Source: Synechococcus sp. Nb3U1
GTDB taxonomy: Bacteria; Cyanobacteriota; Cyanobacteriia; Thermostichales; Thermostichaceae
DNA length: 64,000 nt
Direction of reading: 5' to 3'
Assembly: GCF_021533835.1 (NCBI RefSeq)
Contig: NZ_JAKFYQ010000003.1
Coordinates: 62,001-126,000, forward strand
Made by a program: the position numbers and the translations under genes. Shown in pieces: positions 1 through 64,000 of this stretch (positions are counted from its first letter, which is position 1; each line of letters starts with the position of its first letter). Below the pieces are notes generated by a model that saw nothing but the letters and a program-made list of their open reading frames with translations, searched no databases and was not told the DNA's origin.

Positions 1-306
1 GCTGGAGTCAATTTGAAACATCGGAGCCCCAGCAGCCACAGGGGATCCCAGCTGCACGAAGACTTGGGTGATCTGACCGCTGACCTGCGGGTTAATGCTA
101 GCCAACTGCTGAGATCCGAGACTGGCAATAAACTCTGAGGCCTCCTGGATCATCCGCTCTTCCACCGTGCCGAGTTCTACCGGGGTCGGGGGTGGGCCCT
201 CTCCTCCACCCATACCTTCCATCCCCTCCGGTGGCCCTCCCGCTCGACAGGCCGCCAACAGCAAAGAAAGACATAGCACCGGCAGAGCTGTCCGCGATCG
301 CATCAT
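1..306 (-). CDS. RND efflux periplasmic adaptor lipoprotein, N-terminal part (runs off window start)
   Basis: The reading frame starts at 306 and is open to the window edge, giving the first 102 residues. Residues 1-20 form a lipoprotein signal with lipobox LLAAC, so Cys20 would be acylated. A Gly/Pro-rich spacer follows, then a helix (EERMIQEASEFIASL). After it comes INPQVSGQITQVFVQLGSPVAAG, the first half of the biotinyl-lipoyl-like domain typical of membrane-fusion proteins of AcrA/MdtA type. Family knowledge: such adaptors link an inner-membrane RND pump to an outer-membrane channel. A GGAG lies 8 bases before the start. Substrate and pump partner lie outside the window. The family call is fairly safe from the V-SG-I-x-x-V motif, the exact subfamily is not. 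Confidence 0.75.
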   Translation of the reverse strand, partial: MMRSRTALPVLCLSLLLAACRAGGPPEGMEGMGGGEGPPPTPVELGTVEERMIQEASEFIASLGSQQLASINPQVSGQITQVFVQLGSPVAAGAPMFQIDSS

Positions 307-586
307 GAGGTTGCTCCAAAGGTTGCTCCAACGACTGGCATTCGGGCAGAGGGATCTCGCCACTGCACTTCTCGATGATTTAGAGTAGTGAACCTGAGTC
401 GCCTCGCGCCTGCACAAAAACGCTTGAAATTCTTCCCAATACAGAACTACGCTGTATGCTTAACAAAATTTCCAGACTGTTCCAATCTCTGAGCACCCCC
501 TGTGTCACGGGAAATTCCTCGCTAAACTGTCTTAGAGTTGGGCCTTTGCCTGCCCTCTCTGCCCAGGCACAATGGAGTCTGAACAG

Positions 587-694
587 TTGCAGCCTTTTCC
601 GACTTCACACAGGCCCTTGAGCTAGGCAAAAAACCTGATGGAGCAAGGGATTGACCTGAATCTGCTGCATCAGATAACGCTGGGAAAAGCTGCA
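587..694. repeat. MITE-like element, copy A (~108 bp)
   Basis: TTGCAGCCTTTTCC at 587-600 faces an inverted GGGAAAAGCTGCA at 682-694. The interior aligns with the reverse complement of the element at 28627-28735: 28 of 38 positions match in the half next to the right end. The rest of the 307-784 gap holds a short inverted repeat (TGCCTG...CAGGCA near 547-572) and no gene that I can support. Confidence 0.6.
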
Positions 695-784
695 TCTCTT
701 GAGTCAAGCTCCTTTTTAAAGAAAATCCTACAGAAATTGGCTAGAGCTACCCCTGTTTAAGAACATTGGATGAGGAAGACCGTC

Positions 785-1546
785 ATGACCCGCTCCTGCC
801 TACCCAAAATGGAATTTCACCCGCACCGCTGGCTATGGAGCTGTGTCGGGGGAATCGCCATCGCCGCCCTCAGTGCTGCTGCCGCTTGGGCACGGCCTGT
901 GTTGGAAGTGCGCATGACCGTTGGCTTACCCATCAACTCGAACTACTGGTACATCGTTGCCCTCAGCCGTGCCGGTAGTCCTGGCCCTACCGCCAACCTG
1001 GTGGATCCAAACGTCAGTTTGGGGCCGAATGACTATGCTTTTGTGCGGGACTGGGACTACTTAGTTCGGGTCACTCCCCTCAACGAAGAGTCGGTATTGC
1101 AATCGACGATCCAGCGTTTTGGCGAACCGGAACGGGAATTTGCGGTGGGCTTCAACGAGGTACGGGTGGATCGCCTCAGCCGCGACCAAGATACCCTGAA
1201 CTTTCAAATCGACATCTCCGAATTAGAGGGCCTAGATGGCCAAGAGCAGGATATTCAAGTGGCCTTGCTCACCGCCCGTGCCCCTTTCCGCGTCGCCTCT
1301 GAAGGAACCAACTTAGCTATCGATGCCACCCGAGGGGATTTGCCCAACTACTATCGCCTCAGTCTGTCCAACCAGCGGCAGGTGATCGTGGATGATCCCC
1401 AACGACAAGAAACGGTACGGCGTAGCCGTGAGCTGATTCAGACGGGCACTGGAGCCACCACCACCCGCGACATTATTGAAGGGGGAGCTTTAGAAATTCT
1501 GGCCGCCAACATCCTGACTTTTGATTTGCGCCTGGTGGATCGATAA
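785..1546 (+). CDS. Exported conserved hypothetical protein
   Basis: 253 residues. I start at ATG 785 because GAGGAAGA (772-779) lies at a good ribosome-binding distance. The ATG at 770 has no such site. The N-terminus has basic residues, a hydrophobic core (GGIAIAALSAAAAWA) and a likely signal peptidase site after AWA, so the mature protein is probably periplasmic or thylakoid-lumenal. The mature part is acidic and beta-rich (LEVRMTVGLP, RDWDYLVRVTPL, EREFAVGFNEVRV), ends in DLRLVDR, and contains no catalytic motif or Cys pair that I recognise. It is followed after 56 bases by a TPR gene on the same strand. Function unknown. Confidence 0.7.
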   Translation: MTRSCLPKMEFHPHRWLWSCVGGIAIAALSAAAAWARPVLEVRMTVGLPINSNYWYIVALSRAGSPGPTANLVDPNVSLGPNDYAFVRDWDYLVRVTPLNEESVLQSTIQRFGEPEREFAVGFNEVRVDRLSRDQDTLNFQIDISELEGLDGQEQDIQVALLTARAPFRVASEGTNLAIDATRGDLPNYYRLSLSNQRQVIVDDPQRQETVRRSRELIQTGTGATTTRDIIEGGALEILAANILTFDLRLVDR

Positions 1547-1602
1547 AGGTCGATAAAGATTTCTTCAACCCATCTCACTTGAATGGCTGAGGGGAGTGGA
1601 GT

Positions 1603-2082
1603 ATGGAAGAGTTCGACAAGACCCGGATCGAACAGCTTTTGGTTGCCCTCAAGCAAGAGCGGGCCGATCTGCGGCAGGAGGCCACTGAGGCCCTTTGGGA
1701 GCTGTGGTTTGGGCAAAAGGGGATTGCCGGTCGGGCCGCTTTGGAACACTCCCAACTGCTCATGGATAGCGGCCAACTGGGGGCTGCAGAGACCTTATTG
1801 AGCGAATTAATCGATCAGCTGCCAGATTTTGTGGAGGCCTGGAACCGGCGAGCCGTTCTGTACTACACCCTGAAGCGCTACCCCGAGGCAGTCCGAGATT
1901 GTGAGATGGTGGTGAAATTGTGCCCAATCCATTTTGGAGCCTGGCATGGATTGGGCCTATGCCGAGCCGCTATGCAGGATTATCGCGGGGCGATTGCTGC
2001 TTTTCAGAAAGCTCTGGACATCCAACCCTACGCGCTGATTAATCAACGGCTGCTGCTGGAGTGTACGGCTCTCCTGTCCTAG
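1603..2082 (+). CDS. Tetratricopeptide-repeat protein
   Basis: 159 residues, cytosolic by appearance. The N-terminal ~45 residues are helical (EFDKTRIEQLLVALKQERAD). After them come two clear TPR units and part of a third: SQLLMDSGQLGAAETLLSEL, AWNRRAVLYYTLKRYPEAV and GAWHGLGLCRAAMQDYRGAI, with the usual G/A-Y/L-A spacing. TPR proteins are protein-protein scaffolds and the partner cannot be read from the sequence. The start at 1603 is backed by GGGGAGTGGAGT directly upstream. Small proteins of this type are common in cyanobacteria. Confidence 0.8.
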   Translation: MEEFDKTRIEQLLVALKQERADLRQEATEALWELWFGQKGIAGRAALEHSQLLMDSGQLGAAETLLSELIDQLPDFVEAWNRRAVLYYTLKRYPEAVRDCEMVVKLCPIHFGAWHGLGLCRAAMQDYRGAIAAFQKALDIQPYALINQRLLLECTALLS

Positions 2083-2247
2083 AGGTGCGTAAAACTGCGC
2101 ACCTCCGCAACCTTGGCAGCAAGAAGCCCTCTCAGCCGGTGGGATCCCATCCTTTACAATGAACTACGATGCAGCCCCCTGTGCTGGCTGACGGTTGCAG
2201 TTTTGGTTTTTGAATGTGCTGAAGTGTTTTGGCGAACGGAGGTTCGG

Positions 2248-2817
2248 GTGTTGAGAGCAATGAAGCGTTCGCGCTGGCTGAGCTTTGCCCCGCTGGGGAT
2301 GAAGCTGGTATTGACGGGTCTGTTGCTGGGTGGTTTGGGAGCCTTGATTCTACCTGTTGCTGTGAAGGCTCAGTCTGGTTTGGTGATCACCGGCAGCGAA
2401 GGAGTTCCTGTCCTTAGCTATCGGCTGGATTTTCGCGGTATTCGCGGTCGCCTCGATCGCTATCGCCTGACCATTCCCCCTCAGGATCTGGCGGTGTCGG
2501 AAGTGCAGATCAACGGGGACAGAAACTTTGATGCCCGCGTCGATCCGGAGAATGTGCGGCTAGAAGTGGAGGGCAACCCGGTCGATCTGGAGGAAGTGTA
2601 CTGGAACGAAGAATTTCGCTCCCTAGAAGTGGTGGCTCGCCAACCGATCGCGGCTGGACAAGAGATGCGCTTGATCCTTTCCAATGTACGAAATCCTGCG
2701 GCTGCCGGAATCTATCGTGTGGAAGCGCGGGTGCGCGGCACAGAACCGAATCCCCTCTTCCGCAATGTCGGCAATTGGCTAATCACCATTGACGATCCCG
2801 AACGCATTGGATTTTAG
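2248..2817 (+). CDS. DUF2808-type exported protein
   Basis: About 189 residues. GGAGG at 2238-2242 favours GTG 2248 or TTG 2251 over ATG 2260, which lies 17 bases away. A signal peptide is clear: basic start (MKRSRW), hydrophobic stretch (LVLTGLLLGGLGALILPVAV) and a cleavage site near KAQS. The mature part has the pattern of the cyanobacterial DUF2808 family: YRLTIPPQDLAVSEVQI, an RNFDARVDPENVRLEVEG segment and a closing IYRVEARVRG...NWLITIDD. Family members are small secreted or periplasmic beta-proteins of unknown role. uppP follows after 30 bases on the same strand, so co-transcription is plausible. Confidence 0.7.
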   Translation: MLRAMKRSRWLSFAPLGMKLVLTGLLLGGLGALILPVAVKAQSGLVITGSEGVPVLSYRLDFRGIRGRLDRYRLTIPPQDLAVSEVQINGDRNFDARVDPENVRLEVEGNPVDLEEVYWNEEFRSLEVVARQPIAAGQEMRLILSNVRNPAAAGIYRVEARVRGTEPNPLFRNVGNWLITIDDPERIGF

Positions 2818-2847
2818 GCTCGGGTCGGCGCTGGTCTGGGAGAGGGA

Positions 2848-3690
2848 GTGTTTTTTTTGCTGTTTGCCGATATTTGGTATCCCAATTGGTGGCAAGCTCT
2901 GATTCTGGGGATGGTGCAAGGAATCACCGAGTTTATCCCGATCAGCAGTACCGCCCATCTGCGGGTTTTCCCGGCTTTGGTGGGGTGGCCGGATGCGGGT
3001 GCCTCCTTTACGGCGGTAATCCAGTTGGGCAGTTTGGCGGCGGTGTTGATCTATTTTGCGGCTGATTTACGCAAATTGCTCCTAGACTCCTGGCAAGCCT
3101 GGTTAGAGCGAGATTTTCATCAAGAATCCTGGCGGCTATTGGTCGGGATCCTGGTGGGAACTGTGCCGATTGTGGGGGTGGGTTTGGCTGTCAAAGTACT
3201 CTGGGGATCCCCGCCGCGCCAATTGTGGGTGATTGCCGGGGCCGCCATTGGTCTTGCCCTACTGCTGGGCTGGGCAGAACGGACGGGCAAGCGGCAGCGA
3301 GATGTGCATAACCTCGGGATCTGGGATGGGATTTGGGTAGGCTTAGCCCAGGCCTTGGCCCTGATTCCGGGGGTATCGCGCTCGGGAGCCACCATTACCG
3401 CCGGTTTGTTCCTGAATTTGCAGCGTTCTGTGGCAGCTCGTTATTCGTTCTTGTTGGGGATCCCGGCGCTATTTTTGGCAGGAGTGTTGGAGTTTATCTC
3501 TGCTTTTGAGGTGGAGGCTTTGTTGCCTCAGGGGTTGGGCACTGTCTCTGCTTTTGTCTTTTCCTATCTCTCCATCGATTGGTTGCTTAAGTTTTTGCAG
3601 CGCAGCAGCACCTGGCTATTCATCTTTTACCGAATTGGGTTTGGCTTGTTTATTGTCTTGGGTTTGGTGCTGGGATTCCTGCGGCCCTAG
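2848..3690 (+). CDS. uppP: Undecaprenyl-diphosphatase UppP (BacA)
   Basis: 280 residues, polytopic membrane protein. It removes a phosphate from undecaprenyl diphosphate to regenerate the lipid carrier used for peptidoglycan and other envelope polymers. The two family signatures are present: GMVQGITEFIPISSTAHL near the N-terminus (E and S/T-rich catalytic loop) and LIPGVSRSGATITAGL in the second half (catalytic Arg/Ser loop). The usual eight or so membrane helices can be followed. Length matches the family (~270-290). The start is GTG 2848. A run of eight T directly after it and a TTG at 2857 leave the exact start slightly open. Other envelope genes in the window (murI, amiC, glmS) are not linked to it. 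Confidence 0.95.
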   Translation: MFFLLFADIWYPNWWQALILGMVQGITEFIPISSTAHLRVFPALVGWPDAGASFTAVIQLGSLAAVLIYFAADLRKLLLDSWQAWLERDFHQESWRLLVGILVGTVPIVGVGLAVKVLWGSPPRQLWVIAGAAIGLALLLGWAERTGKRQRDVHNLGIWDGIWVGLAQALALIPGVSRSGATITAGLFLNLQRSVAARYSFLLGIPALFLAGVLEFISAFEVEALLPQGLGTVSAFVFSYLSIDWLLKFLQRSSTWLFIFYRIGFGLFIVLGLVLGFLRP

Positions 3691-3726
3691 TGGATACCAG
3701 TGGACAGGGGATCCCCACCCTAAGCC

Positions 3727-4080
3727 CTAGGGGGCCGGAAACGCGGCGAGCGCATCTGCAACTGATAAATAAGACTCGAAAATCGAATCTAGACGGGTGA
3801 CGGCAAAAATCAGCTTGGCTTGTTCCTGTAGGCCAGCCAGTTTTAGTTGGTAGCCCGCCGAACGGCAGTTACGTTGGGCTGAGACCAAGACGGATAGTCC
3901 CATACTGTCGATGAGGGTGATCCTGCTCAGATCCAGTAGAAGGTGACCTGGCTGCTCCGTTAAAATGCGGCTCAGTTCTCCCCGGATGGTAGGCGCATTG
4001 ACAGCGCTGAGGCTCCCTTGGGGAAAATGGACGACCGTGACTGGGGATCCCTTAGGGCTGATCTGAGTGGAGACATCCAT
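3727..4080 (-). CDS. STAS-domain anti-sigma-factor antagonist
   Basis: 117 residues from the Met at 4080. Upstream codons in the same frame look non-coding. The protein is a single STAS domain: a beta-strand GSPVTVVHFPQGSLSAVNAP, then LLLDLSRITLIDSMGLSVLV, whose D-S-M-G-L contains the serine that is phosphorylated in SpoIIAA/RsbV-type antagonists, then a C-terminal helix. In the family, the unphosphorylated protein binds an anti-sigma factor or another partner in a partner-switch. No anti-sigma kinase or PP2C phosphatase gene is adjacent, so the partner is unknown. It converges with uppP with 36 bases between the stops. Confidence 0.8.
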   Translation of the reverse strand: MDVSTQISPKGSPVTVVHFPQGSLSAVNAPTIRGELSRILTEQPGHLLLDLSRITLIDSMGLSVLVSAQRNCRSAGYQLKLAGLQEQAKLIFAVTRLDSIFESYLSVADALAAFPAP

Positions 4081-4236
4081 AGATTGATTCACTTCGCTAC
4101 AGGCAAAGGTACGGTAGAACCACATTGATTTTGAATCAATCTGGGTTCGTTGGGTTACCGCCTGCATGCATTTGGTTGAAGGAAGGGAATGGGTGCCTGG
4201 GAGGGATTCCATGCTGTCGCTTGCGATGGATTGAAC

Positions 4237-5466
4237 CTATTGTCGGGCCAGAGCCAGATCTTGCGTTAGACGCAGCTCGATCACCTGATTGGGATCCACC
4301 ACCACCACCTGCGGAGCCGTCACGTTGCCGATCACCGCCCCAGCCGCCCCGGCCCCCAACACTTCTTCGGTGGCAATGGCATTGTCGCCTGTCACCAGGC
4401 CGAGAATCGCTCCGGCTGCCGCCCCAATGGCCGCATCTTGGATGATCTTGCCGGAGGTGGTGTAGCGGGGATCCTTCACATCGTGGATCACATCCGACTG
4501 AGCTGCCAGAGGAAACAGCTGGTTGTTAACGATCACGCTTTCAGCCACGAAGCGAGTGCCCCCCGCAGCCGGTTCAAAGCGACCATCCACCCGAGAGCCA
4601 TAGGGCACCACAATATCCCCTTGGGCGTTGCGGATCGGGTTGTGGACGATCAGGGAAATGGGACGGGTTTCGTTGGGGGCGATGTAAAGGCGCTCGTTGA
4701 AGGGACTGGTGGTTTGCATGAGGGTGCCTGCTGCCAGTGTGGAAAGGCGCAGGTTAAAGCCCGGCTGTGGGGCGGGGTTATAGGGGTTAAAGCTGCCCGG
4801 ATTTTGTGCCACCAGGGATCCCCGATTGACCATGGCTTGGTAGGTAAAGGCGGCCACTTCCGCCCGGGTTGCGGCACGGTTGGGCTCCAAAAGCATTGGG
4901 TCAGGATAATTGACGATCAAGCCCGCCCGGTTGGCGGCGGCAATTTGGGGGACCGCCCAGTTGGGAATGGCGGCTGCATCGCGGTAACGGCTGAAAAGAT
5001 CGCCGGGTTGTGCGGCTGGGATGGCACTGGTATTGCCGATGGCGTTGGTGAGAACCACCAAAGACTCGGTGCGGGTGACGGGCTGCTCAGGACGATAGGT
5101 CCCATCGGGAAAACCGGCCACTAAGTTGTTGGCTGCCGCGGTAGAAATAGCATTGGCGGCCCAGTGGGTATAGGGCACATCCCGAAAACCGATAGAGGTG
5201 CCGGCGGTATTGCTGAGGCGAAAAGCCGTATTGATGATGGTGGCAAATTGGGCGCGGGTCACCGGCTCGTTGGGACGGAAGGTGCCATCCGGGAAGCCAT
5301 TCAACACCCCCTGTGAGGAGAGGGCCTCAATATAGGTTTGGGCCCAGTGGCCGGAGGTATCGCGGAAGGGGGCGGCCATGGCTATCTGACAGTGAATGCC
5401 TAGCATAGCCCCGGACAGAACCAGCCCTGTCCAAGCCGCACGTGGGGTCAAAAGGGAGGAAAACAT
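4237..5466 (-). CDS. S-layer homology (SLH) domain protein
   Basis: 409 residues with a signal peptide ending near AMA. Three SLH repeats follow, each beginning with an F-x-D-T/V-x-x-H-W or equivalent and carrying an FPDGTFRPNEPVTRAQFA / FPDGTYRPEQPVTRTESL motif, with a third degenerate repeat (YPDPMLLEPNRAATRAEVA). SLH domains bind secondary cell-wall polymer or peptidoglycan. The rest (residues ~230-409) is beta-rich with a Gly/Ala zipper (AAIGAAAGAILGLVTGD and GAGAAGAVIGN) that could insert in or contact a membrane. It is not the long OprB-type barrel of cyanobacterial SLH porins, so I call it an SLH-anchored envelope protein of unknown function. Confidence 0.85.
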   Translation of the reverse strand: MFSSLLTPRAAWTGLVLSGAMLGIHCQIAMAAPFRDTSGHWAQTYIEALSSQGVLNGFPDGTFRPNEPVTRAQFATIINTAFRLSNTAGTSIGFRDVPYTHWAANAISTAAANNLVAGFPDGTYRPEQPVTRTESLVVLTNAIGNTSAIPAAQPGDLFSRYRDAAAIPNWAVPQIAAANRAGLIVNYPDPMLLEPNRAATRAEVAAFTYQAMVNRGSLVAQNPGSFNPYNPAPQPGFNLRLSTLAAGTLMQTTSPFNERLYIAPNETRPISLIVHNPIRNAQGDIVVPYGSRVDGRFEPAAGGTRFVAESVIVNNQLFPLAAQSDVIHDVKDPRYTTSGKIIQDAAIGAAAGAILGLVTGDNAIATEEVLGAGAAGAVIGNVTAPQVVVVDPNQVIELRLTQDLALARQ

Positions 5467-5645
5467 GGTTCATTCACCGAGTTATTGTGATGCTCATTGC
5501 CTGGGCAATGGCTACTCTTATTCTGGCTATTTCCTCAGTGATGACAATGGCTGAAACCCTGATCCTGACGTGATTTGAGCCTTTCCAACCCAAGGTTTGC
5601 AACAAGGCGCAACCCCATAGTCTCCGCAAGGAAAACGCCGAATCT

Positions 5646-7001
5646 CTAACCCGCTAAGTCGAGAAGCTCTTGAGGGTAAAGGCGGTTTCGGGAAATCGCG
5701 CCTCCCTCTGGCACGCTCAACTGGGGCAGACTTGGGGACAGTGTGGCCAACGGGATCCCTGCCAAGACCTCCGCCGCAAACGCATAGGTGAGCAGCTGTC
5801 GGGCTTGTGCTTGGCCGATGCCGCGGCTTTGCAGGTAGAAGATCTCTTCCGTTTCCAGTTGGCTGACGGTGGCCCCATGGGCACATTTGACGTTGTCGGC
5901 GAAGATCTCCAGCTGCGGCTGGGTATCGACCCGCGCTTTGGGGGACAGCAGCAGGTTGCGATTGGATTGGGCGGCATCCGTCAGTTGAGCAGCCTGACAG
6001 ACCAGAACTCGCCCACTGAACACCGCATGGGCGGTCTCATCCACAATGCACTTATGCAGTTGGCGGCTGCTGCCATGAGGAGCCTGGTGGACAAGGCGGG
6101 AATGGGTATCGCTGTGCTGGGATCCCCGCAGCAGGGTCAGCCCTTTGAGGTCGGTATGGGCCTGGGATCCGATCTGGGTGATTTCTAAGTTGTGGCGGGA
6201 AAACAGGGATCCCCACTGAAGGGCGTGCTGCTGGTAGTGGCTATCGCGGCTCTGGCGAACGGCAGTTTTGCTGATCTGAAGGGCTGAGGATCCCTGTCTT
6301 TGGAGAATGACATGGTGAAGGCGAGCGTTGTCCGCTAGGTTGATCTCGGTGACGGCGTTGCTAAAGGGGATCCCTGGTCCCAACGACACATGATCTTCGA
6401 TCACGGTCAACTGGCTATGGGCTTCTAGAGACAACAGACAACGGGGTTGGGCCAAAATCGGCTGTACATCGGACACTAGGGTAAGATATAGCACCTGTAA
6501 CGGTGGCACACCCCGCAGGTTTTTGGGTACCTGAATGCAGGCCACATCCCCCAAATGAGCCGTGTTCAGGGCCGTAAAACTATCTTCTGTAGCGATGGTT
6601 TGCAACTGACCTGTCACCCAACCCGCATCTGCCTGCGCTAGAGACCTAACCTGCAAAGCTTCCGGCAGAGCACTCAAATCCGAAAGCTGGGGGGCGAAGT
6701 AGCCGTTGACGAAAACGACACAACTGCGACGGCTCTCCGGCCAGACGTAGGGTTCTACATCAGACGGAGGGAGAGAACCCAACTGGGACTCCTTACTCAA
6801 CTGAAAGTCATGGGCCAGCAACGACGAGAGGTCGCTATATTTCCAGTCCTCGTCACGGGGGGTCGGGATCCCCAATTCTGCCAATCGAGCGCGGGCTTGG
6901 GCTCTGAGGGAAGAGTAGGGATCCTGCGGATCCGACATCTGGGCAAGGATGTGATCGAGGAACAGGCGTCCATGGAGCGGCTTGTGCAGGGTGGTAGTCA
7001 T
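5646..7001 (-). CDS. sufD: Fe-S cluster assembly protein SufD
   Basis: 451 residues. SufD joins SufB and SufC in the SufBC2D scaffold that builds Fe-S clusters in the cytosol. Features: an N-terminal helical region with [13 protein letters not shown], a central right-handed beta-helix rich in short strands, and the C-terminal signature ([21 protein letters not shown]) with the conserved His. The ATG at 7001 overlaps the sufC stop by four bases (ATGA), so translational coupling is likely. It is the last gene of the sufB-mscL-sufC-sufD set. No sufS lies downstream in the window. Nine GGATCC sites fall inside this one gene. Confidence 0.95.
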
Positions 7002-7819
7002 CGAACGCCCTCCGGTTGCTGCGAAGAGGATCCCACTGCTGCCGGATCCTGATCCTGTTCACGGATCCAGTCGTAGCCTCGTTCTTCCAGTTCCAGAGCC
7101 AGGGTCTTATCTCCACTGGTGACAATGCGTCCCGCTTCCATGACATGCACATAATCGGGAGTAACATAGTCGAGCAACCGCTGGTAGTGGGTGATCAGCA
7201 GTATGGCGTTGTTGGGATTAGAGAGATGATTGATGCCATTGGCCACTGTACGCAGGGCATCGATATCCAAACCCGAGTCCGTTTCATCCAAAATGGCCAG
7301 GGTTGGCTGCAAAATAGCCATTTGCAGAATCTCGTTGCGCTTTTTCTCCCCGCCAGAGAATCCCTCATTCACCGAGCGATCTAAAAACGCAGGATCCATC
7401 TTGACGATACCTAATTTTTCCCGCACAAAATCATCGAAATCTAGGGCATCTAACTCCGGCTGATCCCGATATTTTTGTCGGGCATTGTAGGCAATCCGCA
7501 GAAAATCGATATTGCTCACCCCAGGGATCTCGATCGGGTATTGGAAGGCGAGAAACACCCCGGAACGGGCCCGCTCCTCCGGCTCCATCTCCAACAGGTT
7601 TTGCCCCAGATAGGTCACCTCGCCACCAGTAACGGTGTAGTCGGGGTGACCGGCGAGAATTTTGGAAAAGGTGCTTTTGCCCGACCCGTTGGGCCCCATA
7701 ATGGCGTGGATCTCGCCCGAGCGGATGTCGAGATTTAGCCCCTTTAGGATCGGGGTACCCTCAATCTCGGCAGTGAGATCCTGCACAGACAAAATCAGGG
7801 AACTGTTCTCGCTAATCAT
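6998..7819 (-). CDS. sufC: Fe-S cluster assembly ATPase SufC
   Basis: 273 residues, ABC-type ATPase of the SufBCD complex. It shows Walker [10 protein letters not shown] (~residues 42-50), a Q-loop in [12 protein letters not shown], the SufC signature [11 protein letters not shown], and Walker [17 protein letters not shown] with the D-loop, then the switch His in [10 protein letters not shown]. The last ~20 residues ([20 protein letters not shown]) extend past the usual end of the family and are low-complexity. It ends overlapping sufD by four bases. Upstream, mscL separates it from sufB, which is unusual. Confidence 0.96.
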
Positions 7820-7928
7820 GGTGGGGTTCCAAGGTTGACATCAAGGGGTTAGAGCTGTCGGCTCAAGGGATCCATCGCCAGCCATGGGGTTGTTTTCGGG
7901 CTGTGGGATCCCGGAAAATCCTGCTCCT

Positions 7929-8333
7929 TCAGCGGGATCCGCGACTGAGGATATCCCGGATTTCCGTGAGCAAAACCACTTCTGGCGAAGGTGGGGGTGG
8001 GATGGCGGGAGCTTCTTCTCGTTTCTCTTGCATGGTGTTGATCGCTCTCACCAGCAGGAAGATGGCAAAAGCGATGATCACAAAATCAAACACCGCCTGT
8101 AAAAAATTGCCGTAGTTGATCGTGACCGGCTCTTCAGGGGTACCGCCAATTCTCCAGACCAAGTCCTGAAAATTCACCCCACCGATCACTAGGCCCAAAA
8201 TGGGAGTAAACAAATCCGCCACAAAAGAGGAAACGATCGTGCCAAAAGCACCGCCGATTACAACGCCAATGGCTAAGTCTAAGACATTGCCTCGGTCAAT
8301 GAATTTTTTGAACTCCTCCAGAAACGCTCTCAT
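7929..8333 (-). CDS. mscL: Large-conductance mechanosensitive channel MscL
   Basis: 134 residues. The start at 8333 is set by GAGGAG six bases upstream, which also removes the eight extra residues an earlier ATG would add. MscL opens under membrane tension to release solutes in hypo-osmotic shock. Seen: the N-terminal amphipathic helix FLEEFKKFIDRGN, the pore helix TM1 VLDLAIGVVIGGAFGTIVSSFV, a periplasmic loop, TM2 FLQAVFDFVIIAFAIFLLV and a charged C-terminal helix with a proline-rich linker (APAIPPPPSPE). It sits between sufB and sufC in the same orientation. An inverted repeat AGCCTCT/AGAGGCT (8365-8371, 8393-8399) lies between sufB and mscL. Confidence 0.96.
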   Translation of the reverse strand: MRAFLEEFKKFIDRGNVLDLAIGVVIGGAFGTIVSSFVADLFTPILGLVIGGVNFQDLVWRIGGTPEEPVTINYGNFLQAVFDFVIIAFAIFLLVRAINTMQEKREEAPAIPPPPSPEVVLLTEIRDILSRGSR

Positions 8334-8538
8334 GGAAAACTCCTCATACTCCATCGCGAATGAAAGCCTCTCGATTATCCCACCTTCTGTCTAGAGGCTG
8401 TCTACACTGTTTCGGGAACATCCGGGCAATATCCGGGCTTAGGGGCTAACAACCAACCCTGCCCGTCTGGGATCCACCCACCCATCCCTTTCATCTGCTC
8501 CTCGAAGCAGCTCAATCTCAGCGCAGATCACGCCCATT

Positions 8539-9975
8539 TCAGCCGACGGATCCCTCCAGTTTTAGGCTGAGCAGTCGGTCGGCTTCCACCGCAAATTCCA
8601 TCGGCAATTGGTTAAAGACATCCTTGCAAAATCCGCTGATGATCATGGAAACCGCATCTTCCATACTGATCCCACGAGACTGGAAATAGAACAACTGTTC
8701 TTCCCCAATTTTGGAGGTAGAGGCTTCGTGTTCGACCTTGGCGCTGTTGTTTTGCACCTGAATATAGGGAAAAGTGTTGGCGCTACATTGATCCCCGATC
8801 AGCATAGAATCGCACTGGGAAAAATTGCGGGCACCCTCTGCCTTAGGTCCTATTTTCACCAAGCCGCGGTAGCTATTTTTAGAGTGCCCTGCCGAGATGC
8901 CTTTGGAAATAATCGTGCTGCGGGTGTTGCGGCCAACGTGAACCATTTTGGTGCCAGTGTCCGCTTGCTGATAATGGTTGGTCAGGGCCACCGAGTAAAA
9001 TTCACCGACGGAGTTTTCTCCCACCAACACGCAACTGGGATACTTCCAGGTAATGGCTGAGCCAGTTTCCACCTGTGTCCAGGAGATCTTGGAGTTGACT
9101 CCCTGACAAAGGCCGCGCTTAGTAACGAAATTGTAGATCCCCCCTTTGCCGTTTTCATCGCCTGCATACCAGTTCTGCACCGTCGAATACTTGATTTCGG
9201 CATTGTCCAAAGCAATCAATTCCACCACAGCCGCATGCAGTTGGTTGGTATCGAACATTGGGGCAGTACACCCTTCCAAATAGCTGACGGAGGATCCTTC
9301 CTCGGCGATGATTAAGGTGCGCTCAAACTGACCCGATTCACCATTGTTAATGCGGAAATAAGTAGACAACTCCATCGGGCAATGAACTCCCTTGGGAATA
9401 TAGACAAAGGAGCCATCGCTAAAGACAGCCGAGTTGAGGGCCGCGAAATAGTTATCAGAAATGGGCACTACGCTTCCCATATATTTCTGAACCAGATCGG
9501 GGCATTCCTTCAAAGCCTCCGAGATGGAGCAAAAGATCACCCCTTCTTTGGCCAGCTTTTCCCGAAAGGTGGTGGCCACTGAAACGCTATCGAAAATGGC
9601 ATCCACGGCTACATTGCTGAGCCGCTTCTGTTCCGACAACGGGATCCCTAATTTTTCAAAGGTTTCTAGCAAAACCGGATCCACTTCATCCAGGCTTTTT
9701 TTCTTCTCTTTCAGCTTGGGGGCAGAGTAGTAGACGATATCCTGATAGTCGATCGGGGGATAGGCGAGGTTGGGCCAAGTGGGCTCGCTCATCTTCAACC
9801 ATTGGCGATAGGCCCGCAGGCGAAAATCCAACATGAAGTCTGGCTCACCTTTTTTCACCCAGATCAGCCGGATTACCTCCTCGCTCAATCCCTTGCCGAT
9901 GGAATCGGAGGCAATATCGGTGACAAACCCGTACTTGTAGGGCTGGCTGACTAGGGTGCGGACGCTGGTAGACAT
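8539..9975 (-). CDS. sufB: Fe-S cluster assembly protein SufB
   Basis: 478 residues from ATG 9975 (an in-frame TTG lies three codons earlier). AAGAG is nine bases upstream. SufB is the cluster-binding scaffold subunit of SufBC2D. Seen: N-terminal helical part, the beta-helix core with [27 protein letters not shown] and the C-terminal [22 protein letters not shown] signature containing the conserved Glu/His near the cluster site. Length equals the cyanobacterial family (~478-480). It is the first gene of the minus-strand block, read divergently from sufR across a 152-base gap holding two SufR-type operators. Confidence 0.97.
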
Positions 9976-10028
9976 GGATTTCAACTCTTTGAGGGCGACG
10001 AGGAAAGGCGCGACAGCAGGAATTAAAG

Positions 10029-10042
10029 CAACAGGGTTGTTG
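10029..10042. promoter_or_regulatory. SufR operator, perfect CAAC-N6-GTTG
   Basis: CAAC (10029-10032), AGGGTT, GTTG (10039-10042) lies between sufB and sufR. The perfect inverted repeat CAAC-N6-GTTG is the published recognition pattern of cyanobacterial SufR. Flanking bases AAG/TTT add partial symmetry. It is 54 bases before the sufB start and 86 bases before the sufR start, a position fit to repress both. Confidence 0.8.
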
Positions 10043-10068
10043 TTTAACTCATCCTCAGGTTACTTTAG

Positions 10069-10082
10069 CAATGATTCCGTTG
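10069..10082. promoter_or_regulatory. Second, imperfect SufR operator CAAT-N6-GTTG
   Basis: CAAT (10069-10072), GATTCC, GTTG (10079-10082) differs from the consensus at one base. It starts exactly 40 bases from the first site, about four helical turns. Synechocystis is known to have two SufR sites in its sufR-sufB gap, which fits this arrangement. Binding here is inferred. Confidence 0.55.
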
Positions 10083-10127
10083 TCAAAGTGGCAGAGAGCT
10101 GTTCTGGCGGCAGAATCCACATTAACC

Positions 10128-10847
10128 ATGGGGGCAAGGGTGAACAGCGTACACAAGACCACTCAGCAGGCTTCTAGCAAGCAAGCCATCTTGGTGTATC
10201 TGCGCAAGTCGGGTCAGGCCAACGCCCAAACCCTGGCGGAACACCTGCACATTTCTCCTCAGGCGATTCGGCGGCACCTCAAGGATCTGGAGGCGGAGGG
10301 GCTGATCATTCATATTCCTCAGCAGAACGGGTTGGGTCGTCCACAACATGTTTATCAGCTCAGTCGCTTGGGAGAAGAGCAATTCCCCGCTAGCTACGAC
10401 GAGTTTGCTCTCGGACTTCTCAGCACCTTGGCAGAAACCATGGGATCCGAACAAATGGGATCCATTTTGCACCACCAGTGGCAGCGCAAGGCCCAGGAAT
10501 ACCAGTCCCAGATTGGTGCAGGATCCCTGCAGGAACGGGTAGAGCGCCTGGTGGAGTTACGGCAATTGGAGGGGTATATGGCGGAGTATTACCGCTACTC
10601 TGAGGAAATGGCTCCCCCAGAAAAAGCCACCCCACCAGAGGCTGAGCAATACGTGTTGATCGAACACAACTGCGCCATTGCCCAAATAGCCCAGACCTTT
10701 CCCAGCGTGTGTGGATATGAGTTGGAAATGTTTGCAGCGGCCCTGCCCGATTGCCAGGTGGAGCGCATCAACTGGCAGGTGAATGGGGAACATCAGTGCG
10801 GCTACCTGATTGCCAAGCCTGTTTCAGAATCGATCCAAGAACTGTAA
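10128..10847 (+). CDS. sufR: Fe-S cluster biogenesis repressor SufR
   Basis: About 239 residues from ATG 10128 (GTG 10140 is an alternative, neither has a strong ribosome site). N-terminal winged-helix DNA-binding domain: AILVYLRKSGQANAQTLAEHLHISPQAI... with recognition helix PQAIRRHLKDLEAEGLI. The C-terminal part carries four cysteines spaced C-X12-C-X13-C-X14-C (from HNCAIAQ to HQCGYLI), the exact pattern that binds a 4Fe-4S cluster in cyanobacterial SufR. Family role: the cluster-loaded dimer represses sufBCDS, and loss of the cluster under iron or oxidative stress relieves it. It is divergent from sufB and probably autoregulated. Confidence 0.95.
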   Translation: MGARVNSVHKTTQQASSKQAILVYLRKSGQANAQTLAEHLHISPQAIRRHLKDLEAEGLIIHIPQQNGLGRPQHVYQLSRLGEEQFPASYDEFALGLLSTLAETMGSEQMGSILHHQWQRKAQEYQSQIGAGSLQERVERLVELRQLEGYMAEYYRYSEEMAPPEKATPPEAEQYVLIEHNCAIAQIAQTFPSVCGYELEMFAAALPDCQVERINWQVNGEHQCGYLIAKPVSESIQEL

Positions 10848-10978
10848 CTCTCCCCGAAACCTAAAGACCGAAACCTGAGACGACTGGCGGGCTACCAAAG
10901 AACTTAACCTTCCCAGGTGCAGTTCAGTGCTTTTTTCGGGTATAGTCATCTCATACGAGTTTCAAGTTTGTGCTGTCT

Positions 10979-11053
10979 ATGTCTCTGCGTGCTGCCTTCT
11001 TTGGCTACTTTACCTTTCCCTGGCATCGACCAGGGCGGATGGGTGGCGCGTAA
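10979..11053 (+). CDS. Predicted aromatic leader peptide of the DAHP synthase attenuator
   Basis: A 24-codon frame beginning MSLRAAFFGYFTFPWH and ending with TAA at 11051-11053. Codons 7-15 hold four Phe, one Tyr and one Trp (FFGYFTFPW), far above chance, right before a gene for the first step of aromatic amino acid synthesis. The CCC-TGG codons (11018-11023) are one arm of the first hairpin of the attenuator, which is where a stalled ribosome should act. A GTG three codons upstream (10970) is an alternative start, and the ribosome-binding site is weak. A TATAGT at 10941-10946 could be the -10 element. The composition resembles known Phe leader peptides, the assignment is inference. Confidence 0.7.
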   Translation: MSLRAAFFGYFTFPWHRPGRMGGA

Positions 11054-11093
11054 ACGATAACCAAGGTTTACCGAAGTCAGTCCTGAAGCCCTG
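11018..11093 (+). promoter_or_regulatory. Attenuator: alternative hairpins 1:2 and 2:3
   Basis: Segment 1 CCCTGG (11018-11023) pairs with segment 2 CCAGGG (11030-11035) in a perfect 6-bp hairpin with a 6-base loop. Segment 2, as CAGGGC (11031-11036), can instead pair perfectly with segment 3 GCCCTG (11088-11093). Segment 3 is also the left arm of the terminator. A ribosome held at the Phe/Tyr/Trp codons would cover segment 1, freeing 2 to pair with 3 and preventing termination. Confidence 0.7.
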
Positions 11094-11116
11094 AGCCTAG
11101 TGCCGGGGCTTTTTTT
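11086..11116 (+). terminator. Intrinsic terminator of the attenuator (hairpin 3:4)
   Basis: AAGCCCTG (11086-11093) pairs with CGGGGCTT (11104-11111) including one G-U, with a 10-base loop, followed by a run of seven T (11110-11116). It lies between the leader peptide and the DAHP synthase start with no gene end nearby, so premature termination is its likely role. Confidence 0.8.
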
Positions 11117-11167
11117 AATGGTCTGATCCTGCCCAAACCCTACTTGCTCTCCATGAAGGACAAATCC

Positions 11168-12238
11168 ATGCCCCCCCAAACTGACAACTGCAATATCCAG
11201 GAGGTGATGCCCCTGATCGCCCCTAGCCTGGTCAAAGCCAAGTTCCCCCTTACGGAAACGGCAGCCAAAGTCGTGCTCTCTACCCGGCAGGCCATCCGCA
11301 ACATCATCCACGGACGGGATCCCCATCGCTTGGTGGTGATTGTCGGCCCCTGTTCTATTCATGACCCGGAAGCAGCCTTGGAGTATGCTCATCGTCTGAA
11401 ACGGGTGGCGGATCAAACCCAGGAGCACCTGGTGATTGTGATGCGCACCTACTTTGAGAAGCCTCGTACCACAGTGGGCTGGAAAGGCTTGATCAACGAT
11501 CCCCACCTGGATGGCTCCTGTGATATTGCGGCAGGCTTAGAGCTGGCCCGTACAATTCTGCTGCGGGTGAATGAGATTGGCCTGGCTTGTGCCACCGAAA
11601 TGCTGGATCCGGTTACTCCCCAGTACACAGCCGACTTGGTTAGTTGGGCAGCCATTGGCGCCAGAACCATCGAAAGTCAAACCCACCGGGAAATGGCCAG
11701 TGGCCTGTCGATGCCCGTCGGCTTCAAAAATGGCACGGATGGTCGTCTGCAGATTGCTCTCAACGCCATTCTCTCCGCCAGCCATCCCCACAGTTTTCTG
11801 GGTATTGGGCAAGATGGCATGACCGCTTTGGTGAAAACCACTGGGAACCCGGATCGGCACATTGTCTTGCGGGGTGGGGGTGGCAAAACCAACTATGGCC
11901 CTGAGGATGTGGAGCGGGCGGCGCTGCTGATGGAGGAGCAAGGGATCCCCCGCTCGGTGATGGTGGATTGTTCCCACGACAACTCCAACAAGGACTATCG
12001 CAACCAGGGATCCGTCTGTCGGGAGGTGCTGCGGCAGTATCGGGCTGGCCAGCGGGCTCTGATGGGGGTGATGCTGGAGAGCAACCTTAACCCTGGCAAG
12101 CAAACCTGGTGCGAAGGGGCACCCCTCAAGCATGGCGTGTCTATTACCGATGGCTGCATTGGCTGGTTAGAAACCGAAGACCTGTTACAGGAGATGGCAG
12201 CTACGGTGGCGGGGGGAGCCTTAGCCCTCAGCCATTAG
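11168..12238 (+). CDS. aroG: 3-deoxy-7-phosphoheptulonate (DAHP) synthase, class I
   Basis: 356 residues from ATG 11168, chosen because AAGGA lies six bases upstream. Class I DAHP synthase condenses phosphoenolpyruvate with erythrose 4-phosphate, the entry step of the shikimate pathway. Seen: VVIVGPCSIHDPEAALEYA (metal-binding Cys in the GPCS motif), MRTYFEKPRTTVGWKG, the substrate-binding core LDPVTPQY, GARTIESQTHREMASGL and KNGTDG, HIVLRGG, VDCSHDNS with metal His, and GVMLESNLNPG. Length fits the AroF/G/H type (~350). Preceded by the predicted attenuator at 10979-11116. Whether it is the Phe- or Tyr-sensitive isozyme cannot be read, so the symbol marks the family rather than feedback type. 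Confidence 0.95.
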   Translation: MPPQTDNCNIQEVMPLIAPSLVKAKFPLTETAAKVVLSTRQAIRNIIHGRDPHRLVVIVGPCSIHDPEAALEYAHRLKRVADQTQEHLVIVMRTYFEKPRTTVGWKGLINDPHLDGSCDIAAGLELARTILLRVNEIGLACATEMLDPVTPQYTADLVSWAAIGARTIESQTHREMASGLSMPVGFKNGTDGRLQIALNAILSASHPHSFLGIGQDGMTALVKTTGNPDRHIVLRGGGGKTNYGPEDVERAALLMEEQGIPRSVMVDCSHDNSNKDYRNQGSVCREVLRQYRAGQRALMGVMLESNLNPGKQTWCEGAPLKHGVSITDGCIGWLETEDLLQEMAATVAGGALALSH

Positions 12239-12451
12239 TCAGAGCAACCCTGAGTTTTACTTTATTACTTAGTATTGGATTTCTTGATTTCTTAAGGAAT
12301 CCAAAAGGGATTGGGGAAATCGGGCAACTCGCTCCTATCGTCGAGTCATTGTCTCGTCATGCCCTGTGGAATCAGGCTTTGGGGATCCCGGTACTGGATC
12401 TGGATCCCGTCGGCTGTCCAGACAGTTTTCAGTCAGGGTGCGGAGGATGTG

Positions 12452-12898
12452 ATGGAGCTACAAATCCCCACTAGTGTCAGCAGCAACGGTCGGCAACCCT
12501 ACCCGGATCCCAGTCAAACCCCTCAACGCCCGCCTGAGCAGTTGCGGGATCGGCTGATCGTGTCAGGCCTGCGCTACTACGGCTATACCGGCTTCGATGA
12601 AGCGGAGCGGGCTTTGGGGCAATGGTTTGAGGTGGACTTTGAGCTGTGGGCAGATCTGCGCCCGTCGGCCATGAGCGGTCAACTGTGCGACACCCTTGAC
12701 TACCGCTCTGCCGTAGCTGGGATCGCGGAACTGGTGAGAAGCAATCAGTTTGTCCTCATCGAGAGTTTGGCCGAAGCCATTGCCGAGATGGTGCTACGCG
12801 AGACGGGGGCCAGCAAGGCTAAGATCCGGTTGACCAAGTGCCATCCCCCGATCCCGGATTTAACGGGGCGGGTCACCCTGGAAATTGTTCGCCCCTAG
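12452..12898 (+). CDS. folB: Dihydroneopterin aldolase FolB
   Basis: 148 residues from ATG 12452 with GGAGG (12442-12446) five bases upstream. FolB converts 7,8-dihydroneopterin to 6-hydroxymethyl-dihydropterin plus glycolaldehyde in folate synthesis. Seen: LIVSGLRYYGYTGFDEAERALGQ with the catalytic Tyr/Glu region, WFEVDFELWADLRPS, LCDTLDYRSAVAGI, LIESLAEAIAEMVL and the end KAKIRLTKCHPPIP. An extra ~28 residue N-terminal tail (TSVSSNGRQPYPDPSQTPQRPPE) is not part of the enzyme fold. The stop overlaps the miaE GTG by one base. Confidence 0.93.
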   Translation: MELQIPTSVSSNGRQPYPDPSQTPQRPPEQLRDRLIVSGLRYYGYTGFDEAERALGQWFEVDFELWADLRPSAMSGQLCDTLDYRSAVAGIAELVRSNQFVLIESLAEAIAEMVLRETGASKAKIRLTKCHPPIPDLTGRVTLEIVRP

Positions 12899-13491
12899 TG
12901 TTGGCTGCTGTGGCTACCCTACAACTGGCTGCTCCCACCTCCGAGGCCTGGATCGAACAGGCCACCCAGCACATCGACTTGATCTTGCTAGACCACGCTA
13001 ACTGCGAGAAAAAAGCAGCGGGCAATGCCCTCAGTCTGTTGTTTCGCTATCCTGCCAACGGGCAACTGGTGGAAGCTCTCTCCCCGCTGGCCCGCGAGGA
13101 ACTGCAGCATTTTGAGCGTGTGCATCGTCACCTGCAACGGCTGGGGATCCCGGTGAAACCCCTATCTGCCGCCCCTTATGCCAGTCGCCTGAATCAGCAC
13201 CTGCGCCGCCCCGAACCAGAGCATTTGCTGGATGCGCTGCTGTTGGCTGCGATCATCGAAGCACGGAGCCACGAACGCTTGGGTTTACTTGGGATCCATG
13301 CGCCAGAGGCGGAACTGCGACAGTTTTACCTGTGGCTGACAGCTGCCGAAGAACGACATTTGCAGCTTTACTTAGATTTGGCTTTAGCCCATTTTCCGGC
13401 TGAGCAGGTACAGCAACGTCTAGATGCACTCTTGCCCATAGAAGCCGAGATTTTGTCCACGCTTTACCCCGAGCCTCGTGTTCACAGCTAA
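12898..13491 (+). CDS. miaE: tRNA 2-methylthio-N6-isopentenyladenosine hydroxylase MiaE
   Basis: 197 residues from GTG 12898, which shares one base with the folB stop. MiaE is a diiron enzyme that hydroxylates the modified A37 of certain tRNAs. The ferritin-like diiron ligands are visible: E in NCEKKAAGNAL, the E-x-x-H of LAREELQHFERVH, then ARSHERLGLL and the second E-x-x-H region TAAEERHLQLYLDL. The IDLILLDHANCEKKAAG opening is characteristic of the family. Translational coupling with folB is likely. The gene end overlaps a possible early start of the following kinase. Confidence 0.92.
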   Translation: MLAAVATLQLAAPTSEAWIEQATQHIDLILLDHANCEKKAAGNALSLLFRYPANGQLVEALSPLAREELQHFERVHRHLQRLGIPVKPLSAAPYASRLNQHLRRPEPEHLLDALLLAAIIEARSHERLGLLGIHAPEAELRQFYLWLTAAEERHLQLYLDLALAHFPAEQVQQRLDALLPIEAEILSTLYPEPRVHS

Positions 13492-13531
13492 GTCGGCCTC
13501 GAGCCTCTCCCACAACCTCAATGCAACCCAA

Positions 13532-14866
13532 ATGTTCCAGTCGACGCGGCAGCGATTGGCTCTCTGGTACACCGGGATCACGGCGGTGTTTTTATTGCTG
13601 TTTGCAGCCAGCTTCTACTGGTACGTGCAGGCAACTCTGATCGAGCGGGTGGATGATACCCTCGGCCATGTGGTGGAAGTGGTGGAGCGGTCTTTGGTGG
13701 TGGATGAGAGCCTTTTGGATCCACAGCAAGCTCGCCATAGCCTCGAGGCCAGTTTTCGGGATGATCCCAGCACCCTAGAAGATGATCACATCGACTTGGA
13801 ATGGTTTGGCCCGCAAGGGGAGCTGATCTGGTCTACGGTTCCGGGCGGGATCCCTGCCCCTTTGCTCACGGATGGATCCCTGCATACCGCCCGCATTAAC
13901 CCTGGCTACTGGCTGCGGCAATTTACCGAACCGCTGCTGGCTGGAGATACGCCGCTGGGCTACTTGCGGGTGAGTCATCCCTGGTTTGAGGTTAGTAAGC
14001 CCACCCGACAGTTGATTTGGGATCTTTCTTTGTGGGGGGTGGCTAGTTTGGCCTGTGTTGGCTCAATTGGGTGGGTGCTATCGGGTTTGGCCATGCAGCC
14101 AGTGCGCCACTCCTATCAGCAGCTCAAGCAATTTACCGCCGATGCCTCCCATGAACTGCGCAGCCCTCTGGCTAGCATTCAAACCACGGTGCAGGTGGCT
14201 TTGGCCGATCCGCAGCTGGAGGCAGACACTCGGCAGCGTTGGCAGGTGGTGGAACGTCTGAGCTTGCGGTTGGGCCGCTTGGTAGATGATCTGCTGTTTT
14301 TGGCCCGTCAGGACAGCGGCATGGCCCCCTTCCAGCCCCGTTGCTGTGCCGTGGATGCACTGCTGCTGCAGGTGGTGGAAGAACTGCAAGGTTTGGCCCA
14401 TCGAAAAGGGATCCGCCTGAGCCTGGAGATTGCCGATCCGTCACAGTTAGCACCCGCGGATCCCTTCGGCCTGTGGGGAGATGAAGACCTGCTGGCCCGT
14501 CTCCTGACCAATTTGTTAGAAAATGCCCTGCTGCACACTCCCGTTGATGGGCAGGTGCAGGTCAGGCTAGAGCAACGGCTGAAAGCCGGATCCCCAGACC
14601 TATTGATTCAGGTGCGAGATACTGGCACTGGGATCCCACCCCAGGCTTTGCCCCATGTGTTTGATCGCTTTTATCGGGTGGATCCGGCTCGCAGTGGGGA
14701 TCCTGATCGGGTGGCCGGTTCGGGGTTGGGCCTAGCGATTGTGAAAAGTATTGCCGAGCAACACCAAGGGCAGGTGAAGGTGGAAAGTACCCTCGGCAAG
14801 GGATCCACGTTTCAGGTGATTTTGCCGCAGCGTCAGACTGAACTCTGTACTCCAGAGAATCTTTGA
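13532..14866 (+). CDS. Two-component sensor histidine kinase (RppB/NrsS-like)
   Basis: 444 residues from ATG 13532. The frame is open to a GTG at 13478 inside miaE, but STRQRLALWYTGITAVF is the usual start of this class. Two membrane helices (residues ~12-32 and ~165-185) bracket a ~130-residue periplasmic sensor. The cytosolic part has the phosphoacceptor H-box FTADASHELRSPLASIQ, N-box LLTNLLENALLHTP, G1 DTGTGIP, F-box FDRFYRVD and G2 GSGLGLAIV. The segment ERVDDTLGHVVEVVERSL resembles cyanobacterial RppB/NrsS kinases, which usually sit next to the regulator RppA/NrsR. No response regulator is adjacent here, so the partner is elsewhere. Confidence 0.85.
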   Translation: MFQSTRQRLALWYTGITAVFLLLFAASFYWYVQATLIERVDDTLGHVVEVVERSLVVDESLLDPQQARHSLEASFRDDPSTLEDDHIDLEWFGPQGELIWSTVPGGIPAPLLTDGSLHTARINPGYWLRQFTEPLLAGDTPLGYLRVSHPWFEVSKPTRQLIWDLSLWGVASLACVGSIGWVLSGLAMQPVRHSYQQLKQFTADASHELRSPLASIQTTVQVALADPQLEADTRQRWQVVERLSLRLGRLVDDLLFLARQDSGMAPFQPRCCAVDALLLQVVEELQGLAHRKGIRLSLEIADPSQLAPADPFGLWGDEDLLARLLTNLLENALLHTPVDGQVQVRLEQRLKAGSPDLLIQVRDTGTGIPPQALPHVFDRFYRVDPARSGDPDRVAGSGLGLAIVKSIAEQHQGQVKVESTLGKGSTFQVILPQRQTELCTPENL

Positions 14867-15230
14867 CCAGAATAAGTGAAAGTGTTCTAGAAAACAGACA
14901 ACCTCAAGCTAGTATGTTAGCTTCAAGCCAAAGTTAAATTACTCTTTACTCTACTCTTTACTCAGAACAGTATTAGTCCAACTGTGCTGATTTGAATGGA
15001 TGGGTTTTATGCCTCTCGGCGTGTAGATCCATCCCGCTGATTTCTAGATTTAAGAATTTCTTGTTTTCCCAGAATAAATCCGCAGAGTTGGGATGCAACC
15101 GATCGCCGCTGGCGCGAACAGATCCCAGGCTCCAGTTTTTGATGAGCCAGTTGCTCCCAAGATCGGTTCATCAAGAGATCCCAAACGCAGCCAGAAGGCC
15201 CTACTTTACCCTCTTCTCTAGAGAAATCTT
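14867..15230. other. Intergenic stretch without a supported gene
   Basis: 364 bases, more AT-rich than the flanks. It holds a 6-bp hairpin AAGCTA-gtatgt-TAGCTT (14906-14923) and a 12-bp tandem repeat (14940-14963). Short frames here lack ribosome sites and recognisable motifs, so I call no gene. Confidence 0.5.
14940..14963. repeat. Perfect 12-bp tandem repeat TACTCTTTACTC x2
   Basis: Two identical copies at 14940-14951 and 14952-14963 with no spacer. Each unit contains TTTACT, but the spacing does not match the RpaB HLR1 consensus, so no regulator is proposed. Confidence 0.85.
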
Positions 15231-17480
15231 ATGTATCGGTTCCAGGTTCATGCCACAACTCAGCCGGGTGAACGGATCGCGCTGGTGGGATCCAGTACAA
15301 CAATGGGCTCATGGGATCCCCGTCGTTGTGTTTGGCTGAAAACGGATCCCGGTCGTTATCCACTTTGGTGGGTAGAGCTGGCTCTAAATGATGATCTAAA
15401 TGGTGAAGATTGGGCGGCACGGATTGAATATCAATATCTGCGCGTCCAAGCCAATGGCCAAGTTGTCTGGGAATCTACCGGAGTGAATCGCTGGGTACCG
15501 CTTGAGCCTGAACCTTTACCAGCAGTTTTGATCGTCGAAGATGGAGACTTTGGCCGGATCCCTACCTTTCCCTATGGCTATTTTGCGGATCCTATTCCCC
15601 AACCCAAACCCCAGAAGGGGTTAAAAGTGGTCGTCTTGGGTAGCTCGGTCGCCTTGGGGTGCAGTGCCTGGTTGTTGCGGGGTTGGGCCTGGCATTTGGG
15701 AAAAGCCCTTCAGGAGCAGTATGGCTATCAACTGCACAATTACTCGGAGTTGGGGGCCAATGTTAGCCGAACGCTAACGCGGTTTACTCAAGTGGTTATT
15801 CCCGAACAGCCGGAGATTGTTATTGTTTCGCTGTCTTTGGGGAATGAAGGGTTGGCCTTGGCTTTGCCCCAACATCGTCGAGCCTTGCAAAGACGATTTG
15901 AAAATGGCCTACAGCAGTTGATCCAGCGCATCCAAGAGAGTGGAGCCCTGCCCATTCTGGGGGGGGTATACCCTCATGCAGACTATGGCCCAGAGCAATA
16001 TCTTCTCCTCCAAGAAACTCAACAGCGCATGTTGGAGTGGGGATGTCCTGTGTTGAATTGGTTGCCCGCTCTAGAAGATGGTCAAGGCCGTTGGAAACCG
16101 GGCCTCTCTTGGGATGCTACCCATCCCAATAGTAAGGGCCACCAAGTGATGTTTGAGGCAATCAATCTCTCTATTTTTGATCCCCATCATGTCATTCGCC
16201 AAAGATGGATTCAATTGGCCATTGAACAGCCTATTTTTCAAGATGAGCACGGCTTTTGGATGACTGTGGAGAACACCAAGAATCAGTTTCGTGTGGTCAA
16301 TATCTCTGCCTATACATACACCATCAACCCCACTTGGCAGGCTTTGCAAACGGCCTTCCAGAAGGCACAGGTACAAGCTGGCCTATATATGGCCAGAGGC
16401 TTCGAAAATAAAACCTTGTATGGCCTCTTTGTGCAGGAGGATGGAACCCTCAAAACCACCCTCTCCATTCCCCCCGATGCCGACCTCTGTTTTTATCCGG
16501 CAGCCCAGTTTTTTGCACAAGAAGCACTAGAAACAATCTTCGATGATGGATCTTTGGTCATTCTCAAGCTCAACGGCTTATCTAAGGGTTCCGACTCTGT
16601 GCCACGCCTATGTGTGATCAACCGAACCGATCATGAATACAACATTCACCCCATGTGGAAGGAAGTCCGGGCCGCCTTAAAAGCGATGCCAGCAGGTGTG
16701 TATGAGGATCCCAACCACCGCGATGCACCTTTCCGCACCCTGATGATCGGAGAAGCGGGTCTGGAAAGCCGGGTCAAGGCTGCTCCTAGATCGGTAATGC
16801 TGTTGGAGTATCAATGCAGATTGTCGGATATTCATCGCGTTGCCATTGTGCCTTTGGGGGATCGCTGCGCGGTGCGAATGCTTCTATATAAGTTGGAATA
16901 TGACGGGCCTGCTTTTCCGTTTGATCTAACGCGCACCACTAATCTAGCTGATGTGGCAGATATGATCCAAAACGATTTTCAAGGGATGTGGGATCCCTGT
17001 CACTTACACTACAACCCCGAAGAAAAACGCATCTATCACAGCAAATGGACGGGTTTATCCTTTGGCCATGAAGTGGAAGACAGCGATGATCCCATCAATA
17101 ATATGAAGTCGGTGTATGAACGGATGCAAACTCGGTACAGTGCCCGTGCTAAACGCTTTGGATATGTGTTGAAAAAAGCTGACAAACTCTTGTTTGTTCG
17201 GACGGGGGGTTGCCAACGAGGCGTGGTGCTCGACTTAATAGCTAAGCTAGAGGCCAAATGTCAGGGCAAGCCTTTTCTGCTCTTGATTATTTCTCTGCAA
17301 CCTTCTGATGAATTTACAGGGATCCCGAATGTGCTGCATTACGATATGGAGTTCAATCCCGATCGCATGTATGCGGATCACGATCACTGGAAACACTGTA
17401 CAGAGACTATGGGGAACATCCTCCGCTCGCTGGGAATTTCTAGCCAAAACCTTTTCTGGTGTCCTCCCCACCTGTCTTAG
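15231..17480 (+). CDS. CBM20 / SGNH hydrolase / DUF1796 multidomain protein
   Basis: 749 residues, no signal peptide. Residues 1-100 form a starch-binding CBM20: FQVHATTQPGERIALVGSS, MGSWDP, W...EYQYLRV, QVVWESTGVNRW. Residues ~130-320 are an SGNH/GDSL-type esterase: block I VVLGSSVALG with nucleophile Ser, block II YSELGAN, block III SLGNEG, block V DATHPNSKGH with the Asp/His pair. Residues ~345-520 hold two related ~75-residue units, each with Y-x-I-x-P-x-W and G-x-Y. Residues ~530-749 match DUF1796, a putative papain-like cysteine peptidase fold (VAIVPLGDRCAVRM, HSKWTGLSFGHE, LFVRTGGCQRG). Substrates are unknown. CBM20 suggests glycogen or another alpha-glucan as docking site. Confidence 0.8.
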   Translation: MYRFQVHATTQPGERIALVGSSTTMGSWDPRRCVWLKTDPGRYPLWWVELALNDDLNGEDWAARIEYQYLRVQANGQVVWESTGVNRWVPLEPEPLPAVLIVEDGDFGRIPTFPYGYFADPIPQPKPQKGLKVVVLGSSVALGCSAWLLRGWAWHLGKALQEQYGYQLHNYSELGANVSRTLTRFTQVVIPEQPEIVIVSLSLGNEGLALALPQHRRALQRRFENGLQQLIQRIQESGALPILGGVYPHADYGPEQYLLLQETQQRMLEWGCPVLNWLPALEDGQGRWKPGLSWDATHPNSKGHQVMFEAINLSIFDPHHVIRQRWIQLAIEQPIFQDEHGFWMTVENTKNQFRVVNISAYTYTINPTWQALQTAFQKAQVQAGLYMARGFENKTLYGLFVQEDGTLKTTLSIPPDADLCFYPAAQFFAQEALETIFDDGSLVILKLNGLSKGSDSVPRLCVINRTDHEYNIHPMWKEVRAALKAMPAGVYEDPNHRDAPFRTLMIGEAGLESRVKAAPRSVMLLEYQCRLSDIHRVAIVPLGDRCAVRMLLYKLEYDGPAFPFDLTRTTNLADVADMIQNDFQGMWDPCHLHYNPEEKRIYHSKWTGLSFGHEVEDSDDPINNMKSVYERMQTRYSARAKRFGYVLKKADKLLFVRTGGCQRGVVLDLIAKLEAKCQGKPFLLLIISLQPSDEFTGIPNVLHYDMEFNPDRMYADHDHWKHCTETMGNILRSLGISSQNLFWCPPHLS

Positions 17481-17629
17481 ATGAGGATCATAGAGATCCA
17501 CTCTACCTTACGACCATAAAAGATGGATTAACCTTCAAACAACGGTGAAATTGCGCTACCCCTCAGGCCGCCCCGAGAGGACGCTGGTATAGTTGAGAGC
17601 AGCAGGTGTGCTGGAGTTTGTGGGGTGTC

Positions 17630-19522
17630 ATGCCTGAACTGGACAAGCTAGGGGCAAGACGGGATCCCGGAGCAAGGAGGCCACAGGCAAAGCAGGGCCG
17701 GATCGGTGTTTGGGGATCGATACTGTTGTTGGGTTTGGCTGGAGCAGGACTGTTTCCTCCCCAACCTGCCCTAGCCCAGACGACGACAACGACGGGCCTA
17801 TCCCGGATTGAAAACTGGCAATATAACCCCGAGCAGGGACGCTTAGAGGTCAATACCCAAGGGGAGGTACGGCCTTTCCTGTTTATTTTGCAAGATCCAC
17901 CCCGTGTGGTTTTGGATTTCCCGAACACCCGTTTTGGACGGGATCCGCAAACCCAAACTTTTTCGGGTCGAGTCGGATCCCTGCAGATCAGCCAACTCAC
18001 CGATACGATCACCCGCTTCGTGCTGCACCTGCAGCCGGATCAGCCCCTTAGCCTCAACCAACTGCAACTGCTCACCGCCAATCCTTCCCGTTGGGCTGTG
18101 CAATTTACCCATGCCGGTAATCTCTCTTTATCTCCGCTGATCCCCTCCGTCAGTGGCTCATCGGCACCACCGCCGCTGCTCACTCCACCCCGGCAAAGCC
18201 AAACCCCCAATCTGCCCCTTCCTCCCTCAACCTCCCGCTCTGGCCATCAAATCTTGGAGGTATCCCCACAATCGGAAGGGTTTTTCATCCGCACTCAAGG
18301 CAGCCCCTCCACCACAGTGCGGCGGATTCTCGACCCGGATCGGGTGGTGATAGACTTTCTGCAAACCTCCCTCAGCTCTGCCCTCAGCCAGCGGGCCTAC
18401 ACGATCAACCGGCTGGGGGTTTCCCGCCTACGAATCGGGCAATTTGAGCCGACGGTGGCGCGGGTGGTGTTGGATGTGGATCCCTCTAGTGGTGACTGGG
18501 AAGCCCGCTATGACGCCCAGCGGGGTGGGATTTGGATTCAGCCGGCTGGGGGGGGGATGCAGGCCAGCCTTTTGCCGGATGCCACGGGTTCAGGAGCCAG
18601 TGGGCCGCTGGCAACGCTGCAATCGGTGCATCTGCAGGGCAACCAACTGACCATCAGCGCTGATGGATTCATGTTCTACCGGGCTGGATGGGATCCCGCC
18701 AGTGGTGGCTATCGCATCAGTGTGGCACCCGCTCGTCTGCCGCAATCGCTGCCGGATCCCGGTTTGCCTGCCAATGGGCCGGTGGAGCGGATTCGCTTTG
18801 TGCAGGAGGACGCCCGTACCGTCAGTATTCTGGTGCAGCCCTCTGAAGAATTTAATGTTTTTGAGCCCAATCCTGGCCAGGGATCCCGGCGTATTACCCT
18901 GCAACTGCAACCCCTGAACGCTCCTTTGCCGATTGCTCAACCACAACTGCCCACCCAGCCACAACAACCTCAACCCGTAGGACAGCCGATCATCGCCATT
19001 GATGCGGGACATGGAGGCCGGGATCCCGGTGCGATCGGGGTGGATGGAGTTCAGGAGAAGCACATCACCCTGTCCATCTCTAACCAAGTGCGACAACTGC
19101 TACAAGAGCGCGGCTATGCGGTGGTGATGACTCGTACTGATGACCGGGAAATTCTGTTGCAACCGCGAGTGGATATAGCGGTAGAGGCCAACGCCACCCT
19201 ACTGGTGAGCATTCATGCCAATGCTCTGGATCGTTCTGGCATTAGTGGCATCGAAACCTATTACCTGCGGCCCGATAGCGCTGAATTGGCTACCACCTTG
19301 CACCGCAGCTTGGTCAGAACTGTAGGAGCCGCCGATCGGGGTGTGAGACGAGCGCGGTTTTTCATGGTGCGGGAAACCCCGACGGGCATGCCTTCTGTAC
19401 TGCTGGAGCTAGGCTATCTGACCAATCCGACGGAAGGGCGAAAGCTGGCTACGGCAGAATATCAAGCTCTGTTGTCCCGGGCGATTGCCGATGGGATCGA
19501 AGCCTTTTTGCGCAACCGTTGA
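17630..19522 (+). CDS. amiC: N-acetylmuramoyl-L-alanine amidase AmiC (AMIN + Amidase_3)
   Basis: 630 residues from ATG 17630. A cleavable signal (GSILLLGLAGAGLFPPQPALA) sends it to the periplasm. AMIN-like beta domains follow (IENWQYNPEQGRLEVNT...RVVLDFPNTRF and a second with DRVVIDFLQTSLSSAL), which bind peptidoglycan and place the enzyme at septa. Pro/Gln-rich linkers separate these from the C-terminal zinc amidase (~residues 450-630): IIAIDAGHGGRDPGAIG, the Glu of VQEKHITLSISNQV, VSIHANAL and the catalytic Glu in VLLELGYLTN. It cleaves the amide between MurNAc and L-Ala. murI follows 93 bases downstream on the same strand. Confidence 0.93.
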   Translation: MPELDKLGARRDPGARRPQAKQGRIGVWGSILLLGLAGAGLFPPQPALAQTTTTTGLSRIENWQYNPEQGRLEVNTQGEVRPFLFILQDPPRVVLDFPNTRFGRDPQTQTFSGRVGSLQISQLTDTITRFVLHLQPDQPLSLNQLQLLTANPSRWAVQFTHAGNLSLSPLIPSVSGSSAPPPLLTPPRQSQTPNLPLPPSTSRSGHQILEVSPQSEGFFIRTQGSPSTTVRRILDPDRVVIDFLQTSLSSALSQRAYTINRLGVSRLRIGQFEPTVARVVLDVDPSSGDWEARYDAQRGGIWIQPAGGGMQASLLPDATGSGASGPLATLQSVHLQGNQLTISADGFMFYRAGWDPASGGYRISVAPARLPQSLPDPGLPANGPVERIRFVQEDARTVSILVQPSEEFNVFEPNPGQGSRRITLQLQPLNAPLPIAQPQLPTQPQQPQPVGQPIIAIDAGHGGRDPGAIGVDGVQEKHITLSISNQVRQLLQERGYAVVMTRTDDREILLQPRVDIAVEANATLLVSIHANALDRSGISGIETYYLRPDSAELATTLHRSLVRTVGAADRGVRRARFFMVRETPTGMPSVLLELGYLTNPTEGRKLATAEYQALLSRAIADGIEAFLRNR

Positions 19523-19615
19523 GCTTGCCTACGGAGAGAACTGTCGCCGAGACTCCAGAAAGGGCGATAGGATACAGCAGCCTATCCCTTGTGAAGGTGT
19601 TGAGGAGAGTGAGGC

Positions 19616-20533
19616 ATGCAGTTTGAGTGGAAGGCGGGATCAGAGCCGGATCCCAGGTGGCCCATTGGCGTGTTTGATAGCGGCTTAGGGGGGTTGACGG
19701 TGTGGCGAACCCTGCGCAGACAACTGCCTCAAGAGCGGCTACTCTACTTTGGCGATACGGCACGAGTCCCCTATGGAGGACGTTCCCCACAAGAGATTTT
19801 GACTTTTGTGCGGCAGATTTTGGCTTGGATGCAGGCGCAGCCCGTCAAGTTGGTGGTCATGGCCTGCAATACCAGCTCCGCTTTGGCCCTAGACCAAGTG
19901 CGTCAGGACTATGCACTACCCATTTTCGGCCTGATTTTGCCCGGTGCTCAGGCAGCCTTGACTCAGGGATCCCGAATTGGGGTAATTGCCACAGCAGCCA
20001 CGGTGAATAGCGGTGCTTATTCCAAGGCCATTCAGGAGTACAGCGCCCTTGATCCCAAAAGATTCCCTTACTCCATCCAGTGTTGGGAACAGGCTTGCCC
20101 AGAGTTTGTCCCCCTGATCGAAGCGGGAGAGTCGGATAGCCAAGCTCTACGCCAGGCTGCCGAATGCTATTTGCAGCCGCTGTTGCAACAGGGGATCGAT
20201 ACCCTCATCTATGGCTGTACCCACTATCCGGTGTTGGATCCAATTTTGCGACCCCTCTTGCCCCGCTCCGTCCGACGGGTAGATCCGGGGGTAGCATTGG
20301 TGGGATCCCTGGCCAAAGAGCTGGGACTGTGGGGGTTGCGGCATCCTGAGGGGAATCGCTGTGGTAGTTCTCATGCCAGGGTTTCTCAAGCGGATGGGCA
20401 TCGCTTTTGTGTGAGCGGGGATCCGGAGCGGTTTGCTCAGTTGGCTACCCCTTGGCTGGGCTTTCGACCCCAAGTGGAACGGGTGGAATTGCCGGTGTTG
20501 GATGTAGCTGGCGAGCAGACGGCAAACTGTTAA
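19616..20533 (+). CDS. murI: Glutamate racemase MurI
   Basis: 305 residues from ATG 19616, GAGGAG eight bases upstream. It makes D-glutamate for peptidoglycan. Seen: the opening IGVFDSGLGGLTV, the first catalytic cysteine in VVMACNTSSA, the second in TLIYGCTHYPVL, and the TARVPYG loop. The C-terminal tail after residue ~265 (GDPERFAQLATPWLGF...) is the usual cyanobacterial extension. It sits directly behind amiC, so two peptidoglycan genes form a probable unit. Confidence 0.95.
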   Translation: MQFEWKAGSEPDPRWPIGVFDSGLGGLTVWRTLRRQLPQERLLYFGDTARVPYGGRSPQEILTFVRQILAWMQAQPVKLVVMACNTSSALALDQVRQDYALPIFGLILPGAQAALTQGSRIGVIATAATVNSGAYSKAIQEYSALDPKRFPYSIQCWEQACPEFVPLIEAGESDSQALRQAAECYLQPLLQQGIDTLIYGCTHYPVLDPILRPLLPRSVRRVDPGVALVGSLAKELGLWGLRHPEGNRCGSSHARVSQADGHRFCVSGDPERFAQLATPWLGFRPQVERVELPVLDVAGEQTANC

Positions 20534-20611
20534 AGCCCTGGAGGGTTCAACCCGCAGTTCCGGAGCTTCTAAAATCATGGGCAGTGATGCGTAAAGGGCC
20601 TGCTCTTGCCC

Positions 20612-21430
20612 ATGCCAGTTCAGATTCCAGGTTGGTTGCGGGGAGTTAGCTACGCCATTTATGGCTTTCTGTATCTGCCGATCCTGTTGATTGTCATCTA
20701 CTCCTTTAACCGCGCCCGCTTTGGCTTGGTGTGGACGGGCTTCACCTTTGACTGGTATGTTTCGCTATTCCAGAATCAGATAGCCTGGCAAGCCACCCAA
20801 AATACCCTGATCCTGGCCTTGGTCAGCACCCTGATCAGCACTGTATTCGGATCCCTGTTGGGGTATGGGCTGTATCGCTATCGTTTCCCTGGCAAAAATG
20901 CCTTTCAAGGGTTGATGCTCTTGCCGGTGATCATTCCCGATATCGTTATGGCAATCACGTTGCTGCTGTTCTACCAGTTTTTGCGCTACTACACGGGGTT
21001 GTTCGAGCTGGGCCTATGGACGATGATTCTTTCCCACATCACCTTTCAGGTGTCTTTTGTGGCCATCGTAGTGCGAAGCCGATTGCAACTGTTGGATCCC
21101 ACCCTAGAAGAAGCGGCCCATGATCTCTACGCCAATACCTGGCAGAAGCTGCGCTATGTGACGCTGCCGTTGGCCATGCCTGGGATCCTAGCGGGGGCAC
21201 TGTTGGCTTTTACCCTCTCGATTGATGATTTTGTTATTTCCTTTTTTACCAGCGGGCCGGAGAGCCTGACCTTGCCAACTTTGATTTACAGTACAGTGCG
21301 GCGCGGCGTTACGCCCGAAATTAACGCGCTTTCGACGCTGATTCTCTTGGTCACCCTAGCAGTTGTCATGGGAACCACCCTGCTGGGTCGTCCTCGTCAG
21401 GGATCCAGCTCCTCTAAAATCAATCAATAA
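20612..21430 (+). CDS. potC: Spermidine/putrescine ABC transporter permease PotC
   Basis: 272 residues from ATG 20612. Inner-membrane permease with about six helices: YAIYGFLYLPILLIVIYSF opens the protein as in PotC, followed by the ATQNTLILALVSTLISTVFGSLLGYGLYRYRF core, and the cytoplasmic EAA loop that contacts the ATPase (LEEAAHDLYANTWQKLRYVTLPLAMPGI). The FTLSIDDFVISFF motif near the C-terminus is typical of polyamine permeases. No potA, potB or potD is next to it in this window, so the rest of the transporter is encoded upstream of the window or elsewhere. Confidence 0.88.
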   Translation: MPVQIPGWLRGVSYAIYGFLYLPILLIVIYSFNRARFGLVWTGFTFDWYVSLFQNQIAWQATQNTLILALVSTLISTVFGSLLGYGLYRYRFPGKNAFQGLMLLPVIIPDIVMAITLLLFYQFLRYYTGLFELGLWTMILSHITFQVSFVAIVVRSRLQLLDPTLEEAAHDLYANTWQKLRYVTLPLAMPGILAGALLAFTLSIDDFVISFFTSGPESLTLPTLIYSTVRRGVTPEINALSTLILLVTLAVVMGTTLLGRPRQGSSSSKINQ

Positions 21431-21431
21431 A

Positions 21432-21826
21432 TCAGCCCTCAGGGATAGTCATAGCCAAATTCGGGAAAGCGCCTAAAAGCTTTTTGTCCAGGGTAGCCAG
21501 TTTGGTGTCGAGGGTACAGCCAAGGCCACGAACTCGCAGTCGTAGGCGGAGCAGTCACTTTTATGGACAAGCTCCAAGACAGTCAGCAAGTCAACTTCAA
21601 ATTCTGAACCTTCCAGTAAGCTCTCGGCCTCTCGCAGCAGGCACATAGCCTGCTCAAAAGAAAGATCCCCACGTCTCATGTAACCGGCCAGTATGTTGCG
21701 GAATTCACTGCGCCAGAGGAGCGGGACAGCCCAGTCTGACTCCTGCTCCAATAAGGATTCGGCAGCAGCGGTGTACTGCCCCGGAAGGTACAGGTACGCC
21801 AGAACATTGGAGTCAACCACGATCAT
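21432..21826 (-). pseudogene. VapC-type PIN toxin, frameshifted near the C-terminus
   Basis: Start ATG at 21826. The first ~103 residues read as a PIN-domain RNase: MIVVDSNVLAYLYLPG with catalytic Asp, LWRSEFRNILAGYM with the Glu, and SAYDCEFVALAV with the third acidic residue. The open frame then ends in an unrelated tail (PSTPNWLPWTKSF). Shifting one base at about 21518 restores TLDTKLATLDKKLLGAFPN and ends at TGA 21432-21434, the standard PIN ending with the fourth Asp. I therefore read a one-base deletion. Without the last Asp and strand, activity is doubtful. A sequencing error is the alternative. The ATG overlaps the antitoxin frame by ATGA. Confidence 0.75.
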
Positions 21827-22068
21827 GGACGGCTCTGCTGTTTAAAGGCATGAACGTCTTGTGGATGGAATTTCCCTTGGGGCAGGGTGGCCCGGATTTA
21901 GCGGGCTCTGGCTAGGCGTTCGCTAGGTGAGAGCTTGGCTGGCAGCAGTGCGGATTCCAGGCACACGATGGCTTCACTGTTCAAGCTGTGCCGATTCCTT
22001 TGCGCTGAAGCCTTCAAGCGCTCATAAACAACGTCGGGAATATTCTTCAAAGTCAACGTCGTGGGCAC
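21823..22068 (-). pseudogene. FitA/VapB-like antitoxin with an internal stop codon
   Basis: From GTG 22068 the frame reads VPTTLTLKNIPDVVYERLKA, a ribbon-helix-helix start, then RNRHSLNSEAIVCLESAL, and stops at TAA 21898-21900 after 56 residues. Beyond the TAA the same frame stays open for 24 more codons (IRATLPQGKFHPQDVHAFKQ...) and ends at TGA 21823-21825, which overlaps the toxin ATG by ATGA exactly as in intact modules. One C-to-T change (CAA or CAG to TAA) would explain it. The DNA-binding part could still be made. The toxin-binding tail is cut off. Confidence 0.75.
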
Positions 22069-22132
22069 AGGAAATCACCATAAAGCAACCAATATGGTTT
22101 CATTCTGCTACGACTTGAGAGCTTGGCCAAGA

Positions 22133-25100
22133 TCACGCACTAAAGTACCGAGCAGTCGGATGATAAGTAATGATGGCGGTGGTGGATTGTTCCGGATCCA
22201 ATTGATCGCTTTCATCCATGATCAGGCCAATGCGATCCGCTTTAAGCAGATCCAACAAAATCCGTTGGTCAGGAATATGAGGGCAGGCGGGATAGCCAAA
22301 ACTGTAGCGGGATCCACGGTAACCTTGGTGCAAAATCTTGCGGATATCGGAGCTATCTTCCTGGGCAAATCCCAATTCCCGACGAACGCGGGCATGACAC
22401 CACTCTGCCAAGGCCTCTGCTAGGGTCACGGCCATGCCATGGAAATAGAGGTAATCGGTGTATTGGTTATTGGCAAAAAGATTCTGAGCATAGACGGTGG
22501 CCTCTGCACCAACCGTCACCGCTTGCATTGGGAAAACATCCACCAACCCTGTAGAGTGATCGGCAAAAAAGTCAGCAATACAATAGCGATTTCCGTTTTT
22601 TTGGCGAGGGAAAGTAAAGCGGGCTAGCTGTCGGGTTTGCGGGGTAAGTTGCGGCCGTTCTACTGTGGGCAGCTGAAAATAAGTAGTAGAATCGGGATCC
22701 AGCTGGAACAGCTCCGGAAAACTGGCGGGATCAAAAATAATCAAGCTATTCCCTTCTGCTTGGGTCGGGAAATAGCCATAGACGATCTCCGGGTGCAAGA
22801 TATCTTCCGCGATAATCCGCTCTTTCCAGCGTTCGATCACCGGATCCACCTGCGTAGCCAGGAACTCGGCAAACTCTTCGGCAGATTGGTCGCGGGGCTT
22901 GCGGATTTGCCATTGCCCGGCTACCAGTGCCTGCTTATCGATGTAGAAAAAGACCTCCGACCAAGGAATCTCAGAAGAAGTGAGAATTTTGGATCCCCAA
23001 AATGGTGGGATCGGTCGCTCTGTATCCAAGGTCACAGCTTCGGAACGACGGGTATCTTGTTCCAATAGCTCAATTGTTTCAAGAGTGGAGCCAAACGTAA
23101 CTTCTGGGGCGGGCAAAGTGGGATCCACTGCCTCGGATTCTGTAGATTGTAAGGATTTCAAACCAACCTGACCATTGGTTTTGGTGTTAGCATGGGATCC
23201 ATTTTGCGAGCCATTCAAAAAGCCGAGGTGATCATCCCATTGTCCGGCAGCTTTGGCAGGCATGAGCTGATCCATAAAATGCAGATCGGCAAAAGCATCT
23301 CGCCCATAAATGACCCGACCTTTATAGGTGTTTTGGCAGTCTTCCTCCACAAAGCGACGGGTGAGGGCAGCGCCTCCTAAAATCACCGGAACACTAATGC
23401 CCCGCTCGTTAAAGATCTCCAGATTTTCTTTCATAAAGGCGGTAGATTTCACCAACAACCCACTCATGGCAATGCAATCAGCTTGATGCTTTTCATAAGC
23501 TTCGATGATGTTCTCCACCGGCTGCTTGATGCCCAGATTGATCACCTTGTAGCCATTGTTGGTGAGGATGATATCCACCAGGTTTTTGCCAATATCGTGT
23601 ACATCACCCTTAACAGTAGCGATCAAAAAGGTGCCTTTGGCCCCATCTCCTTCTGCTTTTTCCATAAAGGGTTCCAAATATTTAACCGCTGCTTTCATGG
23701 TTTCTGCCGACTGCAGCACAAAGGGGAGCTGCATTTTGCCAGCTCCAAACAATTCCCCCACTTCCTTCATGCCATCTAGCAAAAAGGTGTTGATAATTTC
23801 CAAAGGAGGATATTTCTCTAGGGCAGCGGCGAGGGACTCTTCTAGCCCAATTCGTTCGCCATCGATGATGTGCCGTTGCAGGCGTTCTTCCAGGGGCAGA
23901 TCCGCCAGAGATCCGGCAGAGCGTAAATCTTTCCCCGATACCCCCTCAAACAGTTGCGTGAGCTGGGATAAGGGATCGTAGGTGCAAATGCCCTCGGGGT
24001 TGAACTGGCGTCGGTCGAAGATCAAATCCCGACACACCTGCTGCTGCTGCTCCGGGATTTTGCTCAGGGGCAGGATCTTGGCGGCGCTGACAATGGCGGC
24101 ATCCATGCCCGCTTCCCGACATTCGTGCAAAAACACCGAGTTCAATACCATACGGGCGGCAGGGGATAACCCAAAGGAGACGTTGGAGACCCCCAAGACA
24201 ATATGGGCTTCCGGAAAGGCTTGGCGAATGCGGCGGATCCCTTCGATGGTGGCAGCTCCGTTGGCCCGGTCTTCCTCAATGCCGGTGGAAATGGGCAAGG
24301 CCAAAGGATCAAAGAAAATCTCGTAGGGCGGGATCCCGAAGGCCACAGCTTGATGGTAAGCTCGCTCAGCAATCTGAAACTTTTTCTCGGCAGTCCGGGC
24401 CATGCCTTCCTCATCAATGGTGCCCACCACCACCCCAGCTCCGTAGCGTTTGGCCAGTTCCAGCACCTTCAAAAAGCGCTCTTCCCCATCTTCATAGTTG
24501 GTGGAGTTGAGCAAACATTTGCCCCCAGCCACCTTGAGGCCCGCCTCCATTTTTTGCCACTCGGTGGAGTCGAGCATCAGGGGGATCTGAATTTGGGTGA
24601 CCAACCGCGACACCAACTCGTGCATATCCCGCACACCATCGCGGCCCACATAATCCACGTTCACATCCAAAATATGGGCACCTTCCCGCACCTGTTCCCG
24701 GGCTAGGGCCACCAGGCCATCCCAGTCTTCAGCATTGAGCAGATCCCGCATTTTTTTGGAGCCGCTGGCGTTCACCCGCTCACCAATGATCAAGAAGGAG
24801 TTGTCCTGCTGGTAGGGCTGCGGGCTATAAATGGAGGCTGCCGCATGGATCCGCTCGATGGGTCTGGGTTTGGGTCGCAACCCCTGCACTGCTTCCACCA
24901 GAGCCGCAATGTGGTCCGGGCGCGTGCCACAACAGCCCCCCACCACCGCTACTCCCAGATCTTGAACGAAATGCTGCAAATGAAAACGCAATTGCTCGGG
25001 GGTGAGCTTGTAATGGGCTCGGCCACCGATGTTTTCTGGTAAGCCAGCGTTGGGAATGCAGGAGATCGGGAACGGGGAATGTTTGGATAGATAGCGAATA

Positions 25101-25834
25101 TGCTCCGTCATTTTGTCGGGGCCAGTGGCACAGTTGAGCCCTAGCACATCAATCGGGTAGGGTTCCAAAATCGCCAGAGCCGCCCCCATTTCAGTGCCCA
25201 CCAGCATCGTGCCCTGTACCTCAAAGGTGAGAGACACCACCACCGGCAAGCGGATCCCACCAGGCTCCAATGCGCCTTTTTCTGCAAAGACTTGTTGCAC
25301 CGCTGCCAAGGCTGCCTTAGTCTGCAACACATCCTGGCAGGTCTCAATGATAAGTAGATCGGCTCCACCATCGATCAACCCCCGCACCTGTTCGGCAAAG
25401 CTAGCCTGCATCTCATCAAAGCCAATGTGCCCCAGGGTGGGTAGCTTGGTGGTCGGGCCAATGGATCCAGCCACAAAGCGAGGTTTGTTGGGGGTGGAAT
25501 ACTCTTGTGCAACCTGTTTGGCCAAGCGAGCCGCCGCCACATTCAGTTCATAGGCTTTTTCCGGGATCCCGTATTCCGCCAGGACAATCGAGGTGGCTCC
25601 AAAGGTATCCGTCTCGATTACATCCGCCCCCACTTCCAGAAAGCCCCGGTGTACCTTTTCCACCGCTTCCGGCTTGGTGAGCACTAACATCTCGTTACAA
25701 CCCTCCAACTCCGGTTCGCCAAAATCCGCCGCCGTCAGGTTTTGGGTTTGCAGCGAGGATCCCATCGCCCCATCGAAAACAATCACATGTTCCTGGAGCC
25801 GTTGCAGGAAGGGATGCAGATGCGTCATGGCCAT
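22133..25834 (-). CDS. metH: Cobalamin-dependent methionine synthase MetH
   Basis: About 1233 residues from ATG 25834 (ATG 25828 is equally possible). It transfers a methyl group from 5-methyl-tetrahydrofolate via cobalamin to homocysteine. Four modules are complete: homocysteine domain (1-330) with zinc cysteines in GLNCATGP and [12 protein letters not shown], pterin domain (~345-630, [15 protein letters not shown] and [14 protein letters not shown]), cap plus B12 domain with the base-off motif DVHDIGKN near residue 760, and the C-terminal AdoMet reactivation domain with [11 protein letters not shown]. Between B12 and reactivation domains lies a ~90-residue low-complexity linker ([14 protein letters not shown]). 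No cobalamin riboswitch box was seen upstream. Confidence 0.97.
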
Positions 25835-26496
25835 GGGATCCAAAAGGAGGGAAAGCCTGATTTAAGTTAGCATTGAGCCGTTTGTGTGAGCTATGCAGGC
25901 TCGTGCACAGCTGCCATGGGATCCCCATCTCTGGCAATGATTCGGTGAGATTAACATTTTCTTTGTCTGCCCCATTGCTGTTTGCCAAAGGGCGGGCTAA
26001 CTTAGGAAGGACGTTTTGGTGTGAACGGCTACAGTTGCCTGCAAGGGCCTGATTCAAAGCCAGTTGCGGGTTGTTGTAGGAGAGCTTCTCCTCGCCTGTT
26101 AGGAGTTGTTGAGGTGCTGAATGTCCTGCCCTCTTAATCAAGTGCCTCGCACTGTATCGGAGGATCGGCGAAGGGAAAGTTTCACCTTTTGGGGTCTCAA
26201 GAGTTTTGGAGTCTCAAGAGGCCCTGCTCATCAAGACGAGTTTTGCGCTAATTTCGTTGAACCCTATGGGCGATATCTGCTTCGAGATTGACCCGAGCGA
26301 TCGGCTGTTAAGAGGCGGGCAGGCTTGCCTAGAGCAGGCGAGGTTTTTGTCTGCGGATCTTTACTCTTTACAGGTTGACAGGTTGGCTCTATGGACATTG
26401 GCGAATGCAGGGATGGCGGTCGCTCTTTTCCCTCTGGCGTCTAGGTTCTCTTAGTCGCCTTTAGTTGTCTGTGATCAGGATCACGAGGAACTCAGC
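25835..26496. other. Long divergent intergenic region between metH and sigA
   Basis: About 660 bases hold the promoter regions of both genes. An 82-codon frame at 26206-26454 has no recognisable motif or ribosome site and I do not call it. The only clear structure is the 17-bp tandem repeat at 26187-26220. A long untranslated leader for the sigma-factor gene is plausible. Confidence 0.5.
26187..26220. repeat. 17-bp tandem repeat upstream of sigA
   Basis: TTTTGGGGTCTCAAGAG (26187-26203) is followed directly by TTTTGGAGTCTCAAGAG (26204-26220), 16 of 17 identical, about 280 bases before the sigA start. Confidence 0.85.
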
Positions 26497-27714
26497 ATGA
26501 CTCAAGCAAAGGAATTGGTGAAGTCTGGTAAAACGGCTCTTCTCGAACCGGATTTGGAAACTCGACCTTCCATCCCTCTGGGCTCTGATCAGGACAATGG
26601 GGTGGACACGATCGAGATCGAACTGGCTGCCAGTGACACCGATGCTTTTGATGAGGAAGACGAAGAAGAGGAAGCCCTAGAAGAGGATGGCGAAGCTGCC
26701 AGTACCGGTACTAAGGGGCGCTCGAAGCGTAAAGCTGCCAGCAAAAAGAAGCACTACACCGATGACTCAATTCGGGTCTATCTACAAGAAATTGGACGTA
26801 TTCGGCTATTGCGAGCGGACGAAGAAATTGAACTGGCCCGCAAAATTGCTGATTTATTGGAGCTCGAGCGGATCCGGGAGGCGATTTACGACCGCATGGG
26901 CCTCTGGGAAGACCCGGAAGAGGTGCCAGATGCCCTCTGGGCCGAAGAAGTGAAGATGGCGTTGCCGGATTTTCGGCGGCGGCTGCATCGGGGGCGGCGG
27001 GCCAAAGAGAAGATGGTGCAGTCCAACCTGCGGTTGGTGGTTTCCATCGCCAAGAAATATATGAACCGGGGTCTGTCTTTTCAGGACTTGATTCAAGAGG
27101 GATCCCTGGGTTTGATTCGGGCGGCAGAGAAATTTGACCACGAGAAGGGCTACAAGTTCTCCACCTACGCCACCTGGTGGATTCGGCAGGCCATTACCCG
27201 TGCCATTGCCGATCAATCCCGCACCATTCGTCTGCCTGTGCACCTCTACGAGACCATCTCCCGCATTAAAAAGGTGACCAAGTTGCTTTCCCAGGAATTG
27301 GGTCGCAAGCCCACCGAAGAAGAGATCGCCACCCGCATGGAGATCACTATCGAGAAGCTGCGGTTCATCGCCAAGTCAGCTCAGCTACCCATTTCTTTGG
27401 AAACCCCCATTGGCAAGGAAGAAGATTCTCGCCTGGGGGACTTTATCGAATCGGATGGGGAAACCCCCGAGGATCGGGTGGCTAAGGTGCTGCTACGGGA
27501 AGATCTCGAAAGTGTCTTAGAAACCCTCACCTCACGGGAACGGGACGTACTCAAGTTGCGCTACGGCTTGGATGATGGCCGCATGAAAACCCTGGAGGAA
27601 ATCGGGCAGATCTTTAACGTCACCCGTGAACGGATCCGGCAGATCGAGGCCAAAGCACTGCGAAAACTGCGGCACCCCAATCGCAATAGCGTCCTAAAGG
27701 AGTACATCCGCTAA
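26497..27714 (+). CDS. sigA: Principal RNA polymerase sigma factor SigA (RpoD, group 1)
   Basis: 405 residues. An acidic N-terminal extension (residues ~45-70, [14 protein letters not shown]) and a Lys/Arg stretch precede the conserved core. Region 1.2: [17 protein letters not shown]. Region 2: [38 protein letters not shown] then [20 protein letters not shown] (-10 recognition). Region 3: [15 protein letters not shown]. Region 4: [15 protein letters not shown] and [26 protein letters not shown] (-35 helix-turn-helix). This matches cyanobacterial group 1 factors that run housekeeping transcription. A downstream Uma2 remnant is unrelated. Confidence 0.95.
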
Positions 27715-27853
27715 ATCATCCGTCTTTATGGATGCAACTCACTCCCGCCTAACCCTAACTGCCTTCTATCTATCGGGAGAGGGCGGATCTGCTGGGATAG
27801 GGGAAAGGCTGCTGCTGGATATAGTGGGGGCGGATTTTTCTGGAGGTTGGTTG

Positions 27854-28041
27854 ATGGTGGCGCAACCGCAAATCAGCAAGCCTCACTCCCTTGACTATCC
27901 AGATAGTGACGGTCAGCCGATCTTTTGTGGAACTTGCTCAACAAGCTGACCAGGCAAACCAACGAGCCGATGGCGCAAGAACTACAAGCCCTAAAAGCGC
28001 GTTTTGGGCTATCGGAGGAGATTTTTGGGGTTTTGGTATAA
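27854..28041 (+). pseudogene. Uma2 (DUF820) nuclease remnant with large internal deletion and frameshift
   Basis: ATG 27854 opens a Uma2-like N-terminus, MVAQPQISKPHSLDYPDSDG QP, where YPDSDGQP is a common family start. It jumps within a few bases, in another frame, to SFVELAQQADQANQRAD (from ~27921), the coiled-coil tail of these proteins. After one more one-base shift at ~27972 comes AQELQALKARFGLSEE IFGVLV and TAA at 28039-28041. The ~150 residues with the catalytic PD-(D/E)XK core are absent. It is a collapsed gene, not functional. The 300-odd bases around it hold nothing else that I can support. Confidence 0.6.
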
Positions 28042-28139
28042 CAGTATCCTCCTGCTTGAGGTGGCCCTGCTGAGGCATAGTTAAGGTGAACGAACTGACA
28101 CCTTGTATCACCTCTTGTTTCTCTAGAAGGGATCCCACC

Positions 28140-28556
28140 ATGAACCCCACGACCCAACACCAGTTGATGCTCAAAATTGTGGCTGGCTCGGCCTGGGCCG
28201 ATGGACACTTAGAACCCCAGGAATCGGCCTATCTCGGATCCCTGCTGCGGCGATACAACCTGGAGCACGATACTGAACTGCGGGAACTCTTTCAGCAGCC
28301 CATCCCAACCGAACAGACGGAACTGTGGATGGCAGATTATTTGACGCAGGCTACTGAAACCGAACGGATGCAATTGTTGGGGGCAATTGGCAACCTACTG
28401 ATCGCAGACGACAATGTCTCACCGGAGGAGCACAGCCTTTTAGACGACTATCACACTCTGATGGCCGGGATCCCGGCACGACCAGAATCAGCCCCTAGCT
28501 TAGTGAGGAGTATCGGGCAATTTTTCCGGCGGATGGCGAAAGCAGTATCCGGCTGA
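28140..28556 (+). CDS. TerB-like conserved protein
   Basis: 138 residues from ATG 28140, AAGG nine bases upstream. All-helical, cytosolic. The pattern HQLMLKIVAGSAWADGHLEPQE and GAIGNLLIADDNVSPEEHSLL, two D-G/N-x-x-x-x-E-E/Q units about 75 residues apart, is that of the TerB/DjlA-like domain, whose acidic loops may bind metal or partners. Role in the cell unknown. The tail (FFRRMAKAVSG) is basic. The region downstream contains a MITE-like element. Confidence 0.65.
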   Translation: MNPTTQHQLMLKIVAGSAWADGHLEPQESAYLGSLLRRYNLEHDTELRELFQQPIPTEQTELWMADYLTQATETERMQLLGAIGNLLIADDNVSPEEHSLLDDYHTLMAGIPARPESAPSLVRSIGQFFRRMAKAVSG

Positions 28557-28626
28557 CAGAGAGGGGGCTGAGGCATCGAACGATTCCATTCCCGGGTAGC
28601 ACAGAGTTGCTCTTTGCCACCAGGGC

Positions 28627-28735
28627 TTACAGCCTTTTCCAGCGATACATACTACAGCCGATGCAGGCCAACCCCTTGTCCGACAAGAATTTCTTCTTTA
28701 TCTTGTGTCGTCTATGAAGTCGGAAAAGGCTGTAA
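28627..28735. repeat. MITE-like element, copy B (~109 bp)
   Basis: Perfect 14-bp terminal inverted repeats: TTACAGCCTTTTCC (28627-28640) and GGAAAAGGCTGTAA (28722-28735). The interior, read in reverse complement, aligns with copy A at 587-694. Ends fit T-TA-CAG...CTG-TA-A, as for elements that insert at TA. The remaining gap 28557-29088 holds a small hairpin GCCGC-CA-GCGGC near 28808 and no gene I can support. Confidence 0.7.
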
Positions 28736-29088
28736 CGTTTCCGAGCAATCCCAACAGTGACATCCTCTCGACGCTATGCAGGCTACGCCAAAACTCTAGG
28801 ACTCGCCGCCAGCGGCAAGCTTTACTGCGTGGGACGGATAGCCCTCTGAACCCCCTCAAAAGTTAAATTTCTCTAAACCGCAGGAAAATCTCCAAAACCG
28901 TAAGATACGATACAGACATAGGATAAATCGTTCATCTCTGTGGTCGGCTCACCATTCATCTGGGGCTACGCAGAGACGGAAGTAGGGATCCCCCCGAAGG
29001 AACGCGCCTCAACTTAATCGCGCCATTTTCCCTTTGGCGTCATGTTTCAACGACATCAGATTCAACCATTCGTTGATGGAGGCGACTT

Positions 29089-29262
29089 ATGAAACTCTCT
29101 TTCCGTGGCAACAACTTTGACTACGTCCCCGCTCATACTCAGCTCAGCGATGAAGAATTACAGGCTCAATATCGCGGCCAAACCCTGTTGGTACACCACA
29201 CCAGCAAAAACGCGATGCCTCACCCCAATCAGCCTTTGATCTACCGGGGTGTGAACTACTGA
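29089..29262 (+). CDS. DUF4278 small protein
   Basis: 57 residues, with GGAGG six bases before ATG 29089. It begins MKLSFRGNNFDYVPA and ends PNQPLIYRGVNY. The repeated K/Y-x-S/Y-R-G-x-x-Y/F at both ends with YRGQ in the middle is the DUF4278 pattern of small cyanobacterial proteins. Function unknown. It is followed by a strong terminator at 29320, so it is transcribed alone. Confidence 0.85.
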   Translation: MKLSFRGNNFDYVPAHTQLSDEELQAQYRGQTLLVHHTSKNAMPHPNQPLIYRGVNY

Positions 29263-29319
29263 GGTAGGCGATTCTTCAACTTCTTGGTGTTCTGAGTTAG
29301 AGATCTTCTAAGGATCAAG

Positions 29320-29342
29320 CGGCCCCATTGGGGTCGTTTTTT
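29320..29342 (+). terminator. Intrinsic terminator after the DUF4278 gene
   Basis: CGGCCCC-ATT-GGGGTCG followed by six T. Seven pairs including one G-U, tight three-base loop. Confidence 0.88.
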
Positions 29343-29390
29343 GGGTCAAATTCGGTATTTGCCACTCAACCCGCACTTAGGACAAGGATG

Positions 29391-29918
29391 TCAACCTAGC
29401 CAGTGAAAATCTTCGAGGTCGATGTCTTCATCGACCAGCTCCTCACCTTTGCTATGCACGGTGTTGGGGATGGATGTGGGAGTTGACTGGCCTGTGGTGC
29501 GGGGCTTGGTGACAAAAGGCGACTCAGTAACGCGATTGGGAGCCAAACCCTTCAAAAAGAAATCCACTGTATCCTTCTTCAACCAACCATTCAAGACAAT
29601 CACCGCGCCGATGCGCATACCGTTGATGTGTTGTTCTCGAACCGCCTGTTGCACTTGCAAAGGTGTCAGTAGACCCGCAGCTTGCAAACATTCCCCCAGA
29701 GGCATTTTGTCGGGGCGATTCAGCAAGGCTGGCCACTGCTCCACCAAAAAATCTACGGTTTCTTGTTTAACCCAGCCGCGGGTAACCAAAATTTCGCCAA
29801 ACCGTACCCCGCAATAGGACTGATCCTGCAGAGCAACCTGGACTTGGGCTTCCGTCAGCAAGCCAGCCTGCACCAATACCTGGCCAATCATCTGTGCGGA
29901 AGGTTTCTCAGAGGTCAT
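29391..29918 (-). CDS. Protein with two MshEN/GspE N-terminal-like units
   Basis: 175 residues from ATG 29918. The frame is open to a TTG at 30002, but those codons look non-coding. It contains paired ~40-residue helical units: IGQVLVQAGLLTEAQVQVALQDQ...RFGEILVTRGWVKQETVDFLVEQ and LGECLQAAGLLTPLQVQQAVREQ...RIGAVIVLNGWLKKDTVDFFLKG. This L-x-x-A-G-L-L-T...A-L/V pattern is that of the N-terminal domain of GspE/PilB ATPases, which in MshE binds cyclic-di-GMP. No ATPase domain follows. The Ser/Thr-rich tail ends in DEDIDLEDFHW. It may be a c-di-GMP or adaptor module, which is inference. Confidence 0.6.
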   Translation of the reverse strand: MTSEKPSAQMIGQVLVQAGLLTEAQVQVALQDQSYCGVRFGEILVTRGWVKQETVDFLVEQWPALLNRPDKMPLGECLQAAGLLTPLQVQQAVREQHINGMRIGAVIVLNGWLKKDTVDFFLKGLAPNRVTESPFVTKPRTTGQSTPTSIPNTVHSKGEELVDEDIDLEDFHWLG

Positions 29919-30167
29919 CGGAGGGCCAGAGGGGAAAGTCACGGGTTTGAACCTCAATGAATCATGAAAAAGGTTGGAACCATCATAACTAGACTCCCTC
30001 AAGATGAATAGGAATGGGTATCAACATTTTTGAAGTGAGCGGATTCTTCTGTGTTTGCCGGTTTGCCCAAGCGGTTCAAGAGGGGCTCAGCTCAGGGACA
30101 GGGTGCAGCTTGAGAGGGATTCGGGTGATAATGGCTTTAGCAACTTGCCCTACTGGAATCCTCTGTA

Positions 30168-30407
30168 ATGGAAGCGTTTTTCGAGTTTCTCTGGTCTGCT
30201 TCGGCCATCTTGTTGGTTATTTTGGTGCTGCTGCACAGCCCGAAAGGAGATGGGTTGGCAGGCATTGGCGGGCAGGCCCAGTTGTTCTCCAGCTCCAAAA
30301 GTGCTGAACAAAGCCTCAACCGCATCACTTGGACGGTGGCCACCCTCTTTCTGTCCATTAGCGTGGTGTTGGGGGCAGGTTGGCTCTCGGCAGCCACAGG
30401 CCAATAG
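30168..30407 (+). CDS. secG: Preprotein translocase subunit SecG
   Basis: 79 residues with two membrane helices: FLWSASAILLVILVLLH (6-22) and ITWTVATLFLSISVVLGAGWL (53-73). Between them lies the SecG cytoplasmic loop with SPKGDGLAGIGGQAQLF. SecG is the small accessory subunit of SecYEG that aids protein export. Length and loop motif match the cyanobacterial family. A hydrolase gene follows after 16 bases. Confidence 0.92.
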   Translation: MEAFFEFLWSASAILLVILVLLHSPKGDGLAGIGGQAQLFSSSKSAEQSLNRITWTVATLFLSISVVLGAGWLSAATGQ

Positions 30408-30423
30408 AAGAGGCCGCACCCTC

Positions 30424-31089
30424 GTGGCGGTGATCTACCTGCATGGGTTCGGCTCGGGGCCGAAATCTACCAAGGCGGCCTTTTTTCAGCGGCGATTGCA
30501 GCAGATAGGGATCCCGCTCCTGGTGCCGGATCTGAACCAGGGTCAGTTTTCTCAGCTCACCCTTACCCGTCAAATCCAACAAGTATCCCAGCAGCTCGCA
30601 GAGTACGCTCACCCTCCTGTGACCCTAATTGGCTCCAGCTTGGGGGGGTTGGTGGCGGCTTGGGTTGCCGAGCAACAGGCTTGTGTGCAGCGTTTGGTGC
30701 TCTTGGCGCCAGCCTTTGGGTTTTTGAGCCATTGGTTGCCCCGGCTGGGAGCCGAGGCCGTAGAAGCCTGGCAAAGAACCGGATCCCTATCCGTCTTTCA
30801 CTACGGGGAAGGTCGTCCACTGCCTCTGGAGTACCAATTTGTAACCGATGCTCAGGGCTATCCCGATGGAGCGTTACAACGGCCTATACCCACCCTGATC
30901 CTGCACGGGATCCGAGATGAAACCATCCCAATTCAGGCTAGCCGCAATTACGTGGCGCACCGCCCCTGGGCCCAACTCATGCCTTTGGAGAGTGATCATG
31001 CTCTGACAGATGTGCTGGAGCCGATTTGGCAAGCCAGCAGCCGCTTTTGTGGGTGGATCGACGCCCCCCGTGAGACAGGGCAGAATTGA
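30424..31089 (+). CDS. YqiA-type alpha/beta hydrolase
   Basis: 221 residues from GTG 30424 (AAGAGG upstream, GTG 30430 also possible). Alpha/beta-hydrolase fold: oxyanion motif IYLHGFGSGPKSTKA, nucleophile elbow LIGSSLGGLVA (Ser), acid in GIRDETIP and catalytic His in ESDHALTD. This short lidless form matches the YqiA/YcfP esterase-like group. Substrate unknown. It is probably co-transcribed with secG. Confidence 0.82.
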   Translation: MAVIYLHGFGSGPKSTKAAFFQRRLQQIGIPLLVPDLNQGQFSQLTLTRQIQQVSQQLAEYAHPPVTLIGSSLGGLVAAWVAEQQACVQRLVLLAPAFGFLSHWLPRLGAEAVEAWQRTGSLSVFHYGEGRPLPLEYQFVTDAQGYPDGALQRPIPTLILHGIRDETIPIQASRNYVAHRPWAQLMPLESDHALTDVLEPIWQASSRFCGWIDAPRETGQN

Positions 31090-31119
31090 GCCGGGTCCCC
31101 ATCACCGCAGGCGCTTTTC

Positions 31120-31812
31120 ATGCAATCCTTTGTCAGCCTCTTCTTCGATATGGACGGGGTGATCGTCGACTCCGAGCCCATCCATGCGCAGGCGGGGGCG
31201 ATCGCCCTCCAACGGTGCAATCTTTCGATTGATCTGGATCCCATCTCCCTCCAGTTCAAGGGCCGCACCGACTGGGATATGTTCGCCTACATCGTCGAGC
31301 AGTTTAGCCCAGACGATGACCCTCCGGGTCGTGCAGAGTACGAACGCCGTGCTGAAGTTCAACGCCTGATTGACGAAAAGGCCACCGTGTTTCACGAGCT
31401 TTTAGAGGAGGTTCCCCTGGTGCCGGGGGTGCTGGAGTTTTTGGCCGCCAGCCGTCAGCAGTTTTCAACTCTGGCCCTGACCACCTCCGCCACCCGTCGG
31501 GATCAAGAACAGATTTTCAATCGTTTTGGCCTGCACCGCTGGTTTGATGGGGTGATCACCGCCGAGGATATTCAACGGGCCAAACCTGACCCAGAGCCTT
31601 ATTTGAAAACCGCCGCCATCTTAGGCTTGGATCCGAAGCTATGTCTGGTGATCGAGGATTCCACCAACGGGATCCGCTCTGCCAAAGGGGCCGGATGTTT
31701 CGCAGTGGGTATCACCACGTCTTTTCAGCCAGAAGACTTGCGCCAGGCTGGGGCCGATGCGGTGGTGCAGAGCTTTGTGGAATTGGCGGAGCTGCTGAAC
31801 TTGCCGATGTAA
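31120..31812 (+). CDS. HAD hydrolase, beta-phosphoglucomutase-like
   Basis: 230 residues. HAD motif I FFDMDGVIVDSEP (nucleophile Asp and acid/base Asp), motif II TLALTTSA, motif III Lys in RAKPDPEPYL, and motif IV LVIEDSTNGIRSAKGAG. The cap lies between motifs I and II (residues ~15-95), subclass I, as in beta-phosphoglucomutase and phosphoglycolate phosphatase-like enzymes. Substrate cannot be decided. The preceding hydrolase ends 30 bases upstream on the same strand. Confidence 0.85.
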   Translation: MQSFVSLFFDMDGVIVDSEPIHAQAGAIALQRCNLSIDLDPISLQFKGRTDWDMFAYIVEQFSPDDDPPGRAEYERRAEVQRLIDEKATVFHELLEEVPLVPGVLEFLAASRQQFSTLALTTSATRRDQEQIFNRFGLHRWFDGVITAEDIQRAKPDPEPYLKTAAILGLDPKLCLVIEDSTNGIRSAKGAGCFAVGITTSFQPEDLRQAGADAVVQSFVELAELLNLPM

Positions 31813-31851
31813 AAGTTTAGGGATCCCGGTTGAGGGTGTGGAAGTACCCTG

Positions 31852-31879
31852 TTGACTTGTTTGTCTTATTTAGTATAAA
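31852..31879 (+). promoter_or_regulatory. Sigma-70-type promoter
   Basis: TTGACT (31852-31857), a 16-base spacer and TATAAA (31874-31879), in an AT-rich stretch. Transcription would start near 31886 and read toward the response regulator at 32020, leaving a ~130-base leader that contains a 19-codon frame at 31924-31983 of unknown meaning. Confidence 0.6.
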
Positions 31880-32019
31880 AATTAGCTTGTAGTAACCACC
31901 TTCTTTAAAAAAAAGAAAAGAACATGACCTTTGCCCAAGAACAAGAGGGATCCTTAACACAACCTCTCACTTGGCTCCGGTAATAATATGTGAGAAAACA
32001 AGAGTGAGAGATCCGACCT

Positions 32020-32592
32020 GTGCAAAGCGGCGACTTACTGGGTACCGTCCTACTAGTGGATGACACCCTGGAAAACTTGGATGTGCTGGATGAGTTGCTC
32101 TCTGAGCAAGGGTATGAGGTGCGTCGAGCCATCAATGGTTCTATGGCGCTGCGAGCCGTGGAAGCTGATCCGCCGGATCTGATCTTGCTAGACATCATGA
32201 TGCCGGAGATGGATGGCTACCAGGTGTGTGAGCAAATCAAGAAAAATGAGGCCACTTGGGATATCCCGATCATTTTTATTAGTGCCCTCAGCGATGTGTT
32301 TGATAAGGTGAGGGCTTTTCAGGTGGGGGGTGTTGATTATCTCAGCAAGCCCTTTCAAACAGGAGAAGTGCTGGCTAGCGTCAAGACCCATCTGAACAAC
32401 GCCTATTTGCAAAAAGAGCTGCAAATGCAAAAAGAACGCTGGCAGCAACGGGATGAGGAAGAACAACAACGCAGTGTTTCTCTAAAATTACAGCGGGATT
32501 TAGAGCGGAAACGGGCCGAACAGTACCTAGAGCGGATTATGGTGTTGGAAGATCGCTTACGTGAGTTAGGGTTGGATCCTGAACAACTATGA
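32020..32592 (+). CDS. Response regulator with C-terminal coiled coil
   Basis: 190 residues from GTG 32020. REC domain (residues ~8-128): VLLVDDTLENLDVL with the acidic pair, phosphoacceptor Asp in LILLDIMMPEMDGY, Thr/Ser in IIFISALSD and the conserved Lys in YLSKPFQTGEV. The remaining ~60 residues are strongly charged and heptad-like (LQKELQMQKERWQQRDEEEQ), a coiled coil without any output domain. Such stand-alone regulators often act by protein contact. No kinase lies beside it. Confidence 0.88.
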   Translation: MQSGDLLGTVLLVDDTLENLDVLDELLSEQGYEVRRAINGSMALRAVEADPPDLILLDIMMPEMDGYQVCEQIKKNEATWDIPIIFISALSDVFDKVRAFQVGGVDYLSKPFQTGEVLASVKTHLNNAYLQKELQMQKERWQQRDEEEQQRSVSLKLQRDLERKRAEQYLERIMVLEDRLRELGLDPEQL

Positions 32593-32625
32593 GCAAGGCT
32601 ACGGAAGGTGCCACTCCCTAATACG

Positions 32626-34341
32626 TTAATACTTTCGTTCCTGCGGGGTAAATCGGGTGATCACCACCGGGCGATAGCTAATCTGGGGGGATCCCTCTCG
32701 AAAGGCGGCCAAGGTGTGGCGCAAAAACTGTTGATCATCCCGCTGGGGGAAGTCTTCCCGCGCATGGGATCCGCGACTTTCCCGCCGTTGCAAGGCGCTG
32801 TGCAGAATTAGGGATCCGACCGTGATCAAGTTATCCAGCTCTAGGGCTTCGATCAGCTCGGTATTCCAAGCGTTGCTCTGATCATCCAACCGTAGCTGTT
32901 GGTTGTAGCGCTGACGAATGTGTTGCAGTTGCCGGATCCCTTCCTGGAGGACAGATTCGGTGCGGTACACCCCACAGTGTGTGGTCATGCAATCCTGAAA
33001 TTGCCGCCGTACCGTATCAATACGGCTATCCCCCGATTTTTCCAGGAGCTGACTGATTCGTTCAGTTGCCTGCTGGAGCAGGGATCCCTCATCCAGCTTC
33101 GGCAAGGACTGCCCTTTAACCGCCTCCACCAGCGCAGCCCCTGTCCGTCGTCCGTACACAATGCACTCCAAAAGAGAGTTGCTCCCCAACCGATTCGCCC
33201 CATGCACCGAGACACAAGCAGTTTCACCAGCAGCAAAAAGCCTCTCTACCGGAGTTTCCGGATCCCGCAACACCTGACCCTCGACCGTCACCGGGATCCC
33301 ACCCATGCAGTAGTGCACCGTAGGCCGCACCGGGATGGGCTCTACCACCGCGTCAATGCCCAAGTGGCGATGGGCCTCTTCCCAACAAAAGGGCACCCGG
33401 CTGTGAATTTTTTCTGCCCCCAAATGGCGCAAATCTAAGTAAACATAATCTTTCCCGGCAATGCCCCGCCCGGCCCGCACCTCCGTTACGATCGCCCGCG
33501 AGGTAATATCCCGCGGGGCCAACTCCATACGACTGGGAGCATAGGAGGCCATGAAGCGCTCCCCCTCGTTGTTGATCAAATAGGCCCCTTCTCCTCGCAC
33601 AGCCTCTGAGATCAGCACCCCCACCGGATACAGGCCCGTCGGATGAAACTGTACAAACTCCATATCCTGGAGCGGCAACCCAGCCCGCGCCACCATCGCC
33701 ATACCATCCCCCGTGGAAGCGAAGTCGTTGGAGGTGGAGTTGTAAATGCGCCCGTAGCCGCCTGTAGCCAGCATCACCGCCTTGGCCCGCACCACCTCTA
33801 GCTGCCCGGTGGCCAGCTCCAGCATCACCACCCCTTTGGCCTGGTTCTCTTCCAGGATTAGCTGCAGCACGTACCATTCACTGTAGAGCTTCACCCCGAA
33901 GCGTTTGAGGTTATTCACCAATTCGTGCAAAATGGCGTGCCCGGTTTTGTCAGCGGCATAACAGGTGCGATGATGGCTGTGGCCCCCAAAAGCCCGCTGG
34001 GCAATTCGACCATCCGGCAAGCGGGAGAACAACACCCCCAAATGTTCCAGATCGATGATCACTTGCGGCGCTTCTTGGGTCAGGATCTCCACCGCATCTT
34101 GATCCGCCAGATAATCGGATCCCTTAACGGTATCGAAGGCGTGAGCCTGCCAAGAATCCTGTGGGTCAACATTTTGTAGGGCTGCGGCAATGCCTCCTTG
34201 GGCTGCTACCGAGTGGCTGCGAATCGGGTGAGTTTTGGCCACCAGTGCCAGATTGAGGCTGGGATCCCGTCGCAAGGCTTCCAAAGCAGCCCGACAACCG
34301 GATAATCCCCCACCGATGATGACAATGTCGTGTTCCAGCAT
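32626..34341 (-). CDS. sdhA: Succinate dehydrogenase/fumarate reductase flavoprotein subunit
   Basis: 571 residues from ATG 34341 ([15 protein letters not shown]). It oxidises succinate to fumarate with FAD and passes electrons to an Fe-S subunit and quinone. Seen: the Rossmann [10 protein letters not shown], the FAD-attachment region [42 protein letters not shown], the active-site region HYCMGGIPV, and the C-terminal [17 protein letters not shown]. Length is that of the family. sdhB is not in the window, which is common in cyanobacteria where the genes are scattered. Confidence 0.93.
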
Positions 34342-34434
34342 GGATGCAAACTCAAAAAAGCCCCCTCGCGGGTCTTCCAATTATGGCCGCCTCCAATGGT
34401 TCTCTCAAGCAACCTGGACTCAACAGGGCATGGC

Positions 34435-34824
34435 TCATCCCTTGAGATCCTCCTCATCCAACACCTGACCAAAGCGGAGACGATTGCCATCCGGATCCCG
34501 TAAATGAATTTCTCGCACACCCCAGGGTTGGGTGATGGGGCCGAGATCGATTTGGGCACCCCTGCTTCTAAACTCCCTAGCCAAGGGATCCACCGCCGAA
34601 ACGTAGAGGTAGATCAGCATGCCGAAAGCGCTTTCGGGGTGTTCGGTTAAAAACAGTCGAATCGGGCCCCGACCCATCAACACCAAGCGGGGGAAACCGG
34701 GTTCAAATTGGTGTTCCCATTCTTTAGTAAAGCCGAGGGCACCACAATAAAACTCGCAACTGAGTTCCGCCTGTCGAATTTGGAGGACGGGAACACAGCT
34801 CAACAGTTCAGACGACCCCTCCAT
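34435..34824 (-). CDS. VOC/glyoxalase-bleomycin-resistance superfamily protein
   Basis: 129 residues. Two beta-alpha-beta-beta-beta units: SCVPVLQIRQAELSCEFYCGALGFTKEWEHQ...RLVLMGRGPIRLFL and IYLYVSAVDPLAREFRSRG...GVREIHLRDPDGNRLRFGQ. The second ends with the usual R-D-P-D-G-N-x-L-R-F signature with no full set of metal ligands in the first half. Bleomycin-binding-like proteins share this form. Substrate unknown. It lies between sdhA and a peptide-binding lipoprotein gene, same strand. Confidence 0.8.
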   Translation of the reverse strand: MEGSSELLSCVPVLQIRQAELSCEFYCGALGFTKEWEHQFEPGFPRLVLMGRGPIRLFLTEHPESAFGMLIYLYVSAVDPLAREFRSRGAQIDLGPITQPWGVREIHLRDPDGNRLRFGQVLDEEDLKG

Positions 34825-34861
34825 GTCCCACCCTCCTGTGCCGTTTGAGGTTCTAATCTTT

Positions 34862-36622
34862 CTACTCTTGAATATAGAGCTGATCCAAATTCCACAATGG
34901 CCCTAGAATTGGTCGCGGATCCACCCCTTCAACACGGTTGCGTACCGCCGAGAGCACAAGGGGGTTAAAGGTGCCAATTTGAGGCAGTTGTTCCTGGATA
35001 ATGATTTGAAACTGGTCGTAAAGCGCTTTGCGCTTCTCAAACTCTAGCTCTCGTACCCCCTCAATAAAAATGCGGTCAATCTCCCGTTCCCAGTCATAAA
35101 TCTGAACGCCTTCAGCAGGGTTATTGGGCAGATCCCCCAGGTTAAACAGGTGTAAGCGGCCATCGCTACGCCAAATGTTGGAGCCATTGTTGGGCTCAGT
35201 CCCCCCCCCGCCAAAGCCTAGTAACAGGGTTTCCCAATCGCGGCTATCGGTGCGTTGAACCAGGGTATTGAAGGCAATTGGGCTGAAGTCCACCGTCATG
35301 CCGATCCGCTCCAGATCCGCCTTGATCAGGGCTCCCGTTGCTTCCCGCTGGTTGTTGCCGGCGTTGGTGATCAGGGTAAAACGCACTCGGTTGCCCTCGG
35401 GATCCCGGAGATTGCTCTCGTTGTCGTAGGTGTAGCCGGCCTCCAGCAGCAGTTGCCGGGCTTTGTCGGGGTTGTACTCGTAGGTGGGCAGTCCTTCTTC
35501 TGGGCTGAGATAAAAAGGGTTAGCCGGAGAGAGCACCGATTGCTGGATTTCTCCCAATCCTTGTAACACACTGTCCACATAGGATTGGCGATTCATGGCA
35601 TGAGCCACAGCTTTGCGAAAGGCCAAGTCATTAAACCAGCGACTTTTGATCGGATCTACAAAAGGTCGCCCAGTTTGGGGGTTACGGGCCTGGCTCAGGT
35701 TGAATGCGAAGAAATTGTTGTTCAGGGTGGGGCCGAGATCGTAGATGGTGAACTGATCCCGTTCTTCTTCTCGCTTCAGCAATTGAAAATCGCCCCCCCG
35801 CACCGCCACCCAATCCGTCTCGCGGGAGCGAAACTGCAACAGCGCCGTATCCTCAGAATCGACAATGCGCAGGATCAGTCGTTCAATGCGCGGGATCCCT
35901 TCCCCTTTCCAATAATAAGGATTGGGCCGATAGACCAGCCGCTGCCCAGGGATATATTCCTGCAACACGTAGGGGCCCGCCCCCACCAGCTCCTCTACCG
36001 GCGTATCAATGCCCCAAGTTTGCAAAAAAAGCGGGTTACCCTGGCTATCCACCTGCTCGACAGTGGACTCCAAAATGTGCTTGGGCAAGATGGGGGATCC
36101 CGCCTGAATCAGGAAAGGGGCAAAAGGCTCGGGCAGCACAAACTCCACCCGCCGTTCATCCAGAGCTCGCACCTGGGGCAACGCCCCCGACTCGCCAATC
36201 CGCTTCACATCCCGCGCAGAAGTGGGGATCCGCTCATCGAAAATGATGCGATTGAAGGTGAAGTCCACATCGGCTGCTGTCAGAGGTTCTCCATCCGACC
36301 AACGTAAGCCCTCCCGCAAGGTAAAGACATACCGCAAGCCCCCGTCAAACACATCCCAGCCTTCCGCCAGCTCAGGTTTGGGCAAGAGAGTCTCTTCATC
36401 GAGGGTGACCAGCCCGTTTTCAAAGTAGGTGATGGCGTCGCGGCTGGAGCTTTCGGCGGCTAAGTAGGTATTGAAGGTTTTCGGGTCGGAGGTGACCGTG
36501 CCGATCAGGTGGGGCTGGGTCGGGGCCGCACAAGCACTCAACCAGAGGATCCCCAACCAGAGGATCCCCAACCAGAACATCCCTCCCCGCATTTTGGGGG
36601 TTCTGCCTTCTACAACCGCCAT
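34862..36622 (-). CDS. Peptide/solute-binding lipoprotein of an ABC importer (SBP family 5)
   Basis: 586 residues. A signal with lipobox LSAC anchors the protein to the membrane. ATG 36622 has GGGGA seven bases upstream, and ATG 36592 is a shorter option. The mature part is an OppA/DppA-type cluster C binding protein: AEGWDVFDGGLRYVFTLREG, RWSDGEPLTAADVDFTFNRI, GAGPYVLQEYIPGQRLVYRPNPYYWKG, FRKAVAHAMNRQSYVD and the C-terminal LPQIGTFNPLVLSAVRN. Ligand likely an oligopeptide, but this family also binds nickel and sugars. Permease and ATPase genes are not adjacent. The signal peptide is built on a DNA repeat. Confidence 0.88.
   Translation of the reverse strand: MAVVEGRTPKMRGGMFWLGILWLGILWLSACAAPTQPHLIGTVTSDPKTFNTYLAAESSSRDAITYFENGLVTLDEETLLPKPELAEGWDVFDGGLRYVFTLREGLRWSDGEPLTAADVDFTFNRIIFDERIPTSARDVKRIGESGALPQVRALDERRVEFVLPEPFAPFLIQAGSPILPKHILESTVEQVDSQGNPLFLQTWGIDTPVEELVGAGPYVLQEYIPGQRLVYRPNPYYWKGEGIPRIERLILRIVDSEDTALLQFRSRETDWVAVRGGDFQLLKREEERDQFTIYDLGPTLNNNFFAFNLSQARNPQTGRPFVDPIKSRWFNDLAFRKAVAHAMNRQSYVDSVLQGLGEIQQSVLSPANPFYLSPEEGLPTYEYNPDKARQLLLEAGYTYDNESNLRDPEGNRVRFTLITNAGNNQREATGALIKADLERIGMTVDFSPIAFNTLVQRTDSRDWETLLLGFGGGGTEPNNGSNIWRSDGRLHLFNLGDLPNNPAEGVQIYDWEREIDRIFIEGVRELEFEKRKALYDQFQIIIQEQLPQIGTFNPLVLSAVRNRVEGVDPRPILGPLWNLDQLYIQE
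36541..36570. repeat. 15-bp perfect tandem repeat in the lipoprotein signal sequence
   Basis: ACCAGAGGATCCCCA occurs at 36541-36555 and 36556-36570, followed by a partial third copy. On the minus strand it encodes the repeated LGILW within the hydrophobic core. Each unit contains GGATCC. Confidence 0.9.
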
Positions 36623-36670
36623 CCGTTTGTCCCCAACCCTGTGCTGGGCCTCTAGTTTGGCATTAACCCC

Positions 36671-37147
36671 CTACTCGGCGGCCAGCAACAAGGCCACTGC
36701 AAAGGCCGCGATCGCCTGGCCTTCTCCCACGGGACCGAGTTTTTCGTTGGTGGTTGCTTTAACCGCCACCTGCTGGGGTGAGATCTGCATGGCTTCTGCC
36801 AGACGGGCCTGCATGGTGGGAATGTGGGGTTTGAGTTTCGGTTGCTCGGCCACCACCACCGTGTCGATATTGCCGATTTGCCAGCCCTCTTTGCCCACCA
36901 ATTGCACCACCTGCTGCAACAGCAGAATACTATCCGCCCCTTTCCACTGCTCATCTTCAGGGGGAAAGTAATAGCCAATATCCCGCAGGGCTGCCGCCCC
37001 CAGCAGGGCATCCATAATTGCGTGGGTGAGCACATCGGCATCGCTATGGCCCAAAAGCCCTTTTTCGTAAGGGATCAGGATCCCTCCCAGGATCAGGGGG
37101 CGATCCGGTACCAACCGATGAATGTCATATCCCTGCCCAATCCGCAC
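36671..37147 (-). CDS. ispF: 2-C-methyl-D-erythritol 2,4-cyclodiphosphate synthase IspF
   Basis: 158 residues from GTG 37147 with GGAGG nine bases upstream. Fifth enzyme of the MEP isoprenoid pathway. It cyclises CDP-ME-2-phosphate, releasing CMP. Seen: the metal-binding GYDIHRL (Asp8, His10), GGILIP, the H-S-D-A-D loop with the third metal His ([22 protein letters not shown]), [24 protein letters not shown] and the C-terminal [17 protein letters not shown]. Length is standard (~157). Its start lies inside the end of the upstream TIGR02450 gene by 23 bases. Confidence 0.96.
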
Positions 37148-37448
37148 CGCCTTCCGCCTCCTTTATGGGGTTGTGTTCAGGATACTCTGACCCACAAGGG
37201 ATCCCATCCTGCAAAGGTGCCCAGCCCGCTTGCCAAAGAGCTCGATTTTTCAAACTGGCGGCATTCACCCAGATGCGAACCTGGGGATCACAAACCGCCT
37301 CAAGCTCAGCAAACACCAGCCCGCCTTCCCCCTGCTGACGTTCTTTCACCTGAAAGTGTCGCCAGCCCAGCATAGGGCGTACCGATGTCCATTTGGAGCC
37401 CAGCAGGTGAGGAAAACGCTGTTTGTGGCGGGATTTTTGGCGAGCCAT
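37125..37448 (-). CDS. TIGR02450-family Trp-rich protein
   Basis: 107 residues from ATG 37448. The core [20 protein letters not shown] then [16 protein letters not shown] and [24 protein letters not shown] is that of the small TIGR02450 family (basic start, conserved K-W-T, G-W-R-H-F and W residues). Most members are ~75 residues. Here ~30 further residues run into ispF and are of low conservation. Function unknown. Overlap with ispF suggests coupling. Confidence 0.75.
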
Positions 37449-37471
37449 GGGACGGAGTGCGCGGAGTAAGC

Positions 37472-37575
37472 TACAGCTTTCCAGAAACACTCACTGCAGC
37501 CAATACAGACTCATCTCTTGCGTAGCAAGGATCCTGTTCAGCCTCAAGTTTTACATGAAATCGCAGAAAGCTGTA
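37472..37575. repeat. MITE-like element, copy C (~104 bp)
   Basis: TACAGCTTTC (37472-37481) and its exact inverse GAAAGCTGTA (37566-37575) bound the element. In reverse complement the interior resembles copy A at both ends (for example CTTGAG in the left part and GGCTGCAGTGAG versus TGCTGCATCAGA near the right end). It is more diverged than A is from B and lies in the 180-base gap before 37630. Confidence 0.55.
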
Positions 37576-37629
37576 AGCCTTCCACTATGATCAAGGAGTC
37601 TACTCTTCCCTCCACCAGCCTATCCAACT

Positions 37630-38028
37630 ATGGGGCAATACTTGCAAATGCGTTGGGCTTCTTTCTCTGAGCGGATCTTAAGAGCAGGCCTTGTGCTTCT
37701 GTTCATAGCTTCCTTTGTTTTGGCAACTGGATTGCCGATGTTGGCAGCTACAGGCCCCACATTATCGGGTAAACTCACCGGCCCAGAGTGGTTACAGGTG
37801 GATCCCGAGGCCAAACAAGCGTTTTGCCGCAAAGCCTTTCAAACCTTTCGCGCTTCTCCTGCCCAAAGTTACATCATCAGCTCTAATGTACAGGCCCTGA
37901 CTCCGGAAGGGTTGTGTCAGCGGTTAGATCAGTTTTATCAGTACGCCATCAACGACGAAATCCCCATCAACCAGGCGGCCAATATCGCTCCATTGCTGTT
38001 CTCAGACTTACCCCTAGAGCAGCCCTGA
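37630..38028 (+). CDS. Conserved exported or membrane-anchored hypothetical protein
   Basis: 132 residues (ATG 37648 is an alternative start). One hydrophobic segment, LRAGLVLLFIASFVLATGLPMLAA, acts as signal peptide or anchor. After it: GPEWLQVDPEAKQAFCRKAFQTF, SSNVQALTPEGLCQRLDQFYQYAINDE and a C-terminal NIAPLLFSDLP. Two cysteines (CRKAF, LCQRL) could pair. No enzymatic motif. Similar short proteins are, to my knowledge, found in cyanobacteria without assigned function. Confidence 0.6.
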   Translation: MGQYLQMRWASFSERILRAGLVLLFIASFVLATGLPMLAATGPTLSGKLTGPEWLQVDPEAKQAFCRKAFQTFRASPAQSYIISSNVQALTPEGLCQRLDQFYQYAINDEIPINQAANIAPLLFSDLPLEQP

Positions 38029-38180
38029 CTCTTCTAATCTTCTAATCAATTAATCAATGCCCAACAGATGGCAGAAGCAATTGCAGACTCCTCAATCTCT
38101 TGAGATAATACTTAGACAGAAGATTGGCAAAGGCTTTAGTCCAGCTAACCAATTGACTTTGCACCTCAGGAGCTTAAGCC

Positions 38181-39017
38181 ATGTCGAATGAATCTATAAA
38201 CACAGATATCCCTCAACGGAGTGATTGGCTATTGAGTCATAGAAAATCAATTACTTCGCAGTTGGGAGAAGATGGCATCCTGGAAAAAATATTTGAAATC
38301 ATTCCGAAAGGGAATAAATGGTGTGTGGAATTTGGTGCGGGAGATGGAAAATTATTGAGTAACACCTATAACCTTATTGTCAATCACAATTGGTCTTCTG
38401 TCCAGATTGAAGCCAACCCAGATCGATTTGCTGTGCTTTCAAGCAGGTATTCTGAACGTGAAGATGTATATTGCCTTAATAAGGTTATCAGTTTCGAGGG
38501 GGAAGGGAAGCTTGATGATGTCTTGTGTAACACTCCAATTCCAGAAGACTTTGATCTCCTCTCAATCGATATCGACGGAAATGATTTTCATGTATGGTCG
38601 TCCCTAGAGAAATATCGTCCAAAAGTTTTGGTTATAGAATTTAATCCAACAATTCCTCATTATGTAAACTTCGTTCAGAAAAAAGATATTAATGTCAATC
38701 ACGGCTGTTCTTTAGCTGCTCTTGTTGAGCTTGGCAAGGAAAAGGAATATGAGTTGATTTGTTCTACTCAGTGGAATGGGATTTTCGTCAACAAAAGGTA
38801 TTATCCACGGTTCAATATCTCAGACAACTCAATCTGGAAAATGAATCACAATTATCAGTTCTGGACTTATGTTTTTCAAGCCTATGATGGAACCCTATTT
38901 TTAGGAGGCATGAACAAGCTACTATGGCACGATATTACAGTTGACCTTAAAATGATGGAGGAGATGATACAGGTTCTCTCTCCCGAAGAACGTGTCTTCC
39001 CGGATCATTTAAGGTAA
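38181..39017 (+). CDS. FkbM-like SAM-dependent methyltransferase, probably acquired
   Basis: 278 residues. Residues ~30-150 show a Rossmann methyltransferase: SQLGEDGILEKIFEIIP, the SAM-binding VEFGAGDGKLLSNTYNL, QIEANPDRFAVL (acidic residue after strand 2), then LLSIDIDGNDFHVW, the D-I-D-G typical of FkbM-like enzymes, and VLVIEFNP. Acceptor unknown, such enzymes often methylate sugars of surface polysaccharides. Codons are clearly AT-rich (many AAA, GAA, TTA, ATT) and no GGATCC site occurs within it, both unlike its neighbours, so recent transfer is likely. Confidence 0.75.
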   Translation: MSNESINTDIPQRSDWLLSHRKSITSQLGEDGILEKIFEIIPKGNKWCVEFGAGDGKLLSNTYNLIVNHNWSSVQIEANPDRFAVLSSRYSEREDVYCLNKVISFEGEGKLDDVLCNTPIPEDFDLLSIDIDGNDFHVWSSLEKYRPKVLVIEFNPTIPHYVNFVQKKDINVNHGCSLAALVELGKEKEYELICSTQWNGIFVNKRYYPRFNISDNSIWKMNHNYQFWTYVFQAYDGTLFLGGMNKLLWHDITVDLKMMEEMIQVLSPEERVFPDHLR

Positions 39018-39081
39018 ACAGGATTCAATCTTCTTTCAGCAAGATCAGTTTCTTCACTTCGTCAGGGATCCGGCTCTACCC

Positions 39082-39519
39082 ATGGTTAATTCTGTGTTGG
39101 CGGACAACTCGCCTTCTAGTTTGAAGATTGGCCAAGTGGCGCTATCAGCGGGTTTGCCCGTACGGACGGTGCGCTACTACGAATCGATCGGGCTACTGGC
39201 CCCGACGGTGGAACGGGCCGAGTCTAGCTATCGGTTGTTTGATCCGGCGGTGTTGGGGCGGTTGGCTTTTATTCGCCGTTGCCAGAGCTTGGGCTTGAGT
39301 CTAGAGGAGATCCGGGAGATTTTACAAGTACACGATCAAGGGGCACTGCCCTGCCAAGAGATTCGGGATCATCTGCAGAAAAAGCTCCAGGAGATCGAAC
39401 AGCGGATCGCCGATCTGCAAACCCTGAAAGGCCAAATTCAAAGCCTACTCTCCGCCTGGCATATTCCAGAGCAATCTCTGGCCGAAAGTACAGTGATCTG
39501 CCCAATTTTGAAGCTCTGA
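39082..39519 (+). CDS. MerR-family transcriptional regulator, metal-sensor-like
   Basis: 145 residues. N-terminal MerR helix-turn-helix: LKIGQVALSAGLPVRTVRYYESIGLLAP with the wing SSYRLFDPAVLGRLAFIRRCQSLGLSLEEIREIL. A dimerisation helix (QEIRDHLQKKLQEIEQRIADLQ) follows. A Cys in ALPCQEI, at the position used by ZntR/CadR/MerR type sensors, and a Cys near the C-terminus (VICPILKL) could form a metal site. Inducer unknown. No efflux gene is adjacent. Confidence 0.85.
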   Translation: MVNSVLADNSPSSLKIGQVALSAGLPVRTVRYYESIGLLAPTVERAESSYRLFDPAVLGRLAFIRRCQSLGLSLEEIREILQVHDQGALPCQEIRDHLQKKLQEIEQRIADLQTLKGQIQSLLSAWHIPEQSLAESTVICPILKL

Positions 39520-39571
39520 TGCAGATCAGAGTTCGTCCCAACACTCCATTTGAACACTGCACTTGACAGAA

Positions 39572-41419
39572 TTACTCTACCGTCACCGACTTGGCCAAAT
39601 TACGGGGCTGATCCACATCTGCCCCTCGGCGTAAGGCCATTGCGTAGGAGAACAACTGCAATGGGATCGTATTCAAGATCGCTGATAACAGCGGTGTGGT
39701 GCTGGGAACTTCGATGATGTGGTCGGCTTTCTCCCGCACCTGCGTGTCTTCTGGGTTAATTAGGGCGATCACCCGTCCCCCTCGTGCCCGCACCTGTTCG
39801 ATGTTGGAGAGCATTTTTTCGTAGACGGGATCCCGGGTGGCAATACAGACCACAGGCATACGCTCGTCGATGAGGGCAATCGGCCCATGTTTCATTTCTC
39901 CTGCCGGGTAGCCTTCCGCGTGGATATAGCTAATCTCTTTCATTTTCAGGGCCCCTTCAAGGGCAATCGGTGCATTCACCCAGCGGCCCAGGTAGAGCAT
40001 ATCCGTGACGTGATGGTACTGATCCGCCAGGTGGTCGTAGAGGGCGGTGTCTTTCAGAAGCAGGCTAATTTTGCCCGGTAGCTCGATCACCGATTGCAGG
40101 TGGGTTTGCATTTGGGCCGGGGTAAGGATCCCTTTTGCCTGGGCGATTTGCAAGGCCAACAGGTACCCCGCCATCAACATGCCCGTAAACACTTTGGTGG
40201 AGGCGACGGCGATCTCTGGCCCCGAGTGAATGTAGATCACCCCCCCATCAGCCAAACGGCTGGCCTGGGATCCGATGGCGTTCAAAATGCCCAAAGTCGG
40301 GATCCCTTGTTCGCGGGCTTCTGCCATGGCCGCCAGGGTATCGACGGTTTCGCCCGATTGGGTTAGGGCTAGCAACAGGCTGTTGGGACGCAGCACCGGG
40401 CTACGGTAGCGAAATTCAGAGGCATAATCGACCTCCACAGGGGTACGGGCGATGCTCTCGACGAAGTACTTGAGCACTAGGCAGGCGTGCCAAGCTGTAC
40501 CACAGGCCACGGCATGAATTTGCTCAATTTGGGCCAGTTGCTCCTCAGACAGCGCTAGTCCCTCCAGCAGGACACGACCATGTTCGATATCCACCCGCCC
40601 CCGCAGAGTATCGGTGGTGGTGCGGGGTTGCTCGAAGATCTCCTTCTGCATGAAGTGCTTGTAGCCGCCCTTGGCCGCCGAGATCGGATCCCAGGCGACG
40701 GTGGTGCTGGATTTGCGTAGTTCTTCGCCGGTAATGCGCTGGTAACGCACGCTCGACTCGGTAAGGATGGCCATTTCCCCATCCTCTAAAAACACCACCT
40801 TGCGGGTATGGCGCACAATTGCCGGCAAATCAGAGGCGACAAAGTTTTCCCCTTCGCCTTCTCCAACCACCACGGCTCCGGCATTGCCCAAGCGAGCGGC
40901 AATCAGTTGATCCGGGGAGTCCCGATCCACGGCTACCACCGCATTTCCCCCCCGCAGTTGCCCCATCACCTGGCCAAAGGCAGCTGTAAAGGATCCCAGC
41001 TCTTGGGTATAGAGGCCGAGCAGATGGGCGATCACCTCCGTATCGGTTTGGGAGCTAAACGGGATCCCGCGCTCCAACAAGTGTTCTTTGAGCTCCAGAT
41101 AGTTCTCGACAATGCCGTTTTGAATGACAACAATGCGCCCGCGCTCATCGCAGTGGGGGTGGGCATTCTCTTCGGTAACGCCGCCATGGGTGGCCCAGCG
41201 GGTATGGCCGATCCCCAATTTGGCGGTGGGCATGTCGGCGGTCAGTTTCACCAGCAGATTGTGCAGCTTACCGGTGGAACGGGCGATTTTTAAGCCCTGC
41301 TCTGGATCAACAGTGGCAATTCCGGCGGAGTCGTAGCCCCGATATTCTAGGGTGCGTAAGCCTTCCAACAGAATCGGGGCAGCCCATTGGAAGCCGATAT
41401 AGCCGACGATGCCACACAT
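39572..41419 (-). CDS. glmS: Glutamine-fructose-6-phosphate aminotransferase GlmS
   Basis: 615 residues from ATG 41419 (GAGG six bases upstream), so the catalytic Cys follows Met directly: MCGIVGYIG. Makes glucosamine 6-phosphate for peptidoglycan and lipopolysaccharide. Glutaminase domain 1-230 (GHTRWATHGG, HPHCDERGRIVVIQNGIVENY), two SIS sugar-isomerase domains (ACGTAWHACLVLKYFVE, LTQSGETVDTLAAM, GRWVNAPIALEGALKMKE, EMKHGPIALID) and the end PRNLAKSVTVE. All sections complete. No glmS ribozyme is expected or seen. Confidence 0.97.
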   Translation of the reverse strand: MCGIVGYIGFQWAAPILLEGLRTLEYRGYDSAGIATVDPEQGLKIARSTGKLHNLLVKLTADMPTAKLGIGHTRWATHGGVTEENAHPHCDERGRIVVIQNGIVENYLELKEHLLERGIPFSSQTDTEVIAHLLGLYTQELGSFTAAFGQVMGQLRGGNAVVAVDRDSPDQLIAARLGNAGAVVVGEGEGENFVASDLPAIVRHTRKVVFLEDGEMAILTESSVRYQRITGEELRKSSTTVAWDPISAAKGGYKHFMQKEIFEQPRTTTDTLRGRVDIEHGRVLLEGLALSEEQLAQIEQIHAVACGTAWHACLVLKYFVESIARTPVEVDYASEFRYRSPVLRPNSLLLALTQSGETVDTLAAMAEAREQGIPTLGILNAIGSQASRLADGGVIYIHSGPEIAVASTKVFTGMLMAGYLLALQIAQAKGILTPAQMQTHLQSVIELPGKISLLLKDTALYDHLADQYHHVTDMLYLGRWVNAPIALEGALKMKEISYIHAEGYPAGEMKHGPIALIDERMPVVCIATRDPVYEKMLSNIEQVRARGGRVIALINPEDTQVREKADHIIEVPSTTPLLSAILNTIPLQLFSYAMALRRGADVDQPRNLAKSVTVE

Positions 41420-41500
41420 CACTCACCTCACCTACCGGAATATCCGCAAAGCCTATCTTAGCTTCGGGATCCCTTCAACGGTTTTGGGCGTAATCGTGCT

Positions 41501-42715
41501 TCACAGCCTTGGTGTGGTTTCCTCCTCTACATCTACAAAGGAAACGGGGGCAAAGCGGAAGTGGTACTCTGCTGCTGCAGGCTGAATCTGATCACCGGAA
41601 TCGCCGGGAACGCTAGAAACCAACCCACTTAACCCCAACACCAGATCTCGCAAGCCCCGCCGAAATTGAGGATCCCCGGTCAGTTCATCGATATCGGCAG
41701 TGATTTTCTGGGTGTTTTGAAAGGTGACACGGGCGGAATCGAGGGTTTGGCGCAGGGTAGCCATGGTGCCCGGATCATTGAGATTGGCGGAAATCTGTCT
41801 CAGATCGTCGGTGGCCTGAGCCACATTGCTGGAGGCAACGCGCACATCCGCCACAATCTGCCGCACATCGCTGTGCAGCTGGGGATCCGTAATCAGGGGG
41901 CGTACTGCGCTGGAGATAGCCTGCAGATCTTCGCTGACCTGTTGCACATTTTCCAAAGAGGCATTGAGGGAAGTGCGGTTTTGTTCCAGTAGGCCGGTGA
42001 GCTCATCGGCAGCCGACTGAAAGCTGCGGGCCGTCTGGTTGACAGAACCAGCAGCCTCTTGGATGGCAGTGGCGGCCGTGGTGAATTGGGACAGATCCAG
42101 ATCTTCGGTGCGGAGGGTGGAGACGCGATCTTCTACGGTTTCGGAGAGATCGGCTACGCTGTTGGCCACACGGGTAATCCCTTCCAGGGTGGAGTTGAGG
42201 TTGTTGAACAACTGGTCGTCGTTGACCCGCGTGATCAGCCGATCCATTTGGGTGAGCAACTGGCCAAAATCCACGCCGGGGGTGCCCTCCACCACATCCC
42301 CATCACAGACGATTTGGCTGCTGTCGCAATCTTCTGCCAAGGGGGATCCCTTCAGGGCCTGCATATCGCCAGTAGTTTGGGGAAAAATATCCATTACGGT
42401 TTCTCCCACCAACCCCGTTTGGCTGGTAAAAAACAAGGCATTGCGGGGAATGGCCAAGGGCTGATCCACCGCTACCTGTACCTCCACCAAGCCAAGCTGC
42501 GGCAAAATGCGCTCCACCCTGCCCACATTCACCCCTCGCAGCCGCACGCTGGATCCCTGAGCGAGTCCGGCCACATTCGTGTAGGTGACGGTGAACCGAA
42601 AACCCTGGCTGCCAAAGCGCAAATTGTAAATCCACAGAAATAACCCAGCAAAGCCCAAAGCCCCCGCCAGGATCAAGAGCCCTACCGCCCCTTCTCGTAC
42701 CGCCCGTGAACGCAT
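41501..42715 (-). CDS. MlaD/MCE-domain lipid-transport protein
   Basis: 404 residues from ATG 42715, which overlaps the stop of the ATPase gene. One N-terminal membrane helix (VGLLILAGALGFAGLFLWIY), then a single MCE domain (~38-125): RFTVTYTNVAGLAQGSSVRLRGVNVGRVERI...FTSQTGLVGETVMDI. The C-terminal ~250 residues are a long helical region (STLEGITRVANSVADLSETV, RQTLDSARVTFQNTQKIT) that could form a tunnel or coiled coil. With the upstream ATPase it forms part of an Mla/TGD-type importer that moves phospholipids across the envelope. The permease (MlaE) is not adjacent. Confidence 0.88.
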   Translation of the reverse strand: MRSRAVREGAVGLLILAGALGFAGLFLWIYNLRFGSQGFRFTVTYTNVAGLAQGSSVRLRGVNVGRVERILPQLGLVEVQVAVDQPLAIPRNALFFTSQTGLVGETVMDIFPQTTGDMQALKGSPLAEDCDSSQIVCDGDVVEGTPGVDFGQLLTQMDRLITRVNDDQLFNNLNSTLEGITRVANSVADLSETVEDRVSTLRTEDLDLSQFTTAATAIQEAAGSVNQTARSFQSAADELTGLLEQNRTSLNASLENVQQVSEDLQAISSAVRPLITDPQLHSDVRQIVADVRVASSNVAQATDDLRQISANLNDPGTMATLRQTLDSARVTFQNTQKITADIDELTGDPQFRRGLRDLVLGLSGLVSSVPGDSGDQIQPAAAEYHFRFAPVSFVDVEEETTPRL

Positions 42716-43575
42716 CACACCTGCCCCGCCACTTGAATTGGCCCATCGACGCTACCACTGAAAAATTGCCGCACGAAGGGGTTGTCACAGGTTTCGATCT
42801 GCTGCACGGATCCCTGCCATTGCACCTGCCCCTGCGCCAACAGCACAATCCGATCAGTGGCTCGCCAAATGGTGCTGTGCTGGTGGGTAACGACGATGTA
42901 GCTCTCGCAAGCCTTCTTCACCTGTTGTAGATCCCGAATCAGATCTTCGATCACCGTGGAAGCGATCGGATCCAATCCCGCCGTCGGTTCATCGTAGAGC
43001 AACAGCTGCGGCTCATCCTGGGGTAAGGAGGGATCCTCCATAATGGCGCGGGCGAAACTGGCCCGTTTGCGCATCCCCCCTGAGAGTTCCTCTGGCAATT
43101 GCTGCTCCTTGCCCGCCAGCCCGACTGCCTCTAGCTTAGCGGCTACCAATTCCCGAATGCGAGAGCGGGGTAAGCGCGAGTGTTGGTAGAGCAAAAAGCC
43201 GACATTCTCTTCCACCGTCAGGGAGTCGAACAGAGCTGCCTGCTGAAATACCATGCCCACGCGCAAAGGGGGAGTTTGATGTTGGGCTTGAATCTCCGGC
43301 AGAGGGATCCCGCACCAAAAGACTTCTCCAGAATCCGGTTCCGTTAGGCCAGCAATGATGCGCAGCAGCGTCGATTTCCCGGTACCCGATGGCCCTACCA
43401 ACCCAAGGGCTTCGCCACGATACACCTTTAGATCCACTTGGTCGAATACTACCGTCGAGCCGAAGCGCTTGGAAACCTGGCGCAACTCCACTAAAGGAGT
43501 GACATCCGCAGATTTCCCCGAGGACTGAAGCTCCCCCACCGTCGAGGAATGGATTGGTTGGCTGCGACCGTTCAT
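42715..43575 (-). CDS. MlaF-like ABC transporter ATPase
   Basis: 286 residues. Walker A GPSGTGKST (~65), Q-loop MVFQQAALFDSLTVEENVGF, signature ELSGGMRKRASFARAI, Walker B LLLYDEPTAGLDPIAS and switch VVTHQHSTIW. The QQAALFDSLTV and GGMRKR variants are typical of the Mce/Mla/TGD3 ATPases. It powers lipid transport with the MCE protein encoded directly downstream. The first ~28 residues (HSSTVGELQSSGKSAD) are a non-conserved tail. Confidence 0.9.
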   Translation of the reverse strand: MNGRSQPIHSSTVGELQSSGKSADVTPLVELRQVSKRFGSTVVFDQVDLKVYRGEALGLVGPSGTGKSTLLRIIAGLTEPDSGEVFWCGIPLPEIQAQHQTPPLRVGMVFQQAALFDSLTVEENVGFLLYQHSRLPRSRIRELVAAKLEAVGLAGKEQQLPEELSGGMRKRASFARAIMEDPSLPQDEPQLLLYDEPTAGLDPIASTVIEDLIRDLQQVKKACESYIVVTHQHSTIWRATDRIVLLAQGQVQWQGSVQQIETCDNPFVRQFFSGSVDGPIQVAGQV

Positions 43576-43689
43576 CCTGTTGCGCTTTGCCTACTGCTGT
43601 TCAGTCAGGATGTCCCCTTCCATTGCTAGTCTAGGGATCCCTGGGGGGCAACGCAACGCGGAATTGGGTAGAGATCCCTAGACGAGAGG

Positions 43690-44517
43690 TTAATCCGGCT
43701 GGGGTTCCGGGGTGGGGTCTCGGTCAGGAACGGGGCCAAACCCAGAGGGGATCCCTGCCTCCGCCTTCGGTTCGATCAGGTTGGGCACCGATAACTCCAG
43801 TAACTCCGGGGTTTCCTCCTCCTCAGGCTCGGATCCCATGCGTCGTGAGAAGCCCCAGACAAATAGGGGGATTACGGCGATCATCACCCCCCACTCCGGG
43901 ATCTCGATGTGCGGGAAAAACACCTCGAACAGCATCGTGCTCCCCACTAGGGCGATGATGGCAAAAGCAGCATCTTCTAGGCGAGAGAACTCATCCAACC
44001 AGCGCAAAAACAGAGAGGCCATGTAGCGCATTAAAGTAATGCCGAGAATACCCCCGAGGATGATCACCCAAGCCTTGCGGGAGACGGCGACGGAAGCGGC
44101 GATGCTGTCGAAGGAAAATACCAAATCCGTCAGCTCCACCATCACCAGAGTCTGCCAAAAGTTGGCATGGCGGGTGAGATCTTGCTCTTCGCCTGCTTCT
44201 TCTCCCCGAAAATGCTGCCAAGCCAGCCAGAGCAAATAACAGGCCCCGACAAACTGTGCCGGCGGATACTCCACCAACCAAATCGCCGCGAAGATGATGG
44301 CAATGCGAAAGCCATAGGCCCCAACAATACCCCAGCGCAAAGCCCGGTTTTGTTGTTCGGGGGTAGGCAAATGTTTCACCAAAGCAGCCAGGGCAACGGC
44401 GTTATCGGCAGACAGGGCCGCTTCCAAAAACACCAAAGCCACCACCAAAAAGAGATCCGTCCAGGTGAAGGAGTAAATCACCCCTTGGGCAAAAGCCAAG
44501 ACTGCATCCATTGACAT
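43690..44517 (-). CDS. TerC-family integral membrane protein
   Basis: 275 residues, about seven membrane helices. Hallmarks: LVFLEAALSADNAVALAALV in helix 2 and MVELTDLVFSFDSIAASVAV, both with conserved acidic residues inside the membrane, as in TerC/Alx/YkoY metal exporters. The C-terminal ~45 residues are soluble, acidic and Pro-rich (EPEEEETPELLEL). Recent work on the family points to Mn2+ export. That role is inferred here. In plants and cyanobacteria TerC homologs are also tied to thylakoid protein insertion. Confidence 0.88.
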   Translation of the reverse strand: MSMDAVLAFAQGVIYSFTWTDLFLVVALVFLEAALSADNAVALAALVKHLPTPEQQNRALRWGIVGAYGFRIAIIFAAIWLVEYPPAQFVGACYLLWLAWQHFRGEEAGEEQDLTRHANFWQTLVMVELTDLVFSFDSIAASVAVSRKAWVIILGGILGITLMRYMASLFLRWLDEFSRLEDAAFAIIALVGSTMLFEVFFPHIEIPEWGVMIAVIPLFVWGFSRRMGSEPEEEETPELLELSVPNLIEPKAEAGIPSGFGPVPDRDPTPEPQPD

Positions 44518-44652
44518 ATCCGCGCGTTTTATCCACCACAGAAAAAAATTCCGCTCTTCCCCGCAAGAAACTCACCCACTCAATACCTAAGGAGCACCCC
44601 AGCGAGGTATCCTACATCATGCCATCTGTGGCCCAAAGGTGTATAGCTGAAG

Positions 44653-44835
44653 ATGAAAAGAACCCCGCCAGGACGGGATCCAAACTGGATATGGCCCGAG
44701 TATAGCCTTTATCCCTGGGATCTGTTGACACTACCCGACAAGGAGTTTGCTTGTCTGACCCTGGCTCGCAATTCGTCGCTCCCATTAGCCATGGCTGCTT
44801 CTGGTTTGGATGATCGGCCCGAGCGGCCAGTATGA
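44653..44835 (+). CDS. Possible small ORF, unsupported function
   Basis: 60 codons, ATG 44653, in the 373-base gap between terC and the ABC-F gene. The peptide is rich in Trp, Pro and Leu (NWIWPEYSLYPWDLLTLPDKE) and I recognise no family. There is a weak AAGA-type upstream sequence. It may be non-coding. The rest of the gap has nothing I can name. Confidence 0.25.
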   Translation: MKRTPPGRDPNWIWPEYSLYPWDLLTLPDKEFACLTLARNSSLPLAMAASGLDDRPERPV

Positions 44836-44890
44836 ACCCTGGTTTTTTAGGTGCTGTTGCAAATGCATGCCCAGGGATCCGAGATGCCCC

Positions 44891-46810
44891 CTAATCGAGC
44901 CGTTCTGCCAACTCCAACCAACGGGCGGTGCCAGAGTCGATGGCTGCGGTTAAATCCGCCAGTCGCTCTGCCAACTTTTGCACTTCGCTATAGCCGGTAG
45001 GGGGAGTGTGATACAGGATCCGTTCAATTTCGGTTTTTTCGGCCTCCATTTGCGGAATCTGGCTTTCTAGCTGTTCATATTCTCGTTTTTCCTGGAAGGA
45101 GAGTTTTTTGCTTTTTGTGGCGTTAATAGGCTTTTTCCCCAGTATAGCCTGGGGTATAGGAGTGACCGGCTCGGCACTTTTCTGGGCGGCTTTGTTCTTG
45201 CTCTCTTGCTGTTGTTGGTGCTCGAGATACACAGAATAGTTGCCAGGGTACTGACGAATTTGGCCGGATCCCTCGAAGGCAAAAATGCGATTCACGGTGC
45301 GATCTAGAAAATAGCGGTCGTGAGAGACCACGATCACACAGCCGTTGAACTCCTCTAGATAATCTTCCAAAACGGCCAAGGTTTGCACATCCAGATCATT
45401 GGTCGGCTCATCCAAAATCAACACATTCGGCGCTTGCATCAACACCCGCAGCAGAAACAGTCGTCGTCGTTCGCCGCCGGAAAGCTTGTGGAGGGGAGCA
45501 TATTGCTGGTCGGGGGGAAACAGAAAGCGCTCCAACAGTTGCGAAGCGGTGATTGTCTCACCCTCCACCGTTTTCACCCGTTCTGCCACCTCCTTCAGGT
45601 ACTCGATCACCCGTTGGTCGGGATTCAGGCTGAGATCCTCGGAATGTTGGTCAAAATAGCCAATGTGGATGGTGGGGCCCATTTCAACGCGACCGGAGTC
45701 TGGAGCTAAACTGCCGGTGAGGATATTCATCAAGGTGGATTTCCCCGCACCATTGGGGCCGATAATCCCCACTCGGTCATCCGGAGCAAAGGTATAGGAA
45801 AAATCTCGGATCAGGGAGCGGTCGCCATAGGATTTGTGGATCCCTTCTAGCTCGATCACCTTTTTGCCAATGCGCCGCCCGGCTGTAGCAATTTCTACTT
45901 GGCCGAGGGCTTGCTTGAATTCTTGGGTTTGTAGCGCCTCGATCCTTTGTTTGCGGGCTTTTTGTTTGGTGCTGCGGGCTTTAGCGCCCCGTTTCAGCCA
46001 TTCCAGTTCCCGCCGTAAGAGGTTGGCATATTTGCGTTGGGATCCTGTTTCAACCGCTTCGGCAGCCGCTTTTTTCTCCAGGTAGTAGGAGTAGTTGCCG
46101 CTGTAGGCATACAGATCGCCGCGATCCATTTCTAAAATGCGCTGGGTGACCCGATCCAAAAAATAGCGGTCGTGGGTGATCAGCAGCACGGCCCCGCTAA
46201 AGCGCTTCAAGTAGTCTTGAAGCCATTCCACCGATTCCGCATCCAAGTGGTTGGTGGGCTCATCCATTAGCAGAGCATCCGGCTCCGCCAACAGAGCAGC
46301 CGCAATGGCAATCCGCTTGCGATAGCCCCCGGATAAATCTCCCACGCGGGCCTGAAAGTCTACAATACCCAATCGACTGAGAAGGGTTTTGGCCTGAGTT
46401 TCCAGATCCCAAGCGGCTTCTGCCTCGATGCGTTCGTTCAGACTGGCCAACTGCGCCAACAGCACGGGAGCCCCATCCTGATGCGCGAGTCGATGGGAAA
46501 GTTCTTCGTAGGCCCAGATCAGACGCATCTTTTCTCCGGTAGCGGCGAACACCTGCTCCAGCACCGTATGCTCAGGCTCCATCTCCGGCTGTTGGGGGAG
46601 GTAGATCATCCTTGCCCCGGCACTCACCCACAGCTCGCCTCCATCGATGGGCTCTAGGCCAGCGATCATTTTCAACAGAGTGGATTTCCCGGAGCCATTG
46701 GTGCCAATGATGCCAACTTTTTCGCCTTCTTCTAGGCTGAAACTGGCACTCTTCAGGATCTCCTTGATGCCAAAATCTTTGCGAACGGAGTTGAGGGTGA
46801 GCAGGGCCAT
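44891..46810 (-). CDS. ABC-F family ATPase (Uup/EttA-like)
   Basis: 639 residues from ATG 46810. Two ABC domains without membrane segments: Walker A GTNGSGKST and GPNGAGKST, signatures LSGGYRKR and LSGGERRR, Walker B ALLMDEPTNHLD and VLILDEPTNDLD. The linker between them is the charged ABC-F helix region (KRGAKARSTKQKARKQRIEAL). The C-terminal helical extension (KLSFQEKREYEQLESQIPQME) is the coiled-coil tail of Uup. ABC-F proteins act on ribosomes or, for Uup, also bind DNA structures. Uup is the best fit. Confidence 0.88.
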   Translation of the reverse strand: MALLTLNSVRKDFGIKEILKSASFSLEEGEKVGIIGTNGSGKSTLLKMIAGLEPIDGGELWVSAGARMIYLPQQPEMEPEHTVLEQVFAATGEKMRLIWAYEELSHRLAHQDGAPVLLAQLASLNERIEAEAAWDLETQAKTLLSRLGIVDFQARVGDLSGGYRKRIAIAAALLAEPDALLMDEPTNHLDAESVEWLQDYLKRFSGAVLLITHDRYFLDRVTQRILEMDRGDLYAYSGNYSYYLEKKAAAEAVETGSQRKYANLLRRELEWLKRGAKARSTKQKARKQRIEALQTQEFKQALGQVEIATAGRRIGKKVIELEGIHKSYGDRSLIRDFSYTFAPDDRVGIIGPNGAGKSTLMNILTGSLAPDSGRVEMGPTIHIGYFDQHSEDLSLNPDQRVIEYLKEVAERVKTVEGETITASQLLERFLFPPDQQYAPLHKLSGGERRRLFLLRVLMQAPNVLILDEPTNDLDVQTLAVLEDYLEEFNGCVIVVSHDRYFLDRTVNRIFAFEGSGQIRQYPGNYSVYLEHQQQQESKNKAAQKSAEPVTPIPQAILGKKPINATKSKKLSFQEKREYEQLESQIPQMEAEKTEIERILYHTPPTGYSEVQKLAERLADLTAAIDSGTARWLELAERLD

Positions 46811-46915
46811 GGGCAAAACAAATCTGGGAAACAGCAGGAAGGGGTTGGCAACGCGGATAGGGTTTGCCTAGATGGGATCCATCTCAAGCCTTGTGGAAGA
46901 AGGGCTACGGAAAAC

Positions 46916-48919
46916 TCATCCGAGCTCAGCCCTGTAGGGTTGAGGGGAGTTTGTCTCTGCTGACTCAAGAAGATAGGCACCTATGGATTCCAGGCTGGGT
47001 GGATGTAGAAACGGGATGCGCACCATGAGTTGCTGAGCCAGATGTTCGGGGAGTTGGGCCAAAAGCTCTTGGTGCCGTTGGGCCACGGTTTGTCCGAAGA
47101 CATCGGAACTGTCCACCCAAATCCGGTTTAGCACGGCATAGGGATGCGGGATCCCCAGTCCATCCAGTTCGGTGAGCAATCGCTGTGTTTCTGCCAATAC
47201 CGCTTGTTCTGGGTTAAAAACTGGAATAAAAGTAACGAATTGGGGATCCTGTAGTTGCTGCCGCAGTTGCCGCACCTGAGCCAATAGCCCGCGCAAGCGC
47301 TGGGCCAATTCCGGCCTGCCCACCACATCCCGATACTTCAGCCACAGTTTTAGGGCTAAGCTCACCCATCCTTCCAGGGCTTGGGGCATCTGCAAAAATC
47401 GCAGCATATGGCCGGTGGGGGCCGTATCCAGCACCACCAAATCAAACTGGCCAACAGAGCTTTGTTCCAGAACCGTCAACAGGGCCATCACCTCATCCAA
47501 GCCCGGTGGGGGCATTTGCAGCAGTTGCCGCCAGGCTTGCGGGTCGTATTGCACCTCCACTCCGGGGGTCGATTCTCCGGCCAAAATGGCGACAATATCC
47601 TCCAAATAATCCTGCCGGAATTGCTCCAGCACCACTGCTGCATCGATCTCTTGTCCCATCAGGTTGGGTAACAATGGCAGCGGATCCTGACCCAACTTCA
47701 CCTCGAACAAATCCCCTAAGGAATGGGCCGGATCAATCGAAACCAGTAACAGGTGCTTGTCGGGATGCCGCTTAGCCAAGTTCCACGCCAGTGCCCCGGC
47801 CACCGTTGTTTTGCCCACGCCCCCCTTACCCCCCGTCAGGGCCAGTCGGATCCCTTGGTTGAGTAGATCGGGAATGCGGAGCTCTGTGTTCAGTTGGGTA
47901 GGGATCCCTTGTGAATGGGCTGGGACAAAGTTGACCTCGGGCAGATCCCGCAGGGGCAATAGCTGGGTCACCAAATAATTCAGGGCATTGGCTCCAATCG
48001 GCTCCTGCAGTTGGTAGGGAGAAATCCAGATGGGGTAGCCAGACAAGCCTTCTGTGAGGGCCCTGAGCAGACGATGTTGTTCCTGCTGACGGGCTTGGTA
48101 GAGAGGAGAGGGCTGCGGGGATCCCAGCAAAACCTGATTGACGAGGATGCCGCCGATGGGCAGGCGGCGATACTGTAATTGCTGACAAAAGCGCCGGGTT
48201 TCCTCCAGGCTCAAATGCTCCGGCAGCATTACCAACCAGACAGAAGTACTCTCGGGATCCGTCAGCCGTGCTTTGCCAGCTTGTAATTCCTCCCGCAGTT
48301 GGGCCAGAAAGGCATCTGCCTCATCAGCTCGGTAGGTGCCGGTTAAGGCTTGGGAGAGCTCACGGTGTTTGGCCTGAAAGGTGGCAAAAACCGCCAACAC
48401 ATTATCCAAAAAGTCCGGCAGCTCCAGCAGACGCAGGGTATGCCCGGTGGGAGCCGTATCCAGAATAACCGTATCGAGTTCTCCACCCGCCAGCAGCCGG
48501 TTCACCTCCAAAATTGCCATCAGCTCATCCACCCCCGGCCAGGCCAAATCCCAAACCGGCAGCAGATCCTCCCGACCAAACCAACTGCCGCGCTCGGCGA
48601 TCAGTTCCAGTGCCGCCCCGTAGGTTTGCTTAAAGGCTGCCAGCAACACCTCAGCCTGTAGCGCGCGCACCTGCAGATTAGGGCAATCCGGCAAAGGCTG
48701 AGCCTGCTCCGTAACCGGCACATCCAACACATCCCCCAGCGAATGGGCCGGATCCGTGGAGATCAACAGCAGCCGCCGTTGGGGATCCGCCTGGGCCAAT
48801 TGGCGAGCCAAGGCACAGGTGAGGGTGGTTTTGCCCACCCCCCCCTTGCCGCTAAACAGTACAAGGCGGTGGGCGGCGGAAATCAAAGGGCGATCAGGGT
48901 ACAAAGGGATCCCTTCCAA
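46916..48919 (-). CDS. Double ArsA/GET3-like ATPase
   Basis: 667 residues, two fused ATPase halves. Half 1: FSGKGGVGKTTLTCALA (P-loop), STDPAHSLGDV (switch I), ILDTAPTGHTLRLLELP (A-loop/switch II). Half 2: TGGKGGVGKTTVAGALAW, SIDPAHSLGDLFE and VLDTAPTGHMLRFLQMP. These are signature motifs of the ArsA/GET3 family, with two deviant-Walker P-loops of intradimer type. The CxxC zinc motif of eukaryotic GET3 and the arsenite-binding cysteines of ArsA are not evident. The start is TTG 48919 and uncertain. No arsB or arsR lies nearby, so a role in arsenic export is not supported. Confidence 0.88.
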   Translation of the reverse strand: MEGIPLYPDRPLISAAHRLVLFSGKGGVGKTTLTCALARQLAQADPQRRLLLISTDPAHSLGDVLDVPVTEQAQPLPDCPNLQVRALQAEVLLAAFKQTYGAALELIAERGSWFGREDLLPVWDLAWPGVDELMAILEVNRLLAGGELDTVILDTAPTGHTLRLLELPDFLDNVLAVFATFQAKHRELSQALTGTYRADEADAFLAQLREELQAGKARLTDPESTSVWLVMLPEHLSLEETRRFCQQLQYRRLPIGGILVNQVLLGSPQPSPLYQARQQEQHRLLRALTEGLSGYPIWISPYQLQEPIGANALNYLVTQLLPLRDLPEVNFVPAHSQGIPTQLNTELRIPDLLNQGIRLALTGGKGGVGKTTVAGALAWNLAKRHPDKHLLLVSIDPAHSLGDLFEVKLGQDPLPLLPNLMGQEIDAAVVLEQFRQDYLEDIVAILAGESTPGVEVQYDPQAWRQLLQMPPPGLDEVMALLTVLEQSSVGQFDLVVLDTAPTGHMLRFLQMPQALEGWVSLALKLWLKYRDVVGRPELAQRLRGLLAQVRQLRQQLQDPQFVTFIPVFNPEQAVLAETQRLLTELDGLGIPHPYAVLNRIWVDSSDVFGQTVAQRHQELLAQLPEHLAQQLMVRIPFLHPPSLESIGAYLLESAETNSPQPYRAELG

Positions 48920-48975
48920 GGTGGGTCATCCCCATTTTGGCTTGGATCCCGTTTGGGCCACAGTCTAGGAGAAGC

Positions 48976-50760
48976 TCAGCGGAAGATCATCTCGGCAACA
49001 GCTTCAAAGCCAGCATCCAACAGCTGATCCAACACCGACTGGGCTTGGCTGCGGCTGTCGTAGAGACCGGCTTGCAGCACATTTCTACCGTTGAACACGG
49101 TTTCCACTGCACCGGGGATAAGCTGTTGCAAGCGGTTCAGATCTTCACTGCTTCTGGGGGTGACCAAGACGCGAAACTGAGTGGCGGAATCGGCAGCAGC
49201 CACCGTAGTGGCTGGAGAAGCTACGGATACAGGTGCAGCTTGAGATTGGCGCTGGGCGGGAGGAGGCAGCAGGGTGGTGATATCCGTTAGAGGAGCGGAG
49301 CTGGAGTTGCTGGTGGTGGTGGGCGGAACCACTGGCTGAGCAGGGGTGGTGGATCCATCCGGAGTAAAGGGAACAGCAGTAAACTCCTGGGCTGAGGGCT
49401 GCGGGGCAGGTTCGGCGGCCGTGACCGGGGCAGTGGGTGAAGTCTCAGGGCCGCTCGCGGGAACATCAGGTAAAATGCGCCCTCCGGATCCCTGGGTGGG
49501 GGAAACAGCGGTGGGAGCAGTGGATTCTGGCACCGTCAAAATCGGTAAGGTCGGAGTGGTCTCGGCTGGAGTGGCCGAAGCAGGTGCAGGCTCTGTCACA
49601 GCAGCAGGGGCAGCAGGCAAAGCTGGGGTGCTGGGCAAGGCAAGAGCACCTGGGGAAATCGGGTTGGGTGCAGCGATAGGGGCAGCCGCGACGGTGGTTT
49701 GGCCCGCCAGATCCAAATCCCCTTTGGTTTGGCCCCGCAACTGGTTGCCGTTGGCATTGATGCGCAAACCGCGAGTGGAGTTGTTGATGTCGTACTGGCC
49801 GTTGCCTTCGAAGATGTTGTTGCCGGGATCCGAAGCCGTACCCAAATCCGGTAGAGCTGTCGTGATGGCGGTGAGGCCGGTTTCTAGGTTTTGAGCGATC
49901 AGGTTGTTGCGCAGCATCGGCTGAGAACTGCCCCCAACAATCACGCCGGTGCGATTTTGCAGAATGCGGTTGTTGCGCACGATCGGGGTAGAGCGCTGAT
50001 CAAGGGTGAGGCCGAAGCCGGTTTCTTGAAACAGGTTGTTGACGATGGTGGGCTGAGAGGTGCCTAAGACGGAAATGCCATTGGCCCCATTCTGGTAAAA
50101 GCGATTGCCCTCTACCCAAGGGTTGGAAGCACCGGTGATGAAAATACCATCGTGAATGCTCCCGACAAAGCTATTGTTAAGAACACGCGGAGAAGCAGAT
50201 TCAACCCAAAGAGCATAGCCCCGCCGACCTTCATTGCGCATAGAGATCCCCCGCACTTCTGCCCCCGTTTCCGCCAACATGGTGACGTTCTGTCGGGCCA
50301 CCGTCGGGCTAATGTAGGTGCCGCCTCCCGTGATCAAGTAGCCTTCTCCCAACGTGGATTCGTCCCCCCGCAGGGTGAGGCCGCCCCTGAGACGAATCGG
50401 GAAAATCTCGCCACTCTGCTCGCTATAAACGCCGGGGAAAAGCTGAATGACACTGCCGGAGGGGGCCCGCTGGGCGGCGTGGGTGATGGTTTGGAAGGGG
50501 TTGTTACGGGATCCATCACCACGGGTATCGCTGCCATTGGCGGCATCCACAAAAATGGCGGGGCGATTGTCGGGTAGCGGCGGGGCACCGGGTAGGGTTT
50601 GATCGCCAGAAATACCCGTATCCAAAGAGGTTTGTGCCCAGCCAGGATCAAAGCCTGCTGCCAGCAGTAAGGTGGTGCTGAGGAGCAATGAGGAGGTGAG
50701 GCGCCGAACACGTAAGCTGGACTTGCCAGTCATCAACCGGCCAGACAATAAAAAGATCAT
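48976..50760 (-). CDS. DUF1565 / right-handed beta-helix protein with C-terminal SPOR domain
   Basis: 594 residues from ATG 50760. Signal peptide (LTSSLLLSTTLLLAAGFDPGWAQ). DUF1565: IFVDAANGSDTRGDGSRNNPFQTI, IQLFPGVYSEQSGE. Then NosD-like beta-helix coils (SPRVLNNSFVGSIHDGIFIT, NPWVEGNRFYQNGANGISV, STPIVRNNRILQNRTGVIV). A ~160-residue Pro/Ala/Thr linker leads to a SPOR-like domain at the end (TQFRVLVTPRSSEDLNRLQQ...NVLQAGLYDSRSQAQSVLDQ), which in other proteins binds denuded peptidoglycan. It is probably a periplasmic or surface protein binding glycans. Enzymatic activity not evident. Confidence 0.85.
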   Translation of the reverse strand: MIFLLSGRLMTGKSSLRVRRLTSSLLLSTTLLLAAGFDPGWAQTSLDTGISGDQTLPGAPPLPDNRPAIFVDAANGSDTRGDGSRNNPFQTITHAAQRAPSGSVIQLFPGVYSEQSGEIFPIRLRGGLTLRGDESTLGEGYLITGGGTYISPTVARQNVTMLAETGAEVRGISMRNEGRRGYALWVESASPRVLNNSFVGSIHDGIFITGASNPWVEGNRFYQNGANGISVLGTSQPTIVNNLFQETGFGLTLDQRSTPIVRNNRILQNRTGVIVGGSSQPMLRNNLIAQNLETGLTAITTALPDLGTASDPGNNIFEGNGQYDINNSTRGLRINANGNQLRGQTKGDLDLAGQTTVAAAPIAAPNPISPGALALPSTPALPAAPAAVTEPAPASATPAETTPTLPILTVPESTAPTAVSPTQGSGGRILPDVPASGPETSPTAPVTAAEPAPQPSAQEFTAVPFTPDGSTTPAQPVVPPTTTSNSSSAPLTDITTLLPPPAQRQSQAAPVSVASPATTVAAADSATQFRVLVTPRSSEDLNRLQQLIPGAVETVFNGRNVLQAGLYDSRSQAQSVLDQLLDAGFEAVAEMIFR

Positions 50761-50930
50761 AGTTGTCACCCTCACACCGGGTTTGGCTAGAGAAGGAAGG
50801 TCGAAGTTATCCTAACAAACCTAGGGGACGGGATCCTGCCCTGGCACTCAGCCCCAGATACGGAGAAACGCAGGCTTCTTTTTCCGGCCCCAACACTAGC
50901 CCTGGAGTTTCATCCCGCCCAAAGGATCCC

Positions 50931-52124
50931 ATGACCGCCAAACCTCTTGCCCCCGAATTTCTTGCTTGCGACTCCGGCTCTCCGGCTACTGATTCTGGAG
51001 GAAGGACGCTGCTGAATCTACTGTTGCTGGGGATCCCGGCTGGGCTGCTAGGTCTAGCTTTGCTATGGGATCAGCAGGGAGTGGGTTGGGTGGCAGTGCT
51101 GCTGCTGCTGGGTCTGGCGGGTTGGTGGGGGCGACCGTTTTGGATCAGAATTGGGCGCGGCCTTTGGCAGCAGTTGCGTACCTGGCCAGGGTCTTTGTGG
51201 ATGGTTTTGGCCCTCAGTTTGGCCGGAATCGGGGGGATGAGCCTGAGTGGGATATTCTCCGGGCTGGCATCCCTCAGTTGGGAAGCCATTGGGGCGCTGG
51301 GGGAGGTATTTGGGGCGGCAGGACAAATCTTGATCGCCATTCTGGCCGCCTACATTGCCTGGAGGCAGTACATCATCTCGCGGGATCTGACCATTCAGCA
51401 GAACGTGATCACCCAACAGCAAACCATCGATGCTTACTTTGAGGGGATCTCTGGTTTGGTTTTGGCCCCGGATGGACAACTGGATGATTGGCCTCTGGAA
51501 CGCGCCATTGCTGCTGGACGCACCGCCGCACTGTTGAATGGGGTAGATCGCTTTGGTAAAGCCAAGATCCTGCGCTTTCTTTCCACGGCCAATTTGCTCA
51601 GCCCTTTACGCCGCGATGATCATCTTGGGCGCCCGATTTTGGATGGCAAAGGCGGCTACCAACGGGATCGCCTGCACGGGATCCGCGTCGTCAAACTGGA
51701 GGCGATGTTGGAGGGGGCCGATCTGCACGACACCCAGTTGCGGGCTATTGATCTGAGTGAAGCCAGCCTGGAGGGGACCGACCTGCGTGACTGTGATCTC
51801 AGCCATGCCAATTTGTGTGGAACCAACCTACGCCATGCGGATTTGCGGGGAGCGGATTTGCACCGGGCTTTGTTGTTTGTGGGATCTTTGGAGACGGCTT
51901 CTCCCGCTCAACCGGGGCAAAAGCCCGACTTCAAAAGCGGAGCCTATGCCGGTGCGATCGTGACGGGGGCCGATTTTCGTCAGGTGCGTCGTCTTTCTCC
52001 GGAGCAACGGGCCTACCTAGCCACTTGGGGAGCCCAACTCAGCCCAGAACCGCCTCCGCAGGTACTTCACAAGAATCCGGATCCCAGCCCTGGCGCTTCC
52101 GAGCCACCAGACCCCATAGGCTAG
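50931..52124 (+). CDS. Membrane protein with C-terminal pentapeptide repeats
   Basis: 397 residues from ATG 50931, AAAGG five bases upstream. Three or four hydrophobic helices: LLNLLLLGIPAGLLGLALLW, GWVAVLLLLGLAGWW, MVLALSLAGIGGMSLSGIF and AAGQILIAILAAYIAW. A cytosolic helical part (ISRDLTIQQNVITQQQTID) precedes ~8 pentapeptide repeats of A(D/N)LxX type (LEGADLHDTQLRAIDLSEAS, GTNLRHADLRGADLHRA), which fold as a right-handed quadrilateral helix. The arrangement TM-linker-pentapeptide is common in cyanobacteria. Function unknown. The LptF/G gene follows closely. Confidence 0.82.
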   Translation: MTAKPLAPEFLACDSGSPATDSGGRTLLNLLLLGIPAGLLGLALLWDQQGVGWVAVLLLLGLAGWWGRPFWIRIGRGLWQQLRTWPGSLWMVLALSLAGIGGMSLSGIFSGLASLSWEAIGALGEVFGAAGQILIAILAAYIAWRQYIISRDLTIQQNVITQQQTIDAYFEGISGLVLAPDGQLDDWPLERAIAAGRTAALLNGVDRFGKAKILRFLSTANLLSPLRRDDHLGRPILDGKGGYQRDRLHGIRVVKLEAMLEGADLHDTQLRAIDLSEASLEGTDLRDCDLSHANLCGTNLRHADLRGADLHRALLFVGSLETASPAQPGQKPDFKSGAYAGAIVTGADFRQVRRLSPEQRAYLATWGAQLSPEPPPQVLHKNPDPSPGASEPPDPIG

Positions 52125-52158
52125 AGTGAGTGGCCGGTGCAGTTGGAGGATCGCCAGG

Positions 52159-53262
52159 TTGCTGACCAAGTTCTGGCTGTTGGAGCGCTATCTATTTGGG
52201 CAGATGCTCACCCCAGTGCTGGCCGGTGTGGCGGGGGGAACGATGCTGCTGCTGGTGGGCCGGCTGTTTACCCTGGCGGAGCGATTGGTGGAGGGATCCG
52301 TCCCGCCCTTAATGGTGATGCGCCTTCTGGCTTTGGATATGCCGGAGATGGTGGTGCTGGGGATGCCCATCGCCGCTTTTTTCGCTACCATGCTCACCCT
52401 CGGCAAGCTGAGCGGCAACAGCGAGATCACCGCCTTACGGGCGGCTGGGATCCCGTTTACACGAATTTTCATGCCCCTGTTGTTGGTGGGCCTGACCATG
52501 AGCCTCAGCGCTTTTGGCATTAGCAACGTGCTGCTCCCGGCCAGCAAACAGCAGATCCGCGAGATTGACCAGCAGGCTTTGCTCACCCAAGCCACTACTC
52601 CGGTTCAGTACGATGTTTTTTTTAAGACCGAAGATAACCTCTGGTTTTTCATTCGCCAGGTGGATCCGCGGCTGAATACGATGCAGGATGTGAGCGTGTT
52701 GCAGGTGAATCCCCTACCGGGGGGAAAATACCAGTTGGTGGAAGTGACTCTGGCGGCTCAGGCGGTGTGGAATGGGCTGGAGTGGAGCTTGATTGAGGGA
52801 GTTCACCACATCTATGGCCCTGCTGGCACCAGTATTGCTGAGCAACCCTTCGACCGCAAACCGTTGCAAGTGTCGGAGGATCTGGCCACCCTAATGCAGC
52901 CGCCGGTTCCCCCGAGCGAGTTGCGCTTACCGGAATTGGCGGAGCGAATTTCTCGTCTGGCCCGCTCCAACCTGAACACACAAGCCCTGCGCACCGAGTT
53001 TCATCTGCGCTTTTCTCTGCCCTTGGCCAGCTTTTTTGCGGTGTTGATTTCTTTGCCTCTAGGATCCGGCACCGCCCGTCGGGTAGGTCGCTATGGCGGT
53101 GTGGTTTTCGGCATTTTGCTGGTGTTTGGCTACTACGTGATTCTGAGTGTGTCCCGCAGTTTGGGAGAAGCCGGGGCATTGCCCCCTTGGGCAGCGGCCT
53201 GGAGCTTCAACATTCTGTTCGGAGGCATCGGTATGGTGTTGTTGGCTCGCTTTTTGCGTTAG
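52159..53262 (+). CDS. LptF/LptG (YjgP/YjgQ) family permease
   Basis: 367 residues from TTG 52159, with GGAGG nine bases upstream. GTG 52126 would add 11 residues. Helices near the N-terminus (LTPVLAGVAGGTMLLLVGRL, LDMPEMVVLGMPIAAFFATMLTL) carry the family signature GNSEITALRAAGI. A periplasmic beta-jellyroll (VQYDVFFKTEDNLWFFIRQV...) and three C-terminal helices (FSLPLASFFAVLISLPLG) follow. LptF/G extract lipopolysaccharide from the inner membrane with LptB. Cyanobacteria usually have one such gene. It overlaps the Uma2 gene tail-to-tail by four bases. Confidence 0.88.
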   Translation: MLTKFWLLERYLFGQMLTPVLAGVAGGTMLLLVGRLFTLAERLVEGSVPPLMVMRLLALDMPEMVVLGMPIAAFFATMLTLGKLSGNSEITALRAAGIPFTRIFMPLLLVGLTMSLSAFGISNVLLPASKQQIREIDQQALLTQATTPVQYDVFFKTEDNLWFFIRQVDPRLNTMQDVSVLQVNPLPGGKYQLVEVTLAAQAVWNGLEWSLIEGVHHIYGPAGTSIAEQPFDRKPLQVSEDLATLMQPPVPPSELRLPELAERISRLARSNLNTQALRTEFHLRFSLPLASFFAVLISLPLGSGTARRVGRYGGVVFGILLVFGYYVILSVSRSLGEAGALPPWAAAWSFNILFGGIGMVLLARFLR

Positions 53263-53969
53263 GCCTCCCACTCAGGATCTTGGCCTAAAGCGCGCAATCT
53301 TTCTGCTAGGCGCTCGGCTCTTTGGCGCTCTTGCTCCGCTCTTTGACGTTCCTGCTCGGCTCGTTGCCGCTCGAACTGGGCCTGTTCATCTCCTGTCAGA
53401 AGCAACTGCCCTTGCGCATCGCACCAGCGTAGCCAGCGGGCCTGTTTTGCCTCAAAAACTCCCTCCCACACCGTGAGTCCAAGCTCCACCTGTTCCAGCC
53501 AAGTTTCGGTCATTTCCACGTAGTGGCGGCCCCGCAGCTCAAAAATTTGCAGCTCGTCTGCTCCTAGCTCGTGATTCGGGTCAAAGACAACATAGTAACT
53601 AACCCGCATCTGTTCATAGCGGCTCAGCTTGCTTTCCAACTCGTTGCCTTCGGGATTAGAGACAATCTCAATCACCACATCTGGCGGCTTATCAAACTGC
53701 CACAGTAGGTAACAACGGTTCTGCTTCTCCCACCACTGCTCCGGCACAGTGACATCTAGGCTGAGAAAAACATCTGGCACAATTGGAGGCCGACCAATGG
53801 CGGTGTAAATGCCCACATTAGCCGCGGCCAAAAAGGTCTTGCCCTGCAACGCGCTGTAGAGGACTCCAGTCAAGAGGCGCTGCTGCTTTTCAGAGGCAAA
53901 ATTGTCTACGGGGGTGTCATCCTCAGTCACGAGCTCAGCAACGTCAGGAGCCAGTAGTTCGATATCCAT
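53259..53969 (-). CDS. Uma2-family (DUF820) putative endonuclease
   Basis: 236 residues from ATG 53969. The frame is open to TTG 54017. PD-(D/E)XK-like core: GRPPIVPDVFLSLDV with the catalytic Asp and FDKPPDVVIEIVSNPEGNE with E-I-V-S, then LSRYEQMRVSYYVVFDP. The C-terminus is a charged coiled coil built of RQRAEQE repeats (three copies), ending RALGQDPEWEA. The family is strongly expanded in cyanobacteria, and its biological role is not settled. A decayed relative is at 27854-28041. Confidence 0.85.
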   Translation of the reverse strand: MDIELLAPDVAELVTEDDTPVDNFASEKQQRLLTGVLYSALQGKTFLAAANVGIYTAIGRPPIVPDVFLSLDVTVPEQWWEKQNRCYLLWQFDKPPDVVIEIVSNPEGNELESKLSRYEQMRVSYYVVFDPNHELGADELQIFELRGRHYVEMTETWLEQVELGLTVWEGVFEAKQARWLRWCDAQGQLLLTGDEQAQFERQRAEQERQRAEQERQRAERLAERLRALGQDPEWEA

Positions 53970-54071
53970 CAGCAGATGCGGTTGTAGGTAGGTTTTGGTG
54001 ATCTTAGCCGCCGACAAGCAAAAAGCCGCAGGTTTGGCTTTGCCAGAACTGGTGTTGGTGGTGATTCTGTA

Positions 54072-54497
54072 CTAATAAGACCCACTGCTGGCATCACAAG
54101 TACTGGGATCATTGCCTGAACCGGTGTTGCCATTGAGGTTAGCCACATTGGGGCCTGTTGAGGCTACGTTGGCTGTACTGCTGGGAACCGCCGTGCCGAA
54201 TTTGTTGCTATTCAAAATCACAGTGCCCCCAAGGTTACTGATAGCTCCACCGCTGGTTGTAGCGGTATTGCCGCTGAGATTGCTGTCTGAGACAGTGGCT
54301 TTAGAAAAGGTGGTGAATAAGCGGATTCCACCGTCAGAGTCTGCGCTGTTGTTACTGAGGGTACTGTTGTTCACAGTGAGGGTAGAGCCAGTTGCCGCAA
54401 AGATCCCGCTGCCATAACCAGAAGATCCGTTGGTAATGGTCAGCCCATTGATGGTGACATTGAGATTGGATCCGATATTAAATACCCGGAATTTCAC
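54072..54497 (-). pseudogene. Fragment of a large right-handed beta-helix (CSLREA/POMP-like) surface protein
   Basis: 141 codons. The text FRVFNIGSNLNVTINGLTIT, GSTLTVNNSTLSNNSADSDG and AISNLGGTVILNSNKF is the middle of a long secreted beta-helix protein. The signal peptide and first coils that should precede RVFNIGS are missing. The frame opens at GTG 54497, immediately after the alaS TAA (54498-54500), in the same reading frame as alaS. No ribosome site serves it. I read a 5'-truncated remnant whose left part was lost. A short intact protein is unlikely. Confidence 0.65.
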
Positions 54498-57161
<2,664 letters not shown>

Positions 57162-57447
57162 AGCAGGGGCAAAGGGAGACTGTATCAATTCTAAGTTTTT
57201 TGCATTCTGGGCAACCCACTCCTTCCCAGACTGGCGCCTAGTCCACGCCAATCAACGGCAAAACTAAGCGATTTCTCCGATTTATCTCAAGAGGGCAGAC
57301 GCTAAAATCACCCTATCCGCAGCAGTTGTGCAAAATTTATTCCCTCCCGGTCTAACCTAGATGTATCTCTCACAACTTGTCTGCCCCCCTTGCTCCTCAG
57401 CCCCGCACCGGTTGCACGAATCGTCAGCTGGTAGGCCCTGAACTGGT

Positions 57448-59109
57448 ATGCCCAACTGTTACTGCCTCAATCCTGCCTGTTCGCAGCCGGAAAACCCGCC
57501 GGAGGCTTCCACTTGTGCAGCTTGTGGCCATCCGCTTCTGGTTCGCAATCGCTATCGGGCATTCAAACGAATTGGGCAAGGGGGCTTTGGCTCCACTTTC
57601 CTGGTGCGCGACCAAGATATGCCCTCCAAACCTTGGCGGGTGATCAAGCAGCTACGCCCAGTGGAGAATTCACCGCAAATTGCCAAGCTTTCAGAAGAAC
57701 TGTTTAACCGCGAAGCCCAGGTGTTGGAGCGTCTTGGGGAACATTCACAAATTCCCAAGCTGTTTGCCCACTTTCAGGAGGGTGGCAAATTTTATTTGGT
57801 GCAGGAGTTCGTTCAGGGCATCACCCTCTCCCAAGAAATGCACCGCAATGGGCCTTTTTCGGAGGAACAAGCCCGACAGGTGATGCAGGAGGTGCTGCTG
57901 ATCCTCAGCTATGTCCACAGCCACAACACGGTTCACCGCGATATCAAGCCCGCCAACCTGATCCGCCGCAAAGAGGATCAGCGGTTGGTGCTAATCGACT
58001 TTGGGGCCGTGAAGGAGCTGGGCCCGGCCCATGAACAAGTGGTGGAAGTGACGGCGATTCGTTCCCTAGGCTTTTCTCCTCCAGAGCAGGTGCAGGGGCA
58101 GGCGGTAGGCCCCTCCAGCGATCTTTATGCCTTGGCGGCCACTTGCATCAACTTAATGACCTTAGAATCGCCGGCCAAGTTTTATGACCACGACACGGGT
58201 CAGTGGGATTGGTCGAACCGTCTACAGCTCAGCCCGGAATTCAACGCCATTTTGACCCGGATGTTGCAGCAGACTGTAAATCAACGGTTTGCTACGGCGA
58301 CCGAAGTGTTGCGGGCGCTCCAGGGGATGTCGCTAGAGGAAATTAACGGCCCGGTTTCTCAGCCGATAGTTTTACCCCATCACCCGGTCGGCATCAGTCC
58401 GAGTCCGTCGATGATCTCCAGTCACTGGGCCAGACGCCGTTCGGAGGGATTTTCCCAGCCCACACCGATCGCGCGACCCACCGCTGGCGGGATCCCCTCT
58501 GGGGGTCTAGGGACTACCCCCACTGGGTTCATCAGCACCACTGGGTTTGCTCAAGGTCGGGTTACCAGCACTACGGGTTTCGGACGAGTCAAACCTGCCA
58601 CGCCACCCCGAAATCAGTCTATGGCCGGAGCCGATTTGCGCGGACAATCTTTTGCCAACCAAAACTTGGCTGGTCAGGATCTGCGGCGGGCGGATCTGCG
58701 GGGAGCGGATTTTTCGGGGGCCAACCTCCAGCGGGCCGATCTGCGCGGGATCCTCTTCAATACCCCTCAACCCAGTTGGTTACAGGCCCTCAGCAGGTTG
58801 TTTGGGCGGGCCAAGACTCTGGGGGGAATCGCAGCTGGCTTGGGGGGGTTGCTGGGCTCAGGGCTCCTGGCCTTTTTGATTATCCGCCTTGCCACAGGTA
58901 ATTTGGTCTACGCTTTGGGAGCAGCTTTGATCGCTTTGGTGGTGGCCGGCTCGGTGCTTTGGTCGATGACAGGGCGGGTGAGCTTGGCCCAACACACAGA
59001 GGAAACCAACAAACGCTTTACCAGCTTTCGCAAAGCTGACCTACGGGGGGCACAGATGGATGAGAAGTTCCGGGAGTTTGCCCGGCGGCAGGGTGCCTTG
59101 CTGGGTTAG
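57448..59109 (+). CDS. spkB: Ser/Thr protein kinase with N-terminal Cys motif and pentapeptide repeats (SpkB-type)
   Basis: 553 residues. N-terminus MPNCYCLNPACSQPENPPEA with CAACGHPL forms a zinc-ribbon-like cysteine cluster. Kinase domain ~32-300: RIGQGGFGSTFLV (Gly loop), VIKQL (Lys), HRDIKPANLIRR (catalytic Asp), IDFGAVKEL (DFG), and an activation segment GFSPPEQVQG. A Ser/Thr/Pro linker follows, then pentapeptide repeats (AGADLRGQSFANQNLAGQDL), two membrane helices and a final pentapeptide-like ADLRGAQ. Synechocystis SpkB, linked to oxidative-stress tolerance, has this Cys-kinase-pentapeptide plan, so the name is by architecture. Confidence 0.82.
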   Translation: MPNCYCLNPACSQPENPPEASTCAACGHPLLVRNRYRAFKRIGQGGFGSTFLVRDQDMPSKPWRVIKQLRPVENSPQIAKLSEELFNREAQVLERLGEHSQIPKLFAHFQEGGKFYLVQEFVQGITLSQEMHRNGPFSEEQARQVMQEVLLILSYVHSHNTVHRDIKPANLIRRKEDQRLVLIDFGAVKELGPAHEQVVEVTAIRSLGFSPPEQVQGQAVGPSSDLYALAATCINLMTLESPAKFYDHDTGQWDWSNRLQLSPEFNAILTRMLQQTVNQRFATATEVLRALQGMSLEEINGPVSQPIVLPHHPVGISPSPSMISSHWARRRSEGFSQPTPIARPTAGGIPSGGLGTTPTGFISTTGFAQGRVTSTTGFGRVKPATPPRNQSMAGADLRGQSFANQNLAGQDLRRADLRGADFSGANLQRADLRGILFNTPQPSWLQALSRLFGRAKTLGGIAAGLGGLLGSGLLAFLIIRLATGNLVYALGAALIALVVAGSVLWSMTGRVSLAQHTEETNKRFTSFRKADLRGAQMDEKFREFARRQGALLG

Positions 59110-59126
59110 AGAGATGGATTTGAGAA

Positions 59127-59198
59127 GCTGATGACGTGACTCGAACACGCGACCTGCTCATTACGAGTGAGCTGCTCTACCAACTGAGCTACATCAGC
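59127..59198 (-). tRNA. tRNA-Thr (anticodon CGU)
   Basis: 72 bases, full cloverleaf: acceptor GCTGATG / CATCAGC, D-arm GCTC-AGTTGGTA-GAGC, anticodon stem GCTCA/TGAGC with loop CTCGTAA (anticodon CGT in DNA), T-arm ACGTG-type stem with TTCGAGT loop. The CCA is not encoded. It reads ACG. Confidence 0.95.
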
Positions 59199-59295
59199 AG
59201 GGTATGCTTCAACAGTTGAAAGACTCCGAAAACCCGAGCGGCCACCAAGTCTGGGTTTCTTGTCATTCCCCTGAATTGAGCTTATCGATTCTATC

Positions 59296-60888
59296 TCATC
59301 CCCGCCGCGCTCGGGATCCCCAACGCCAGCGCAACAATCCGAAAGACAATGCCAGGGTTAGCCATGCCATCCAATCGCCGCTGCGGCTGAAAAAGGTTTG
59401 CTCCGAGCGCCGCATCACCTCTCCAGTAATCACCCCCCGCTGAAAAATCGGGCCTACCTGTTGCAGCCGCCCCGAGGGATCCACCACCAAATTGCCGCCG
59501 GTATTGTTCACGAACACTACGCTCCGCCGATTTTCAATAGCCCGGAAAACCGAAAGCTTGCCGTGCAGCATCGGCCAGTGACTGTTGCCAAACCAGCTAT
59601 CATCCGAGATCACAATCAAAGACTCTGCCCCATTGCGAGTCAACGTCCGACTCGGCGCAGGCAAAACACTCTCCAGACAGACCATCACCCCCAGAGCCCC
59701 GAAACGCTCACCTCCCGCCAGAGGCCGATATCCATCCGGTGAAGGCACATACCGCCCCGACTCGAAATAGGGAAAAATCCACTGCTTGCCAAACAAATCC
59801 AGCAGATTACCCTGAGCATCGAACAGCAGGGCGGTGTTGAAAAACTGCATTTGATCATCAGGCAGATCCACTGTGCGGGGATCCGGCTCAGTGGCACCCG
59901 TAATCAGCGCTCCTGTGGGGAGGAGGATCCCTTGCATTGGCTCGAGCACATAGGGTTCCAACCCCGTGTTGAGCAACCGCGCCCGCAACGCCCCCTCCGG
60001 CCAGATCACCAACTCCGCCCCTTTCGCCACCGCCTGCCTAGAAAGTTGATGCAGCTCTCGATACCGCTCTATGCGATACTCCCAACTGCGATCTGCCTCC
60101 AACCAAGCCACCTGCTGTACAGCCCCCACCCGAAAACGGGGAGCCCCTGCGCCCGCCGCCCAGTTATCGAAATACGCCAACCGCCAGCCCCCATAGGCCA
60201 ATACGGCTCCACTCAGACCTAACCCCAAAGCCAGCGTCCGCCAGAGGGTTGAACGGTCAGAGAGCTGGTTCTTCCAGATCTGCCAACCTTGGGTGGCCAC
60301 TTGCCAGAGCAGCCCATTGACGAACACCGCGAAGAAGGTCACGCCCCAGATGCCTGTCACATCGGCCATTTGGATCCCTAAAGGCCAGTCAAACAGCAGG
60401 GATCCCCAATGGAAGGGAATTGGAGACCACAGCAAGCCCAACAATCCATCCAACCCTGTCCAGACGGTGGCTATGCCCAGAGGACGCACCCAAGCGGGCA
60501 GGGGCCGACTGAGGTAAAGGCTGAGCAGCGTAGCGGTGGTGAAAAACAGCGGAATAAGCGGAGCGACCACAAATCCGCCCAGGATCTCCCAAGCGCTGAG
60601 CACCTTGACGGAAAAGGGATCCACCCAGAAGGCATAGAGACAAACACAGAACCAAAGGCTGTAGGCCAAGCCCAGTCGCCGCCATCCTTGCCGTTGTTCA
60701 CACAGATAAAACAGCGGCGCCAAACCCAGCAGTGCCCCCGGGAACCAGTGCAGCCAACGATTGGGGGAGCCCAGGCAGAGCAGCAGAATGGTCAAGATGA
60801 TCAGCCAGTGCTCTCTCCACTCGGTGCCTCTCTGATTTGACAGATTCTCCTGCCAAGTTGAGCGTTCTGGTTCCAGCTTTATTACCAT
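59296..60888 (-). CDS. lnt: Apolipoprotein N-acyltransferase Lnt
   Basis: 530 residues. About seven membrane helices in the first 250 residues (WLIILTILLLCLG, FPGALLGLAPLFYL and others) followed by a periplasmic carbon-nitrogen hydrolase domain: catalytic Glu in LVIWPEGALRA, Lys in LFGKQWIFPYFESG and nucleophile Cys in GVMVCLESVLPA. A last helix (WLTLALSFGLLRW) ends the protein. It adds the third acyl chain to lipoproteins, such as those encoded at 1-306 and 34862-36622. The Lys and Cys loops differ slightly from the enterobacterial text, as expected for cyanobacteria. Confidence 0.9.
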   Translation of the reverse strand: MVIKLEPERSTWQENLSNQRGTEWREHWLIILTILLLCLGSPNRWLHWFPGALLGLAPLFYLCEQRQGWRRLGLAYSLWFCVCLYAFWVDPFSVKVLSAWEILGGFVVAPLIPLFFTTATLLSLYLSRPLPAWVRPLGIATVWTGLDGLLGLLWSPIPFHWGSLLFDWPLGIQMADVTGIWGVTFFAVFVNGLLWQVATQGWQIWKNQLSDRSTLWRTLALGLGLSGAVLAYGGWRLAYFDNWAAGAGAPRFRVGAVQQVAWLEADRSWEYRIERYRELHQLSRQAVAKGAELVIWPEGALRARLLNTGLEPYVLEPMQGILLPTGALITGATEPDPRTVDLPDDQMQFFNTALLFDAQGNLLDLFGKQWIFPYFESGRYVPSPDGYRPLAGGERFGALGVMVCLESVLPAPSRTLTRNGAESLIVISDDSWFGNSHWPMLHGKLSVFRAIENRRSVVFVNNTGGNLVVDPSGRLQQVGPIFQRGVITGEVMRRSEQTFFSRSGDWMAWLTLALSFGLLRWRWGSRARRG

Positions 60889-61086
60889 CTCATCTGCCGC
60901 TCCATGTCCTGGGGGATCCCTAGACCCTTCTCCTCAACGGGCTGCGGATCCCTCAGCCAAGCATACCTCTTTCGTCACTTTCGGAAATTTCGATGAGTTT
61001 ACATCATTTCAGCAAAATTTCCGACTACGAGAAATCAAGTCTTTCTCCCAACTTGACAGAAGAGGCGTATGGTGCCTCCAGTTACC

Positions 61087-61725
61087 TTATTGCGGATACC
61101 ACTGCTCTCGCCAGCCGCGCATTTGATCGATCTCCGCCTGTTGGCTGGCCAAAATCGCCTCCGCCAACTGGCGAATTTCAGGCCGTTGGGATTTTTCTAG
61201 GGCCTCTTCTGCCATGATCACAGCCCCTTCATGGTGGCGGATCATCGCCTCGATAAAGCGCAAATCAAACCAATCGTTGGCAGATCCCAAATCACTATCC
61301 ATGCGCATATCGGAGAGTCTTTCCGGGGTCATCGCCATCATGTGCCCCATCTCCTCATGCCACATCAGCGGATAACGGGGTGCCTCTGGGTACCAACTCG
61401 GCCGCCAAGCCTGCATTTGCTCAATTTCTTCGCTTTGGGCCGCCAAAATCGCCTCCGCCAACTGGCGAATTTCAGGCCGTTGGGATTTTTCCAGGGCCTC
61501 TTTTGCCATGATCACAGCCCCTTCATGGTGAGGAATCATGGCATCGATAAAGCGCAAATCAAAAGCTTCATCTGCAGGGCCCAAGCTCATCGCGTGAGTC
61601 CCATGGACAGAGGGATCCGCATTTTTCACATGAGCAGCCGATTCTGCTCTTAAACCCATTCCAATCTCCGCAAGGGCAACCACACTGGTCAGGATCAGGC
61701 CATAGGCTGCTTTGTTCCGGATCAT
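61087..61725 (-). CDS. Exported protein with two DUF305 domains
   Basis: 212 residues, GGAGG six bases before the start. The N-terminal signal is cleaved around LRAES. Two DUF305 units: FDLRFIDAMIPHHEGAVIMA (residues ~56-105) and FDLRFIEAMIRHHEGAVIMA (~154-205), each followed by KEALEKSQRPEIRQLAEAIL or its twin. DUF305 is a ferritin-like four-helix fold with the H-H-E motif, found with copper and other metals. The stretch between them is Met/His-rich (MWHEEMGHMMAM), which suggests metal binding. The two halves are nearly identical at DNA level (see findings). Confidence 0.88.
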   Translation of the reverse strand: MIRNKAAYGLILTSVVALAEIGMGLRAESAAHVKNADPSVHGTHAMSLGPADEAFDLRFIDAMIPHHEGAVIMAKEALEKSQRPEIRQLAEAILAAQSEEIEQMQAWRPSWYPEAPRYPLMWHEEMGHMMAMTPERLSDMRMDSDLGSANDWFDLRFIEAMIRHHEGAVIMAEEALEKSQRPEIRQLAEAILASQQAEIDQMRGWREQWYPQ

Positions 61726-61849
61726 CGGTCACCTCCAACTGACAACAACACAGAGCCCATCCTAAAGGTTTCAGCCGACTGGAGAGTCAAGCACTTCTGC
61801 TATCCTGGCATCCATCCCCTCGGGATCCTTTTTCTCTGGGAGCACAGGT

Positions 61850-62485
61850 ATGACCGGCCAGGTGATTACCATCGACCATCCCCTGGTGCAGCACAAACTC
61901 AGCCTCATGCGCCGCGTTGAGACCACCACCGCCGAATTTCGGGCCCTGATGCGGGAGATCAGTCTGCTGATGGCCTACGAGGTCACCCGCGATTTGCCCC
62001 TCAAACCGGAATCGATCCAAACCCCAATGGCTTCGATGTTGGCGCCGATGCTGGCAGCAGAGAAAAAGTTGGTGCTCGTCTCGATCATGCGGGCTGGACA
62101 AGGGATCCTTGACGGCATGTTGGAGCTGATCCCGGCAGCACGGGTAGGGCATATCGGCCTATACCGGGATCCCCATACCCTGATCCCCATCGAGTACTAC
62201 TTCAAGGTGCCCACTGATATTGAGGATCGGGAGGTGTTGGTGGTGGATCCGATGTTGGCTACAGGCCATTCAGCCACTGCAGCTGTTCTCCGTCTGCGTC
62301 AGACCCGCCCCAAGTCGATCCGCTTTGTCTGTTTGGTGGCTGCCCCAGAAGGGATCCAACATTTCCATGAGCAGAACCCCGATGTACCCATCTACACTGC
62401 CGCAGTGGATGACGGCCTAGATGAGCACGGCTACATCATCCCCGGCCTGGGGGATGCGGGGGATCGCCTGTTTGGTACCCGTTGA
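61850..62485 (+). CDS. upp: Uracil phosphoribosyltransferase Upp
   Basis: 211 residues, GGGAG seven bases before ATG 61850. Salvages uracil with PRPP to UMP. Seen: [19 protein letters not shown], the flexible loop [17 protein letters not shown]-like segment ([12 protein letters not shown]), the PRPP-binding [18 protein letters not shown] and the uracil-binding C-terminus [16 protein letters not shown]. Length and ends match the family (~208-216). Confidence 0.96.
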
Positions 62486-62515
62486 GGTGGCTTGAGGTTG
62501 ACTCTGAGGCAGAGG

Positions 62516-64000
62516 TTAGGAAGCTGGACTGGCGGACAACAACTGTTCTCCCTCCAGCATGCGAGCGGCAGCGCTGAGTAGCTCCTCTTCCAGATAGGGT
62601 TTGGTGAAGTAGGCGGTTGCCCCCAGTTCCCGCGCCGTTTGCCGGTGCCGTTCGGCTCCCCGTGAGGTGAGCATGGCCACAGGCAGACGGTTGAGGGTAC
62701 TGTCTTCCCGTAGACGAGTCAGCAACTCCAGTCCATCCATCCGCGGCATTTCGATGTCGCAGAAAATCAGATCGCAGGGCAAACCACCCCGCAGCTTTTC
62801 CCAGGCATCCTGGCCATCCCGGGCCTGTTCCACCCGGTAGCCCACCTTCTGGAAAGACATCGAGAGCAACTCGCGCACCGTAATCGAGTCGTCCACGATC
62901 AGCACCGTGGTTTGGTGCACCTCTTCCGGTGTGGGTTCATCATCCCGATGATCCAACCAGAAGCGGTTCAGATCCCGACGACGACCGTGGGCCATATCCA
63001 CCAGCTCGATGATGTCGGCAATCGGCAACACCCGCCCGTTCCCCAGCACCGTCGCCCCGGAAATACCCGGCGGCTTGGCCACAGGCCCGCGCAGTTGCTT
63101 GATCACGATTTCCTGCTCTTCCACAAAGCTGTCTACCTGCAGGGCAACATACTGGCCAGCACTTTGCAGGATGACGATGGGGATGATGCCCTCATCCTGG
63201 CTGATGCTGTAGACCTCAGAGCGGCTGCGGTTGTGGCTGCGGCTGTAGGCCAACAGATCCGAGAGGGGTTGGAAATGCAGGCGTTGATCCCGCCAGGGAA
63301 TGGTGGGCCGCCCTTGCTCGTCCATCTGCACTTCGTCGGCAGGAATATCCAGCATCTCCTCTACCCCATCGAGGGGGAAGGCCATCAGGGCTTTGTCGCT
63401 GACACAGACCATGGCTTTGGAAATGCTCAGAGTGAGGGGCAGGCGGATGGTGAAGGTGGTGCCTTTACCTTGCACAGAATCCACCTGAATGCTGCCGCGC
63501 AGTTCACTGATGTTGCGGCGCACCACATCCAGACCGACACCTCGTCCGGCCAGATCGTCTACCTCTCCCTCGTCACGGGCACTAAAGCCAGGGTTGAAGA
63601 GGATGTTGAACACCTCGTCTTCATCCGCTTGCTCCGACAGCAGGCCCAGCCGTTGGGCTTTGGTTCTCACTTTGTCCACCGGGATCCCACCCCCATCATC
63701 CGAGACGACCATAATGGTTTGGTTGCCTTGATAGAAGGCTTTGATAGTGATCTTGCCTTCGGGGGATTTGCCGGCACGGCGGCGCTCCTCAGGCGGTTCG
63801 ATCCCGTGCACTAGGGCATTGTTCACCAGGTGGGTCATCGGGTCATAGAGTTCTTCGAGGATGGCCTTGTCGATCAGGGTGTCGCGCCCCTCTACCACCA
63901 AGTTGGCCTGCTTACCGGTCTTGATGGAGAGATCTCGAATGGCCCGGGGGAGCCGGTCGGCAATTTGCGAGAAGGGCACCATGCGCGCCCGGTTCAAGCC
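62516..64000 (-). CDS. CheA-type hybrid histidine kinase, C-terminal part (runs off window end)
   Basis: At least 494 residues, 5' end outside the window. From the edge: RARMVPFSQIADRLPRAIRD (dimerisation/catalytic start as in CheA), N-box HLVNNALVHGIEPPEERR, G1 DDGGGIP, G2 LAGRGVGLDVVRRNI, then a CheW-like domain (CVSDKALMAFPLDGVEEML...VDSFVEEQEIVIKQL) and a C-terminal REC domain: VLIVDDSITVREL, LIFCDIEMPRMDGLE with the phospho-Asp, LTSRG and TKPYLEEELL. In cyanobacteria such CheA-REC fusions drive type IV pilus motility or phototaxis. The Hpt domain must lie upstream. Confidence 0.9.
   Translation of the reverse strand, partial: GLNRARMVPFSQIADRLPRAIRDLSIKTGKQANLVVEGRDTLIDKAILEELYDPMTHLVNNALVHGIEPPEERRRAGKSPEGKITIKAFYQGNQTIMVVSDDGGGIPVDKVRTKAQRLGLLSEQADEDEVFNILFNPGFSARDEGEVDDLAGRGVGLDVVRRNISELRGSIQVDSVQGKGTTFTIRLPLTLSISKAMVCVSDKALMAFPLDGVEEMLDIPADEVQMDEQGRPTIPWRDQRLHFQPLSDLLAYSRSHNRSRSEVYSISQDEGIIPIVILQSAGQYVALQVDSFVEEQEIVIKQLRGPVAKPPGISGATVLGNGRVLPIADIIELVDMAHGRRRDLNRFWLDHRDDEPTPEEVHQTTVLIVDDSITVRELLSMSFQKVGYRVEQARDGQDAWEKLRGGLPCDLIFCDIEMPRMDGLELLTRLREDSTLNRLPVAMLTSRGAERHRQTARELGATAYFTKPYLEEELLSAAARMLEGEQLLSASPAS

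Follow-up and report, generated by a model that had tools for sequence, protein, structure and literature searches.

Leader attenuators in front of DAHP synthase genes are already known, as the accounts at hand show for Corynebacterium glutamicum and Acholeplasma. In C. glutamicum, aroR precedes the DAHP synthase gene aroF; its leader carries Phe-Tyr-Phe and is described as responding to Phe limitation, not to that of Tyr (Neshat et al., 2014, as presented in PMC11802643 and PMC4046766). The Acholeplasma motif uORFC-13-1 comprises a predicted Phe-encoding uORF and a terminator before aroF (PMC8632094). For cyanobacteria, a 2016 survey stated that there were no reliable data on attenuation (PMC4833913), and no later case was found in the open-access literature searched.

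Here, we analysed a 64,000-nt stretch of the genome of Synechococcus sp. Nb3U1 (the window), for which an earlier note had described a 24-codon frame with FFGYFTFPW in its middle, an intrinsic terminator and three competing pairings before a DAHP synthase gene; all of them were found where it had placed them (Table 1). Conservation and modelled RNA folding make it highly probable that a ribosome-mediated leader-peptide transcription attenuator controls this single DAHP synthase gene.

The locus resembles aroR, as far as the latter is described in these accounts, in placing a Phe-Tyr leader peptide before a DAHP synthase gene, but it has four to five Phe/Tyr codons and a Pro-Trp lying on an RNA arm; aroR is actinobacterial, and the comparison extends to function and gene context only. 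With uORFC-13-1 it shares a Phe uORF and a terminator before DAHP synthase, both predicted in either case, whereas the Acholeplasma motif comes from Tenericutes and was described with its own structure. The enterobacterial pheL attenuator (RF01859, Phe_leader) likewise combines a Phe-rich leader with mutually exclusive antiterminator and terminator and gives the same ribosome-position profile (see below), but controls a different gene, pheA. The trpL attenuator (RF00513, Trp_leader) follows the same three-arm logic; however, the Trp codon of the window lies at the switching boundary, and its leader stop is located about 15 nt beyond arm 2 instead of between arms 1 and 2. The trp/pheA layout put forward in the earlier note is thus supported with regard to the leader peptide, the three arms and the pheL-like profile, but not for the position of the stop codon.

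On the level of sequence families, the Rfam covariance models RF01859, RF00513 and RF00230 (T-box) gave no match to the window element, true pheL leaders scoring 93-138 bits with RF01859, and Rfam holds no matching family for the window leader. The leader core in relatives (10997-11023) and the pheL leaders of four loci (L128, L093, L133 and L077) have TTTACCTTCCCCTG (peptide FTFP) on RNA arm 1 in common, a likeness that probably arose by convergence, the arm being built from Phe/Pro codons.

Table 1. Features of the DAHP synthase leader region, in window coordinates.
Feature	Position	Strand	Basis or remark
TATAGT, probable -10 element	10941..10946	+	sequence; genus-wide conservation of GGGTATA(G/A/T)T ahead of the leader
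Leader peptide frame MSLRAAFFGYFTFPWHRPGRMGGA	10979..11053	+	ATG...TAA, 24 codons; predicted from sequence
Control codons FFGYFTF, then Pro-Trp	10997..11023	+	codon comparison in 8 species; ribosome-position folding
RNA arm 1, CCCTGG, on the Pro-Trp codons	11018..11023	+	invariant, pairs with arm 2 in 8/8 species
RNA arm 2, CCAGGGC	11030..11036	+	arm 1 or arm 3 pairing in 8/8, G-U at most
Hairpin GTAAAC:GTTTAC inside the antiterminator, contains the leader stop	11050..11071	+	other helices instead in the two other genera
GTCCTG, near-copy of arm 3	11080..11085	+	can take arm 2, leaving the terminator free
Intrinsic terminator, hairpin 11085-11112 and T run	11085..11116	+	folding; z -2.9 to -5.1 in 8 species
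RNA arm 3, GCCCTG, common to antiterminator and terminator	11088..11093	+	invariant in 8 species
AAGGA Shine-Dalgarno of DAHP synthase	11156..11160	+	conserved in all 8
Class-I DAHP synthase (aroFGH type), 356 aa	11168..12238	+	TIGR00034 483.6 bits (cut-off 173.2), PF00793

Results

Gene context and origin of the DAHP synthase

The gene is the single DAHP synthase match in its genome. Its start was assigned to the ATG at 11168, behind the conserved AAGGA; another ATG at 11153 is not conserved. Upstream on the same strand lies sufR (TIGR02702), which ends at 10847, and no gene ends between this position and 11168, in agreement with the earlier note's strong intrinsic terminator without a gene end nearby. 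Downstream on the same strand, 12311-14866 encodes FolB (dihydroneopterin aldolase), MiaE (tRNA hydroxylase) and a sensor histidine kinase.

Phylogenetic analysis of 111 class-I DAHP synthases placed those of the family together with two Nitrospirota sequences (100/100) and apart from the main cyanobacterial clade; identity is 63-66% to the former and at most about 58% to the latter. This placement suggests that the gene was probably acquired by horizontal transfer or replacement. Since the two Nitrospirota loci, admittedly a small sample, show no leader-terminator arrangement, the leader may have been gained within this family.

Conservation of the leader within the family

The family set comprised the window's genome and seven further members, i.e., eight genomes from three genera. 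In all eight, the DAHP synthase gene is preceded by the leader frame, the antiterminator and the terminator, and the distance between frame and RNA arms is preserved as well, so that both the frame and the pairing pattern recur in the close relatives to which the earlier note had pointed. The arm positions, measured from the start codon, are 39 and 52 nt throughout, the leader-to-arm 2 spacing is gap-free, and the leader frame is the only one open in every genome. Transcription is predicted to start near 10953, downstream of the probable -10 element; a promoter scan yielded no match to a consensus promoter.

While sufR is the upstream gene in four genomes, a different one is found in G007, G003, G002 and G001, and the element hence travels with the DAHP synthase gene. 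This bears on the idea that the terminator simply belongs to sufR, the small frame being a chance reading frame. The shared strand and the sufR end at 10847 would allow it, but some 240 nt separate sufR from the terminator, with a conserved promoter-like element in between, and frame and terminator are unchanged in the four species with another upstream gene. These synteny breaks largely refute such an assignment, which we regard as barely credible.

The leader core is FFGYFTFPW-like in six genomes and reads VFFYFTYPW in G002 and LFFYFSSPW in G001, the latter starting with GTG. Phe8, Tyr10, Phe11, Pro14 and Trp15 are invariant, and codons 7-13 always include four to five Phe/Tyr codons at shifting places, several core positions having His, Tyr, Ser, Val or Leu in place of Phe; the first six codons and the tail vary freely. 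The synonymous-biased conservation anticipated in the earlier note was not seen among the eight genomes; the core is partly invariant already at the DNA level, which is why such a bias is not demonstrable here. The invariance of TGG may possibly stem from its role as RNA arm 1.

A covariance model (R1) built on the eight family loci was used to search 390 cyanobacterial genomes. It recovers these loci at E <= 1.2e-23 and gave nothing convincing among the 382 other genomes; a match in G112 (E = 4e-4) was rejected as lying inside a coding region. Likewise, the regions upstream of 60 further cyanobacterial DAHP synthase genes contained no plausible leader, two filter-passing frames being discarded for a terminator that overlaps the frame. 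The only other genome of the order, G048, has no leader in its short upstream gap of about 100 nt. Matches to the motif [FY]F[ST][FY]PW in other cyanobacteria fall by chance inside unrelated genes, and no leaders were seen before trpE and pheA of the own genome.

Antiterminator and terminator

Frame, arms, terminator and their conservation are read from the sequence, and the mutual exclusivity of the pairings is computed. Arm 1 pairs with arm 2 as CCCTGG (11018-11023) with CCAGGG (11030-11035), arm 2 with arm 3 as CAGGGC (11031-11036) with GCCCTG (11088-11093), and the terminator forms from AAGCCCTG (11086-11093) and CGGGGCTT (11104-11111). The antiterminator, which the earlier note had taken for a 6-bp pairing, is in fact a long compound stem of three tiers (-24 to -31 kcal/mol), of which the 2:3 pairing is the outer part only: CAGGGC:GCCCTG is followed by GGG..CCC in the middle and a hairpin at the inside. 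This shape is present in all three genera despite diverged inner sequence.

The terminator of the window has a folding energy of -15.4 kcal/mol (z = -3.05), a stability equalled by 2 of 300 shuffles, and is non-random in every species (Table 1). For the antitermination segment, the departure from randomness is modest (z -1.7 to -4.7 across the eight species), and the fold of the whole 142 nt is nothing unusual by itself (z = -1.31). Changes in the named 6-bp helices always keep a standard pair and are one-sided throughout, and the compensatory double changes for which the earlier note had hoped are absent from the 1:2 and 2:3 helices of the eight species. Conservation without covariation is expected, because each arm serves two helices; compensatory changes would nevertheless be stronger evidence.

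When a ribosome occupies codon 13, the equilibrium energies of antiterminator and terminator are within about 3 kcal/mol of each other in seven of the eight species; in the window, the terminator has a slight advantage (-32.7 vs -30.4). The switch consequently depends on folding order: given these near-equal energies and, in the window, the near-copy GTCCTG able to take arm 2, the model requires antiterminator formation ahead of the synthesis of arm 4, an order likewise followed in known attenuators.

Ribosome-position folding

The transcript, as it stands before arm 4 is made, was folded with a ribosome placed codon by codon, taking the base 13 nt after the start of the A-site codon as the first free one. 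A ribosome on the core Phe/Tyr codons leaves a probability of the 2:3 pairing, P(2:3), of 0.79-1.00 in every one of the eight species, which drops to 0.09-0.50 on the Trp codon and to 0.00 past it. In each species, the change takes place immediately behind the last Phe/Tyr codon, and per species only 0-5 of 300 dinucleotide shuffles reached the observed switch. The Phe/Tyr values stay high across offsets, with a single dip to 0.55 in G006, whereas the Trp result is offset-dependent: an offset of 10 nt gives about 1.0 and one of 15-16 nt a value near 0. Four genuine pheL attenuators, subjected to the same calculation, show an "on" plateau along the Phe codons and turn "off" directly behind the last of them, and this profile thereby calibrates the assumed ribosome offset.

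Owing to the folding profile, the pheL calibration and the rarity of matching shuffles, the element looks built for sensing Phe/Tyr codons. The earlier proposal that several aromatic residues are read at once is therefore supported for the Phe/Tyr codons (P(2:3) of at least 0.79), but not for Trp, since a ribosome halted on that codon would already shield half of arm 2 and P(2:3) amounts to roughly 0.1-0.5. Trp sensing appears doubtful, at best marginal, in this model, the Trp codon being located at the switching boundary and TGG also forming arm 1.

The invariant Pro-Trp and the conserved core peptide could alternatively reflect TnaC-like stalling of the nascent peptide by a free amino acid or another ligand instead of uncharged tRNA, the more so as a stall near Trp would occur at the switching boundary. 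However, arm 1 already accounts for Pro-Trp, a stall at or beyond Trp would favour termination, and neither the freely varying N-terminus and tail nor the variety of residues (His, Tyr, Ser, Val, Leu) that stand for Phe at several places in the core fit a stalling peptide; we consider this very unlikely. A constitutive premature terminator that gives rise to a stable small RNA or small protein, with read-through independent of amino acid supply and the frame perhaps translated, is somewhat less remote, though still improbable. No other element is as strong as the terminator (z about -3 to -5), equilibrium folding in the window leans slightly towards the terminated state, and amino acid regulation of read-through is a predicted trait. 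Such a terminator would nonetheless leave unexplained why arm 2 is complementary to arm 3 in all eight species and why four to five Phe/Tyr codons persist, and it offers no account of a switching point just behind the last of them.

Similar leaders in other bacteria

Outside the phylum, a leader with an aromatic run followed by a terminator was seen at five of 80 named DAHP synthase loci. Three of them precede a class-I DAHP synthase, namely in Xanthomonas sp. F10 (L136, 2817-2953; leader MNASCRSFYFWYYGFPMPLAEEGSRSP, run FYFWYYGF), a Proteobacteria MAG (L138, 2820-2952; MKSLQSVFYFYFFAFSTPLVEERASGK, run FYFYFFAF) and a 'Devosia' MAG (L109, 1860-1992; MNLRAAYSYWYFSTGSRWQPKGAV, run YSYWYF). In each of these three, a GCTGGCGG-like arm 2 comes after the aromatic codons, the leader is followed by a GCCGCCAGC...GGCGGC terminator, and the computed switch goes off once the last aromatic codon has been passed. 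A Trp codon sits well inside the sensing zone of both the Xanthomonas and the 'Devosia' leader. No Rfam family exists for these three leaders. Less distinct leaders of a similar kind, each with a strong terminator-like hairpin, were observed in an Anaerolineae MAG (L100, 2798-2955; YFSFFSWYGYF) and a Polyangiaceae MAG (L086, 2828-2970; FFWFGYW).

R1 matches the 'Devosia' leader with 39.6 bits, which is suggestive only, because shared aromatic codons explain much of the match. Homology of the window leader to it is not claimed, as nucleotide comparison also favours the Polyangiaceae leader. Taken together, the data suggest a wider, perhaps convergent, class of DAHP synthase leaders.

Discussion

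The element upstream of the DAHP synthase gene is real and conserved, and it is most likely a functional attenuator for sensing Phe/Tyr supply, by a mechanism that was computed. We infer its transcription start, its translation, its response to amino acids and the kinetic order of folding, and transcription-translation coupling in cyanobacteria is assumed as a premise. RNA polymerase would start near 10953, with a ribosome following on the leader frame. When charged tRNA-Phe (perhaps also tRNA-Tyr) becomes scarce, the ribosome would wait on the Phe/Tyr codons at 10997-11017 and leave arm 2 free to build the long compound stem with arm 3; with arm 3 engaged, the terminator could not form and DAHP synthase would be transcribed. 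At plentiful supply, the ribosome would run through Pro-Trp and cover arm 2, or arm 2 would re-pair with arm 1; arm 3 could then pair with arm 4, and transcription would end near 11116.

Novelty, as suggested in the earlier note, may be upheld for the phylum, given the survey and the open-access search described above, but not for the type of control, since DAHP synthase attenuators are on record in the accounts of aroR and uORFC-13-1. Apparently, this is the first well-supported leader-peptide attenuator in cyanobacteria, i.e., a known control type in a new phylum. A more far-reaching option, which we put forward tentatively, is that multi-aromatic attenuators of class-I DAHP synthase genes (Phe/Tyr, in some Trp) are widespread yet unregistered, occurring in Thermostichaceae, Xanthomonas, other Proteobacteria and possibly Chloroflexota and Myxococcota. 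The pooling of charged aromatic tRNAs would then set shikimate entry, and the family described here would also hold the first genuine ribosome-mediated cyanobacterial attenuator, gained on a horizontally acquired gene.

From the computed switch it is predicted that starvation for Phe/Tyr relieves termination and that starvation for Trp does so little or not at all. A conserved cyanobacterial case would show that transcription and translation can be coupled in these cells closely enough for ribosome-mediated control. Moreover, it would offer a simple genetic handle on the carbon flow into the shikimate pathway of thermophilic cyanobacteria.
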